A DNA stretch of 47,119 bases, taken from NCBI GenBank assembly GCA_902558075.1, contig CACECO010000010.1, positions 1 to 47,119 of the forward strand, read 5' to 3'. Below, in pieces: positions 1-47,119 of this stretch (positions are counted from its first letter, which is position 1; each line of letters opens with the position of its first letter). The translations under genes and the position numbers were made by a program. The notes under the pieces were generated by a model. The model was given only the letters and a program-made list of their open reading frames with translations. It was not told where the DNA came from and did not search any database. The DNA is from an uncultured Litorivicinus sp. GTDB lineage: Bacteria > Pseudomonadota > Gammaproteobacteria > Pseudomonadales > Litorivicinaceae.

Positions 1-1
1 G

Positions 2-322
2 CAGGAAATGGTAGGTATTTATGATCGAGCGCCAATATGTTGGTCACTTATCGAACATATCCGAAAAGCGGAGGGGCAGACAGCTTTTATAATTTCCGCT
101 GCACCAGAGGTCGAGGTTCGGAATTGGATCACAAAGCTTGATCTAGAGCATTTATTTAGCTCTGTTTATGGCTTCCCTTCCAGTAAGAGTGAATCACTAC
201 GTGAAACGGTAAAAGATTACCAAGAACATGGCGTTTCTATAATATATATGGGTGATACTCACTATGATTTCGAGCTATCTGAGGTTAATAATATCGATTT
301 CATGTGGAGTGCTTATGGTTAG
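2..322 (+). CDS. HAD-superfamily hydrolase, C-terminal part
   Basis: The reading frame is open to the window edge, so the gene probably begins upstream and only about the last 107 codons are seen. The visible part carries the later HAD motifs: a Ser in IISAAPEVEV (motif II), a Lys in FPSSKSESL (motif III), and MGDTHYDFELS with its acidic pair (motif IV). It lacks the N-terminal DxD nucleophile, which should lie before the window. HAD phosphatases of this shape act on sugar phosphates or phosphoglycolate. The following wecA-like gene suggests a role in a polysaccharide locus, but the substrate cannot be read from the sequence. An ATG at 8-10 exists but would remove the catalytic Asp, so it is unlikely to be the true start. 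Confidence 0.75.
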   Translation, partial: QEMVGIYDRAPICWSLIEHIRKAEGQTAFIISAAPEVEVRNWITKLDLEHLFSSVYGFPSSKSESLRETVKDYQEHGVSIIYMGDTHYDFELSEVNNIDFMWSAYG

Positions 323-702
323 GAACAGGAATTATGTCTTGTCGTCCTGTTGTATAATAATGTTATAAAATCGAATTCATAAATTCTTGCCTATTTATAA
401 ATTATCCTGGGCCTCTCTTTGGCCATAGCAATATAAATATAATTTTGATAAATGTTATTTGGGACGTAAGAGATATAAAATAATGTTCCTAAATGAGCCA
501 GAGCTTTTTGTTTTTTTTCCTACCTTGAGATTATATACGTCATAGCATGACATAATTAAGACTAGGATTAAGCAAATAATCGTACAAAAACGGTATACTT
601 TTTTATTTTATTTCCCGTTATATGTCAGTAATTTTAATCATAGTTTAAGTTAATTCCGTTAAATAATTATTTGCTAGCGAGATCAAGAAGAGTGTATCTT
701 TA
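323..702. other. AT-rich intergenic stretch
   Basis: I see no coding frame on either strand here. The stretch is strongly AT-rich with long T and A runs. It has one weak dyad just after the HAD stop (aacagga at 324-330 and tcctgtt at 345-351, 14-nt loop) with no following T run. A promoter for the downstream wecA-like gene should lie here, but I cannot single out a convincing -35/-10 pair among the many AT-rich candidates. Confidence 0.5.
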
Positions 703-733
703 GCCGTATTGGAAGATATACGGCGTGTTTTTT
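703..733 (+). terminator. Hairpin plus T run abutting the wecA-like start
   Basis: A perfect 7-bp stem (gccgtat at 703-709 with atacggc at 718-724, 8-nt loop) is followed by gtgtttttt. This is the form of an intrinsic terminator. It ends within the TTG/GTG start region (732-737) of the next gene, leaving no room for a promoter behind it. It may therefore act as an attenuator read by transcription coming from upstream, or as a leftover terminator. Stem and T run are seen directly; the function is inferred. Confidence 0.55.
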
Positions 734-1766
734 GGTGTTAGACGAAGTTGTCTTTGGGATCGCAATTTTCTCGCTCGTATTCACTGCGATAGGTTTTCTT
801 ACGCCTGTAGCGTTGCGTTTTGGCCTTGTCGACCATCCTGGCGGTCGTAAACATCATAAGGGCGCAGTACCCTTAGTCGGAGGGATTGCCATTTATCTTT
901 CCTTATTAGTGCTTCTTATAACTATTGGATTCCCAGAGAAAATTTTGTGGCTGGCAGTATCGTCATCTCTCATTGTATTGACTGGATTGATCGATGATGC
1001 TCGCGGTTTGGGGGTGAAATCGAGAGTAATATTACAAGTCCTAGCCACCATTTCAATGATTTATTTTGGCGAACTATGGATTAAAAATATTGGTATTTAT
1101 TCATGGTCCGAGTCAGATTTTTTTGGTGTTACATTAATGTTTACTGTGATAGCAGTAATTGGTCTTACGAATGCAATTAATCTATCTGATGGAATCGATG
1201 GATTAGCCGCTACAATTGTCATAGTCACTATTGCGCTGTTAGTTATGACAGCGAACGCGTACGGAGAAGCTTTACCTAATCAACGGTTTGTAATCGGGTT
1301 TGGTGTCGCAATTTTTGCGTTTTTAATTATTAATCTAGGTATAAGTCCGCTTCAGAAAGTTTTTCTGGGTGACGCGGGTTCGCTACTGCTGGGCTATATA
1401 GTTTCATGGATTTTAATTTATTATTCCCAGTCCCCTATCAATGCCATTCTTCCTGTTGCCGCTTTATGGTGTGTCGGCATCCTCGTTTTTGATACTATTT
1501 CAGTTATTGCAATAAGAGTTATCCAGGGAAGAACTCCGTTTTCCCCTGATAGGATACATTTACATCATCGTTTAATCGATAAAAGTTGGTCACAAAAATC
1601 AACTTTGGTCGTTATTTTCGTCATTACTAGCCTAACAAATGGAGTAGGTATAATAGTCACCTATGAGGTTGGTCAGCTCGCAGGTTTTATCTTATTTTTT
1701 TTATGTCTGGCTTTATATATAACAAGATCATATATTACTCTGGTGAGGCGAGGATGTGTGAACTAG
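732..1766 (+). CDS. wecA: WecA/MraY-family polyprenyl-phosphate sugar-1-phosphate transferase
   Basis: This is a multi-spanning membrane protein of 344 residues, the normal size for WecA-type enzymes, which transfer GlcNAc-1-phosphate (or a related sugar) from UDP-sugar to undecaprenyl phosphate on the cytoplasmic face. Family motifs appear in order: HHKGAVPLVGG near residue 41, the acidic pair in LIDDARGLG (88-89), NAINLSDGIDGLA (147-159), FLGDAGS (211-217) and the HLHHRL loop (276-281). No ATG is available. The start is TTG at 732 or GTG at 735, and both keep the first membrane helix. A terminator-like hairpin lies directly before it. Composition is AT-rich relative to galU and ugd, which fits a transferred surface-polysaccharide locus. 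The exact sugar is not determined; the symbol follows the closest family. Confidence 0.85.
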   Translation: MVLDEVVFGIAIFSLVFTAIGFLTPVALRFGLVDHPGGRKHHKGAVPLVGGIAIYLSLLVLLITIGFPEKILWLAVSSSLIVLTGLIDDARGLGVKSRVILQVLATISMIYFGELWIKNIGIYSWSESDFFGVTLMFTVIAVIGLTNAINLSDGIDGLAATIVIVTIALLVMTANAYGEALPNQRFVIGFGVAIFAFLIINLGISPLQKVFLGDAGSLLLGYIVSWILIYYSQSPINAILPVAALWCVGILVFDTISVIAIRVIQGRTPFSPDRIHLHHRLIDKSWSQKSTLVVIFVITSLTNGVGIIVTYEVGQLAGFILFFLCLALYITRSYITLVRRGCVN

Positions 1767-1820
1767 ATTATTAAAAATATTTTTAAAAAATTTAAAATAT
1801 GCGCTCTTGCGCCTAAAATT

Positions 1821-2687
1821 TTGAAGAGTAAAAAAATTATGGTTGTTGAGAGTAGTCTGTTTTTGAATTATCTTTTTAATGGGTTATACACTGATAAGTG
1901 CAATTCCGAGGAGGAGAAAGTCAAGAATCTTTTTGGTTATTCTGGTCATGATGATGACTTAGGGGATCGTGACAATCAGTACTTTACAGTTGATCCCGAT
2001 CTAGCAACAGCTTTTCCACCTGATTTAGGTGATTTGGTTCGACTACATTATCTTGTTGTCTCAAGACGAGTTACCACCATCCTAGAGTTCGGTATCGGGA
2101 AAAGCACCATAGTTTTCAATGATGCGTTAAAAGTTAATCGAAATGAGCATAAAGATTTTATTGCTGATAAATTGCGGAGAAGTGATCCCTATAAATGTTA
2201 CTCAGTAGATAACTATCGTGAGTGGATCGATGAGGTTCAGAAGAAACATGATCTGGAATGTGTCGAATATTGTTTTTCGGAACTAGAAATGGGCACATTT
2301 GAAGCTTGAGTATGCACGTTTTATTCAAATATACCTAATGTCTGTCCGGACTTTATCTACATAGACGGGCCGGATCAGTTTTCGCCGGTTGGTGATATCA
2401 GAGGAGTTAGCACTAAGCACCCGGATAGGTTGCCTATGGCGGCAGACGTTCTTTCGATCGAACATTTTCTTTTGCCCGGCACGTTGATAGTGGTGGATGG
2501 TCGTACTGCCAACGCAAGATTTCTCAGAGCCAATTTTCAGCGTGATTGGTTGTATTATTATTCAGAAGATTTTGATCAACATTTTTTTGAGTTATGCGAA
2601 CGCCCTTTAGGCATCTCCAATAAGCGGCAGATTGAATTTTGTCTTGGAGATTCCTTTTTTGAAAGACTCGCGCTCTTTGAATCGTGA
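1821..2687 (+). pseudogene. SAM-methyltransferase-like protein interrupted by one TGA
   Basis: One frame runs for 289 codons from TTG 1821 to the stop at 2685-2687, broken only by TGA at 2307-2309. The first half has a glycine-rich ILEFGIGKST motif near residue 94 typical of class I SAM-dependent methyltransferases. The second half continues in the same frame with PNVCPDFIYIDGPDQFSP, a recognisable acidic/DGP element of the same family, and ends in LGDSFFERLALFES. Both halves are needed for a complete domain, so this is one gene with a nonsense codon rather than two genes. A single C-to-T change from CGA (Arg) would explain it. A selenocysteine reading is unlikely because no compact SECIS-like hairpin follows the TGA. 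It lies between wecA and manC, as O-antigen or exopolysaccharide methyltransferases do. Confidence 0.7.
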
Positions 2688-2801
2688 AGAGCTGAGTTGT
2701 TTGGGATTAGGACTTTGGTATCGTGATCCGGTTGCTATCGCGATAAAATATGGATTCATGTATGACCAATTCTATGTGAAGCGTGTTGTGCAACTGAGTG
2801 G

Positions 2802-4211
2802 TCACCTGCGACCGTAGCAATCCTCAAACCGAACGATATCATCTTCGCCTAGGTAGGACCCAGATTGGACTTCAATGAGTTTAAGAGGCAGTTTTTTGGG
2901 GTTAGTTAGGCGATGTTTCGAGCCAATGGGAATATACACTGATTGATCTTCGGATAATATCTGGATCGTATCATCCAATTGAACCTCAGCTGTTCCGGAA
3001 ACAACAACCCAATGCTCGGCCCGATAGCGATGCATCTGCAACGACAGACTTGCGCCGGGGTTAACTACGATTTGTTTCACTTGGAATCGGTCGCTTAGAA
3101 CGAGTGTTTCGTAGGAACCCCAAGGCCGGTAGATCTTTAAATGCTCATCAGCCTCTCTACGCCTCTTTGACTTCAATTTCTGGACGATCTCTTTTACATT
3201 TTGCGTTTGTTTAGCATTGGCGACCAATACGGCATCATGCGTCTCAATAACGACAAGGTTCTCTAAACCTAATCCAGTCACTAGTCGAGATTCTGCGCGA
3301 ATCAATGTGTTTTTGCTATCTATGAGTAAACCATCACCCTGAATGGCATTACCGGATTGGTCTTGCGTTGCCAGAGACGCTACAGCTTCCCAGGCGCCAA
3401 CATCCGACCAATCACCTTCGTATGGGATCACGTGAAGGTTTTCGAAACGTTCCATGACTGCGCAGTCGATGGAAACAGACGGTGACGTCTCGAATGCGTC
3501 GCAATCCATGCGTTTGAAGTCAAGATCACTTGAAGCGTTAAGATATGCTTTGTAACAAGCTGCGTAGATAGCTGGCTCAAATTTTTCCAAAGTTTCTAGA
3601 TAAGTTTGAGCATCAAGCACAAACATACCACTATTCCAGAGATAATTAGGCGAGTTGAAAAATTTGCTTGCGGTTTCTAAATCTGGTTTTTCTTTAAATG
3701 CAGATACTAAAAATTCATTCCCCATTGGTTCGCCGCATTCAATATATCCATAACCCGTTTCAGGGTGTGTGGGCTTGATGCCGAACAACACAAATGGAGC
3801 AGTCGATTGAAATGCTTGGGCAATCACTTTTCCAAATGAACCGACATCTGTAATGTGGTGGTCAGCTGTCTGGATGAGGAGTTTTGGTGAATTATGAAGC
3901 GAAAGCGCTTCCAATGCTGCCAGCGCAATCGCAGGCGCAGTGTTATGTCCTGATGGCTCTAGGAGTATGGAGTCTACAGCGACGCCTGTTTCCTCTGCTT
4001 GCTGAGCCACCAAGAATCGATATTTTTCACCTGTTACGATAATCCATGGGCGTGCATCCGGTATAACTCGCGAGCGTTTAAGAGATGATTGTAAAAATGA
4101 ATCACCTGAGTGAGTGAGATCGACAAACTGCTTAGGGTAGCTTGTCCTCGATGTTGGCCACAAGCGAGTACCGGAACCGCCTGCGAGTAAAACAGGGACT
4201 AGAGTCTTCAT
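2802..4211 (-). CDS. manC: Mannose-1-phosphate guanylyltransferase / mannose-6-phosphate isomerase
   Basis: This is a bifunctional-type enzyme of 469 residues, the full length for the family. It makes GDP-mannose from GTP and mannose-1-phosphate, and its C-terminal cupin domain carries type II phosphomannose isomerase signature residues. The N-terminus has the pyrophosphorylase signature LAGGSGTRLWPTSR followed by YPKQF; FKEKPD is the second conserved site near residue 160. The C-terminal third has RPWGSYETL and the cupin region around QMHRYRAEHWVVVSG. The ATG at 4211 is preferred over the adjacent TTG at 4214. It is transcribed against its neighbours and ends just after the methyltransferase remnant. 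With galU and ugd it supplies activated sugars for surface glycans. Confidence 0.93.
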   Translation of the reverse strand: MKTLVPVLLAGGSGTRLWPTSRTSYPKQFVDLTHSGDSFLQSSLKRSRVIPDARPWIIVTGEKYRFLVAQQAEETGVAVDSILLEPSGHNTAPAIALAALEALSLHNSPKLLIQTADHHITDVGSFGKVIAQAFQSTAPFVLFGIKPTHPETGYGYIECGEPMGNEFLVSAFKEKPDLETASKFFNSPNYLWNSGMFVLDAQTYLETLEKFEPAIYAACYKAYLNASSDLDFKRMDCDAFETSPSVSIDCAVMERFENLHVIPYEGDWSDVGAWEAVASLATQDQSGNAIQGDGLLIDSKNTLIRAESRLVTGLGLENLVVIETHDAVLVANAKQTQNVKEIVQKLKSKRRREADEHLKIYRPWGSYETLVLSDRFQVKQIVVNPGASLSLQMHRYRAEHWVVVSGTAEVQLDDTIQILSEDQSVYIPIGSKHRLTNPKKLPLKLIEVQSGSYLGEDDIVRFEDCYGRR

Positions 4212-4214
4212 CAA

Positions 4215-4723
4215 TGTGGTCTCATTTTGGTAGAATAACCGTTAATAAAGTGACATTTTTGGCAATTATACACTGGAAATAGGGATTGCTTGCGTCGATA
4301 CCGTGTGCCGCTTCAAATATTTAGCTGATAAGGTATGGCCAAACTCAAACCCTCTAAAAGAAAACTAAATTCGAACTTATGAATATTTTTTAGGTGTGAT
4401 AGATGTCGTAATATGCAAATACTGATATGAAGTTAGAATTTGTAATCTTCCGGATTCAAACATTCAGAAACATCTTTCTCTTCATCAGGGAACCATCCCA
4501 AGTTTAAGATCTGGACAAATGCGATAACTTAACCATGCAATCGGATGCGTTAGTTCACCATTCGATGTTTTCTCGTGTAGAGTGCTTCGTGCTGTCGACC
4601 AAGTGGCAGTCAACACAAAGACCACTGTGGAGAAAGCCCTCGTTTCAGCATCAGGTCTGTATTCCTCTTCAACCGCTTGGTTTGAAAGAATTGCAGGAAC
4701 TAGCAAAACCCGCATGGGAGATC
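4215..4723. other. Non-coding or decayed stretch beside manC
   Basis: No intact gene is visible. On the minus strand, roughly 4425-4700, frames can be joined into protein-like text. One frame gives THPIAWLSYRICPDLKL and, after a 1-nt shift, GWFPDEEKDVSECLNPEDY before a stop. This suggests the tail of a second decayed gene lying directly downstream of the methyltransferase pseudogene, but I do not recognise the family. The overlapping plus-strand frames here look like chance. Confidence 0.3.
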
Positions 4724-5319
4724 TCACTGCTTTGGTTTTTGTAAGACCAATCTTACGATATGTCCTAGTACTGAGTGTCTAGTACTCTCGTCGAGATAAC
4801 ATTGACCATCAAATGCTTCCAATATCTGTAGCGTTTGAAAGTCATCAGGTAACGCATCCAAATCATAAAGCAGTTTAATGGATTTGGGACCACTTGATTG
4901 ATACTTTAATTGTGAGTGATGGAATGCTTATAAAATGAATAGTCCACTAGACTTGAGGGCGACTTTAGCGCGTTTATGCACCCGCCTTCTAATGGCATCA
5001 GATAGGCTACAATAGGTTGAAACGATAAGATCTTGGCTTTCTGGGTCGATCTCGTAGTCTTCGAGATTTGCTCACACTGTTTGTATCGCGCCTCCATGTT
5101 TTTTCGCCAACTTGCATGCCTTATTTAAACCAACTTCCGACAAGTCGACAGATGTCACTTGAATACCAAGCGCTGCTAAAAAACACCGTTTCGTCCCTCG
5201 CTATCTTCGAGCGCAAGTGTTTCACTTTATAATGGTATGCGATGCTGATTCGTTATTAACCACTGGCAAGGTTGATCGCCAAAAATATATTAAGGTGTTT
5301 GATAACGTTCATCCCACGT
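4724..5319 (-). pseudogene. Decayed TehB-like SAM-dependent methyltransferase
   Basis: Reading the minus strand from 5319 restores an almost full methyltransferase of about 198 codons. It opens with WDERYQTP, with ACG where the usual ATG should be. It then gives YIFGDQPCQWL, LALEDSEGRNGVF (glycine-rich SAM site), LAALGIQVTSVDLSEVGL, NLEDYEIDPESQDLIVS, RRRVHKRAKVALKSSGLF and a final LGHIVRLVLQKPKQ. The frame is broken by TAA at 5292-5290, a second TAA before the SAM motif, a 1-nt loss in the T run after GVF, a TGA after IQTV, and a TAA after LFIL. Intact relatives are small class I methyltransferases of the tellurite-resistance TehB type. Five lesions and a lost start codon mean it is non-functional. 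Confidence 0.75.
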
Positions 5320-5451
5320 AGTCAGGCCCCGAGTATTAAAAATTTAACGGGCAATTGTGTTCCATCGATTTGCATCCAGACACCGAATTGCCACACTGAA
5401 TCTGGTATCTTTGCGACGTTTACGTGACAAGTTTATGACATAGGAGGCTTG

Positions 5452-6282
5452 ATGATTCATAAATGCCTATTCCCAGTGGCCGGTTACGGTACACGATTCT
5501 TGCCTGCGACCAAGTCGTCCCCCAAAGAAATGTTACCTGTGGTGAATAAACCGTTGATCGAGTACGCGATACAAGAAGCCGTCCATGCAGGACTGACCCG
5601 GATTGGTTTTGTGACTGGGCGCGGTAAGCGCGCGATTGAAGATCATTTCGATAAGAACTACGAGCTGGAGGATCAAATTCGGGGCACGGGTAAAGAAGAT
5701 CTCATTCAACCGACCCGTGATCTGATTGAAGCTTGTGAGTTTTCATACACCCGTCAAAAAGAGATGAAAGGACTTGGTCATGCGATTCTGACGGGTGAAA
5801 CATTAATTGGTGATGAACCCTTTGCTGTTGTCTTGGCGGATGATTTATGCATAGCCGATGGTGATGGTGTTCTAATGCAGATGGTCAAGCTGTTTCGTCA
5901 ATTTCGTTGCTCGATTGTCGCCGTCGAAGAAGTGCCTGATGACTTTATTCATCAATACGGTGTGGTTGCGGGTGAGCCTTTGAAGGATGGTGTGTACCGC
6001 ATTAACGATATGATCGAAAAGCCATCTAAAGAGGAAGCCCCGTCGAACCTTGGTATCATTGGTCGCTACATTCTGACGCCCGATATTTTCGATGTCTTAC
6101 GTGATACAGCGCCTGGTAAAAACGGCGAGCTGCAGATTACAGATGCCCTAAAACAACAGGCCCAAGCAGGTTGTGTTATTGCATATCGATTTAAAGGCCG
6201 CCGGTTCGACTGTGGTTCGATCGATGGCTTTGTTGATGCCACCAATCATTGTTTCGAAAAATTTTACAAGAATGGACTTTAA
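5452..6282 (+). CDS. galU: UTP-glucose-1-phosphate uridylyltransferase
   Basis: The protein of 276 residues makes UDP-glucose from UTP and glucose-1-phosphate. The N-terminal nucleotide-binding signature GYGTRFLPATKSSPKEMLP is intact. It is followed by VVNKPLIEYAIQEAV, the VVLADDL metal-site region near residue 125, and MIEKPSKEEAP near residue 184. The start is the ATG at 5452 behind a strong Shine-Dalgarno AGGAGG at 5442-5447. The in-frame TTG at 5449 lies too close to that site. It is the first gene of an operon, with ugd starting 6 nt after its stop. The product is the substrate of Ugd, so the two genes form a UDP-glucuronate pathway. Confidence 0.95.
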   Translation: MIHKCLFPVAGYGTRFLPATKSSPKEMLPVVNKPLIEYAIQEAVHAGLTRIGFVTGRGKRAIEDHFDKNYELEDQIRGTGKEDLIQPTRDLIEACEFSYTRQKEMKGLGHAILTGETLIGDEPFAVVLADDLCIADGDGVLMQMVKLFRQFRCSIVAVEEVPDDFIHQYGVVAGEPLKDGVYRINDMIEKPSKEEAPSNLGIIGRYILTPDIFDVLRDTAPGKNGELQITDALKQQAQAGCVIAYRFKGRRFDCGSIDGFVDATNHCFEKFYKNGL

Positions 6283-6288
6283 GTATTT

Positions 6289-7617
6289 ATGAAGTTAGCA
6301 GTTGTTGGTACAGGGTATGTCGGTTTGGTGACTGGTGCCTGTTTTGCTGAGATGGGCAACCACGTGGTTTGCGTGGATGTAGATCAAGATAAGCTTGCAC
6401 GTCTCAACCGTGGCGAAATAACGATTTATGAGCCTGGTCTTGAGCAAATTGTTGAGCGGAATTTCAAACGTGGATCGCTTGAATTCACCGATAATTTGAA
6501 AGCGGCCCTAGATGGTGCGCAGGTCGCAATGATTGCTGTTGGTACACCGCCTGGCGAAGATGGGTCTGCTGATCTCCGTTATGTTCTCGAGGTCGCTCGT
6601 GGTTTGGGCGAGCACATGATCGATTATTTGGTGATTGCCGATAAGTCTACTGTTCCTGTCGGGACTGCTGAAAAAGTGGAAGCGGAAGTCATCAAAGCAC
6701 TTGGCTCTCGTGGCGCTGATATTCCATTTGATGTGGTCAGTAATCCTGAGTTTCTGAAAGAAGGCGTAGCAGTCGAAGATTTCATGCGACCAGATCGTGT
6801 CATTGTCGGTACGGAGTCAGCGCGTGCGCGTGATGTTTTGAACGAACTGTATGAGCCTTTCAGTCGGACCCGTGACAAGCTGATGTTTATGGGTGTGCGA
6901 GATGCTGAAATGACCAAATATGCGGCGAACGCAATGCTTGCAACGAAGATTTCGTTCATGAATGAAATGGCCAATTTATGTGAGCGCTTAGGCGCAGATG
7001 TTGAGAATGTGCGGAAGGGCATCGGTTCAGATCCACGCATCGGGTTTAGTTTTATCTTCCCAGGTTGTGGCTACGGTGGTTCGTGTTTTCCAAAAGATGT
7101 AAATGCTCTTGTTGGTATGGCTAAAGATGTCGGATTTTCTCCGATTCTGATGCAGGCGGTGGAAGATCGAAACCAGATGCAAAAGCATCGATTGGTTGAG
7201 AGGATCGTTGAATCCTATGGTGATGACTTGAGTGGTTTGATCTTTGGTATGTGGGGCCTGGCATTTAAACCTGGTACCGATGATGTCCGTGAGGCAGCGA
7301 GTTTAGTGATGATTCTTGAGTTGGTTGAGCGTGGAGCGGTCGTGAAAGCATACGATCCAGTTGCGATGGAGACGATGACTCACGAAATTGATTCATCCTG
7401 GATCGGAAGTAAATTCATTCTCTGTGATCACCAATACGATGCTATCAAAGATGCAAACGCGCTCATTCTCGCGACGGAATGGAATCTCTTCAGACAGCCT
7501 GATTTTAAGGTCATGGAATGTGTTATGAAGAACAAAGCCATCTTTGATGGTCGTAACCAGTATGATCCAAAGCGTCTGAGGGAACAGGGCTGGAAGTATG
7601 TCGGTATTGGTCGGTGA
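6289..7617 (+). CDS. ugd: UDP-glucose 6-dehydrogenase
   Basis: This NAD-dependent enzyme of 442 residues oxidises UDP-glucose twice to UDP-glucuronate. The Rossmann motif GTGYVGLVTGACFAEMGN is at the N-terminus. The catalytic cysteine sits in FPGCGYGGSCFPKDV near residue 263, and the C-terminal Rossmann half has GLAFKPGTDDVREA. Length and motif order match the family. It follows galU by 6 nt, and the next gene begins inside its stop codon (GTGA at 7614-7617), so all three are probably one transcript. UDP-glucuronate feeds acidic exopolysaccharide synthesis. Confidence 0.95.
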   Translation: MKLAVVGTGYVGLVTGACFAEMGNHVVCVDVDQDKLARLNRGEITIYEPGLEQIVERNFKRGSLEFTDNLKAALDGAQVAMIAVGTPPGEDGSADLRYVLEVARGLGEHMIDYLVIADKSTVPVGTAEKVEAEVIKALGSRGADIPFDVVSNPEFLKEGVAVEDFMRPDRVIVGTESARARDVLNELYEPFSRTRDKLMFMGVRDAEMTKYAANAMLATKISFMNEMANLCERLGADVENVRKGIGSDPRIGFSFIFPGCGYGGSCFPKDVNALVGMAKDVGFSPILMQAVEDRNQMQKHRLVERIVESYGDDLSGLIFGMWGLAFKPGTDDVREAASLVMILELVERGAVVKAYDPVAMETMTHEIDSSWIGSKFILCDHQYDAIKDANALILATEWNLFRQPDFKVMECVMKNKAIFDGRNQYDPKRLREQGWKYVGIGR

Positions 7618-8537
7618 AGCAACTGCCGATTGTTTGGGATGCAGGGTATAGCCCTGTCTTTCCCGATTCGCATCGTTTCCCGATGGCGAAATTTCGTCTG
7701 CTCAAAGAGTGGGTTGATCATCACGTCCCTGCAACAGAACTCGTTATTCCCACACCTTGTCCGATCGATATCCTCGAAGAAACACATGACCCGAATTATG
7801 TGTCTGATTTCCAATTTGGATTTCTTGACGCGAAAGTGATTCGCGAGATAGGGCTCCCATGGAGTCAAGGTCTCCGAGATCGAACGAACTTAGCGCTTGG
7901 TGGCACCATAAAGACCTGTGAGCTCGCTAAAACCTATGGCTTGGCGAGTCATCTCGCCGGTGGTACACATCACGCCCATTATGATCGGGGATCGGGTTTT
8001 TGTATTTTTAATGATCTCGCGGTGTCAGCGCGCTACTTAGTGACTGAAGGGCTGGCTTCGCGGGTATTAATTTTTGACTGTGATGTGCATCAGGGCGACG
8101 GAACCGCTTCGATTTTGGCGCATGATTCGCAAACGTTTACTTGTTCAATTCACGCAGAAAAGAACTTTCCGGTTCGGAAAGTCGAGAGTGACTTGGATGT
8201 GAATTGTCCCGATGGGATGACAGATGATGCCTATATATCTCTGGTCTTTGAGACACTTGAGTCGGTTATCACGAGCTGGCATCCTGATTTTGTGATTTAT
8301 GATGCCGGAAGTGATGTTCATATCGATGATGCTCTGGGACGGCTCTCGATAACTACAGATGGTTTGTATCGGCGTGATTATGGGGTAATTTCGAGGATAT
8401 GCAACGCGGGACTTCCTTGCGCAACCGTCATTGGCGGCGGCTACGACAAAGACCGAGCGCGTGTTGCCGCCCGTCATGGTGTAGTGATTTCTGCGGCGGC
8501 TCGTATTTTCGCGGAGAATAATCCCTCCATCTGCTAG
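7614..8537 (+). CDS. Histone deacetylase family (AcuC/acetylpolyamine amidohydrolase-like) protein
   Basis: The protein has 307 residues and the zinc-dependent deacetylase fold. Visible sites are the His pair in AGGTHHAHYDRG (119-120), the metal site FDCDVHQGDGT (155-164), and the later acidic site YDAGSDVHIDD followed by a glycine-rich VIGGGYD near the C-terminus. Bacterial members deacetylate small molecules or acetyl-lysine. The start is GTG 7614, overlapping the ugd stop, so it is translationally coupled to a UDP-sugar gene. That placement is unusual and could mean a role in sugar N-acetyl chemistry, but such linkage may only be co-transcription. The substrate cannot be read. Confidence 0.82.
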   Translation: MKQLPIVWDAGYSPVFPDSHRFPMAKFRLLKEWVDHHVPATELVIPTPCPIDILEETHDPNYVSDFQFGFLDAKVIREIGLPWSQGLRDRTNLALGGTIKTCELAKTYGLASHLAGGTHHAHYDRGSGFCIFNDLAVSARYLVTEGLASRVLIFDCDVHQGDGTASILAHDSQTFTCSIHAEKNFPVRKVESDLDVNCPDGMTDDAYISLVFETLESVITSWHPDFVIYDAGSDVHIDDALGRLSITTDGLYRRDYGVISRICNAGLPCATVIGGGYDKDRARVAARHGVVISAAARIFAENNPSIC

Positions 8538-8557
8538 TAAAAATTTAAGGCAGGGGC

Positions 8558-8585
8558 TTGCCTTTCCTGTCTTGGCTGGCATAAT
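8558..8585 (+). promoter_or_regulatory. Promoter of the tRNA-Glu/tRNA-Gly unit
   Basis: TTGCCT at 8558-8563 and CATAAT at 8580-8585 are separated by 16 nt and followed by a GC-rich discriminator (gcgcgcc). This arrangement is typical of growth-rate-controlled stable RNA promoters. It lies 56 nt before the first tRNA. Confidence 0.6.
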
Positions 8586-8640
8586 GCGCGCCTGTTTCAT
8601 TACATCCTGTCTAGGTCAAGGATTAGAAGCAATTCGGTCT

Positions 8641-8716
8641 GTCCCGTTCGTCTAGTGGCCTAGGACTCCGCCCTTTCACGGCGGCAACAGGGGTTCGAAC
8701 CCCCTACGGGACGCCA
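8641..8716 (+). tRNA. tRNA-Glu (anticodon TTC)
   Basis: A complete 76-nt cloverleaf. The acceptor stem gtcccgt (8641-8647) pairs with acgggac (8706-8712), the discriminator is G, and CCA is encoded. The anticodon stem ccgcc/ggcgg holds loop ctttcac with anticodon TTC. The T loop ggttcgaacc is canonical. It lies 3 nt before tRNA-Gly, so the two are co-transcribed. Confidence 0.97.
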
Positions 8717-8719
8717 CTT

Positions 8720-8795
<76 letters not shown>

Positions 8796-8806
8796 AATTC
8801 AAAAAT

Positions 8807-8832
8807 CCTCGTCATTGACGGGGCTTTTTTTG
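8807..8832 (+). terminator. Rho-independent terminator of the tRNA unit
   Basis: The stem cctcgtc (8807-8813) pairs with gacgggg (8817-8823), including one G-T pair, around a 3-nt loop. A run of seven T residues follows (8825-8831). It sits 11 nt after the CCA end of tRNA-Gly. Confidence 0.85.
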
Positions 8833-9033
8833 TTCTCTTTATTGCGTTACGAGGCTTTGAGCCGGATCAGATTGACTTCTTGGGTCGTGTCGCGACATTT
8901 TCTGGGGTAAACAAATACATGAACATTAGGACTTAGTTACGAAGCCTGAGTTCAGTTTGAGAGTCATGATCGAACTCGACTTGATTATTGAGAGCACACA
9001 CAAATATTTTAGTTTTTAAATTCAAGGTTATGT

Positions 9034-9168
9034 ATGCATCGCGTGGCGTTAATTGTCATTTTGGTCGTCGGATTGCTGATTGCCTATCAGATCGTCAATC
9101 CCTATCGACCACAAGCCTGCCACTTCTGGGACAATGGAGACTGGTGTTGCTGGCTATTATGTCACTAG
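9034..9168 (+). CDS. Possible small membrane protein, perhaps frameshifted
   Basis: An ATG at 9034, 6 nt after an AAGG Shine-Dalgarno, opens a 44-residue frame. It starts with a clear hydrophobic helix (MHRVALIVILVVGLLIAYQI) and continues NPYRPQACHFWDNGDW before the stop at 9166-9168. In the +1 frame the DNA stays protein-like (ETGVAGYYVTRDATHLFALY) up to a stop at 9251-9253, just inside yadG. An original protein of about 70 residues with a membrane anchor may therefore have been broken by a frameshift near 9130. I do not recognise the family. The 200 nt between the tRNA terminator and this frame hold nothing else I can identify. Confidence 0.35.
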   Translation: MHRVALIVILVVGLLIAYQIVNPYRPQACHFWDNGDWCCWLLCH

Positions 9169-9237
9169 AGATGCAACGCACCTCTTTGCTCTGTATCCTT
9201 GCATGCCTGATTGTCATCCCCAACCAATGAGTTTGCT

Positions 9238-10158
9238 GTGTCATACGCCCTAGAAATTAATGGTCTAAAAAAAGCCTACGATAATGGTTTTGAAGCTTTA
9301 AAAGGTATCGATCTAACGGTAGATGAGGGCGATTTTTTCGCGCTTCTGGGACCAAACGGCGCAGGCAAGAGCACAACGATTGGCATTCTGTGTTCGCTGG
9401 TGAATAAATCATCTGGGTCGGTCAAAGTCATGGGATATGACATTGACCAAGATTTTGGGATGGCAAAGCGTCACCTTGGAGTGGTCCCGCAAGAGTTCAA
9501 TTTCAATCAGTTTGAGAAAACCCAGAACATTCTAATCAATACAGCGGGTTATCACGGTATCCCACGAGCCGAAGCGATGCTCCGCATTGAGCACTATCTG
9601 AAGCGACTTGGTCTTTGGGATAAGCGAGATGATCCGTCTCGTGCATTGTCCGGTGGAATGAAACGGAGGCTATTGATTGCGCGAGCATTGGTTCATCAGC
9701 CTGACTTGTTGATTCTTGACGAACCAACAGCAGGAGTCGATATCGAGCTTCGACGAGGGATGTGGGACTTTCTAACAGAGATTAACAATCAAGGAACAAC
9801 GATCATCCTGACAACACATTATCTGGAAGAGGCGGAGGCATTGTGCCGCAATGTATCAATCATTAATCATGGTGAAATTATCGCCAACTCGTCAACGCGT
9901 GATTTGTTGTCGACACTGCACACTGTCACTTTTGTTTGTGATTTAGCATCCCCGATTGATTTTGCACCTACCATTGAGGGTTATGAGTGTGTATTTGCTG
10001 ATGCAATGACACTCGAGGTTAAAGTCGATAAAGGTCAGTCGTTGAATGAGGTGTTTGTGTCGTTATCAGCGCATGATGTGTCGGTCGTCTCCATGCGAAC
10101 GAAAACCAACCGCTTAGAGGAACTTTTTGTGACGATGACTTCAGAGGGTAATCAATGA
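9238..10158 (+). CDS. yadG: ABC transporter ATPase, YadG-like
   Basis: The 306-residue ATPase pairs with the permease encoded next. Walker A is GPNGAGKST, the signature is LSGGMKRRLLIARAL, Walker B is LLILDEPTAGVD, and the switch His is in TTHYLEEAEALC. The text matches my memory of E. coli YadG closely along its length. From that comparison I chose GTG 9238 (SYALEINGLKKAY) over the upstream TTG at 9211. The ribosome site before 9238 is weak. The gene overlaps yadH by 4 nt (ATGA at 10155), so the two are translationally coupled. The transported substrate of this drug/lipid-type exporter family is unknown. Confidence 0.9.
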   Translation: MSYALEINGLKKAYDNGFEALKGIDLTVDEGDFFALLGPNGAGKSTTIGILCSLVNKSSGSVKVMGYDIDQDFGMAKRHLGVVPQEFNFNQFEKTQNILINTAGYHGIPRAEAMLRIEHYLKRLGLWDKRDDPSRALSGGMKRRLLIARALVHQPDLLILDEPTAGVDIELRRGMWDFLTEINNQGTTIILTTHYLEEAEALCRNVSIINHGEIIANSSTRDLLSTLHTVTFVCDLASPIDFAPTIEGYECVFADAMTLEVKVDKGQSLNEVFVSLSAHDVSVVSMRTKTNRLEELFVTMTSEGNQ

Positions 10159-10961
10159 GTTTGGCTAATTACGAAGAGAAAGCGACTGACTTTGGTAATC
10201 CAAATTGGGTCGCCTATCAGACAATTGTTCGAAGTGAAATCCGTCGGTTTGCCCGGATTTGGGTACAGACGATGATTCCCCCTGCGATTACGATGACGTT
10301 GTATTTCATAATTTTCGGAAGTTTGATCGGGCAACGTATTGGTGAGATGGGCGGTTTCGATTACATGGCTTATATCGTTCCCGGACTTATTATGATGAGT
10401 GTGATCACAAATTCGTATGCGAATGTTTCGAGCTCGGTTTTCGGGTCCAAGTTCGGTCGTTTTATTGAAGAAATGTTGGTCTCTCCGATTTCGAATCAGA
10501 CCATTCTATTGGGCTATGTCACAGGTGGCGTGGCGCGAGCTGTATCTGTGGGGGTGATTGTGACTATCTTGTCGATGTTTTTTACCCAGTTGGCGATCCA
10601 CAATATATTTGCAGTGGTTTCGATCACCTTGCTTACAGCGGTGTTATTCTCGCTACTAGGGTTTATTAATGGCGTTTACGCGAAACGATTTGATGACGTG
10701 AGTATTGTGCCGACCTTCGTACTGACACCACTCACTTACTTGGGTGGCGTATTCTTCAGTATCAGTTTATTGCCGGACTTCTGGGCTGGTGTCGCTCAAC
10801 TGAATCCAATTCTCTATGTCGTGAATGCCTTCCGATATGGGATCTTAGGGGTGTCGGATATTTCTTTAGGTTGGGCTTATGGAATTCTTCTCTCGATGAC
10901 GGTTATGGCTTATTTGATTGCCGCTCGATTACTCGCAAACGGCACCGGGGTGCGATCGTAA
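10155..10961 (+). CDS. yadH: ABC-2 type permease, YadH-like
   Basis: This integral membrane protein of 268 residues has about six hydrophobic segments. The ABC-2 signature region lies around FGSKFGRFIEEMLVSPIS, and the conserved tail segment PLTYLGGVFFSISLLP is present. It forms the membrane channel for the preceding ATPase. Its stop codon overlaps the queF start (TAATG at 10959-10963). The order yadG-yadH-queF with no gaps points to one mRNA, although the three functions are not obviously related. Confidence 0.9.
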   Translation: MSLANYEEKATDFGNPNWVAYQTIVRSEIRRFARIWVQTMIPPAITMTLYFIIFGSLIGQRIGEMGGFDYMAYIVPGLIMMSVITNSYANVSSSVFGSKFGRFIEEMLVSPISNQTILLGYVTGGVARAVSVGVIVTILSMFFTQLAIHNIFAVVSITLLTAVLFSLLGFINGVYAKRFDDVSIVPTFVLTPLTYLGGVFFSISLLPDFWAGVAQLNPILYVVNAFRYGILGVSDISLGWAYGILLSMTVMAYLIAARLLANGTGVRS

Positions 10962-11797
10962 TGAACCAGACAGGGCTCGAGAGAATTCAGAGTCAATTGC
11001 CGCTTGGGCAAAGCTCACAGCAGCCGGATCATTATGATCCATCGCTCTTAGTTGGGGTGCCTCGCACGCTTGCTCGCGGTGTTGAGGGAATTGATGCATC
11101 ACTGTTTGAAGGGCATGACCTTTGGAATTGTTGGGAAGTCTCGTGGCTTGATCCCCACGGGAAGCCTGTGATGCGGATCGGTCAGTTGGTGGTTCCGGCA
11201 AATAGCCCGAATTTGGTCGAGTCAAAATCGTTGAAGCTCTACCTCAATAGTTTTGCAAACGAGCGAATCGACAGCGAATCGAAGCTTACAAGTCGGATCT
11301 GTGATGACCTTCAAACAGTGCTCGGGGTTCGTCCTGTTTTTTCGCTCGATGTATTGGATGATCCACGGTTCGTTGTTGAGGCTCCTAAAGGTGTCTGTAT
11401 TGATGATTTGCCTGTTGATCTGGCCGTCTATGAGCCAGACCCTCTGCTGTTGCAAACAGATCCAAACCAGTCCGGTGCGGAACGGCTCCATAGCCACATT
11501 TTTAGATCGAACTGCCCGGTAACAAGCCAGCCAGATTGGGCGACTGTGGTTGTCAAATACAAAGCGCCTGTGAAGTTATTTCCTGAATCGTTGCTCGCGT
11601 ATCTGGTGTCTTATCGAAATCACACGGGTTTCCATGAAGCGTGTATCGAAAGAATTTATCAAGATTTGTTAAGTTGCCTCAAAGCAACAGAACTTATTGT
11701 TTGGGCAGGATTTGTTCGTCGCGGAGGACTCGATATCAATCCAGTTCGATCGATGGCACCAATTAAATTCTTGCCACCAAGGCTTGCTCGGCACTAA
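10961..11797 (+). CDS. queF: NADPH-dependent 7-cyano-7-deazaguanine (preQ0) reductase
   Basis: QueF reduces the nitrile of preQ0 to the amine preQ1, a step in queuosine tRNA modification. At 278 residues this is the long gammaproteobacterial form with two tandem half-domains. The substrate-binding stretch ESKSLKLYLNSF is present near residue 87, the catalytic Cys sits in SNCPVTSQPDWA near residue 185, and GGLDINPVRS closes the active site near the C-terminus. The ATG at 10961 overlaps the yadH stop. A perfect 12-bp palindrome spans its own stop codon. Confidence 0.93.
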   Translation: MNQTGLERIQSQLPLGQSSQQPDHYDPSLLVGVPRTLARGVEGIDASLFEGHDLWNCWEVSWLDPHGKPVMRIGQLVVPANSPNLVESKSLKLYLNSFANERIDSESKLTSRICDDLQTVLGVRPVFSLDVLDDPRFVVEAPKGVCIDDLPVDLAVYEPDPLLLQTDPNQSGAERLHSHIFRSNCPVTSQPDWATVVVKYKAPVKLFPESLLAYLVSYRNHTGFHEACIERIYQDLLSCLKATELIVWAGFVRRGGLDINPVRSMAPIKFLPPRLARH

Positions 11798-11804
11798 CGT
11801 TAGT
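11793..11804. promoter_or_regulatory. 12-bp perfect palindrome at the queF end
   Basis: The sequence actaacgttagt is a perfect palindrome that includes the queF stop codon and lies 25 nt before the nitroreductase ATG. It could be an operator half-site pair. No protein or T run can be tied to it, so it is recorded only as a structural signal. Confidence 0.3.
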
Positions 11805-11828
11805 ACAAATTTCATAAGAGGACAGAGT

Positions 11829-12383
11829 ATGTCGCCGATCGACGCGTTATTATCCCGTGTGTCCGTTCCGCGGGTCGTTGAACCAGGTGTTAGCGCTAAA
11901 GAGTTGGATATCATCCTGCGAGCAGGTCTCAGGGCCTGTGATCACGGGCGTCTTAAACCGTATCGTTTCGTTTTACTTGAAGGTGAAGCGAGGGAGCGAT
12001 TGGGCGAAGCCATGAGTCACTATCTGCATGGTGATCTTGTGGATGTTTCAGAAGATGCAATTGAGGCGGCTAAAAATAAAGCGCTACGTGCACCGACTCT
12101 TCTTTCGGTTGTATTTTGTCCAAACGATAACGAAAAAATCCCTGAAAGTGAGCAATTGGTGACAGCCGGTTGTGCAGCGCAGCTGATTGTGACCGCGGCG
12201 CACATGCTTGGCATAGGCGCGATGTGGCGCACGGGGAATGTAACGTATTCTGGGGAAGTGTCCCGGATGCTCGGACTCGATGACAATGAGCAAGTGGTTG
12301 CTATGATCTATCTCGGGCGGCCTGCTGCGGATCTACCATCACCGCCAGAGGTTGATCCTGAAGCGTTTTTGACGCGCCTTTGA
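11829..12383 (+). CDS. Nitroreductase family FMN protein, YdjA-like
   Basis: The protein of 184 residues has the single-domain nitroreductase layout. An Arg/His-containing N-terminal FMN contact (RACDHGRLKPYRFV near residue 33) is followed by the central GCAAQLIVTAAHMLGIGAMWRTG and a C-terminal MIYLGRPAAD strand. This matches the short YdjA group, which reduces nitroaromatics with NAD(P)H and FMN in vitro; physiological substrates are unknown. The start is ATG 11829, with an AGAGGAC ribosome site just upstream. It stands 31 nt after queF and may share its transcript. tRNA-Ser follows 43 nt later. Confidence 0.85.
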   Translation: MSPIDALLSRVSVPRVVEPGVSAKELDIILRAGLRACDHGRLKPYRFVLLEGEARERLGEAMSHYLHGDLVDVSEDAIEAAKNKALRAPTLLSVVFCPNDNEKIPESEQLVTAGCAAQLIVTAAHMLGIGAMWRTGNVTYSGEVSRMLGLDDNEQVVAMIYLGRPAADLPSPPEVDPEAFLTRL

Positions 12384-12426
12384 TTCTGGAAAAGGGCGCT
12401 TTCAATCTGTATAGTGCGACGCCTTC

Positions 12427-12516
12427 GGAGAGGTGCCTGAGTGGTTGAAAGGGCTCGCCTGGAAAGCGAGTATACGGGTAACCGTATCGGGGGTTCGAAT
12501 CCCCCTCTCTCCGCCA
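12427..12516 (+). tRNA. tRNA-Ser (anticodon GGA)
   Basis: A 90-nt class II tRNA. The acceptor stem ggagagg (12427-12433) pairs with the strand ending at 12512, with CCA encoded. The anticodon stem ctcgc/gcgag holds loop ctggaaa (anticodon GGA), and a long variable arm (tatacgggtaaccgtat) is present. A -10-like TATAGT at 12410-12415 precedes it. This gene is the left border of the accessory region and is a common integrase target. Confidence 0.96.
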
Positions 12517-12962
12517 TCACTTGTGAGTAAGCCGTTGATTTAATTGATTTTGACGGATTTTTCATTTCTGTTTATCAATAATTTGTACCGCTTCTTGTAC
12601 CGCTTAAGCTGTTGCTAGCTTTAAGCATTCAAATGGATTTATTTGTAAGGGGAGGCAGGGGCCAGTGGGGGTATGCCTGATATGTGTATATCGGCTCTGC
12701 AACACACCTGATTTTTCAATTAGTCACTTTAAGATTCTTCTGTGAGCGGCAAATGATGTCGACAACGGGGTCTGTAAATCGCCATGAAGGCCTTTTTTGA
12801 TAGGATCTATGTACCCTTTTGGGGTCTGGGAATACCTGAGTAGCCTAGGGGAGGTGTATACCCACATATATACTATTCAAATTAAGCCACAAGTTTTTTA
12901 AGATTTGCACACGCACTGCACTCAAAACCGTATTTAACCAATCGAGAACGGACAGATGTGAC
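12517..12962. other. Intergenic border of the accessory region
   Basis: I find no gene here. It begins directly after the tRNA-Ser CCA and carries a tandem 12-bp repeat (12583-12605) and a near-perfect dyad (gcttaagct with agctttaagc, about 12602-12627). These look like the recombinase-arm or attachment-site debris often seen at tRNA-integrated elements. I did not find a second copy of the tRNA-Ser 3' end elsewhere in the window. Confidence 0.4.
12583..12605 (+). repeat. Tandem 12-bp repeat next to tRNA-Ser
   Basis: The 11-mer ttgtaccgctt occurs at 12583-12593 and again at 12595-12605, giving a 12-nt period. It lies 67 nt after the tRNA-Ser gene. Its position fits integrase arm-type sites, but this is inference. 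Confidence 0.6.
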
Positions 12963-14474
12963 ATGAAGAACGTGATTACGATATTGACGACAACCTGTTT
13001 GCTCTTTGGTGTTATTGAGGTTCACGGATCTGATCTTCCACCCTGTTTAAGTGGATATCGTCATAATTGTTTTGGCACTGCCGACTTTGGCATGGGACAC
13101 AAATACGTTGGCGAATTTAGGGATGATAAGTACAACGGACAGGGTACTCACACTTATCCCGACGGAGCCAAATACGTCGGAGAATTTAAGGATGGCAGAC
13201 CAGATGGACAGGGCACCTTAACCTTAAGCGGTGGTACTAAATACACCGGGGAATTTAACGATGGCAAAATAGATGGACAGGGCACCCTTATCTACTCAAC
13301 TGGAACCAAATACGTTGGCGAATGGAAAGGTGGTTACAAAAATGGAGAAGGTGTTGAATATTATTCTAATGGAAGCATCAAGCAGCAGGGTGTTTATAAA
13401 GATGATGTATTTCAATATGCCAAGCAGGTAGAACCTAAAAACCTAGAGCCTAACACCCAAACAAATATCCCAACTAATGCTTATGCCTATGGCAATTCAT
13501 GGAAGTGTAAACCTGGTTATATAATAGATGATGAATCAGGAAGCACTTGCAAGGAAAAAACTATGTCAGTGTATTCTTATTCTAATAAAAATTTTGATAG
13601 TCAGAAATTTTCTGGCGTTGACTTGCAAAATGAAAATTTTAAAGGATCAAGAATGGTGAAGGCAGATTTTAAAGGAGCAGATTTAAGCAATGCAAACTTC
13701 TCCCATACTTGGGCGAGTCATTCAGATTTTTCTGAAGCAAACATGACGGGAATTAATTTATCCGGTTCTGACTTATGGGGTGCACTATTTAAAGATGCGA
13801 TTTTGATAAATGCTCAAATCCAAAATGCAAGTTTCTATCATCCATCCGGCCCAAAAAATGTCTTTCAAAATGCAGATTTGACTGGAGCGGACTTCACTAG
13901 CTCTAATTTGTCAATGCTGAATCTAGAGCAGGCAATTATTGTAGATACAATATTTGAAAATTCCAATCTTAGAGGAGCGTCATTTAAGGGAAAAAATTTG
14001 TCCAATATAAAATTTTATAGAGCGGATTTCGGGGGTGATGCCTCAACTAATGGCTCAAACCTAAGCAACGCAAATTTTGCTAATGCTGATATGAGACGTG
14101 CAAACTTTTCGGCTCCTCTGAATTTATATGGGACTAGCTATATTAACCAAGGAGCAAACCTAGATGAAGCAAATTTCAAAAACACAAGATTGATTGGAGC
14201 TAATTTTTCAGGTGTTGACTTAAGTAATGCAAATTTTCAGAATGCCGATTTAAGAGAAGCAGATTTTACCGATGCCATAATTAATGACAATAAATTTTCG
14301 GGTGCTAATTTGAAAGAGGCAATATTTTGCAATACTACAAGATTTGGTAAATCTGTCATGTTGTTTAATTACCAAGAAGTTGATAATACCGGATGCCAAA
14401 CCTTTAAAATTGAAACAAAAGAGAAATACAAATCTAATTTCCTTGATTGGGTAAAAGAATATGGTAAATTTTGA
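12963..14474 (+). CDS. Secreted MORN-repeat plus pentapeptide-repeat protein
   Basis: The 503-residue protein has a signal peptide (MKNVITILTTTCLLFGVIEVHG). About four MORN repeats follow (residues 45-140, pattern KYVGEF.DG...GQGT). After a short linker comes a long pentapeptide-repeat region (about residues 215-470) with A(D/N)LxxANF units such as LSNANFQNADLREADF. MORN repeats often bind lipid or membranes, and pentapeptide repeats form a right-handed beta helix used for protein interaction. The pair on one exported polypeptide suggests a structural or binding role at the cell surface. No catalytic domain is seen. It is the first gene of the island and has its own start with no operon partner. 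Confidence 0.85.
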   Translation: MKNVITILTTTCLLFGVIEVHGSDLPPCLSGYRHNCFGTADFGMGHKYVGEFRDDKYNGQGTHTYPDGAKYVGEFKDGRPDGQGTLTLSGGTKYTGEFNDGKIDGQGTLIYSTGTKYVGEWKGGYKNGEGVEYYSNGSIKQQGVYKDDVFQYAKQVEPKNLEPNTQTNIPTNAYAYGNSWKCKPGYIIDDESGSTCKEKTMSVYSYSNKNFDSQKFSGVDLQNENFKGSRMVKADFKGADLSNANFSHTWASHSDFSEANMTGINLSGSDLWGALFKDAILINAQIQNASFYHPSGPKNVFQNADLTGADFTSSNLSMLNLEQAIIVDTIFENSNLRGASFKGKNLSNIKFYRADFGGDASTNGSNLSNANFANADMRRANFSAPLNLYGTSYINQGANLDEANFKNTRLIGANFSGVDLSNANFQNADLREADFTDAIINDNKFSGANLKEAIFCNTTRFGKSVMLFNYQEVDNTGCQTFKIETKEKYKSNFLDWVKEYGKF

Positions 14475-14522
14475 ATAACTCTAACAGACCTTTCTAGATT
14501 TTGTTGTTAGCGTGTAAGGTGA

Positions 14523-14714
14523 TTGGCCCGTTACCACCAGCATTTTGGGTTAATTGTTAATGCTATTCTTTTAGTACTAGGTGATGCTTCATTACTCATT
14601 GAACCAGCTTTGGTTGTACTTTTACTTTTGCTTTTTCTATCTCGGCGTCGAAGGATTCATAAGGGTGCCAAGGCAACCGTTAATACAGAGATTGCTGGCC
14701 GTAAATACGCTTAA
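14523..14714 (+). CDS. Small predicted membrane protein
   Basis: A TTG start preceded by AAGG opens a 63-residue frame. It has two hydrophobic stretches (LIVNAILLVLG and EPALVVLLLLLFL) followed by an Arg-rich stop-transfer RRRR and a basic tail. Composition and topology look like a genuine small membrane protein, but I recognise no family. It ends tail-to-tail with the lyase-like gene, overlapping it by 4 nt. Confidence 0.4.
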   Translation: MARYHQHFGLIVNAILLVLGDASLLIEPALVVLLLLLFLSRRRRIHKGAKATVNTEIAGRKYA

Positions 14715-15529
14715 TTTGGGTCAGTTCTCGAAATAAAAAAATTCTTATATAGGACAGTTTGTTTGGGTGCTGCTTTGAGGTTTCTGGATTTTAAATAGCG
14801 ATAGAGATCAATTCGATATATCCCATGATGCGTTCGGACGGCATCATATCCTGGCCTTAAGGTTGCGTAGCCGTCATTCCTAAATTTCAGCTCGCCGTTA
14901 GCGTAAACTCGAAGAAAACCGCTTTTTTCAGTTGTCCAATTGGCATGGACTTGGATTTTAGTCCATTTTCCACGCACGTCATCAACTAACTTTGTTCCCC
15001 GAAAGAACAAGCCATACTTTATTTCTTCAAAAAACAAATATTTCCTAGAGTTCTTTTTTTTATTCTTTTCGCTGATGAGTTTGTACTGGCTATGGATATT
15101 CTTAGCGGGGAAAATACTGAGATAATCTTCCGGGAAAAAAATCTCCCACTGATACCAGATCTCACCACGCTCAGGTAAACGATTATTTATTTCGGCTCTA
15201 TCTTTTCCACCGTCACAATCACTCCACTTCGACCCGTCAGGTTGCTTATTTTCGCCACAATCACCATCGCTAACCTCAAATCGGATGACCTGATCATCAC
15301 TACCCAAAGGATCTGGAACAAACACGATTTGTTCTGCCCTAGAAATCAAACTCGTCGGTCGCAGTCGCCATTGAATACCCTTTCCAGCCCTATCTATCTT
15401 AGTGTATTGCTCATCACCGGATTTTTTTGAGCCTGAATTTTTATTCCAATTACCTGCACTTGAGGTTTGCATAGCCACCAGGGCACCGAAAACAATCAAA
15501 CACAGTTTGCAAAATACGAATTTCTTCAT
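14711..15529 (-). CDS. Secreted heparin-lyase-I-like (PF14099-type) polysaccharide lyase
   Basis: The 272-residue protein begins with the repeated leader MKKFVFCKLCLIVFGAL and continues as an exported beta-jelly-roll protein. Family features are DRAEINNRLPERGEIWYQW near residue 112, the FFPEDY strand, a KWTKIQVHANW strand, and YANGELKF near the end. Lyases of this group cleave glycosaminoglycan-like or glucuronan-type polymers by beta-elimination, but the exact substrate cannot be read. It is transcribed leftwards, divergent from the next paralogue at 15744. Two further homologues lie at 15744 and 22950. It could degrade external polysaccharide or trim the cell's own glucuronate-containing glycan. 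Confidence 0.7.
   Translation of the reverse strand: MKKFVFCKLCLIVFGALVAMQTSSAGNWNKNSGSKKSGDEQYTKIDRAGKGIQWRLRPTSLISRAEQIVFVPDPLGSDDQVIRFEVSDGDCGENKQPDGSKWSDCDGGKDRAEINNRLPERGEIWYQWEIFFPEDYLSIFPAKNIHSQYKLISEKNKKKNSRKYLFFEEIKYGLFFRGTKLVDDVRGKWTKIQVHANWTTEKSGFLRVYANGELKFRNDGYATLRPGYDAVRTHHGIYRIDLYRYLKSRNLKAAPKQTVLYKNFFISRTDPN
15479..15529 (-). repeat. Leader cassette copy A
   Basis: The DNA encodes MKKFVFCKLCLIVFGAL. This copy heads a lyase-like gene. The other copies start at 22950, 24150, 37945 and 38128. Confidence 0.75.
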
Positions 15530-15743
15530 GATTTGGACGCTCTTTGCATAGCCTCATTGTCTTTGCCTAAATCGTATCCGATCGATTCGTCAAAAGCACT
15601 CCCTAGCAAACCTAGGAAGATAATGAGCTAGCGCTAATCGCTTTAGAAAATGACTGTTTGCGACTAAATTTGAATCTTTGTCGCAACATCGGTACTTCTG
15701 TATCGATATAAGGCGGCTTTTTATTAGCAAGAGGTAAATTTCG

Positions 15744-17549
15744 TTGAGCTCGTTAAAACAATTATTAACTATCCTCATCTCGTGTTCCATAGTGACATGT
15801 GAGGCAACTGATAAAATTGCTTATGGTAAAGGATGGTTGACATATCGACCGGGCCTCTCCGCCGTTACCAAAAATCCCGCCAGTTATAGGTTGGAGGATT
15901 TTGATACTTTCGAATTTAGGTTGGATCACGGAGGTTGCCCACGAGGAAGTGGAAGGCCAGGTAGCTACAACAACTGTGTTCACGATCGACAAAGAATAGA
16001 AGCAGGTTTCGACTTCGCAAAACTTAAAACGTTCAACGGGTACAAGTCTGTAAAAAAGTTCTTCCGTGGCAATTTACTAATACCTAATGCGACTGACTTC
16101 CCAGACCTTTTAGGAGTAGGAACGCTGATAAACCAAGTGAAATATGGAGATAAAACGCAGCCGATTTGGAACTTGTGGTTCAAGACTAAGAGAGGAGAAA
16201 TATCAATAGAGCTAGCGAACGGTACTTCGTGCATAGTTGATGAGAAATATTTTCCTAGAGACCAGTGGCTGGAGCTTGAAATACACGTTGATTATTCGGT
16301 GAACGCTAAATTTGTTCGGTCAAATACTTCTTTTTTTAACTATATTGTGAACGGCAAAACTGTGTGTTCGTCCTATTTTCCAGTGATCACGAAGCAATCA
16401 CTGCAAGATACGTCTAAGGATCACCTTTATTTTAAGTGGGGTATCTATGACGCATGGGTATCTGACTGGCTGGTTCTTCAAGAAAAAAACAAAATGTATC
16501 TAGAGCAGAACGCCATAAAATTGTCTGGATATAAAGGTGACGCCCATACAGGTGGGGGCAAGGCATCTTCTTGGCGGAGCAAAGTCGGCAATCCCTTCGA
16601 CTATGACTGGCCAACTAAAATCCCCACCAGAAGAATCTACTATACGGACTGGAAAGTGGCTGACACCCGAGAAGATCTGGGTAAGGCGAGGTTTGAGTGG
16701 GTTGAAGATAATCTGGATCAATTACCGGCAGATGCTTCTGCACTGTGCGCAAATGCAATGTCCGCCTGGCGAAATCGTAGAACTGGAGAATGGAGATCAA
16801 GAGCCGAGGCCAAGGATCTTAATAAGTATATTTGTGAAGCGTTGTTACTGACGTCAGGGTTGGAACTTGATGAAGTAATAAGCACCGAATTAAAGAAGTA
16901 CAAACAAGTGACCGCGACAGTCGAAGTGGAGTTAAAAAAACAAAAAGCGTCCGCGTTTAAGGAAAAACTCGCGGCTCAAGCCGAGCAGATTAAGGAGCAG
17001 GCCGAGAAGTATGAAGAGACAACAAGATCCGTCTATGCAATGCTCAGCGACCATGTTGATATAAAAGCCTATGGCCGAGCCTCGGATTCTTATGTGCTCG
17101 AATCTCAATTAATTTCTTTCAAAGAAACGCGGCCACCCAAGCACTTCGAATTAAACGGAAGCGAAGTCGCAAAGGCCAGTATCAGTGGCGACTTGATTGT
17201 CAGTTACGCTAACTTCAAGTTAGAGCCGCCAAATGATGTGTTTGCTAAAAACACTCTGGTTTCTATTCTAAGAGAGAGTGACTCATTACTGCTTGCAATA
17301 AAGCTTGGCGATGGAGGTAACCACCGCCTTGCGAATGCGGTAAAGGATTCCCATCTGAGCTGTTTTCCTGAAATCAGATTTAAACCGAAAGACTGGCTAG
17401 TGGTACCTATTTCGACTCCCGAAGCTGATCACTTAAAAAAAATTTTATGTCAGCGAAATTTCGCAGGCGGTTACGGACCCGAAACTAAGATTCTTTTCGA
17501 TATTCTACTTAATGCCTCTTTGTCAGTGTACAGTTACATGCGTCAGTAA
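15744..17549 (+). CDS. Secreted lyase-like protein with coiled-coil C-terminal extension
   Basis: The 601-residue protein starts at TTG 15744, 9 nt after AAGAGG. It has a short signal peptide ending in a lipobox-like SIVTC. Residues about 30-320 resemble the heparin-lyase-I-like domain of the 22950 paralogue: a LSAVTKNPASYRL opening, DHGGCP....HDRQRIEAG, FFNYIVNGKTVCSS, and a final IYYTDWKVADTREDLGKAR. The rest is different. Residues about 380-430 are a charged coiled coil (EVELKKQKASAFKEKL), and an unrecognised C-terminal domain of about 170 residues follows. It lacks the repeated leader carried by its two paralogues. The extension may tether or multimerise the enzyme. The function of the tail is unknown. 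Confidence 0.65.
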   Translation: MSSLKQLLTILISCSIVTCEATDKIAYGKGWLTYRPGLSAVTKNPASYRLEDFDTFEFRLDHGGCPRGSGRPGSYNNCVHDRQRIEAGFDFAKLKTFNGYKSVKKFFRGNLLIPNATDFPDLLGVGTLINQVKYGDKTQPIWNLWFKTKRGEISIELANGTSCIVDEKYFPRDQWLELEIHVDYSVNAKFVRSNTSFFNYIVNGKTVCSSYFPVITKQSLQDTSKDHLYFKWGIYDAWVSDWLVLQEKNKMYLEQNAIKLSGYKGDAHTGGGKASSWRSKVGNPFDYDWPTKIPTRRIYYTDWKVADTREDLGKARFEWVEDNLDQLPADASALCANAMSAWRNRRTGEWRSRAEAKDLNKYICEALLLTSGLELDEVISTELKKYKQVTATVEVELKKQKASAFKEKLAAQAEQIKEQAEKYEETTRSVYAMLSDHVDIKAYGRASDSYVLESQLISFKETRPPKHFELNGSEVAKASISGDLIVSYANFKLEPPNDVFAKNTLVSILRESDSLLLAIKLGDGGNHRLANAVKDSHLSCFPEIRFKPKDWLVVPISTPEADHLKKILCQRNFAGGYGPETKILFDILLNASLSVYSYMRQ

Positions 17550-17563
17550 GTGAGGTTAAACAG

Positions 17564-17776
17564 ATGACGGTGGTTACTTAAACCAGTGTAGTCAGAAGTA
17601 TTACTGATAGTTTCAACGTCTCGTTGCCAAAGCCAAATAGGTCCGATATTTCAAAGTCTGAGTTGGGTCAGATGATCGCAGATGGAACTTACTACCTGTC
17701 TTGTTGGATGACTATGGCACAGATTGATCAGATGAAGTCTAAGAAAGTGATCTTCCAGAATCTGAATTTAGATTGA
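17564..17776 (+). pseudogene. Small ORF broken by TAA at codon 6
   Basis: From ATG 17564 a 71-codon frame can be read to the stop at 17774-17776. It is interrupted only by TAA at 17579-17581. The text after the stop is protein-like (SFNVSLPKPNRSD, LGQMIADGTYYLSCWM, MKSKKVIFQNLNLD). Its last 49 nt overlap the OGFr-like remnant on the other strand. I do not recognise the family. It is either a decayed small gene or a chance open frame. Confidence 0.3.
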
Positions 17777-18015
17777 GCTCGGAGTATTATGAGAACTCTT
17801 TTCTCCATACCTCTGGTTCTAATGTCTCTGGTGTCATTCCCTAGTTGGAGTGAGACCATCACCGCTTTGCTCTCCTCGTTGAGCGGGAAAAGCCACTGAA
17901 TGAAGTCGTGGGTGTTCTCCCAAAACCAGTCGTCCTGGTCCAAGATCTCGGTGATTTGCCTGCCCCGCCCGTCGGTCGTGAGACCCTCGAGGAAGCGGAC
18001 TACTGTGTCTGCCAT
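17728..18015 (-). pseudogene. OGFr-domain protein, C-terminally damaged
   Basis: The first 50 residues match the conserved block of the opioid growth factor receptor (OGFr) domain family, which also occurs in bacteria: VVRFLEGLTTDGRGRQITEIL, then DDWFWENTHDFIQWLFPLNE. In the family the domain is about 150 residues or more. Here the text after LNEES loses similarity and the frame ends at 95 residues. The neighbouring frame reads PETLEPEVWRKEFS, so a frameshift soon after residue 50 is likely. The function of bacterial OGFr proteins is unknown to me. The start ATG 18015 fits the domain start. Confidence 0.6.
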
Positions 18016-18178
18016 GCCTCAGCTAGCCCTCTGATATCTGAATCTACCCCTAGGCTACCACGGCGGCATATGGTTGGGTCTCCCTGGGTGAATCTCCACC
18101 ATATATTTGCCGCTCCTTCATTCTTCAGGCCGCATCGAAACCTAGGCTATCGGTTCAATTTAGTCGTAAGGTTTAGAG

Positions 18179-18328
18179 ATGTACGACCAACTGATGCAGT
18201 TCGTGTTCGACTGGTGCGTGTGGTTCCTGTTGTGGTGGGCCAACGCGTGGGGGATAACCTATGAGGAGCTCAACGTGTGGCTGTTCGTGATTGTCCATCC
18301 GATAGTGAAGGGGGCCTTCTGTCGCTGA
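18179..18328 (+). CDS. Small Trp-rich membrane protein (49 aa)
   Basis: ATG 18179 stands 7 nt after an AAGG ribosome site and opens a 49-residue frame. It contains two hydrophobic segments: FVFDWCVWFLLWWANAWGIT and NVWLFVIVHPIVKGAF, separated by YEEL. I recall similar short proteins with a TYEE.NVW.F pattern annotated as hypothetical in many bacteria, so I take it as a real conserved small membrane protein. It has no obvious operon partner; the next 200 nt hold no recognised gene. Confidence 0.55.
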   Translation: MYDQLMQFVFDWCVWFLLWWANAWGITYEELNVWLFVIVHPIVKGAFCR

Positions 18329-18534
18329 CCCTCTAGGCGTCGTCGGTTTGCTTGGTAAGTTTGAGGACGAGTTTGAAACTATAGAGGCAATCGATAAGTG
18401 AGGCGCTCAATTTCTCTGTGCGCAAACTATGCTTGGCCACTCGCATTGCTGAAGTGGCTATTTAACCTGCACTGGCGGAGGGGATATGGGCTGAAAGACC
18501 AAAACGTTTGCTTTGGACCCCGGTGGATTGCTAA
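18329..18534. other. Stretch without a recognised gene
   Basis: Short open frames exist, one reading GVVGLLGKFEDEFETIEAID to a stop near 18402. None has a convincing start or family match. Confidence 0.3.
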
Positions 18535-18837
18535 TCACCCAGCTGCGGCCTCCATTTTCTTAATTAATGCGCGTGCTCCATCATCGTCGAGCATGGGTTT
18601 TATAATTGGGAAATGACACATCGTAGCCCAACCAAGTGTCCATGCGGTCATAGCTTCTTGATCATCTGTTTCTAAGATAGTTATGCCCGTCCCGTTTGGT
18701 ACATCATGGTACCTCGCCAGCAAAGTTACATTCGGTGGTACCTCATTGGAGATTTGATCGGCGGACATGTTTGCGAAAAATGATTGAGCTTGCTCTTTTT
18801 TGTCCGGGAAGCATTCGTAGGTAGCGAAAAATATCAT
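18535..18837 (-). CDS. DUF3303-like dimeric alpha/beta-barrel protein
   Basis: The 100-residue protein has the layout of small ferredoxin-fold proteins annotated DUF3303. It has a first strand MIFFATYEC, a helix containing KKEQAQSFF, LLARYHDVPNGTGITILETD, then the helix-strand LGWATMCHFPIIKPMLDD. The start ATG 18837 is 5 nt after AAGGATG. Family members have no established function. In this region it is one of at least five unrelated small proteins with the same probable fold. Confidence 0.6.
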   Translation of the reverse strand: MIFFATYECFPDKKEQAQSFFANMSADQISNEVPPNVTLLARYHDVPNGTGITILETDDQEAMTAWTLGWATMCHFPIIKPMLDDDGARALIKKMEAAAG

Positions 18838-18992
18838 TTGAACATCCTTAATTAGTTTTTATTTAGTTTATACCAAATGTGGGGCACAAATTAAGTATAT
18901 TCTTACTTAATGAGGCACCAAGGAAAAAGGATTGAGTTAGATCAGTCCCATTAAGGTTCTGGTTCAATCTGGGATTGATATCGGTTGGGATT

Positions 18993-19370
18993 TTAATCTT
19001 CGGTTGGGCCTCCAGCATCTTTCCATGCGGAGAAGCCCCCTGCATTATGGACATTGGTGTACCCCATTTCGATCAGTGTCTTTCCGGTTAAGGCCGCCAT
19101 CCCACCAGCGCCACAAATAACTAGGATTTCTTTATCGTTAGAAATCTGATTGTTGTAAAACGAGGTTGTTGGGTCTGCAACGAATTCGATCATTCCACGA
19201 GGAATACGCAGAGCATTTTTTACAGTGCCCGACTGATCAATTTCTTTGCCGTCACGCACATCAATAACTACTGCTTTCCCAGAGTTTATCAAGGAAAGAG
19301 CCTCTGCCACAGCGATGGACGGTACCATCGAATTAGCTTCGCTAAGAAAATCTTGAGCGGATTTACTCAT
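18993..19370 (-). CDS. Rhodanese-like sulfurtransferase domain protein
   Basis: A single rhodanese domain of 125 residues. The CH2A-type motif AVVIDVRDGKEIDQSG lies near residues 33-48, HIPRG is seen as LRIPRGMIEF, and the active-site loop is CGAGGMAA with the catalytic Cys at 86. The glycine-rich loop can carry sulfur or selenium as a persulfide or perselenide. The start ATG 19370 follows a strong AAGGAG. It may act in sulfur or cyanide handling. A link with the selenium genes 19 kb away is only speculation. Confidence 0.87.
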   Translation of the reverse strand: MSKSAQDFLSEANSMVPSIAVAEALSLINSGKAVVIDVRDGKEIDQSGTVKNALRIPRGMIEFVADPTTSFYNNQISNDKEILVICGAGGMAALTGKTLIEMGYTNVHNAGGFSAWKDAGGPTED

Positions 19371-19574
19371 ATTTATTACTCCTTTTAGCTTGTTAATTTA
19401 ACCAATAGTCGCCACCTAATGAAAACCGTAACGCAAAGCTAAGCGTTAATGAGGGCTTGACAGTGTTTAACCCGTAGGTAGCTCGCAAAATTATTTGGGA
19501 GAACGATACTTATGAAAGCCCTCACCACTAGTAAACTATACTAAGGCTGTTTGAACTGATCCAAAGGTCACTCT

Positions 19575-19772
19575 GTGAAATCTCCGTGTAAAAGCATTTG
19601 CAAATATGATCCTGATGGAAAGGTTTGTATTGGTTGTTATCGAACAAAACGAGAAATTTCCCGCTGGGGTTCGATGACTGATAGAGAACGAAAGAACATA
19701 ATGACCAAGCTGTCTATACGAGCTTCAAATGCCAGACTAATTTATCCCAGAGCTGATTACGAGGCTAGCTAA
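19575..19772 (+). CDS. DUF1289 small cysteine-rich protein
   Basis: The 65-residue protein starts with SPCKSICKYDPDGKVCIGCYRT. This is the DUF1289 pattern with four cysteines placed for metal or Fe-S binding, followed by the conserved R.I..W..M...E+ region (REISRWGSMTDRERKNIM). The start is GTG 19575, 9 nt after AAGG. The family is common in proteobacteria and usually sits near oxidoreductase genes; its role is not established. Confidence 0.85.
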   Translation: MKSPCKSICKYDPDGKVCIGCYRTKREISRWGSMTDRERKNIMTKLSIRASNARLIYPRADYEAS

Positions 19773-19800
19773 AGAAAGTTCTCAAGAAGGAGATCGGACG

Positions 19801-19968
19801 ATGTCCGATACCCTCGCGCAGACACAGGAGCTATTGATCCGTCAATACGGAGCGGAAGCCGTGCTGACAGGGGAGATTCCCGACCAGCATATCCCGTCTA
19901 CGAAAGCGGAAGACAAGGCCCAGAAGAAGGCAGGTCAGAGTATTTCGGAGTCCACTATTAATTTCTGA
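19801..19968 (+). CDS. Small hypothetical protein (55 aa)
   Basis: A strong Shine-Dalgarno (AAGGAG) stands about 10 nt before ATG 19801. The frame encodes MSDTLAQTQELLIRQYGAEA, then VLTGEIPDQHIP and a Lys-rich helical tail. Helix propensity and the good ribosome site suggest a real small cytosolic protein. It ends 9 nt before a terminator that serves the opposite strand. No family recognised. Confidence 0.5.
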   Translation: MSDTLAQTQELLIRQYGAEAVLTGEIPDQHIPSTKAEDKAQKKAGQSISESTINF

Positions 19969-19977
19969 GTGGAAGAA

Positions 19978-20001
19978 ATAAAAACCCCGCCGAAGCGGGG
20001 A
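19978..20001 (-). terminator. Rho-independent terminator of the DUF1330 gene
   Basis: On the minus strand the 6-bp stem gcgggg? is formed by gcgggg/ccccgc (19985-20000 on the plus strand) closed by a cgaa/ttcg tetraloop and followed by TTTTT. It lies 38 nt after the DUF1330 stop. An almost identical hairpin occurs at 20431-20454. Confidence 0.8.
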
Positions 20002-20038
20002 CTTGGGTACTCAAGGTAAGACATGATTTGGGCATTAT

Positions 20039-20338
20039 CTAGCCTGTGAATCCATCAATAATCACAACAGTCCGTTCGATGAAGGGATTCGCATCAGTAA
20101 CAAGTTGCTGATACTCGGGATCATTATACCAATCTTCTGCATGTTGACGTGTTGGGAACTCGATGATGACCAACCGTTCGTAGGGGAAAGCATTCTCGAG
20201 ATCAGTTTTGTCCCCACCCCGAACCAGAAATGTTCCTTGATATTTTTCAATTAACGAACCGACGTGATCTTGATAAGAAGTTTTATATCTATCTGGATCG
20301 TCGATTCTAACATTTGCTACTACATATCCCTTAGGCAT
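20039..20338 (-). CDS. DUF1330 family protein
   Basis: The 99-residue protein, from ATG 20338 behind AGGAAG, shows the DUF1330 pattern. It reads KGYVVANVRIDDPDRYKTSY at the N-terminus, then VRGGDKTDLE, ERLVIIEFPTRQHAEDWYN, and a C-terminal R.VVIIDGF. The fold is a dimeric alpha/beta barrel. The function is unknown in the family. It is monocistronic with its own terminator. Confidence 0.88.
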   Translation of the reverse strand: MPKGYVVANVRIDDPDRYKTSYQDHVGSLIEKYQGTFLVRGGDKTDLENAFPYERLVIIEFPTRQHAEDWYNDPEYQQLVTDANPFIERTVVIIDGFTG

Positions 20339-20430
20339 TATTGACTTCCTCATGCTCGTCACTTCACGTTAAGCCCATAGTTCATAGAAAGTGTGCCACG
20401 CCGTGAATCGAACATGAAATTTTATTATGA

Positions 20431-20454
20431 TAAAAAACCCCGCCGAAGCGGGGC
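20431..20454 (-). terminator. Rho-independent terminator of the NTF2-like gene
   Basis: ccccgc (20438-20443) and gcgggg (20448-20453) pair around a cgaa loop. On the minus strand TTTTTT follows (20437-20432). It lies 19 nt after the stop of the gene at 20473. Confidence 0.8.
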
Positions 20455-20472
20455 TTTACTCGTGTTGAGTAA

Positions 20473-20805
20473 TTACGAAAGTGGGCCGCGACAATAAGTT
20501 TCGCTAACCATCTTGCCGTCCTCGAATTTTTGATAATACAAGCTAACAAACTGACCAATCCAAATGACTTTCTTGATCTGATAGTCAACACCACGATCAA
20601 TTAGCTCAACCTCAACCGATTCTGGATGAATATTCATGCACGATTTGATGTGTGACTCGAGATCGCGTTCCTGAGTGCCAAATGAAGACTTACTCAGAGC
20701 AAGGTACCTACAATCTGGACTACAAATCGCACGATACGCGTCGGGTTGTCCGTTTACTAGATCTAGAAATGCTTGACGATATTCTTCAAAACTTACCGAA
20801 ATCAT
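20473..20805 (-). CDS. Hypothetical NTF2/SnoaL-like protein
   Basis: The 110-residue protein starts at ATG 20805 after a TAGGAG ribosome site. It opens with an amphipathic helix (YRQAFLDLVNGQPDAYRAIC), then PDCRYLAL, and ends with long curved strands (VIWIGQFVSLYYQKFEDG). This is the arrangement of SnoaL/NTF2-like cone folds. No catalytic residues are recognised. It has its own terminator. The family call is tentative. Confidence 0.55.
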   Translation of the reverse strand: MISVSFEEYRQAFLDLVNGQPDAYRAICSPDCRYLALSKSSFGTQERDLESHIKSCMNIHPESVEVELIDRGVDYQIKKVIWIGQFVSLYYQKFEDGKMVSETYCRGPLS

Positions 20806-21112
20806 GGCTATCTCCTATTGCGCAAACCTAATAACTAGGAGAGAAGTGTGACAACGCCATGAATTTGTGATGAATATTCGATGACAAATTATATCGTAGG
20901 CTTATGAAATCAGACTTTCGGCTTATTCAGAGGAAGGGTTGGCTTTAAACGAGTTGCCGACAGTGTGTTAGGACCAATCGATAAGGGCGGGGTATCCAAC
21001 ACTAAATTTTTATTGAATTGCTATAAAAAAGGTTGAAATATCGAAAGTCGTCTCAAGTCTTACGCGATGAGAATTTTTCGGGCTGGTTACTCTCTTAGTA
21101 GTGTTGAAACGG
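20806..21112. other. Intergenic stretch without a gene
   Basis: Nothing coding is recognisable on either strand. It separates the leftward NTF2-like gene from the rightward secreted pseudogene and HiPIP gene, so both promoters should lie here. Confidence 0.4.
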
Positions 21113-21362
21113 ATGAGAAGTTACTTGCTTCAGGCTTCCTGACCCTGCTGCCGACTCTGGCTTTAGCCGGTAACAGGAGTTCTAGTTTGGCCTGAAGATC
21201 ATCGAAGCTGAAGTCCAAAAAATCGGGCAGTTGCAGGTGAAAGCGGCTGAGGCCGCGGAGAGTGGAGATCTGGAACATCTTGAGGCTTTGACTGCGCAGG
21301 TTAGGAACGTAATGGACAAAAATGGTTGGATTAGCGATTCGTTTATCGAGAAAGATTCTTAA
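21113..21362 (+). pseudogene. Small exported helical protein, frameshifted
   Basis: From ATG 21113 the expected signal peptide appears only after a 1-nt shift: KLLASGFLTLLPTLALAGN. A second shift is needed to join the downstream helical text KIIEAEVQKIGQLQVKAAEA, then GDLEHLEALTAQVRNVMDKN, which ends at 21360-21362. Together these make a plausible exported protein of about 80 residues with two inactivating frameshifts. The antisense frame here is a shadow. The HiPIP gene starts 30 nt later, so the two may once have been co-transcribed. Confidence 0.5.
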
Positions 21363-21392
21363 GTTATCGGTAATTTTGAAATGGGAGTTGAA

Positions 21393-21674
21393 ATGATTAA
21401 TCGTCGTAAATTTATGTCACTTTTTGCTATCGGCACGTTAGGACCTAGTCTCGTCAACGCGATGAGTCACAGCGGTACTGTTGCTAAGGTAAAAGAGTCC
21501 GACGACAATGCTATAGCATTAAAGTATGTCGAGGTGTCGGCTGTCGATGGACAAAACTGTGCAAATTGCGTTTTATATATGGCCTCTAAAGACCCTGGCT
21601 GGGGAGCTTGCGCTGCGCTCCAAAATAACTTAGTTGCCGAAAATGGCTGGTGTTTAGCTTGGGCCGGCAAATAG
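21393..21674 (+). CDS. High-potential iron-sulfur protein (HiPIP), Tat-exported
   Basis: The 93-residue protein starts at ATG 21393 with a twin-arginine signal (NRRKFMSLFAIGTLG). The HiPIP cluster pattern is clear: Cys 56 and 59 in NCANCVLY, Cys 73 in GWGACAAL and Cys 87 in ENGWCLAWAGK. These bind a 4Fe-4S cluster that cycles between 3+ and 2+ as a periplasmic electron carrier. Such proteins usually serve photosynthetic or respiratory chains in proteobacteria. Here it stands alone in an accessory region next to integrase debris, so its electron partner is unknown. Confidence 0.88.
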   Translation: MINRRKFMSLFAIGTLGPSLVNAMSHSGTVAKVKESDDNAIALKYVEVSAVDGQNCANCVLYMASKDPGWGACAALQNNLVAENGWCLAWAGK

Positions 21675-21730
21675 TTAGATTTAAAAAGGCTGGCCTGATG
21701 ATTGGGAAGACTGTTTGAGACCACTAACAC

Positions 21731-21947
21731 CTTCTGTTTTAGTCGCAGATCAAGCCAGTAATCATCCAATCGTGAAGACAGTCTTTGTGATGCACGAGAG
21801 GCTCTGTGCAAGGACTTCGTGCAGCAGACTCATAATCCCGCGATCAGCGCGATAGAACGTCTGTAAATCGCTAGGAATGCGTCTCACAAAGTAATACACA
21901 CTACGTTTGAGATAGGTGTATGGAACAGCTGAAAATGTTCTACCCAT
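21731..21947 (-). pseudogene. Tyrosine recombinase N-terminal fragment, leftward
   Basis: From ATG 21947 the frame reads YTYLKRSVYYFVRRIPSDLQ, the N-terminal DUF6538-type domain found at the start of many phage-like integrases. After a frameshift near 21835 the neighbouring frame continues TKSLHRASRASQRLSSRLDD and YWLDLRLKQ, the expected next helices. The core and catalytic domains (R..H..R..Y) are missing: the frame runs on into antisense of the HiPIP gene. It is a truncated, frameshifted remnant. Confidence 0.65.
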
Positions 21948-21993
21948 TATTGTACCTTCTATACTGTTGGACACGGTAGGTGCGCGTATATCA

Positions 21994-22203
21994 ATGAGTT
22001 ACATGCGAAGAAGTGATGTTTATGCAACAAATCATGTGTTAATACGTGATGGTGTCTTCTATTATGTGAGGCGGGTGCCTCTGGATTTAGCTGAACATTA
22101 CAGTGTGAAGAGACTATGTTTCAGCTTACGTACCAAGTCCTATAAATCAGCTATTCATGCATCAAAGTCTGTATCACTTGGAAAAATTAGGAGAATAAAT
22201 TGA
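21994..22203 (+). pseudogene. Tyrosine recombinase N-terminal fragment, rightward
   Basis: The frame from ATG 21994 gives NHVLIRDGVFYYVRRVPLDL, then AEHYSVKRLCFSLRTKS and YKSAIHASKSVSLGK. This is again the DUF6538-type integrase N-terminal domain. It stops at 22201-22203, overlapping the start of the next gene, so over 250 residues including the catalytic domain are gone. It differs in sequence from the leftward fragment 47 nt away, so the two come from different elements. Confidence 0.65.
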
Positions 22204-22598
22204 CTGAATTAAACGCAGCGTCTAATCGAATGGTTTTGATAATTGATTGCAAAGTAAAAGATACAGAGGGATTTAAAACTTGGGCTAGAGATCGTGCAGC
22301 GAAGTACGTCTATGAGCTAAAAGAAGAAAATAGCATTAGTTATGAATGGCACATCTCCGAAGACGGAAGTGAAGCCACCCTCATAGAAGCCTTTACCGAT
22401 AGTGATGCAATGATGATACGTTTAGAAAATCATGCTGCAAGTCCCTTAGCCTCTGAGGTTTTAGAGCTGATCGATATAACTGAAGTATTGTGTTTAGGTA
22501 ATGTAAAACCTAACGCGGTAGAGACATTGAGTGCTTGGGGTGCTCGCTTTCGCTCTCATCACTCCGGATATAATAGAGAAATCGTAGCGCCCCGATAG
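22200..22598 (+). CDS. ABM-like dimeric alpha/beta-barrel protein
   Basis: The 132-residue protein has the strand-helix pattern of antibiotic-biosynthesis-monooxygenase-like proteins. It reads MVLIIDCKVKDTEGFKTWA, SISYEWHISEDGSEATLIEA, a helix with MMIRLENH, then LELIDITEVLCLG. The chosen start is TTG 22200, 6 nt after AGGAG (22189-22193); the next ATG is at 22230. Its ribosome site lies inside the integrase fragment, so insertion or deletion has fused the two neighbours. No substrate can be assigned. Confidence 0.6.
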   Translation: MTELNAASNRMVLIIDCKVKDTEGFKTWARDRAAKYVYELKEENSISYEWHISEDGSEATLIEAFTDSDAMMIRLENHAASPLASEVLELIDITEVLCLGNVKPNAVETLSAWGARFRSHHSGYNREIVAPR

Positions 22599-22617
22599 AA
22601 CACATTTAGGCTAAGTT

Positions 22618-22661
22618 TTGGAAGGCTGGGGTAATAGCCTTTATACGATACCCGCTATGAT
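22618..22661. repeat. Dispersed repeat, copy 1
   Basis: The core ggaaggctggggtaat followed, after 1-nt indels, by ttatacgatacccgc is shared with 32885-32922. On the minus strand it reads RVSYKG, the same words that begin the remnant at 32753-32928. It may therefore be a duplicated gene fragment rather than a non-coding element. Apart from this, 22599-22949 holds no recognised gene. Confidence 0.6.
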
Positions 22662-22949
22662 ATTTTAACTTATTGATATTAGATGTTAATTTCCTAAATA
22701 TTTCACTAGCACGTTGATCTTGGTGTTGTCAAAATCAGAGCTAGGCAACCACCAATACCTAAGGAAGGGAAGTCTAGGACTAGACCTCTCCACCGTCAAG
22801 GAACTTAGTGGGTCACCCATCGATAAAGCGCCCGGGGGCGTCTAAACAGTCTTCAAAGTATTAGTAGTGCCTGCCCAGATTTGCAAAAGGGTGATATTTG
22901 GAAAATCATCGGTGTAGGGTTTGAATAAACGACTGTGGGATAGCGATTG

Positions 22950-23000
22950 ATGAAAAAGTTCATGTTTTACAAACTGTGCGTGATCGTCTTTGGTGCTGTT
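22950..23000 (+). repeat. Leader cassette copy B
   Basis: Encodes MKKFMFYKLCVIVFGAV. The DNA is close to copies C (24150) and E (38128), especially across the segment encoding KLC.IVFGA. Confidence 0.75.
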
Positions 23001-24137
23001 GCTTGTCTAGCGGGAGTGGTTTCATTCACGCCAATGGCCTTTGCACAGAGCATCGATCAATGGAAGATTGATTCGAATAAGCATCCGAGCTTATCTGCAA
23101 TCACCAAAAATCCACCAGAAAGACAGTTACTGAATATGACTGTTTACAAATTCGAAATTGAGCATGGAGGTTGCGGGGGCGATGAAAACTGGTCCGACTG
23201 CAATAATGATCGCCAACGAGTTGAACTTAAAGACGGCTACAAGGTGAGTCTGCAGAGCTTTGGCTCCAAAACAAAACAAGTGAAGCGTTATTATCGCACT
23301 AACATCTACATACCAAATGAGACTGAATTTCCGAATACATTTCCGATGACGCAGATGATTCATCAAATAAAATTACACCGAAAGAATCAGCCAATTTGGA
23401 TGGTTCACTATCACAAGGAACGATTGAAAATTTCCACAGATACGGCTCCAGGTGGTGCTTGCTTTGTAAATAAAAGATATGTTCCTCGTGGAGAATGGCT
23501 TGAGGTTGAAATATTTGCCGATTACACGAAAGGAAAAGAGGGAAGTAGGAGTGATGAGCCATTCTTTTATTACCGCATTAACGGCAGAACTGTTTGCTCC
23601 TTATATACGCCTTTGATTACCGAGCGTGGATTGAAAGATGGCGGCTCTAAGAAACTTCAGCTGAAATTCGGTATTTACAATACGTTTCCTTCACGCTGGC
23701 TACTATCACAACCTGAGAATTTGGATTGGATAGCAAGAAACAAAATCTCCTTTGCCGCTTACCAACAAGATTCAAAAGGGGAAAGTAATGGTGCGGTAAG
23801 TTCAAAACTGGGTACCCCGTTTGAATTTGATTGGCCCATAAAGCTGCCTAAGCAAACTATTTACTTCACAAATTGGGAGATAGTGGATAGCCGAGAAAAG
23901 CTTAGTAAACCGAGATTCGAGCTAGTGGAAACGAAACCTGAGGCTGGATCAGCTTCATCGATAAGTGAAAAATTGAAATCTGATGCTGCGTTTGCGGCTT
24001 GTGTGATGAAGCAGGGCCTGGAATTGGGACATCCAGCAACAAAAGTTGAGAGAGCCATAGAACGGGCTAAGCAGGGAAGTCCAAAGCATATTGGGCGAGT
24101 TGAAGAGTTGATTAGCAATGGGGCATGTGGCCAGTAA
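22950..24137 (+). CDS. Secreted heparin-lyase-I-like polysaccharide lyase
   Basis: The 395-residue protein begins with the repeated leader MKKFMFYKLCVIVFGA, followed by a second hydrophobic stretch and a typical AFAQ cleavage site. The mature domain has EHGGCGGDENWSDC followed by DRQRVELKDG, IYIPNETEFP, PIWMVHYHKERLKIST, FFYYRINGRTVCSLY and a final IYFTNWEIVDSREKLSKPR. Nearly every block has a counterpart in the 15744 protein. After this comes a short helical tail ending in SNGACGQ. The fold fits PF14099-type lyases. The acting residues cannot be fixed from one sequence. The start is ATG 22950 rather than TTG 22947. It is followed 12 nt later by another gene with the same leader. Confidence 0.72.
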   Translation: MKKFMFYKLCVIVFGAVACLAGVVSFTPMAFAQSIDQWKIDSNKHPSLSAITKNPPERQLLNMTVYKFEIEHGGCGGDENWSDCNNDRQRVELKDGYKVSLQSFGSKTKQVKRYYRTNIYIPNETEFPNTFPMTQMIHQIKLHRKNQPIWMVHYHKERLKISTDTAPGGACFVNKRYVPRGEWLEVEIFADYTKGKEGSRSDEPFFYYRINGRTVCSLYTPLITERGLKDGGSKKLQLKFGIYNTFPSRWLLSQPENLDWIARNKISFAAYQQDSKGESNGAVSSKLGTPFEFDWPIKLPKQTIYFTNWEIVDSREKLSKPRFELVETKPEAGSASSISEKLKSDAAFAACVMKQGLELGHPATKVERAIERAKQGSPKHIGRVEELISNGACGQ

Positions 24138-24149
24138 TCGGACCTTGTT

Positions 24150-24200
24150 ATGAAAAAGTTCTACCTCTGCAAACTGTGCTTGATTGTCTTTGGTGCTTTG
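24150..24200 (+). repeat. Leader cassette copy C
   Basis: Encodes MKKFYLCKLCLIVFGAL. It differs from copy E (38128) at only a few bases over about 50 nt, while the sequences behind the two copies are unrelated. Confidence 0.78.
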
Positions 24201-24652
24201 TTGGCTGTGCAACAGGTGATCGCATTTCCAAACACTGGGTCTTTTGCCTGTGAAGTAACTGACACAACTGCGATCCAAATTGTCAGGGGAGTTCCTAGCC
24301 TGACTACTGACCCGGCTCTCATCGGAAGTAGTCTCGTTGTGAGATACAAAATTTTAAAAGTTCCAGAACCTGAACGACAAAATTCGAATGACTGGCTAGA
24401 CTATTTCATAGTTGCGAAGGACGAGCGGCAAATTTCCGCATTCACTCAACATTTGCACATAGTGATGCAGGGCTGTTTTCGGTGACTCAGGATGCGGATA
24501 AGTTTGCGATAGCCAATGCACGTAAAGGAGCGATGTTGTCGCTGACAAGGGTGTATCGTGAAGATTGGGAGGGTTTCGTATCACGACATTATGATGATGT
24601 GGCCTTTTTCAACAGCCTTAGATGTAAGCGAACTATCGTAGCCGGCGAGTAA
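24150..24652 (+). pseudogene. Exported protein with repeated leader, frameshifted
   Basis: ATG 24150 starts the leader MKKFYLCKLCLIVFGAL, and an export site near QQVIAFP follows. The first frame reads on to about residue 95 (WLDYFIVAKDERQIS) and ends at 24483-24485. The other frame continues the protein without a gap: HSDAGLFSVTQDADKFAIAN, then ARKGAMLSLTRVYREDWEGF and a stop at 24650-24652. One indel near 24440 thus splits an ancestral protein of about 167 residues. I do not recognise the family. It lies 12 nt after the lyase stop and is probably co-transcribed with it. Confidence 0.6.
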
Positions 24653-24742
24653 CTAATCACCCATTTCTTTTCCAGATTGTTTTCAAGTCTTCTCCATCAT
24701 TAAGAATCAGAATAATTCTCGTGACTAAGCGAGGAGATGATC

Positions 24743-25933
24743 ATGATCACGTGGACTGCATTTCTGGTTAATTTATTGATTTTGGGATGTTGGACAGTTG
24801 CGGTGTTCAGTGTTCATTTCGAAAGCCAAGAGCCTCTAACCTTTCGCAGAGGGTTAATTGCAATAGCTCTTCTACTACCTCCAACCCTTGCTGTGATTGC
24901 TCTGTGGGCTTCTCAATTGAGAGCGAAATTTCACGAATCAAAATTTACCAACGCCTTCAGTAATGTTTTTACCGGCTTGAGATCCTTCCTGCCTTATGGA
25001 TCTGCTGTGGCTTTGGTATCAACAGCGGTTATGCTGATAGTGATAACTGCTGAACAACAAACTCAGCAACCGCTCGATCTTCAAAACCCAAATATTGCAT
25101 GGCACATAGCTGACGAATTACACCCGCAATGCTTGCATCGATTAATTGTTGAGGAGGGTGATTCAGTCCCAATTGATTTGACCGAATGCCAAGCTGAATT
25201 CGCAAGTCTAGACGTTAAATCAGCGATCTTCGAATCGCTTTGGGATGATCGTAAACTGCCAAGGCGTTATTCATCCGGTGAATCAGGTTCTTTCTATTTT
25301 GAAGTTGCTGATGCCTCTCCCAGTGAAGGCTCTGAGGTCATGGTAGTAGTCAATAGCAATCGCCAGTTTGGTGAGTCGCAAATAAGAGGTGCAATTTCAT
25401 TAGTAAAGATCAAGCAAGTTGAGAACAAGCTGTATACAGAGCTTCTAACGAGCATCAATCTTGGAAATCAATGCCATGATGGCTTTCCTCAGTATATGGC
25501 TTCGACCAGTGAAAAAGTAATCTATGCAACTGCGGCGACACCGTGGCGATTATTGAATCCAACGAACTCGTTGACGTGGCATAACTTTGCAATGTTTGAC
25601 GATGATTATTCAACTACCCAATTCAGCGACGATCTGTTTGGAGGATGGTTGCCAGATCGGGATGTGGCGAATGGTATTGACCAATGCGATGGATATGTCA
25701 TTCGGTCACTTAATTTTCAGACTGGGCAAACTGATGTAATTGGAGTGATGGTGGAGCCTACGATTTGGTCTAGTAAAGACAGTGCCAAGCAAGCAAGATG
25801 TCTACAAACCGTGAAACTCGAACCAGACCAGAAAAAGTCGTGGGAAGACTCTCAGTTATTGAGTTACTCGATTGAAGATTGGAACAGCAAATTAGCTGAG
25901 TTTGAGAGAGCATGCGTTGGGATGCACATCTGA
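24743..25933 (+). CDS. Membrane-anchored protein of unknown function
   Basis: The 396-residue protein has three N-terminal hydrophobic segments: MITWTAFLVNLLILGCW, LIAIALLLPPTLAVIALW near residue 37, and ALVSTAVMLIVITA near residue 90. A periplasmic domain of about 290 residues follows, rich in acidic residues and with a few cysteines (HPQCLHR, NQCHDGF, DQCDGY). ATG 24743 is preferred because GAGGAG lies 7 nt before it; the ATG at 24737 is too close. No family recognised. It ends 42 nt before a convergent gene. Confidence 0.65.
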   Translation: MITWTAFLVNLLILGCWTVAVFSVHFESQEPLTFRRGLIAIALLLPPTLAVIALWASQLRAKFHESKFTNAFSNVFTGLRSFLPYGSAVALVSTAVMLIVITAEQQTQQPLDLQNPNIAWHIADELHPQCLHRLIVEEGDSVPIDLTECQAEFASLDVKSAIFESLWDDRKLPRRYSSGESGSFYFEVADASPSEGSEVMVVVNSNRQFGESQIRGAISLVKIKQVENKLYTELLTSINLGNQCHDGFPQYMASTSEKVIYATAATPWRLLNPTNSLTWHNFAMFDDDYSTTQFSDDLFGGWLPDRDVANGIDQCDGYVIRSLNFQTGQTDVIGVMVEPTIWSSKDSAKQARCLQTVKLEPDQKKSWEDSQLLSYSIEDWNSKLAEFERACVGMHI

Positions 25934-25975
25934 CTACAGAAACATGATTTCTTTTAATAATCCTTATCCAAATCT

Positions 25976-26245
25976 TCAGCTTTGTTGATTCACTACAATT
26001 TCAGTGCACTGCAGTTTTTCGGTACCTTTATAAGCAGGCCTTTCCAACCAGATATATCCGTTATATTTATTGGACTTTACAGCGTACTCTGGCGTGAGTC
26101 CTTTCATAAATCCATCGACGAGAACATTTTGGCATTCTTGTCTACTTGAAAAACTTTGCCCCGGAAAAGCTTCTAGAGTTTGACTTGCACCGGAATAGAG
26201 GATGCCGTTATCAAATGAAGCTGTAACAAAAAGAATTATCCACAT
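25976..26245 (-). CDS. Small exported protein of unknown function
   Basis: The 89-residue protein begins with a hydrophobic MWIILFVTASF that can act as a short signal peptide. It has three cysteines (RQECQNV, LQCTEI) that could form a disulfide. The mature part includes PGQSFSSRQECQNVLVDGFM, a pattern seen in small secreted or periplasmic proteins. No family recognised. It is the last gene of a leftward group of three beginning at 27522. Confidence 0.5.
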   Translation of the reverse strand: MWIILFVTASFDNGILYSGASQTLEAFPGQSFSSRQECQNVLVDGFMKGLTPEYAVKSNKYNGYIWLERPAYKGTEKLQCTEIVVNQQS

Positions 26246-26298
26246 AAGCTCGCCATCTTTTTTGTTCGTATAGTATTGGGATATTACCTTCTGTTCAG

Positions 26299-27240
26299 TC
26301 AGTTCTCTAATAACTGAGTAGCTTTTTCATCAAGCTCACCACGGAAATCTCTTAGTTGCTCGAGGAAGTGTTGGAATGAGCTACTGTTTTCAATATCAAA
26401 GGTAGCCGAAAAATCGCCCGTACTGAAAAGTACCTTGATGATTTCGGTATTCGATTTACCCTCATGCGTCTCTTCATAAATATCGTAGTCCATTGATCCC
26501 TCAGAGACTGTCCAGATGTAGTACTCCGGTGCCTCGTCGATATCAACAATCACGTGAACATCCTTACCTTTATGGCTCGAGGTTGTGGTGGAAAACAAGA
26601 ATCCATAATCGTAATCATAATTATAATTGGACGCCTTACCCTCAAATATTTCATCCCAGACACGCTGATCTAACTCTTTACCTGTTGGAATATTGTCTGC
26701 TCCGAAACTCAATACTATCGACATATGTGCAAGTCCACGCTCTGTAACTGTCTCGCCGCCCCATTCGAATCTATGGAGACGTTTGGAGAAAGATGTCGTT
26801 TCATAAAAATCTATTTCGATATCAAGATCTTGTTCATTAGCTCGCATGGAAGTGGCGAACTGCTTTGCTAACAATTCAATCTCGGCTTTTGTGTATTCTG
26901 GAATACCATTTCTAACTGTTTCTAGCTCTTCGTCCGCTTGTTTCTGCGAATCGTTTAAAAGCGCTGATATGCCTTGAGATTTGGCAGCTACTTGTAAACA
27001 GTTATCTAAAGAGAACAGCAGGGAATCTTTTTCGGATAATAGTTTTGTCTCGAGCCAGTCGGCATCACTTTTTCTCAGGTGATAAATTAGGTTGGGGACG
27101 ATACTGTCAGTTGCATCAAAGTCAGCATTGGATTCATCAACACCGGCAAAGTTAAGAATGTTTATTGCTCGGTCGATGAGATGCTTCGTGAGTTCAACAT
27201 CATCTTCAGAGATATCCTCAGCATCGGATAACAAAAACAT
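26299..27240 (-). CDS. Acidic cytosolic protein of unknown function
   Basis: The 313-residue protein is strongly acidic (for example AEDISEDDVELTKHLIDRA near the start) and largely helical in its first half. It then has a beta-rich part around KDVHVIVDIDEAPEYYIWT and a helical end. There is no signal peptide or membrane segment. It starts directly after the stop of the upstream gene (27241), so the two are coupled. I do not recognise the family; it may work with its membrane-bound neighbour. Confidence 0.55.
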   Translation of the reverse strand: MFLLSDAEDISEDDVELTKHLIDRAINILNFAGVDESNADFDATDSIVPNLIYHLRKSDADWLETKLLSEKDSLLFSLDNCLQVAAKSQGISALLNDSQKQADEELETVRNGIPEYTKAEIELLAKQFATSMRANEQDLDIEIDFYETTSFSKRLHRFEWGGETVTERGLAHMSIVLSFGADNIPTGKELDQRVWDEIFEGKASNYNYDYDYGFLFSTTTSSHKGKDVHVIVDIDEAPEYYIWTVSEGSMDYDIYEETHEGKSNTEIIKVLFSTGDFSATFDIENSSSFQHFLEQLRDFRGELDEKATQLLEN

Positions 27241-27522
27241 TCAGGCGTTTATGCATTGTTCGTCGTGTGGCGGATCCTCTTCATCCCATTCACCGCCCAT
27301 AAGAAAACTCTTCAGCTCCTCTCCCGTCTCTTCGTTACGAGGGGCTCTGTAGCGATCTTTGGTAGTGAAAAATGTTGTCCAAATCGCCCATATTAAGATG
27401 ACCGCCCCGATCGACAGAGTGATGGGCCAGAACAGGATTGCTAAGATTCCCCAGATAATTTTTCCGAACACGAAGACAGCCTCGATGTAATCTATTTGTT
27501 TACACTTTACGAGGCTAGACAA
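27241..27522 (-). CDS. Small membrane protein with acidic tail
   Basis: The 93-residue protein starts at TTG 27522. It has two membrane helices (VFVFGKIIWGILAILFWPI and LSIGAVILIWAIWTTFF) and a hydrophilic, acidic C-terminal tail (GGEWDEEDPPHDEQC). It is divergent from the XRE regulator gene, with only 74 nt between the starts. That interval holds a dyad that could control both directions. It is coupled to the acidic 313-residue protein. Function unknown. Confidence 0.55.
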   Translation of the reverse strand: MSSLVKCKQIDYIEAVFVFGKIIWGILAILFWPITLSIGAVILIWAIWTTFFTTKDRYRAPRNEETGEELKSFLMGGEWDEEDPPHDEQCINA

Positions 27523-27525
27523 AGA

Positions 27526-27567
27526 GTGTCAACTGTCAATTGACACTTTTACATTCTAGCCTATACT
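27526..27567 (+). promoter_or_regulatory. Promoter with operator dyad of the XRE-ImmA operon
   Basis: TTGACA (27540-27545) and TATACT (27562-27567) are 16 nt apart, an excellent sigma-70 match. A 7-bp perfect inverted repeat, gtgtcaa (27526-27532) and ttgacac (27540-27546), with 7-nt spacer, covers the -35 box. A helix-turn-helix repressor bound there would block transcription, so autoregulation by the downstream XRE protein is likely. Confidence 0.7.
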
Positions 27568-27596
27568 GTGAGTGTTCAGAGTATTGAGAAATTCAA

Positions 27597-27938
27597 ATGA
27601 CATCAAAACTAGGTGATAAAATTAAATCTCTGCGTGAAGAGCGAAAAGTTGGGGTTAGGGAGCTTGGTCGCTTAGTAGATGTGAGTGCAATGCATATTTC
27701 AAATATTGAAAAAGGAAAATCATCAGCAAGTGCTGAGATTATTCAAAAGATTGCTGAAGCACTCAACACAAACCCGGACGAACTGCTTGCATTGGCTGAT
27801 CAAGTAGCGCCAGATGTCGCTGACGTTATCAACGGTAATTCCCAAGCTGTACCAAGTTTTCTCAGGGCAGCCAAAGACCTTTCACCAGAACAATGGGCTG
27901 ATCTGATGCAGCAGGTTGAGCAAATGAAGAAGTCCTGA
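27597..27938 (+). CDS. XRE-family helix-turn-helix repressor
   Basis: The 113-residue protein has a complete HTH_3 domain in residues 5-62: LGDKIKSLREERKVGVRELG, VSAMHISNIEKGKSSAS and IIQKIAEALNTNPDELL. A short C-terminal region follows (PSFLRAAKDLSPEQWADLM). Its stop overlaps the ATG of the ImmA/IrrE gene (TGATG at 27936-27940). This is the classic pair in which the protease cleaves or derepresses the regulator. The dyad over its own promoter is the probable operator. Confidence 0.9.
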   Translation: MTSKLGDKIKSLREERKVGVRELGRLVDVSAMHISNIEKGKSSASAEIIQKIAEALNTNPDELLALADQVAPDVADVINGNSQAVPSFLRAAKDLSPEQWADLMQQVEQMKKS

Positions 27939-28642
27939 TGCTGTCCGATCACACAGTTAAAACTATTTACGACGATCTAATCGAGGAAGCAGCGGAGAGT
28001 CTTCTCGAGCGTTATGAGGAGTTTTCTGGAAAGAATATTTCGCCAGTGCCGGTTGAGTCGATAGCCGAGCACCTACTTGGGTATACCCTCGAGATTACTG
28101 ATGAGGGTCTGTTTTCGGATCCTAATTTCTTAGGTGGGATTTCTTTCGAAGCCAATACAATTTTTGTGAATGCATCGGTTGAAACGCATGAGGGTAGGTA
28201 CACATTCACAGTAGCTCATGAGATTGGTCATCATGTGTTGCATAAGGATTTGTTCGAATCTCAGGTGGTCGATCAATCGAAAATCTTGTGTAGAGAGCAA
28301 AAGAAAAAACCCTTGATTGAGCGACAGGCGGATCGATTTGCAGCAGCATTGATGATGCCAAGGGAGATTCTTCTCAAATGTAATTCAGTCACGAAGCAGC
28401 GACGAATTCCTAAAACGCTCCCACAAGCTATTGGTCTGGCGAATTCACTCAAAGCTGAGTGTGGTTTTTCTAATGTGTCTTTGTCAGCTCTGGTGAATCG
28501 GCTTAAAGATCTCTCGTTAATTAGTGATGAGATTCCATACCAGAGCGGGAATCGATGGAGAATGCGCCGCAGACCATCATGGAAATATTTACTCCTGAGT
28601 AATCTGAGACGCATCCTGTCATTCACGCATCGGTCGCAATAA
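27938..28642 (+). CDS. ImmA/IrrE-family metallopeptidase
   Basis: The 234-residue protein has the zinc-protease motif HEIGH at residues 94-98 (TVAHEIGHHVLH), with a downstream acidic ligand candidate in LIERQADRFAAALMMP. Relatives such as ImmA (ICEBs1) and IrrE (Deinococcus) cleave partner XRE repressors and switch on mobile-element or DNA-damage genes. The C-terminal part contains a winged-helix-like RRIPKTLPQAIGLANSL. It is coupled to the XRE gene by a 1-nt overlap and converges on the radical SAM gene, overlapping its end by 20 nt. Confidence 0.9.
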   Translation: MLSDHTVKTIYDDLIEEAAESLLERYEEFSGKNISPVPVESIAEHLLGYTLEITDEGLFSDPNFLGGISFEANTIFVNASVETHEGRYTFTVAHEIGHHVLHKDLFESQVVDQSKILCREQKKKPLIERQADRFAAALMMPREILLKCNSVTKQRRIPKTLPQAIGLANSLKAECGFSNVSLSALVNRLKDLSLISDEIPYQSGNRWRMRRRPSWKYLLLSNLRRILSFTHRSQ

Positions 28643-29402
28643 TCTCAGGCGAAACACACGAAACACCTTTATTAGCTTTGAGGCCGTACTTTTGGAGTCG
28701 AGACCTGACCTTTGGAAACTGCTTGATTCGCTCGATTTCTAGCGACTTGAGTATCCCCGGTGCGACTCCAGCAAGACGTCGTCTCACCTTTTCTACTCCA
28801 TCAGCATCAGAGAACGACGCCATTAGACAGGCATTGCACGAGACACCTTGTTCGATTAATAGGGATAGAGCCTTGTACGCCAAATCATACGCTTCAGGAT
28901 CAGCCCCAGTAAGTTTATGAAACTCCTCCTCACTAGCTCCTTTAATGGATACTCGGACATGAACTCTTTCATAGCCTGACAGGCGTTTAGCTATTGATGG
29001 ATCTGCGCCGATATTCAGTCCGTTAGTTTCGAGGATGTATATGAACTCGCTGTTTTCAACGAGGTCGAGCAATTCGAACAGATGATCAAGACCAATCGTT
29101 CCCTCTGATGCAGATGCTGAGATCAACGTATGTCCGTATTTTCGAGCCGAAGCTGTGAGACCATCAAACACCTCTTGGGGCGAGTAAAAGCGCCCCGTGT
29201 TCTTTGGATTCCAGACAGGCTGATCGCTGAAGCAGAATTTGCATCGGAGATTGCATCCCACCTCAGTAGCAGAGGTTGTACCTCCGTAAAAGCGGAGAGG
29301 TCGACCGAGCTGAACATATTTTCGTCGGTTTCCGTCAACCACGATGCGCTCTGTCTTTTCCGACAGAGCTATTGGATCGTATCCCTTATTTTTGCTCATC
29401 AT
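28623..29402 (-). CDS. Radical SAM protein coupled to DUF763
   Basis: The 259-residue protein carries the radical SAM cluster motif CNLRCKFC (Cys 50, 54, 57) after RFYGGTTSATEVG. It has a GGE-like glycine/acid region, an ETNGLNIG strand, and a conserved VRVSIKGASEEEFHKLTG. The N-terminal style resembles radical SAM proteins I remember from archaea. There is no SPASM domain, though Cys residues occur near the C-terminus (GVSCVSP). The start ATG (29402 or 29399) lies inside the DUF763 gene, a 17-nt overlap, so the two are coupled. The reaction is unknown. Confidence 0.85.
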   Translation of the reverse strand: MMSKNKGYDPIALSEKTERIVVDGNRRKYVQLGRPLRFYGGTTSATEVGCNLRCKFCFSDQPVWNPKNTGRFYSPQEVFDGLTASARKYGHTLISASASEGTIGLDHLFELLDLVENSEFIYILETNGLNIGADPSIAKRLSGYERVHVRVSIKGASEEEFHKLTGADPEAYDLAYKALSLLIEQGVSCNACLMASFSDADGVEKVRRRLAGVAPGILKSLEIERIKQFPKVRSRLQKYGLKANKGVSCVSPEIIATDA

Positions 29403-30627
29403 CTTTTCCGTAGAGCAGTTTGTTCTGTGTGTCCATCAGAGATCGTGTGACCCCTTTGATAACGTCACCCATGAACGTTTTGCCGCCATTTGCCTCAGAA
29501 TGATTCCATTCGGAGTCGATGAGCTCTTTGAGAAAATCGATCGGGACACCCTTAGTTTCACCATTAACAGCAACGTCATGAAGACGCTTCAGTGCATCCG
29601 ATTTATCTTTGTCGCCGAGCTTTGCATGACGGAGGCTGTCCTGCAGCATGTTCACCGCATCATCAAATGATTCAGTATCAATCGGGTGAGGGCGACCGTC
29701 CTTTCCACCGACAGCGAACGCAAATCGAGCAGGGTCCTTGAAGCGTGTAGCATCTCCGTGAATCACCTCACTGGCCATTGCTAGTGCTTTCAGAGTGCGT
29801 GGACCAACGCCATGCAAATCCAATAAGTCCTCAAAATTCTCGATATCTCTGTTGTACGCTAGCTCGAGAACAGAGGCCAAGCGAGCCATATTGATGTCTT
29901 CTTTGCGGACATCATGGCGATTAGGCAGTTCAGAGTCCCTGATTACTTCAGCGAGTTCTGATGGTTTCTCTTGAGTTAGAGCCACCATATGCTGCTGAAG
30001 CGTCTCAGCATCTGCATCCACGAGATTGAGAATGGACTGATCCTCGATGCCAGCAATACCCTTGTGTGGTTCATTCGTGAATGAACGTACCTCAGGCGAG
30101 TGCCAATGGTATCGACGTGCTCGACGTGAGTTTTTGTTGAGACCTTGTTGGATCGCTGTCCATTCACCTTCATCAGACAGCAGAAAATATTGTTGATAGA
30201 GGTCGAAACCGTCCTGAATAGCGTTCCCATCGATTCGTCGGGCGAGTCGACACGAGCGTGCAAGTGGCTTCATATCGAGATCATGGGTGTGGGATACACG
30301 GCTGATCTGGCCATTGAGACCTTGAATGGCTTTTCCTTTGCCTCCTAGGATGTAGAGTCCTAGATCTTTGGCTCGTGGGTTCAGTTTGCTACGGAGAGCG
30401 CCTAAAACCGTGGTGGTGACGCCTGAGCTATTCCAATGCATCCCCATGACCGCTCCCAGCGCTTGGAACCAATTCGGATCCGACATTCGGGTCAACACTT
30501 CCGATTTGCCGTAATTATCGACGATCGACTCAACGAGAGCTTCTCCCATATTTGCCATGCGATCAGTGAGAAATGAAGGGACTTTTCCAAAGTGGAGTGG
30601 CATCCCAATAGAACCAGCATGAATCAT
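29386..30627 (-). CDS. DUF763 family protein with helix-hairpin-helix
   Basis: The 413-residue protein matches the DUF763 family from residue 1. It reads GSIGMPLHFGKVPSFLTDRM, SDPNWFQALGAVMGMHWNSS, GVTTTVLGALRSKL, LYILGGKGKAIQGL, and later IQQGLNKNSRRARRYHWHSP. A helix-hairpin-helix element (LHGVGPRTLKALAMA) near residue 272 suggests DNA binding. The family is scattered in archaea and bacteria and has no established function that I know. The start is ATG 30627, behind GAGGAG; the frame open further upstream crosses the operator region and is not coding. It is transcribed from the divergent operator region at 30664-30711. Confidence 0.88.
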   Translation of the reverse strand: MIHAGSIGMPLHFGKVPSFLTDRMANMGEALVESIVDNYGKSEVLTRMSDPNWFQALGAVMGMHWNSSGVTTTVLGALRSKLNPRAKDLGLYILGGKGKAIQGLNGQISRVSHTHDLDMKPLARSCRLARRIDGNAIQDGFDLYQQYFLLSDEGEWTAIQQGLNKNSRRARRYHWHSPEVRSFTNEPHKGIAGIEDQSILNLVDADAETLQQHMVALTQEKPSELAEVIRDSELPNRHDVRKEDINMARLASVLELAYNRDIENFEDLLDLHGVGPRTLKALAMASEVIHGDATRFKDPARFAFAVGGKDGRPHPIDTESFDDAVNMLQDSLRHAKLGDKDKSDALKRLHDVAVNGETKGVPIDFLKELIDSEWNHSEANGGKTFMGDVIKGVTRSLMDTQNKLLYGKDDEQK

Positions 30628-30663
30628 CGTTTTTCTCCTCTGTAAAGTGACGATGTACATATA

Positions 30664-30711
30664 CTGTAAACATACAGTTGACAAATTGTAAAGCGTACAT
30701 TTACAATTTGT
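30664..30711. promoter_or_regulatory. Divergent promoter with two dyads, one perfect 12-bp inverted repeat
   Basis: acaaattgtaaa (30681-30692) and tttacaatttgt (30700-30711) form a perfect 12-bp inverted repeat with a 7-nt spacer. It overlaps a rightward promoter, TTGACA (30678-30683) and TACAAT (30702-30707). A second dyad, ctgta/tacag (30664-30677), lies on the DUF763 side near its probable -10 (gtatat on the minus strand). The layout implies that one dimeric repressor controls both the DUF763-radical SAM unit and the rightward operon. The nearby XRE protein is the first candidate. Confidence 0.72.
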
Positions 30712-30748
30712 TTTGACAGGTCGAGGTGACCTGAATGAGGAGAGAGAA

Positions 30749-30934
30749 ATGATGTTGATTCTGGAAACACTGGGGCTGGAAACTCTTTTCGGTTTGATTT
30801 GTGTGATGGTTTTGGCCGTAGTGATGCTGGTCTTAGGAATGACAATTGATCTAGTGAAATTAGTCCGCAACCCATACCGTCGACAGCGTTTGAGCCGCAT
30901 CATGATCATAAAAGCTGGGTATTCACTAGGTTAA
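30749..30934 (+). CDS. Small single-pass membrane protein
   Basis: From ATG 30749 (or 30752), after GAGGAGAG, a protein of about 61 residues is encoded. It has a strong membrane helix (LFGLICVMVLAVVMLVLGM) and a basic cytosolic tail (LVRNPYRRQRLSR). It is the first gene behind the dyad-containing promoter and precedes the barrel protein by 16 nt. No family recognised. Confidence 0.55.
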   Translation: MMLILETLGLETLFGLICVMVLAVVMLVLGMTIDLVKLVRNPYRRQRLSRIMIIKAGYSLG

Positions 30935-30950
30935 GTGGGTGGAACTGTTT

Positions 30951-32009
30951 ATGAGCCGCTATTACAAGCAAATTGAAAAGTTCCTGAGGCAAGAGACCTT
31001 CAATGGATTCACCGAGAAAGATCTTTTCATCAAGAACTTTATGCCAAAGGCATGGGGCCAGGACATCGCAGCGCTATCCAATATGGCTGAAGCGCTTCGA
31101 AACACGAAAAACGACAATAATTTCAGAAGTCCTTCTCGTGCACTGCGTAGTGAAAAGATTTTCCTGATCGAGCGGGTTGTGCATTTTGCGATTCATCCGA
31201 AAGTAAATCCTTGGAAGAAAGACATCACCAAAGTGACGGACTTCAACCACTACGGTTACTATCTCGAGCACCTGAATATCATCCTAGGTTGTTACCAAGA
31301 TATTGCGGGTGACGAGTATCTAGGACTCAACACGAGGATCACTGAATATCTGCGGAATGAATCATTAGCTCAAAAGAACGCCCATGCTCGCTTGATACCA
31401 CATGTCAAAATGCGATGGGCTGCTGATCAAGCGGCAATCATCTATTCACTGTGGTTGTACGACCGAAATAACGGTACCGAATATCATGTTGAACCAAAAA
31501 ATAGATGGATTGAGTACATGGAAACCCATGGGAAGCACCCTGAAACAGGCATGTACATCACTGAAGTGATGGGCGTGAAAGAGTATTCAAATCAGCCTCG
31601 TGGATGCTCTCACGCTTACATGTGCTACTACATGGAGCATTTTGATAGCGTACACGGTCAAGCGCAGTGGGAATTATTCAAGAAGCACATGATGGTTGAT
31701 GGTTATGTCCTGTCAGGGTTTCGAGAATATCTTCCTGGATATAAAGGAAAATGGACCCCTGATTCCGGTCCGATAATATTCGGGCTTGGGGTAGCTGCAA
31801 CTGGCCTAGCTTTAAAGCCTATGCAGGTTTGGGGTGAATATTGGCAAGGTCGCATGCATTCTGTTCGAAATGCTGTGCAACTGGGAATGCGTTTATGCTC
31901 TCTGCTCAGATTTGTTCCAGGTCTTGGACGGTTCGCAATGATTGGGGATGACCTACTAGCCAATTCAATTATGCTTGCAGCAGAGACAACGGAGCAGAAG
32001 TATGTTTGA
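30951..32009 (+). CDS. Alpha/alpha-barrel protein, linalool dehydratase/isomerase-like
   Basis: From ATG 30951 the protein has 352 residues (GTG 30939 is an alternative start). It is helical throughout. Its end carries the stretch QPRGCSHAYMCYYMEHFD, then GYVLSGFREYLPGYKGKW and DSGPIIFGLGVAATGLAL. This resembles the (alpha/alpha)6-barrel family that includes linalool dehydratase/isomerase, where an Asp and Cys/His residues around such motifs line the active site. The similarity is from memory and distant, so the activity is uncertain. The last hydrophobic segment could bind membranes. It overlaps the next gene by 8 nt. Confidence 0.5.
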   Translation: MSRYYKQIEKFLRQETFNGFTEKDLFIKNFMPKAWGQDIAALSNMAEALRNTKNDNNFRSPSRALRSEKIFLIERVVHFAIHPKVNPWKKDITKVTDFNHYGYYLEHLNIILGCYQDIAGDEYLGLNTRITEYLRNESLAQKNAHARLIPHVKMRWAADQAAIIYSLWLYDRNNGTEYHVEPKNRWIEYMETHGKHPETGMYITEVMGVKEYSNQPRGCSHAYMCYYMEHFDSVHGQAQWELFKKHMMVDGYVLSGFREYLPGYKGKWTPDSGPIIFGLGVAATGLALKPMQVWGEYWQGRMHSVRNAVQLGMRLCSLLRFVPGLGRFAMIGDDLLANSIMLAAETTEQKYV

Positions 32010-32667
32010 CACAGGCGCACTAATTCGAAAATTAATGCTCGCAATAGTCCCTATGTTGATAACAATCTCGACAGCGCAGTCCGCAGAATTACCCCCTGGC
32101 TTTGTGGAAGTTCCGAAAAAAATTGTAAAGCCTAAAGGTTTCCCGTCTACGGATTACGAAAAGGGACAACTTAACAATAAGAAATTGAAAAGTGCAGGTT
32201 CAATCAGCTTCGATATCACAATCGCTGAGTTAGAAGAGCTTGGCTTCAAGTGCAAGCCAACCACTTCAGGCGAGAGGAACTACTGCAGAACTCCAGATGC
32301 CACTGCGTATACATTGTTGGGTAGACCGGCCAAGGTCAATGTTGCTCTTTACCAAGGACTGGTAGATTTCGTGGAATACACGATTCCGGCTACCCATGGG
32401 GAGGTGAAGGAGGCGTTGACTAGCGTTTATGGTATGCCATTCAAGCGTATAGCGTATCGAGGCGAGCCGCTAGAGTCGGAAAGACAGTATATCGCTTGGA
32501 TATTTTCGGATGGAGCCGTGGTTGACATTTATTTTGATGAACCGAATCGTGCAGTCGATGTGGGTTTTCATACGCCCTTGTACACAGCCCGAGAGTATGA
32601 ACAGCAGTTTGCTGAATTTGGTTTGGAACCGTTCGGTCTTGACGCATTAGATATCAGCGATCTTTAA
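32002..32667 (+). CDS. Exported protein of unknown function
   Basis: The 221-residue protein begins at ATG 32002 with a signal peptide (KLMLAIVPMLITISTAQSA) cleaved before ELPPGF. The mature part has two cysteines (FKCKPTTSGERNYC) and a beta-rich middle. It is translationally coupled to the barrel protein (8-nt overlap), so an exported product is made together with a cytosolic or membrane-associated barrel. No family recognised. Confidence 0.6.
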   Translation: MFDTGALIRKLMLAIVPMLITISTAQSAELPPGFVEVPKKIVKPKGFPSTDYEKGQLNNKKLKSAGSISFDITIAELEELGFKCKPTTSGERNYCRTPDATAYTLLGRPAKVNVALYQGLVDFVEYTIPATHGEVKEALTSVYGMPFKRIAYRGEPLESERQYIAWIFSDGAVVDIYFDEPNRAVDVGFHTPLYTAREYEQQFAEFGLEPFGLDALDISDL

Positions 32668-32752
32668 AATTTATGACTGTGCTTGCGGATGAAAAGTACG
32701 CTATCGCTACTTTCCCATAGCTTTAACTTGGTCATCGAGCCGAGGCCTGAAA

Positions 32753-32928
32753 TTAAGATAAATCTAGTTGAATTGCCTCAGGCTCTTTGCCGAGTCTCGA
32801 TACCTTCACCTTAATATGACCAAAGTCACCCGAATCATTGAACGTCCATTTGAACGCTTCCTTGAGTATGTCTTCAACATCAGCTTGGAAGGCTGGGGTA
32901 ATGCCCTTATACGATACCCGCAAGCTAT
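32753..32928 (-). pseudogene. Short coding remnant on the minus strand
   Basis: From TTG 32928 the minus strand encodes LRVSYKGITPAFQADVEDIL, then KEAFKWTFNDSGDFGHIKV and KVSRLGKEPEAIQLDLS to a stop at 32755-32753. The text is protein-like, but there is no good ribosome site. Just upstream another start (MPKRRSMLLEIK then stop) is out of frame, which suggests a truncated gene. The beginning recurs at 22618-22661. I do not recognise the family. The rest of 32668-33091 holds nothing else I can name. Confidence 0.4.
32885..32922. repeat. Dispersed repeat, copy 2
   Basis: Shares ggaaggctggggtaat and ttatacgatacccgc with 22618-22661, with small indels. It overlaps the start of the minus-strand remnant. 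Confidence 0.6.
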
Positions 32929-33091
32929 TGATTTAAATATATTTTACTTAATTTCTAATAACATACTACGACGTTTAGGCATACCGTAGGCATACTTTGC
33001 AGGGCAATGGGTTTTCCCCAACAAGTGGACGGAGTATAGCTTTTAAGAAAAGCGAGTCAATTTCTTAATGCAGACAGGGTAAAGTTTCAAC

Positions 33092-33607
33092 CTAGGTTGT
33101 TACGCTTTCAAAAATTTGATCCACTTTACTGCGATCTGTCCAGTCAAACTTTCCCTCAATAATGGTGGGCTTGTATCCAGCTTTCATAAGTACTTTTTGA
33201 ATTACCTCTGGCGATTCGCATGTCAAATTTCCCCACTCAGTAGGCTTCGCGTTTAACTTAGATATCAGGGTTTTTGTCCAAAGTTCACTGTTCTGAGGAA
33301 TGTTAAAAAAACCTTCAGCGAACCATTCCAATTCTAAACTTAGCGGATTGGGGCCACTTAAATCCAAATCTTCGTAATCAAATGCGGGGTCAAAATCAAC
33401 TGTTTCAAGAACGATCACTGAGTTATCGCTGATCCGGAACTGGTCGTATACGCCGTTCAATAGTTCAATGAAGTACTCGTCATCGTTAATAGCGTCTCTT
33501 GCTTGTTGCAGTGTTTCAGCACCCGAAGCTTTCAAGCATTTTCTAATGATCTGAAATTCGTCCGGGGTACAAAGCCCGTAGCCGACGGGTCTTTTATCTG
33601 TCCTCAA
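33092..33607 (-). CDS. Hypothetical protein coupled to a small membrane protein
   Basis: The frame is open further upstream, but the likely start is TTG 33607, which overlaps the stop of the preceding gene (TTGA). This gives 171 residues: LRTDKRPVGYGLCTPDEFQI, then an acidic middle (DFDPAFDYEDLDLSGPNP), LELEWFAEGFFNIPQNSELW and a helical end. It has no signal peptide or membrane segment. No family recognised. Composition resembles other islanded cytosolic proteins. Confidence 0.5.
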   Translation of the reverse strand: MRTDKRPVGYGLCTPDEFQIIRKCLKASGAETLQQARDAINDDEYFIELLNGVYDQFRISDNSVIVLETVDFDPAFDYEDLDLSGPNPLSLELEWFAEGFFNIPQNSELWTKTLISKLNAKPTEWGNLTCESPEVIQKVLMKAGYKPTIIEGKFDWTDRSKVDQIFESVTT

Positions 33608-33813
33608 TTTACGAATTTTCCACCACGGTGGTCCCTCATGTCGACGGGTCGCGTCTCGATAACACCGGCAAAAAGTGAACCATCCTCTCGACATATCGCG
33701 ACCTTGTGAATTTGATTGGCATATGCAGGCTCAACAAACACTATATCTTTTGCTGTTTGAATCACTAAACAAACTGCTATCACGGTTAAAACTGCTTTTG
33801 TGTACTGGTCCAT
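33604..33813 (-). CDS. Small exported or anchored protein (69 aa)
   Basis: It begins MDQYTKAVLTVIAVCLVIQT, an uncleaved or cleaved export signal, and continues FVEPAYANQIHKVAICREDG. I recall a family of short hypothetical proteins with the pattern YTK.VLT.IA....IQ and HKVAICDxDG, so it is probably genuine. It ends in an overlap with the TTG start of the 171-residue protein, which implies coupling. Confidence 0.6.
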   Translation of the reverse strand: MDQYTKAVLTVIAVCLVIQTAKDIVFVEPAYANQIHKVAICREDGSLFAGVIETRPVDMRDHRGGKFVN

Positions 33814-33831
33814 GCTTGAAGTCCTCGCTCC

Positions 33832-34122
33832 TTATTCAGAGCGAATCTCATATGATTTAAAAATTGGATCCGCGGATACAAGAGGAGCTATGGCATCAAG
33901 CATTCCGGTGCTTACTCTCCATTCTAAATAAGCCTCTTGATGTGCTTTTGATTCCCATTCTTCAACAAGCAAAATTGAAGACCCATCCTGTTCAGCGTAA
34001 GTCTCAACTGAGATACACCCATCAAAAGCTCGTGTGTCTGGTAATGCCTCTGCCAGACTTGCCAACATGTCGCCTTGCTTACCGTCTTGTAAATGAAACT
34101 CCACTGTAATCATGATGCTCAT
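33832..34122 (-). CDS. Antibiotic biosynthesis monooxygenase (ABM) domain protein
   Basis: The 96-residue protein shows the ABM pattern. It has a first strand ITVEFHLQDGKQGDMLASL, then PDTRAFDGCISVETYAEQDG, SSILLVEEWESKAHQEAYLE, and a C-terminal strand ending in FKSYEI. Members are dimeric barrels acting as quinol or heme monooxygenases, or as scavengers of reactive metabolites. The start is ATG 34122 after AGGAG. It is monocistronic. Confidence 0.85.
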   Translation of the reverse strand: MSIMITVEFHLQDGKQGDMLASLAEALPDTRAFDGCISVETYAEQDGSSILLVEEWESKAHQEAYLEWRVSTGMLDAIAPLVSADPIFKSYEIRSE

Positions 34123-34815
34123 ATTTATTCTCCTCGTTTTGGTACACTACATATAACGCATCTTATCCGTCGTGATCTACCGTTGTGGTAGCAACGACCA
34201 GCGTTTCGGTAGAACTGTGCGGCTTGTTTCATCATTTCTTAATCGTAGTAGTACCACCATTCTTTTGTATTTTTCCCGAAAGTCGGGATCTGTATGCCTC
34301 GTTGCAAAATCAGGTCGCTTGGGACCCTTTCTTGACCATTCCATGACCTCACGCAAATGTCGCCTGTAAATCAGGTTCACCACATTACTGTTTGGTGTTT
34401 TTCGGATTGATCGAGGTTGAATCGGTTTGTTCAGGCTAAAGTGAGAGAGATAGCGGCAATTGGTGGTCGTGAACAAACACCGGAGAGCGTCGGTAATCGA
34501 GCAGACAGAGTGTTGGTTCAGTCGCAGTAATTGCGCGGGCACCGCCTAGCAGTTTTTTTTATATATAGTCTGTTTCTGTCAGCTGTCGCGCGGGCGCGCG
34601 ATGATACCAAGTGTGGGATAGATTGTGGGACACAAACTGAGAATATTTCAATAAATTCAATACTTTATAGAATAAATGAGGCGGACCCTGTCCCCGCCAG
34701 TTCAACTTCTGTAAGCCGAACCAATATTGACTTCCAACGCACAGACTGCCTCAAACCATACTGACTGTCCATACACGAAACCGAAGAATACGTAAAACCA
34801 GCCTCAATTTTTTCT
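34123..34815. other. Stretch without a recognised gene
   Basis: No gene can be supported. A minus-strand frame (34177-34542) includes protein-like EWSRKGPKRPDFATRHTDPD but has no family match. A GC-only dyad (tcgcgc/gcgcga, 34586-34601) and a motif taccaagtgtggga (34605-34618) followed by tgtgggacacaaact (34624-34638) occur here. Part of this motif recurs at 18871-18892 (taccaaatgtgggg...cacaaatt). These may be recombination-site debris. Confidence 0.35.
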
Positions 34816-35152
34816 TCAGTTAATTTTTTCATAAAACTGCTCGATAATGTCGTCCAATTCCGGCACCAAAAAGGGTTTGTGCTCTCGATCAATGAATTGA
34901 GGATGCCAAATATTATCTCAGCAATACGGCCAGTGACTGTTGCTAAGGTGTCAGCATCCCCACCAAGTGAGATTGCGTTTCGTATAGCATCCTCAAACGA
35001 TGTTGCCTCTAGTGCGCAGATGATGGCCTCCGGGACGCCACATTGGCATGTTTCGTCGTATACGTGATCTCGTCGACATGTATCGACATTTCGATCCATG
35101 TCATACCCAAAAAGCTCAGAAGTAGCCTCTCTGGTCGTAGTGGAAACTTCTT
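34816..35152 (-). pseudogene. ADP-ribosylglycohydrolase fragment
   Basis: The minus strand reads ELFGYDMDRNVDTCRRDHVY, VPEAIICALEATSFEDAIRN, then AISLGGDADTLATVTGRIAE. This is the C-terminal catalytic signature of DraG-type ADP-ribosylglycohydrolases, whose two Asp in GGDADT bind magnesium. A 1-nt shift after IIFG is needed to continue with PQFIDREHKPFLVPELDDII and EQFYEKIN before TGA 34818-34816. A TAA at about 35153 closes the frame upstream, and the N-terminal two-thirds are absent. It is therefore a broken remnant. Confidence 0.68.
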
Positions 35153-35187
35153 AAGATTTACGATACTTAAAATCCGATTGACCGCTC

Positions 35188-37065
35188 CTATTCGCGAGGT
35201 AAGCCATATTTCTCGAGCATCCGTTTATACTCCGCCAAGAGGCGTACATCCTTCAGCATACCCAATTGTTTATCGAGTTCTTTTTGAGTAAATGATGGCT
35301 GAATTTTTTTAATATCGTCTACATACCCTTGAGCTTTTTTAAAATCTTGCTCTCGGTCAGCGATCAATGCCAATGTGACCAATGCACGGCTTCCCTGTAA
35401 AGCGAAAATTTCACCAGACTTAGCTTTTTCAACTATGGATAGCGCAACCTCTTCAGCTTCCTCATTTTGTTCCAACATCGCGAGGCTTGTAGCGTATCGG
35501 TTTGCATACCAAGCTGGATGAAAGGGTGAGATACGCATTGCTTCGGCCAACATCTTTTTGGCCTCAAGTGGTTTCATTGAGAGGAGATAAACCGTGCCCG
35601 CCACTGCTAAAACGTCACCTGAGGGAGACCCCATCGTTATCGCCTTTGCCACTTTCTCCTGAGCGGCGGCGTGGTCACGGTCGTACAAGTCAAACCAAGC
35701 CCCCAGCACCAGTGGATTGGGTTGCTGCATGATATCGAAAGCCCGTGCCGCCATTAGACGTCCTTCAGCGATATTATATTTTCGACGTTCCGGGGGTTCC
35801 ATCATTACTTTTTGGAAATATAGCCAGCCCCGGAGAAGATGAGCAGGCCCGCTACTTTCAGAACCTGAATAAACTAGATTTGTTATTTTTTCCATCTCGC
35901 TATGGGCATCCGGCGTCCACTTCAGAAGATGCCTTCGCCCTAATCCGAATAAGCGCATCTCTTCGACCGAGGTCCAGTGTGAGCTGTTGTTTGTCATCCC
36001 TCCTAGTTTTGACGCGAAATTGATTTGGAGATTTTCAAAAACGCTGTTGGTAATGTAATCTTGAAATTCGAATAGTTGCTTTGTCTTACCAGAAAATTTA
36101 TCGACCCACACGATTCGATTTTCGATGGCATCAATTAGTTCAACGTTAACTCTTAGCTTTCCATTAGCCTCCTGAATACTGCCACTTATCAAATATCTTA
36201 CTCCTACTGCATCCGCTATTGCCGATGAATCAAGTCCTTTTTCCGCAACCTTCTTCGCGGAGGTGTTTGAAATCACAAAGACTTCACTGGACCGAGATAT
36301 TTGGTTTGTTATGTTTTCGGCTATCCCCTCTGCAATGAATGCTTTTGTCGAATCGCCAGAAAGATTTTTGAATGGTAAAACGATAAGGGATGGTTTGGTT
36401 GGTAACGTGAAACCAACGACGTTTTCCCGCAGATCTAAATCCGAATTGACCAAATATAAACCCCCGATGGCCAACAGAACTGAAGCCAACACAGCAAGGC
36501 TCACTAACTTTTTTTTGGGTTGAGAAAGTTTCTTCTGTCGTTTCTTGGTGTCATTGATGAGGACATCGAATGCATGGAAGTGGTTCGTCTTTACTTTTTG
36601 CAGGCCTATATCATGGAAGTGCGCATCTATCTTTCCCTGAGCCAGATCATAAATAGTCTTTGAGACGCAAACGCTCCCTGCCTGACAAATTGACTCTAAT
36701 CGAGCAGCAATGTTCACCCCATCACCAAGTAGATTTTCGCCATCTTCGAGAACATCTCCTATATTCACTCCAATACGAAACAACATTCGATCATGAGGTA
36801 ATAGGGCACTATTTTCTGCATACACATGCTTTTGAAACCCAATGACACATTTCAGTGCCTGAACAGCGCTAGCAAATTCAGCGAACACTGAATCACCACC
36901 GGTGTTAAAGATTCGACCACCATGTTCGTTAATCATTGGATCAAGTTGTGATCTATGTTGCTTTAATCTTGCGACTGTATTTGCTTCGTCTTTCTCTATA
37001 GATGCGCTATAGCCAACCACGTCGATGGCGACTATAACCACAAGTTTTCGCTCGCTATCAGTCAT
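35188..37065 (-). CDS. Class III adenylate/guanylate cyclase with TM and TPR-like region
   Basis: The 625-residue protein has an N-terminal class III cyclase domain. The metal-binding Asp residues are D15 in IVAIDVVGYS and D58 in NTGGDSVFAEF; RIGVNIGDV and LLGDGVNIAARLES complete it. One membrane helix follows a Lys-rich stretch (SLAVLASVLLAIGGLYLV near residue 188). A periplasmic or TolB/FlgO-like domain then contains IVLPFKNLSGDSTKAFIAEG and GVRYLISGSIQEANGKLRVN, and the last third is helical TPR-like repeats. This matches the common proteobacterial cyclase-TPR proteins of unknown signal. ATG 37065 is the start. It is monocistronic. Confidence 0.88.
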   Translation of the reverse strand: MTDSERKLVVIVAIDVVGYSASIEKDEANTVARLKQHRSQLDPMINEHGGRIFNTGGDSVFAEFASAVQALKCVIGFQKHVYAENSALLPHDRMLFRIGVNIGDVLEDGENLLGDGVNIAARLESICQAGSVCVSKTIYDLAQGKIDAHFHDIGLQKVKTNHFHAFDVLINDTKKRQKKLSQPKKKLVSLAVLASVLLAIGGLYLVNSDLDLRENVVGFTLPTKPSLIVLPFKNLSGDSTKAFIAEGIAENITNQISRSSEVFVISNTSAKKVAEKGLDSSAIADAVGVRYLISGSIQEANGKLRVNVELIDAIENRIVWVDKFSGKTKQLFEFQDYITNSVFENLQINFASKLGGMTNNSSHWTSVEEMRLFGLGRRHLLKWTPDAHSEMEKITNLVYSGSESSGPAHLLRGWLYFQKVMMEPPERRKYNIAEGRLMAARAFDIMQQPNPLVLGAWFDLYDRDHAAAQEKVAKAITMGSPSGDVLAVAGTVYLLSMKPLEAKKMLAEAMRISPFHPAWYANRYATSLAMLEQNEEAEEVALSIVEKAKSGEIFALQGSRALVTLALIADREQDFKKAQGYVDDIKKIQPSFTQKELDKQLGMLKDVRLLAEYKRMLEKYGLPRE

Positions 37066-37446
37066 AGCTGTATCTACCCTTAATCTTTGATGTTATTGAC
37101 GGCCGTTCCGGTTCAAGACTAAAGAAAATTGGGCTTAAATTACACTGGGCCCTGTGGAGGATGGAAAGAGGGCAGTTACCGGTAGTCATTTTCAAACCAA
37201 TGTATTCACAATGGTCTCCAAGGATCATAACCTTGAATCCGCAATTGCAAAGCTAAACTTCAACTGGGCTCTATTTACGCTCCTCGGATGACCTTCAATG
37301 TTGGCCGTGACACCAAAAGAGTTGAGTTGGATCAGTCCCTTACAAACCCCTTGTCTTCGCTTGTCAGCTGCCGTGCGGATACCCAGTTATACCAACAGGA
37401 TAGTCCGGACTTGCGAATTCGAGATCGTCAAATTGGAAGTACAAAA
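37066..37446. other. Intergenic stretch without a gene
   Basis: Only spurious frames are seen. A short segment, ttgagttggatcagtccc (about 37321-37338), resembles 18932-18949 with one mismatch. I see no promoter or terminator that I would defend. Confidence 0.35.
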
Positions 37447-37731
37447 TCAACCTATGAAGTAATTGCCAATCTGCGCAATCGTCGTCGTTGACGATACATC
37501 AGCACCAGCAGCTTCCCTGATAGCAACGATATCTGGTCTCTCGCCAAATGTTTTCATGAAAGAGGGGTCCTGTGCCTCGACCAAAACATAAACCGCAGTT
37601 TCATCGGCATCACATCCAGCCCAAAGAATTTTTGAGCCAACTTCATTCATTTGGGGCTCAAGATCGTTGGCCATTTTGGACCAAGTCTCCCAGCCTTTTG
37701 ATATGTTAATTGTTACTAGCATAGTGGCCAT
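37447..37731 (-). CDS. DUF3764-like small barrel protein
   Basis: The 94-residue protein starts at ATG 37731 after AGGAA. Its pattern is MLVTINISKGWETWSKMAND, ILWAGCDADETAVYVLVEAQ, DPSFMKTFGERPDIV, and a C-terminal helix-strand. This resembles DUF3764 and ABM-like dimeric barrels. No catalytic residues are assigned. It is another of the small barrel proteins scattered through this region. Confidence 0.55.
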   Translation of the reverse strand: MATMLVTINISKGWETWSKMANDLEPQMNEVGSKILWAGCDADETAVYVLVEAQDPSFMKTFGERPDIVAIREAAGADVSSTTTIAQIGNYFIG

Positions 37732-37944
37732 GCTTAATTTCCTATTTTCTAAGTAAAGATTTTGATTTTCACAATCGTACTTGATTATCCAATGGGTAAG
37801 AGTTTGCCAAGACCTTCGTACAAAAGCATCCTTCTTCTATAAGCATCGTTCAGTTCTTCCTCGCATAGGTACATGGTGTGTCACATTGGAGCGGATAGGA
37901 ACAGTGTATTGCCTTGTGCAGTTTTGATTATTATGGAGCAGACA

Positions 37945-37995
37945 GTGAAGAAGTTCTCAAGCTGTAAAACCTGTCTGATTGTTTTCGCCGCACTT
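37945..37995 (+). repeat. Leader cassette copy D (divergent)
   Basis: Encodes VKKFSSCKTCLIVFAAL. It is less similar than the other copies and has a GTG start and a lipobox behind it. Confidence 0.65.
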
Positions 37996-38196
37996 TCGCT
38001 TGTAGGTTGTGGCGAGACCATCAAGACAGCAGTCAAAAAGAGTGATGAGCTCATTTACGAACATGCTGACAAGGTTGCTCGTAAAGATGAAGTCACTGGC
38101 TGTCTTTTGTTAGAGCGGTGTGAGGCAATGAAAAAGTTTTACCTTTGCAAACTGTGCGTGATTGTCTTTGGTGCTTTATCGGTCACGCTTACGTAA
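37945..38196 (+). CDS. Small lipoprotein whose frame runs into a second leader copy
   Basis: The start is GTG 37945, 6 nt after GGAG. The protein begins VKKFSSCKTCLIVFAALSLV, a divergent copy of the repeated leader ending in a lipobox (LVGC). A short mature part follows (ETIKTAVKKSDELIYEHADK). Without a stop it then enters a full second leader copy, MKKFYLCKLCVIVFGAL, and ends six residues later (SVTLT, stop 38194-38196). The total is 83 residues. Either the lipoprotein lost its own stop when another gene's head was joined to it, or the second leader is a separate start (38128) for a gene that has lost its body. Confidence 0.5.
   Translation: MKKFSSCKTCLIVFAALSLVGCGETIKTAVKKSDELIYEHADKVARKDEVTGCLLLERCEAMKKFYLCKLCVIVFGALSVTLT
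38128..38178 (+). repeat. Leader cassette copy E (orphan)
   Basis: Encodes MKKFYLCKLCVIVFGAL and is followed by a stop after five more residues. This copy heads no protein and shows that the leader DNA exists apart from any particular gene. Confidence 0.75.
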
Positions 38197-38284
38197 GATC
38201 AGAGTGGCTTGCAACATTGCTAGTGAGCCCTAAACAGACCCAAATCCTCGAATATCTGTTGGCGAGGTGCAAGTAAGGAATGAC

Positions 38285-40564
38285 ATGAAACAGCCCACTA
38301 CCCCTATTTTACGCGATATTGTTTTAGTCGGTGGCGGTCACACTCATGTGGGTGTGCTTCGAAATTTTGCGATGAAAAAAATGCCTGGTGTGCGTCTTAC
38401 TGTGATTTGTCGCGACACGCATACGCCTTATTCGGGTATGTTACCCGGCTATGTAGCAGGTCACTATCAATACGATGACGTACATATTGATTTGCGTCGA
38501 TTGGCGGAGTTTGCCGATGCGCGGTTTTTTCGTAGCGAAGTAGTGGGTCTTGATCGTCACACCGACCAAGTCCTCTGCAGTGATCGCCCACCCGTGCGCT
38601 ATGATCGGCTGTCTATAAATATTGGCTCAACCCCTAATCGCACCGAAATTGGCAGTGAGGGCACTCGAACCATCCCAGTGAAGCCCATTGGTGAATTCAA
38701 CGCACGTTGGCTAGCATTATTAGCTCGGGCGCAAACGCAGCCCGGATCGATGCACATTGCCTTGGTGGGTGGTGGCGCCGGTGGAGTTGAATTGATTCTC
38801 GCCATGCATAAACGCCTGCGCCATGAATTAAGTCTTCTCGATAAAGATCCCAATACACTAAAGTTTAGTTTATTCACGCGAGGCGCTTCGATCTTGCCTA
38901 CGCATAATCACTCAGTACAGCAAAGGTTTATACAGACTCTTCGATGTCGTGGTATAGCATTGCATGCTAATGCTGCTGTCGTAGCCGTTGATGACTCTGG
39001 CCTAACAACCGTCAATGGTGAGTACCATTCGGTTGATGAAGTGATTTGGGTGACTCGGGCCGGTGGCGCGAGTTGGCTTAAAGAGACGGGTCTGTCACTC
39101 GATGCTGATGGGTTTATCGAGGTCACCAATACGCTGCAAACAATCACAGATCAAAATATTTTTGCGGCAGGTGACGTAGCCACTATGGTTAACCATCCCC
39201 GCGAAAAAGCTGGCGTCTTTGCCGTGCGTCAGGGTCAGCCACTAGCACGCAATCTGCGCCGGTCGCTCGAGAATAACTCGCTTCGAGACTATCATCCGCA
39301 GCGCAATTGGCTGGCGTTGATCAGTACTGGCGATAAATATGCGGTGGCTTCACGTGGTAACTTTTATGCTGCAGGTGCCTGGCTATGGCGGTGGAAAGAC
39401 TTCATTGACCGACGCTTCATGGCGAAGTTCAACGATTTACCTGCTATGGAGGACAACGCGAGTTCGCCGGTTCATTCCAAAGTAGCGTTGGCGGGCGAGG
39501 AAGCTCAGCAGGCTATTTCAGCAATCGCCATGCGCTGCGGCGGCTGTGGTGCAAAAGTTGGTGCCTCAACATTAAATAGAGCACTAAGTGTCTTACGGCC
39601 GGTGGAGCGCGACGATGTATTGATCGGTTTACATGCTCCTGATGATGCTGCAGTTGTTCGCGTGCCTCATGGCAAAGCTGTGGTGCATTCGGTCGACTTC
39701 TTTCGTTCGTTTATTGATGACCCCTATATCTTTGGACAAATCGCGGCGAACCATGCCCTTGGCGATATCTTTGCGATGGGCGCCGAGGCACAATCTTCGA
39801 CCGCTATTGCAACTGTTCCACAAGGCCTCGAATCCAAAGTAGAAGACACCCTGTTTCAAATGATGTCGGGCGCTATCGATGTCCTCAATGATGCCAACTG
39901 CGCCCTAGTTGGAGGCCACACCGGCGAAGGCCAAGAACTTGCATTGGGCTTCGCTATTAATGGTCTAATTGATGATCGATCGGATGAGATAATGCGTAAA
40001 GGAGGCATGCGTCCCGGTGACGTCTTGATCCTGACGAAGCCTATCGGCACCGGTACTTTGTTTGCCGCGCACGCTCGTCTAGAGGCAAAGGGTCGTTGGA
40101 TAGACGATGCTTTACAATCAATGCGCCACTCGAATCGTTTGGCGGCTGAATGTCTCCGTCGGTTCGAGGCAACTGCTTGCACAGATTTGACAGGCTTTGG
40201 GTTGCTGGGACACCTGGTTGAAATGACAAGGCCTTCCGAGGTTGATGCCACCATCTATCTGTCAGCTTTGCCAATTTTAGAGGGTGCTGAAAAGACCGCG
40301 GGAGCCGGAATTTTGAGTTCTTTACAACCAGCTAATGTGCGTTTACGCCGAGCGATTCGCAAAGTGGAGACGATGGTCAAGCATCCACGCTATCCTTTGG
40401 TATTTGATCCACAAACTGCTGGTGGCTTGTTGGCTAGCGTGGCCGCCGACCATGCAGATGCTTGTGTGCGCGAGCTCATCTCACTTGGTTACTCCCAAAC
40501 TCGCATAATTGGTGCCATCCATCCAAAGGGAGATAGCCTTGAACCTATTACTCTACTCCACTGA
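38285..40564 (+). CDS. selD: NADH-dehydrogenase-like / selenophosphate synthetase fusion (SenC/SelD)
   Basis: The 759-residue protein starts at ATG 38285, 5 nt after AAGGA. Residues 1-400 form an FAD/NAD(P) oxidoreductase of the type II NADH dehydrogenase kind: DIVLVGGGHTHVGVL at the N-terminus, IALVGGGAGGVELILAM near residue 160, and IFAAGDVATM near residue 295. Residues about 415-755 are selenophosphate synthetase. The catalytic pair is in CGGCGAKVG (residues about 418-426; Cys and Lys, no Sec), followed by the metal Asp in APDDAAVV, VDFFRSFIDDPY, and ANHALGDIFAMGA. It makes selenophosphate from selenide and ATP. The oxidoreductase half may supply reduced selenium. Beside senB and senA it fills the senC role. 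It converges on senB with a 17-nt overlap. Confidence 0.93.
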   Translation: MKQPTTPILRDIVLVGGGHTHVGVLRNFAMKKMPGVRLTVICRDTHTPYSGMLPGYVAGHYQYDDVHIDLRRLAEFADARFFRSEVVGLDRHTDQVLCSDRPPVRYDRLSINIGSTPNRTEIGSEGTRTIPVKPIGEFNARWLALLARAQTQPGSMHIALVGGGAGGVELILAMHKRLRHELSLLDKDPNTLKFSLFTRGASILPTHNHSVQQRFIQTLRCRGIALHANAAVVAVDDSGLTTVNGEYHSVDEVIWVTRAGGASWLKETGLSLDADGFIEVTNTLQTITDQNIFAAGDVATMVNHPREKAGVFAVRQGQPLARNLRRSLENNSLRDYHPQRNWLALISTGDKYAVASRGNFYAAGAWLWRWKDFIDRRFMAKFNDLPAMEDNASSPVHSKVALAGEEAQQAISAIAMRCGGCGAKVGASTLNRALSVLRPVERDDVLIGLHAPDDAAVVRVPHGKAVVHSVDFFRSFIDDPYIFGQIAANHALGDIFAMGAEAQSSTAIATVPQGLESKVEDTLFQMMSGAIDVLNDANCALVGGHTGEGQELALGFAINGLIDDRSDEIMRKGGMRPGDVLILTKPIGTGTLFAAHARLEAKGRWIDDALQSMRHSNRLAAECLRRFEATACTDLTGFGLLGHLVEMTRPSEVDATIYLSALPILEGAEKTAGAGILSSLQPANVRLRRAIRKVETMVKHPRYPLVFDPQTAGGLLASVAADHADACVRELISLGYSQTRIIGAIHPKGDSLEPITLLH

Positions 40565-41519
40565 CCTTATGGATTACTGCTAGCAGAGCATCTTTTTCTG
40601 CTTCCGGGGTGTAACGTGATGCGAGTTCACGACATCTATCAGTTAATAACGAACGAAAGGCGAAATCAGACTCAAACTTCGTCATCATCGCCGCTAAGGC
40701 TACCGAATCGCCGGTCGGGAAAAGACCAGGATAATCTTGCCCAAGCAATCCTGTGTTACCGGGAATATTGCTTGCGATGATCGGCAAACCTGCCACGCAA
40801 GCTTCAGAGACCACATTGGCACCACCCTCCATTACAGAGGTGATGACCATTGCCTGACTTCGTGCGTACAGGTGACGAACCGCCGTTTGTGAGACCTCGC
40901 CTAACCAACTGTAACGCTCGTTATTACTCATTTGGGCTTGTGCGGCAACGGCCCAATCAGAGGTATGAGCACGGCCAGCTTGAACGATCCGAATACGAGA
41001 ATCTACAGGTAATAAACGAGATGCCTCAGCGGCACGCAAGCTATCTTTTTCTTCACGCAAATGACCTACCACACACAATGTAAAATCACGCGCCACCGTC
41101 TTACGATAGGTCGTTGCCAAAGGCAGTGCGGATTGATAAACGATGTGTAAAATAGTGTGAAATTCTGAAGGAATATTGTGGGAGACATTGGCGTGCAAAC
41201 CTATCAAAGCGCTAGCGTAAGCCAAACTCATTCGTGTCACTTTAGGGTGGGTGTGCTGAAAACGATAGATATCAGTACCCGTGAGAACGATTATCAAGGC
41301 TCGATCTGGAAAACGGTTGGCGAATGCTGCGATGCTAGCGGCGCTCCGCCAAGCGTGGAGGGCTATCATTAAATCATATGATCGATCTTCCACGCCCCAC
41401 TGCTCAAGGATATCTATTTTATGTCCAGCCTCTCGCAGTAACCTGGACCACCGCCTTGCGGTTGCACGATTACCTGATAATGAACTCGGCGGTGCGGGCG
41501 TCACCAAAGCCATTTTCAT
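40548..41519 (-). CDS. senB: Selenosugar synthase, SenB-type glycosyltransferase
   Basis: The 323-residue GT-B fold protein starts ALVTPAPPSSLSGNRATARR, the opening of the glycosyltransferase family linked to selD in many proteobacteria. It has IIVLTGTDIYRF near residue 80, FTLCVVGHLREEKDS near residue 146, and the sugar-nucleotide site MEGGANVVSEACVAGLP near residue 240. SenB, as characterised in the selenoneine pathway, joins selenophosphate with UDP-GlcNAc to give a seleno-GlcNAc. The identification rests on this family text plus direct neighbourhood with senC and senA. It faces senA with only 26 nt between the start codons. Confidence 0.88.
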   Translation of the reverse strand: MKMALVTPAPPSSLSGNRATARRWSRLLREAGHKIDILEQWGVEDRSYDLMIALHAWRSAASIAAFANRFPDRALIIVLTGTDIYRFQHTHPKVTRMSLAYASALIGLHANVSHNIPSEFHTILHIVYQSALPLATTYRKTVARDFTLCVVGHLREEKDSLRAAEASRLLPVDSRIRIVQAGRAHTSDWAVAAQAQMSNNERYSWLGEVSQTAVRHLYARSQAMVITSVMEGGANVVSEACVAGLPIIASNIPGNTGLLGQDYPGLFPTGDSVALAAMMTKFESDFAFRSLLTDRCRELASRYTPEAEKDALLAVIHKVSGVE

Positions 41520-41545
41520 AATTGATTACCTCGCTGGAGTAAACA

Positions 41546-42865
41546 ATGATTACGACACCATCCACTCATCGCCTCACCTCCAATGTTCTGGTTGAAATGC
41601 TTGATGACGCCCGACAGCGCACCGTCGAGCTAACGCAAGATTTGCCGCCTGAGCGTCATTTAGGACCTAAGCTTAGCATCGTAAATCCACCTCAGTGGGA
41701 GATTGGGCATATTGGTTTTTTTTATGATTATTTTGTCCTCCACAAGCTTTTTGGGTTGTCAAATTTTCAAATTGCAAATGCCTCACAGCTCTACGACTCA
41801 ATGGGGGTAGCACACGATGCACGTTGGACGCTCGACTTACCTAGTATGGAAGATACGTTTGACTACTTGCGTATTATTCGTGATGCCATGGTTAGCCGAT
41901 TGCCCGAGGGTCTGACTGATTCTGCGACCAGTTATGTCTGGCAACTCGCTACGTTTCACGAAGATATGCATGGGGAGGCCTTTGCCTATACCCGTCAGAC
42001 CTTAGCTGACCAGATGCCGATGATTGTGCCACCAATCGGTGGGTTGCCTTGTTTAGATTCGGGTGATCTAAGTGGCGAAGTCTTTGTTCCTGGCGGTGAA
42101 CATACACTTGGTGCAGATGAAAATGTTGGCTTTCGTTTTGACAACGAAAAACCTGCCCATGTCCAGGCGTTTGACTCATTTACGATTGACATTTCCCCTG
42201 TAACGAACGCAGCGTTCATGCGTTTCGTTGAAGCCGGCGGTTATGAAAACCCTAATTATTGGTCAAATCGTGGCTGGGTCTGGCGAGATGCTCAAGCACT
42301 TAAAGCTCCATGTTATTGGCGTTATCATGATGCGGGTTGGCAAGTCCGTATCTTTGATCGATGGCAATCTTTGCCACTTAACGCACCTGTATGTCACGTC
42401 AGCCAACACGAGGCGCAGGCGTATTGTAAATGGGCAGGACGTCGCTTGCCGACTGAACTGGAATGGGAGGTAGCTGCAAGCCGAGTAGGTGATGGACAGA
42501 CACTTAGCCCGCACAAAATGCTTTACCCATGGGGTAACGAACCTCACGGCGCATTACTGGCTAATACGGATGGTTATCGAGTCGGTTGTGTGGATGTAGC
42601 TGCTTTTCCGAACGGTGACAGCGCCCTAGGTTGCCGTCAAATGCTCGGTAATGTTTGGGAATGGACTGCAAGCCGTTTTGGACCCTATCCTGGCTTTAGT
42701 GCGGATCTTTACGCCGAGTACTCGGAACCTTGGTTTGGGGAGGGGCGAATGGTTCTGCGTGGTGGCTCTTGGGCGACACGCAGCCGATATCTAAACAACA
42801 ACACGCGTAATTTTTTTCTGCCGGAGCGGAACGATATCATTGCTGGATTCCGTACCTGCGGTTGA
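41546..42865 (+). CDS. senA: Selenoneine synthase, SenA (EgtB-like)
   Basis: The 439-residue protein has an N-terminal DinB-like domain and a C-terminal FGE-sulfatase domain, as in EgtB sulfoxide synthases. The iron ligands are visible: H55 in EIGHIGFF, and H138 and H142 in FHEDMHGEAF. The FGE part has VPGGEHTLGADE near residue 180, GRRLPTELEWEVAA, MLGNVWEWTASRF and a final FLPERNDIIAGFRTCG. SenA forms the C-Se bond between hercynine and the selenosugar using O2. EgtB would look similar; the assignment to SenA follows from the adjacent senB and selD and the EgtD gene in the same run. ATG 41546 is the start. The transporter genes follow in the same direction. Confidence 0.88.
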   Translation: MITTPSTHRLTSNVLVEMLDDARQRTVELTQDLPPERHLGPKLSIVNPPQWEIGHIGFFYDYFVLHKLFGLSNFQIANASQLYDSMGVAHDARWTLDLPSMEDTFDYLRIIRDAMVSRLPEGLTDSATSYVWQLATFHEDMHGEAFAYTRQTLADQMPMIVPPIGGLPCLDSGDLSGEVFVPGGEHTLGADENVGFRFDNEKPAHVQAFDSFTIDISPVTNAAFMRFVEAGGYENPNYWSNRGWVWRDAQALKAPCYWRYHDAGWQVRIFDRWQSLPLNAPVCHVSQHEAQAYCKWAGRRLPTELEWEVAASRVGDGQTLSPHKMLYPWGNEPHGALLANTDGYRVGCVDVAAFPNGDSALGCRQMLGNVWEWTASRFGPYPGFSADLYAEYSEPWFGEGRMVLRGGSWATRSRYLNNNTRNFFLPERNDIIAGFRTCG

Positions 42866-42911
42866 TGGAAATTCAAATCAAAAAATTAATGGTCAAGTTA
42901 AAGGATATTCT

Positions 42912-43766
42912 ATGAAATTTTTCTGGCGCGCATTCGCACTTAATCTTCTCCTTATTTTGCACGTTCATGCCGGGGTGCTAGTTTTTACTGCTATTCCTGA
43001 TGAGGATGAGAGCAAGTTAAAAGAACGTTTCGGCCCAATGAGCGAGTATTTATCAAAGACTCTCGATATTGAGGTTCGTTATGTGCCTGTAAAGTCCTAT
43101 GCTGCGGCAGTTAGCGCATTTCGAAATGGTCAAGTTCAGCTCGCTTGGTTTGGTGCATTATCTGGCGTTCAAGCGCGCTCTACAGTACTCAATTCGCAAG
43201 CTTTGGCTCAAGGCGTTGAAGATCAAGCGTTTTGGACTTACTTAATCGCCCACAAAAGCACCGGTCTTAAAGCTGGAGATGTCATTGACAAGAGTATGCG
43301 CGGCATGACCATGACTTTCGGCTCGAAAAGCTCAACTTCAGGCAGATTGATCCCAGAGTTTTATTTGACCGAGCGGTTTGGGGAGTCACCAGATAAAGTG
43401 TTCGAAAGAGTAGGTTACAGCGGTAATCACAGTCGTACTTTACGCTTAGTTGAGAGCGGAAGTTATGATATCGGTGCTATCAATTATGCCGTCTGGGAAC
43501 GTGAGCTGGCCGCGGGCAACATTGATACTGATGAAGTCAAAGTTATTTGGAAGACGCCAGCCTATCCCAATTACCAGTGGAGCATTCGCGGAGACGTAGA
43601 TGGGCAGTTTGGTGCCGGATTTTCTGATAAAGTTAAAGCGGCCCTGTTAGCGATGGATGATCCCAAGTTACTGCAGAGCTTTGCACGAAGTGCCTTTATT
43701 CCCGCGCAGAACTCTGATTATGCACCTATAAAGCGAACCGCTAAGCAGGTTGGTTTAATCGACTGA
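42912..43766 (+). CDS. Putative selenium ABC transporter, periplasmic binding protein (PhnD-like)
   Basis: The 284-residue protein, from ATG 42912 after AAAGGA, has a signal peptide (FFWRAFALNLLLILHVHA). The mature protein is PhnD-like: LVFTAIPDEDESKLKERFGP, QVQLAWFGALSGVQARS, and the ligand-site stretch FGSKSSTSGRLIPEFYL. I remember this subgroup being annotated as putative selenate ABC transporter binding protein because of its link with selD. Phosphonate-type residues could equally bind another oxyanion, so the ligand is inference. It begins 46 nt after senA and overlaps the ATPase start (TGATG). Confidence 0.85.
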   Translation: MKFFWRAFALNLLLILHVHAGVLVFTAIPDEDESKLKERFGPMSEYLSKTLDIEVRYVPVKSYAAAVSAFRNGQVQLAWFGALSGVQARSTVLNSQALAQGVEDQAFWTYLIAHKSTGLKAGDVIDKSMRGMTMTFGSKSSTSGRLIPEFYLTERFGESPDKVFERVGYSGNHSRTLRLVESGSYDIGAINYAVWERELAAGNIDTDEVKVIWKTPAYPNYQWSIRGDVDGQFGAGFSDKVKAALLAMDDPKLLQSFARSAFIPAQNSDYAPIKRTAKQVGLID

Positions 43767-44416
43767 TGAGCCCGTTAATTCTCAATCAAGCTTATGCTGA
43801 TTTCGGTGGTACTCGGGTTTTAGGGCCGATTAGTCTGCATGTTCAACCAGGTGAACATATAGCGTTGGTGGGACGTAGCGGTGCGGGCAAAACCACGTTG
43901 TTATCCTTACTGTATGATCGCCGCCGTAGTGACATAACTTTCATCCCCCAAACCTTAGGATTGGTGGATACGCTTAGCGTATTTCATAATGTCTACATGG
44001 GGCAATTAGCTACGCACTCGGGCGCGTATAATCTAATCAATTTAATTCGACCATTTCGCACTCAAATTCGAGCAGTGACGGCCGTATTAGAACAATTGGA
44101 CATGGCGTCAACCCTTTGGAGCCGAGTCGGCGAACTTTCGGGCGGCCAACGTCAGCGTGTGGCCGTTGCCCGCTCATTGTTTCAAGATGCCGACGTGCTA
44201 TTGGCCGACGAGCCGGTATCCGCGCTAGATGGGCCACGCTCTGAAGCGGTGATGCAAGCGCTTATCAAACAGAACACTACCACCATCATTGCGATGCATG
44301 ATCTCGATTTGGCCCGTCGTTATGCCAATCGACTAATTGGCATTCAAGACGGTACTATTGCTTTAGATGCACCTAGCAGGGCGGTCAATACCCACGACCT
44401 TGATGCGCTCTACTAG
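43766..44416 (+). CDS. Putative selenium ABC transporter, ATPase (PhnC-like)
   Basis: The 216-residue ATPase has Walker A GRSGAGKTT (36-44), signature LSGGQRQRVAVARSL, Walker B VLLADEPVSALD and the switch His in IIAMHDLDLA. It is slightly shorter than typical PhnC (about 250) but complete. The start overlaps the binding-protein stop by 1 nt, and the end overlaps the permease start by 14 nt, so the three transporter genes are translationally coupled. Confidence 0.9.
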   Translation: MSPLILNQAYADFGGTRVLGPISLHVQPGEHIALVGRSGAGKTTLLSLLYDRRRSDITFIPQTLGLVDTLSVFHNVYMGQLATHSGAYNLINLIRPFRTQIRAVTAVLEQLDMASTLWSRVGELSGGQRQRVAVARSLFQDADVLLADEPVSALDGPRSEAVMQALIKQNTTTIIAMHDLDLARRYANRLIGIQDGTIALDAPSRAVNTHDLDALY

Positions 44417-45917
44417 ACCGGAACACAAGCGCTGGAGTGTGCTGTCAGCACCGTTGGTGCGCACCAGCTTATGGCTACTCGGAATTGCACTAGTTTGTGT
44501 TTGGCTGGCTGATCTCCAAATTCGATCAACTGCGCCCTGGAGCGAATTAGCTCGTTTTGGCCGAGGTTTAATACAGCCTGATTTTGCAACTTTTGATACG
44601 GCGATTGTTGCTCTAACTCGAACACTAGCCTTTGCGTTCACTGGCGTAGGCGCCGCGGCTGTTTTGGGTATGGGTTTGGCCTTGATTTTTCATTACCGAG
44701 TCGTGCGAATTTTTTGTGCATTCGTTCGCTCCATCCATGAACTGTTTTGGGCACTTATTTTTTTGCAGTTTTTTGGTCTACACCCCATCACTGGCGTTTT
44801 AGCTATAGCACTACCTTACGCGGCGACCTTCGGGCGAGTATATAGCGAAATTCTTGAAGAAGGTGATCGCGGTGCAGTGGAGGCTCTATCAGCTCATAGT
44901 GGTCTAATTTCAATATTCTGGTATGCGCGCGTGCCTGATCTTTGGGCGCACCTTACCAGCTACACTAGTTATCGCTTTGAGTGCGGTATGCGCTCAAGCG
45001 CTGTACTTGGTTTTGTCGGTATGCCAACGCTAGGATTTTACCTGGAGAGTTCTTACGCCGAGGGCCAATATGGTGAAGTCGGAATGATATTGCTTATATT
45101 TTTAATAACTATCGGAAGCCTTAGACTATGGTTACGACCAAAACTAGTCGTTCTCTACTTACTAGCTGCTCCTTTTTTACTAGGCGCTGGTTTGCCTATT
45201 GTGTGGGGCAATGCCACACGGTTTTTTACTGTGGATATCATTCCCTCGCCACTACGTAATGGTGAGGGTGTTGCGGGTTTGGCATCGTGGTTAGGCGATT
45301 TACTATTGTATCAAGCATTACCTGGCATTGGTACCACGCTCGTGCTCACGCAAATTGCGCTGGTGGGCACTGGAATCGTTGCTTTACTGACTTTCCCTTT
45401 AATTTCTCGATTGTTTGTCGACCGTTTTCGTCAGGTGCCTGGGCATGGACTTTTGATAATTGGTCGCTCAGTGCCTGAGTATCTGCTAGCGTATATCCTA
45501 CTACAACTTTGGGGACCGTCTATGCTACCGGCGGCAGTAGCATTAGTTATTCACAACGGTGCCATCATTGGCCATCTCATTGGGCGTCAAAGTAGCACCC
45601 TCAGACTTAGACCTGACGTTGTCGGTGGCTTTAACTGCTACACCTATGAGGTAGTACCCCGACTTTATCGATCGTTCCTATCTTTTTTACTATATCGTTG
45701 GGAAATAATCATGCGTGAGACGGCAATTCTTGGGATATTAGGTATTACGACACTTGGATTCTACGTCGATAGCGCTATTCAAGAACTACGCTTTGATCGA
45801 GCTCTCGTACTGATATTTATTACCGCACTGCTAAACATTGGTGTTGACTCGCTAGCGCGCACTATTCGTTGGCAACTACGTTTGCGCACAACACCAGCAA
45901 AACTTGAGGCAGTTTAA
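44403..45917 (+). CDS. Putative selenium ABC transporter, tandem permease (PhnE-like fusion)
   Basis: From ATG 44403 the protein has 504 residues and two permease halves in tandem, each about the size of one PhnE. The EAA-type loop of the first half reads EALSAHSGLISIFWYARVPD, followed by FECGMRSSAVLGFVGMPTLG. The second half has CYTYEVVPRLYRSFLSFLLY, followed by RWEIIMRETAILGILGITTL. The repeated R..A.LG..G..TLGFY.. signature confirms duplication and fusion. One chain thus supplies both membrane halves of the importer. The upstream in-frame ATG at 44367 is less likely because it extends the overlap with the ATPase gene. Confidence 0.88.
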   Translation: MRSTRPEHKRWSVLSAPLVRTSLWLLGIALVCVWLADLQIRSTAPWSELARFGRGLIQPDFATFDTAIVALTRTLAFAFTGVGAAAVLGMGLALIFHYRVVRIFCAFVRSIHELFWALIFLQFFGLHPITGVLAIALPYAATFGRVYSEILEEGDRGAVEALSAHSGLISIFWYARVPDLWAHLTSYTSYRFECGMRSSAVLGFVGMPTLGFYLESSYAEGQYGEVGMILLIFLITIGSLRLWLRPKLVVLYLLAAPFLLGAGLPIVWGNATRFFTVDIIPSPLRNGEGVAGLASWLGDLLLYQALPGIGTTLVLTQIALVGTGIVALLTFPLISRLFVDRFRQVPGHGLLIIGRSVPEYLLAYILLQLWGPSMLPAAVALVIHNGAIIGHLIGRQSSTLRLRPDVVGGFNCYTYEVVPRLYRSFLSFLLYRWEIIMRETAILGILGITTLGFYVDSAIQELRFDRALVLIFITALLNIGVDSLARTIRWQLRLRTTPAKLEAV

Positions 45918-45919
45918 GT

Positions 45920-46891
45920 ATGTTTTCAACTAGTTCACAAACAAATTTGGGCAGCAATGTGCAAACACTAGGAGAGGCACTTGTTGAGGCACTAGAACGA
46001 CCCGAGCATCGTATTTCACCTATTTGGTTTTATGACGAACGTGGCTCAGCACTTTTCGAAGACATCACCCAGCTTCCAAGTTATTACTTGACGCGAACTG
46101 AAATCAAAATTCTCGATGACAACTTAGAGGAAATTTCCAGAGCCATTGGCCGTGACCGGTTAGTGATAGAATTGGGGAGTGGATCGAGCCGAAAGACATT
46201 TCGTCTACTCAAGGCTCTTGATCAGCCAGCGGGCTACGTGCCTGTGGACATCTCGGCAAAATACCTGCATCAATCAGCTGCTAGGCTATCCAGCAAATTA
46301 CCATCGTTGCCTGTCGTGGCGTTGATTGCTGACTTTACAACGGAGTTTCAATTACCACCATCGTTGCCTCCACATCGTAACCGGTTAGGTTTTTTCCCAG
46401 GCTCGACTGTTGGTAACCTAGAGGTGACTGAGGTGCAATCCTTGTTAATGCACTGCCACAAAATGTTGGGCGATGAGGCTACATTTTTGATTGGCGTCGA
46501 TCTTGATAAATCGCCTGAAGTATTGATTTCCGCTTATGACGACCCGGAGGGTGTCACGGCTGAATTTAATCGTAATCTTTTGAAGCGAATCAACCGCGAA
46601 CTCGGTCTTGTAATTGATCCAAGCGCTTTTGCTCACGAGGCACGCTATTTAACCAATCCGGCAAGAATCGAAATGCACCTTGTAGCTACAGTAGATCAGA
46701 CGTTTGAAATCTCCGATAGGACATATAAGTTAGAAGCAGGCGAAAGCTTTCACACCGAAACCTCCCATAAATATACTGTCGAAGATTTTTCAAGACTTGC
46801 TGAAACAGCGGGCTGGGAACTAACCCACTATTGGTGCGATACCGAAAAACGTTTTGCTGTTCTGCTCCTCAAAGCCACCAAGGTGAAATGA
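45920..46891 (+). CDS. egtD: L-histidine N-alpha-methyltransferase
   Basis: EgtD methylates histidine three times with SAM to hercynine, the betaine used by EgtB or SenA. This 323-residue protein has full family length. It carries IWFYDERGSALFEDITQLPS, YYLTRTE with the substrate-pocket Tyr, the SAM site VIELGSGSSRKTF (82-94), FPGSTVGNLE, and HTETSHKYTVEDFSRL near residue 277 that holds the histidine-binding acid/Ser. It starts 2 nt after the permease stop and closes the operon. Its presence means hercynine for SenA is made from the same transcript. No egtB, egtC or egtE is present in the window. Confidence 0.93.
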   Translation: MFSTSSQTNLGSNVQTLGEALVEALERPEHRISPIWFYDERGSALFEDITQLPSYYLTRTEIKILDDNLEEISRAIGRDRLVIELGSGSSRKTFRLLKALDQPAGYVPVDISAKYLHQSAARLSSKLPSLPVVALIADFTTEFQLPPSLPPHRNRLGFFPGSTVGNLEVTEVQSLLMHCHKMLGDEATFLIGVDLDKSPEVLISAYDDPEGVTAEFNRNLLKRINRELGLVIDPSAFAHEARYLTNPARIEMHLVATVDQTFEISDRTYKLEAGESFHTETSHKYTVEDFSRLAETAGWELTHYWCDTEKRFAVLLLKATKVK

Positions 46892-46944
46892 GATCAAGAT
46901 TTCATCATAAAAAATAATAGTTGAATGCAATCGATCGGCATTCC

Positions 46945-47118
46945 TTACTGGAAAGGGTCCGAGGTTCGACCTATTTCTAATGGGCAACCGAATCCCATGC
47001 GGATTGAGGCGCTAGAGTCTGGGTAAATAAAGCTTCTTTTTTTGACGAATAAGCCACGTTCAGCGACCTTTTTCTTCGATAATTGCTTTTCGGGAGCAAC
47101 GCGCTCGGAGGAGCTCCT
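46945..47118 (-). CDS. Possible C-terminal end of a gene beyond the window
   Basis: The minus strand is open from the window edge to TAA at 46947-46945 (58 codons): ERVAPEKQLSKKKVAERGLF, then VKKRSFIYPDSSASIRMGFG and CPLEIGRTSDPFQ. The basic composition and length could be real or chance. No family is recognised. The 53 nt between it and egtD hold no clear terminator. Confidence 0.28.
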   Translation of the reverse strand, partial: RSSSERVAPEKQLSKKKVAERGLFVKKRSFIYPDSSASIRMGFGCPLEIGRTSDPFQ

Positions 47119-47119
47119 G

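Follow-up and report, generated by a model that had tools for sequence, protein, structure and literature searches.

A probable selenoneine biosynthetic cluster with its own putative selenium importer and hercynine supply in a Litorivicinus-like gammaproteobacterium

Introduction

Can a single bacterial locus cover every step from selenium uptake to selenoneine? The high-affinity selenium transport system was still described as lacking identification in a 2022 review (PMC9312934), and a contig of a Litorivicinus-like metagenome-assembled genome (MAG) carries a three-gene ABC importer inserted among genes of selenium metabolism. The window analysed here is this entire contig (47,119 bases), which ends 228 bases past the last gene of the locus, egtD. 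Sequence comparisons suggest that the locus is probably a selenoneine biosynthetic cluster with its own selenium uptake and its own hercynine supply.

Organization of the locus

Seven unbroken open reading frames occupy positions 38285–46891, and their profile matches (Table 1) confirm the gene identities proposed by an earlier sequence-only reading. That reading had also described them as one overlapping operon. This holds for the only same-strand run, senA-SBP-phnC-phnE-egtD (SBP: periplasmic binding protein), i.e. five of the seven genes, where SBP overlaps phnC and phnC overlaps phnE, and where 46 bases separate senA from SBP and 2 bases separate phnE from egtD. It does not extend to the SelD fusion gene, located outside the run, or to senB, which lies on the minus strand, shares 17 bases with the end of the SelD fusion gene and diverges from senA (start codons 26 bases apart). 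An in-frame GTG at 38267 is a possible start of the SelD fusion. The start of the binding protein gene was taken as the ATG at 42912, which yields a signal peptide, the listed frame opening at a TTG (42840), and a start of phnE later than that of its frame is possible. Promoter and terminator scans gave 6 and 10 sites, not above shuffled sequences, and an Rfam scan gave zero matches.

Table 1. Genes of the locus, with window coordinates and supporting evidence
Product	Coordinates	Strand	Evidence
NADH dehydrogenase-like flavoprotein/SelD fusion (selenophosphate synthetase)	38285..40564	+	TIGR03169 495 bits, TIGR00476 290 bits
SenB, selenosugar synthase	40548..41519	-	TIGR04348 383 bits
SenA, selenoneine synthase (EgtB superfamily, non-haem iron)	41546..42865	+	NF041186 476 bits, signature residues, tree
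Periplasmic binding protein, signal peptide, predicted selenite binder	42912..43766	+	TIGR04553 392 bits
PhnC-like ABC ATPase, short form, 216 aa	43766..44416	+	PhnC 170 bits, PF00005
PhnE-like tandem permease, 516 aa	44367..45917	+	TIGR01097 in two stretches, 194 bits
EgtD, histidine N-alpha-trimethyltransferase, putative hercynine supply	45920..46891	+	TIGR03438 358 bits, PF10017

SelD, SenB and EgtD

The SelD fusion exceeds the cut-offs of both of its profiles (310 bits for TIGR03169 and 125 bits for TIGR00476), as do SenB and EgtD those of TIGR04348 (300 bits) and TIGR03438 (290.9, about 291 bits). In alignment, the N-terminal motif of the SelD half (CGAK, CGCK in Escherichia coli) retains the Cys and the Lys, which we take to be the catalytic residues. 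SenB retains the Lys equivalent to K158 of Variovorax paradoxus and reads EGGANV at the position of EGGAHV, named as the SenB motif for V. paradoxus (PMC10891094). The N of EGGAN is found in all 48 non-Variovorax SenB sequences examined, including that of the window. EgtD aligns over its full length with EgtD of Mycobacterium smegmatis. Among 274 genomes of the class to which the window belongs, all 18 that encode SenA also encode EgtD, on the senA stretch itself in 8 cases, which is consistent with the role of hercynine supply that the sequence-only reading had assigned to this protein.

Selenoneine, ergothioneine or ovoselenol

With EgtD encoded and SenA a member of the EgtB superfamily, the product might be ergothioneine. 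However, SenA passes the cut-off of the SenA profile NF041186 (420 bits) and fails that of the EgtB profile TIGR03440 (319 versus 360 bits), a tree of 68 rows places it within the SenA/OvsA group and apart from EgtB (96/97), and the cluster includes SenB and SelD. On the cut-offs and the tree, ergothioneine was rejected as an extremely improbable product. The sequence-only reading, which preferred selenoneine and regarded a grouping of SenA with true EgtB enzymes as the finding that would overturn this choice, is therefore upheld.

Alternatively, SenA could have the OvsA function and yield an ovoselenol-type 5-selenohistidine, or yield another selenohistidine. Its nearest PDB sequence is an OvsA (292 bits), followed by SenA of V. 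paradoxus (230 bits). In the same tree, OvsA branches from within the SenA lineages, the deep branching is poorly settled, and SenA may form several clades (2 changes). Furthermore, in one search of related genomes, 19 of the 27 NF041186 matches above the cut-off carry the OvsA signature, so that this cut-off mixes SenA and OvsA; because OvsA-type sequences from Marinobacter pass it, it was dropped as a proof of selenoneine synthesis. By contrast, the window SenA carries Y392 and N422-F423, as V. paradoxus SenA does, and not the M and Q-A found in 22 natural OvsA-type rows and in PDB 8u41, and it lies outside the OvsA clade (100/100). In addition, egtD adjoins on the same strand, hercynine being the substrate of SenA (PMC10891094). 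A selenohistidine product of either kind thus appears quite improbable, and sequence evidence supports the synthesis of selenoneine instead of ergothioneine by the window SenA.

The Y/N-F signature was used only to distinguish the window SenA from OvsA; as a marker against EgtB it was dropped, since 12 of 13 EgtB-like rows share it, the remaining one having N-Y. Marinobacter genomes that encode SenB without SenA were considered as a possible new pathway but are mostly explained by OvsA-type genes located elsewhere in these genomes.

Family and binding pocket of the importer

The binding protein exceeds the cut-off of TIGR04553 (250 bits), which NCBI names a "putative selenate" binding protein; as a name, the tie of this importer to selenium is thus not new. 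The ATPase and the permease fall under the cut-offs of the phosphonate families (266 bits for PhnC, 217 bits for PhnE TIGR01097), PhnC being the top NCBIfam match of the ATPase. The family of PhnE-like frames spans 87 loci with a median length of 502 aa. The top PDB matches of the binding-protein model (mean pLDDT 91.9) are 7s6g, 5lq8 and 5lq5. PhnD1 of Prochlorococcus and of Synechococcus MITS9220 also exceed the TIGR04553 cut-off (solved members 5lq5, 302 bits, and 7s6g, 334 bits), and picocyanobacterial PhnD1 falls inside the over-cut-off group of the binding-protein tree. As 7s6g was solved with phosphate bound, tetrahedral anions are still admitted.

According to the alignment, the window protein retains the pocket of Prochlorococcus PhnD1 (Y46, S126-T127-S128, H158, D205 and the capping Y206, plus D13 and N176), except that D205 is replaced by N. 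At ten pocket positions of PhnD1, 69 of 80 named loci encoding this binding protein have the same residues; the remaining 11, like the window protein, have D205N. The two solved members bind phosphite best and phosphate and methylphosphonate more weakly (PMC5700983, PMC10284923), the preference for phosphite over phosphate being of 2–4 orders of magnitude (PMC5700983) or at least tenfold (PMC10284923). The idea that binding of phosphonate or phosphate by homologues would undo the selenium link, put forward in the sequence-only reading, is therefore borne out in part, phosphorus anions being bound with phosphite as the best ligand. The role of picocyanobacterial PhnD1 has been termed paradoxical in print, and selenium is not mentioned in the main text of the work on Synechococcus PhnD1 (PMC10284923).

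Genomic links between the importer and selenium metabolism

The conserved pocket, the passing of the TIGR04553 cut-off by two picocyanobacterial PhnD1 and the highest measured affinity being for phosphite would all suit an importer of phosphite, methylphosphonate or phosphate, whose proximity to selenium genes would be functionally meaningless. The distribution of the family argues against it. In the class survey, TIGR04553 is exceeded in 13 of the 274 genomes; all 13 encode SelD above its cut-off, versus 62 of the 274 overall (P = 1.4e-9), and 8 of the 13 encode SenA, versus 18 of the 274 (P = 7e-8). By contrast, SelD is found in only 5 of the 24 genomes whose best match is a weaker homologue (100–250 bits).

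In the 80 named loci (two of which, L132 and L136, are genomes G266 and G154 of the survey), SelD, the NADH dehydrogenase-like half, SenB or SenA lies on the fetched stretch in 51; the other 29 show no selenium gene there, in some cases because the contig ends. SelD was found in 66 of the 80 genomes (46 on the locus and all 20 others tested), and SelA or SelU exceeds its cut-off in 22 of 23 such genomes tested, the exception (G323) having SelU and SenA-family matches that are both partial. SelD, SenB, selU or selA neighbour the importer in Alpha-, Beta- and Gammaproteobacteria: two Paracoccus plasmids carry it next to selA-selB-formate dehydrogenase, and in Sphaerotilus it is flanked by mnmH and selD. 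Genes for the catabolism of phosphonate or phosphite were found neither among the seven genes nor in nine annotated plasmid contexts (for which the PLSDB gene tables are incomplete); six of these nine contexts have no selenium gene within 8 kb. Finally, phosphite and methylphosphonate are reported not to support growth of Synechococcus WH8102 and MITS9220 (PMC10284923). Taken as a whole, these genome comparisons provide strong evidence tying the importer family to selenium, as the sequence-only reading had proposed, and make a phosphorus importer unlikely.

This tie is not restricted to selenoneine. A condition that the sequence-only reading had set against its link, homologues occurring mostly without sen genes, is half borne out: 46 of the 80 loci lack SenB and SenA over 10 kb (where the contig extends so far), although 51 show some selenium gene. 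The importer also occurs beside OvsA in Vreelandella utahensis (L140), and a sister Litorivicinus genome of the host encodes SelU. Together with the selA/selB and selU contexts, these data led to the rejection of an importer dedicated to selenoneine, as originally claimed. Eight genomes encode both SenA and the importer, and in five of them, that of the window included, neither SelA nor SelU exceeds its cut-off; as the window MAG is 72% complete, gene absences weigh little. Two frame families that recur next to the locus in Marinobacter (F8 and F10) have no NCBIfam match and were read as genus-level synteny.

Ligand of the importer

Selenite, like phosphite, is an XO3 anion of pyramidal shape. 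Since the pocket is of the phosphite type, selenite rather than selenate is the predicted ligand. The NCBI family name would point to selenate, which is a major form of dissolved selenium under oxic conditions, and an organic selenium compound can also be envisaged. However, the nearest solved pockets favour the three-oxygen phosphite over the tetrahedral phosphate (PMC5700983, PMC10284923), and the capping tyrosine shuts the pocket, so that neither an organic group nor a bulkier tetrahedral anion would be expected to fit well. A ligand of either kind is thus rather unlikely.

Recurrence and mobility

Four of the 80 named loci (L087, L132, L136 and L163), one of them alphaproteobacterial, hold all seven genes. 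The order of the genes and the strand of EgtD differ among the four loci. Positions 38250–46873 align as one piece (78%) to a second MAG, L087, the flanks of which (5.3 kb upstream and 2.1 kb downstream) have no match in the window, bar a 78-residue tblastx match (27%) to an unrelated position. This single-piece alignment with differing flanks indicates that the seven-gene block is beyond chance. The proposal of a portable unit gains from a conserved block that ends at the seven genes, but neither a mobility gene nor a flanking repeat was found at the locus: the longest flank matches are 8 (direct) and 11 (inverted) bases, direct matches in shuffled sequences averaging 8.8 and reaching 13 at most. 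The GC content of the locus (48.8%) exceeds that of the rest of the window (44.0%) and the maximum of 149 other stretches of equal length (47.0%). As the third-position GC shows no shift, composition was considered weak evidence of a recent transfer, which was not retained.

Proposed function

The following model can be drawn, in which we infer all substrates, the reduction step and the product. The binding protein would capture selenite (HSeO3-/SeO3 2-) in a pocket fitting a pyramidal XO3 anion, and PhnC and PhnE would then import it. Selenite would be reduced to selenide by cytosolic reductants, perhaps with the help of the flavoprotein fused to SelD. SelD would convert selenide into selenophosphate, from which SenB would make a selenosugar, while EgtD would convert histidine into hercynine. 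SenA would then couple the selenosugar and hercynine oxidatively, leading to the release of selenoneine.

A tentative extension, which we hold to be somewhat less probable than its contrary, is that selenite, bound in a reused pocket of the phosphite type, is taken up with high affinity by the TIGR04553 PhnD/C/E lineage as a whole. This lineage would include the core PhnD1-C1-E1 of the marine picocyanobacteria Prochlorococcus and Synechococcus, phosphite binding being a by-product of shape, and would supply the selenoneine, ovoselenol, selenouridine or selenocysteine pathway, depending on the genome. Picocyanobacterial PhnDCE may thus be a selenium importer. If so, this might explain why these cyanobacteria retain a phosphite-binding transporter when the tested strains cannot use phosphite (PMC10284923), and would tie the commonest ocean phototrophs to selenium uptake. 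No characterization of TIGR04553 as a selenium transporter was found in the open-access literature searched; the locus and its relatives single out this widespread family as a candidate bacterial selenite transporter family. The locus itself would be a portable module from uptake to product for selenoneine, an antioxidant of nutritional interest.

Comparison with known systems

Like the sen cluster of V. paradoxus (senA, senB and senC/selD), the locus groups SenA, SenB and a selenophosphate synthetase, and it shares the Y and N-F of SenA and Lys158 of SenB. It differs by the fusion of SelD to an NADH dehydrogenase-like domain, by the addition of EgtD and of the three-gene importer, by the EGGAN of its SenB (EGGAHV in V. 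paradoxus) and by a SenA that lies on a different deep branch (36% identity with SenA of G107, which groups with 8k5i). The V. utahensis OvsA cluster likewise has the SelD fusion, SenB and the importer, but OvsA replaces SenA and EgtD is absent from the fetched stretch. The importer belongs to the same family as the systems that NCBI names "putative selenate ABC transporter" and has their usual SBP-ATPase-permease order; unlike them, it sits between senA and egtD, and the pocket analysis favours selenite over the selenate of the name. Picocyanobacterial PhnD1-PhnC1-PhnE1, whose PhnD1 exceeds the same cut-off and shares the tree group and the pocket, differs by adjoining tesA and by being a measured phosphorus binder (PMC10284923).

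The seven-gene locus and its host genome

The host genome is 1.5 Mb long (completeness 72.4%) and the window is one entire contig of 47119 bases. The seven genes are all intact and each was matched to curated families by profile search; the observation of this locus is sound. The genes senB and senA are divergent, their start codons 26 bases apart, and SenB is encoded on the strand opposite to that of the binding protein in 33 of the 34 loci holding both. Among named relatives of the binding protein, the nearest (95% identity) is encoded in the single-cell genome of an uncultured Litoricola (now Litorivicinus); there, DNA identity over the second half of the locus is 96% until the contig stops. 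The host genome encodes one further PhnD-like binding protein, a weak match (64 bits on TIGR04553, the NCBI family of "putative selenate" binding proteins), which is perhaps its phosphorus importer.

Features of the window and of its host genome (G000)
Feature	Positions	Strand	Basis
NDH-like/SelD fusion, SenB, SenA, TIGR04553 binding protein, PhnC-like ATPase, tandem PhnE-like permease, EgtD	38285-46891	SenB opposite	curated-family matches
Segment aligned with L087	38250-46873		single DNA alignment
Weak PhnD-like binding protein	G000:C5:18707-19213		TIGR04553 match

The whole block matches L087, a locus of a second gammaproteobacterial MAG, as a single alignment (78% DNA identity), and the flanks of L087 have no tblastx match to the window except a weak unrelated one. 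Downstream frames of L087 resemble ccmA, ccmB and ccmC (translations read by eye, no search). Since the block aligns whole and these flanks are unmatched, the seven genes act as one unit that has moved between genomic locations. Frames around the block, read by eye, held no transposase or integrase, and flanking repeats were likewise not found. On small plasmid pMPOP01 of Methylorubrum populi (25 kb; L197), senB-senA adjoins an IS6-like transposase, the SenA match covering just query residues 9-392 of 439. On plasmid pBPS33-1 of Hydrogenophaga sp. BPS33 (L201), senB adjoins an EgtB/PvdO-family gene amid arsenic, chromate, copper and mercury resistance genes.

Predicted product of SenA

Against the SenA model (cut-off 420) the window's predicted selenoneine synthase, SenA, reaches 476 bits; against that of its ergothioneine relative EgtB (cut-off 360) it reaches 319. 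The SenA cut-off alone is insufficient because, in 50 other genomes searched, 19 of the 27 matches exceeding it bear the signature of OvsA, the ovoselenol-type relative. This signature (M and Q-A), derived by comparing two OvsA entries with Variovorax paradoxus SenA, occurs in 8u41 and 22 natural rows. The window and V. paradoxus SenA carry Y and N-F, and other SenA rows Y with N-F, N-Y or T-Y; as Y accompanies N-F, N-Y or N-W in EgtB-like rows, the Y/N-F signature is uninformative against EgtB. A maximum likelihood tree of 68 rows separates the window SenA, together with other SenA and OvsA rows, from EgtB (support 96/97) and leaves it outside the OvsA clade (100/100), in a five-row group (100/100) shared with the surveyed genome G266, a near relative and two Halomonas rows. 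Long branches on the EgtB side drew a warning from the program, and the tree leaves the deep order of SenA lineages unresolved. EgtD, which supplies hercynine, is found in all 18 SenA genomes of the class survey, on the senA stretch in eight of them, so that its proximity fits a hercynine-using enzyme. The sequence-only reading is partly supported, and its predicted selenoneine product is upheld by the two model scores and the separation from EgtB.

In a symbiont of Taylorina sp. (G218; L064:2983-6765, L159), an OvsA-type gene adjoins a canonical SelD, with a divergent SenA 1.2 kb on and a SelD fusion-SenB-importer block about 10 kb away. Marinobacter loci L088-L097 and others carry SelD fusion-SenB-importer without SenA on the stretch and an OvsA-type gene elsewhere in the genome. 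The SenB motif EGGAHV, named for V. paradoxus, is EGGAN in all 48 non-Variovorax sequences examined.

The importer tracks selenium use

Among 274 genomes (222 genera) drawn from the class of the window, TIGR04553, SelD and SenA exceed their cut-offs in 13, 62 and 18, respectively. SelD is present in all 13 importer genomes versus 2.9 expected (hypergeometric P 1.4e-9, taking genomes as independent; the SelD of G209 is split at contig ends) and SenA in 8 versus 0.85 expected (P 7e-8; within SelD genomes alone P 0.004). In contrast, 5 of the 24 genomes whose best match is a 100-250 bit homologue have SelD, near the base rate. The TIGR04553 system, i.e., this binding protein and its PhnC/PhnE-like partners, is thus very likely a selenium importer, as had been suggested. 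The further suggestion that the unit is dedicated to selenoneine is not supported: the five importer genomes without SenA possess SelA (selenocysteine route) and/or SelU (selenouridine), and the importer tracks selenium use, not selenoneine. Both SelA and SelU are under cut-off in five of the eight genomes with SenA and importer (the window's own, G266, G126, G154 and G247); selenoneine is therefore the sole selenium use there among those tested (through SenA, SelA and SelU). This cannot be confidently transferred to the host, given the incompleteness of its genome and the SelU (355 bits) that the sister single-cell genome encodes besides one SelD, the fusion. SelD frames with one in-frame TGA (G319:C19, G311:C76, G252:C4, G134:C3) probably encode selenocysteine-containing proteins.

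A scan of 84,980 species for the binding protein gave relatives encoded by at least 579 of 595 pattern matches, among the matches listed; the best 80 loci kept thus represent the closer members of a larger family. PhnC and PhnE are both encoded in 78 of these 80 loci, and 51 carry a selenium gene on the stretch (SelD 46, SenB 34, SenA 9); EgtD is encoded in 5. Twenty genomes of the 34 loci lacking SelD on the stretch were searched whole, and all 20 encode SelD. In Pseudomaricurvus, SelU sits between SelD and the importer. The binding protein occurs in 17 plasmid records, ten of which were inspected, nine being annotated: it adjoins selA-selB-formate dehydrogenase on two Paracoccus plasmids, a Sphaerotilus plasmid has the order mnmH-ABC-selD, and six of the nine annotated contexts lack any selenium gene within 8 kb. 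After PhnE, L159:13223-15249 and L165:3504-4688 hold a frame like a PatB/MalY-type C-S lyase, and L159 also a methyltransferase-like frame (all read by eye), possibly another selenium pathway.

Binding pocket and relation to picocyanobacterial PhnDCE

The best sequence and structure matches of the binding protein (predicted model, pLDDT 91.9) are picocyanobacterial PhnD1. The phosphite-holding residues of Prochlorococcus PhnD1 (PMC5700983) map one to one to D30, Y63, F107, S141-T142-S143, H173, N191, N220 and Y221 of the window, N220 being Asp in PhnD1. These ten letters are unchanged in 69 of the 80 best named loci, and D205N is the sole difference in the other 11 and in the window; PMC10284923 describes an Asp to Asn variant at that position for some picocyanobacteria. 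Both solved PhnD1 chains (5lq5, 302 bits; 7s6g, 334 bits) exceed the TIGR04553 cut-off of 250. A quick tree, built without bootstrap, nests the two chains within the group of over-cut-off sequences (SH-aLRT 93) as sister to the bulk of that group (98); members from genomes that encode SelD lie on either side of them. As phosphite-binding PhnD1 and TIGR04553 share this pocket, it cannot separate phosphite from selenite. It does favour a pyramidal ion with three oxygens over selenate, with the caveat that the solved structure 7s6g contains bound phosphate.

In PMC10284923, the presence of PhnDCE in picocyanobacteria is called paradoxical: PhnD1 binds phosphite best, neither phosphite nor methylphosphonate supports growth of Synechococcus WH8102 and MITS9220, phosphorus starvation does not induce phnD1C1E1, and the authors conclude that PhnDCE is a constitutive phosphate transporter. 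The word selenium is absent from the main text of that paper. According to PMC1273633, the selD homologue of Prochlorococcus marinus and Synechococcus carries an NADH dehydrogenase-like extension, as in the type of fusion found in the window, but the authors of that paper left this homologue out of the true orthologues. These cyanobacterial fusions may belong to the NCBI "fusion not SelD" model TIGR04369, on which the window fusion reaches 466 bits, under the cut-off of 700. PMC5029168 reports an orphan SelD in three Prochlorococcus strains, with genes near orphan selD including an ABC ATPase. These leads would be compatible with a selenium importer in picocyanobacteria. Taken as a whole, the locus is a fuller variant of known sen clusters, and what it newly offers is a case for selenite based on the pocket, together with a proposed link to picocyanobacterial PhnDCE.
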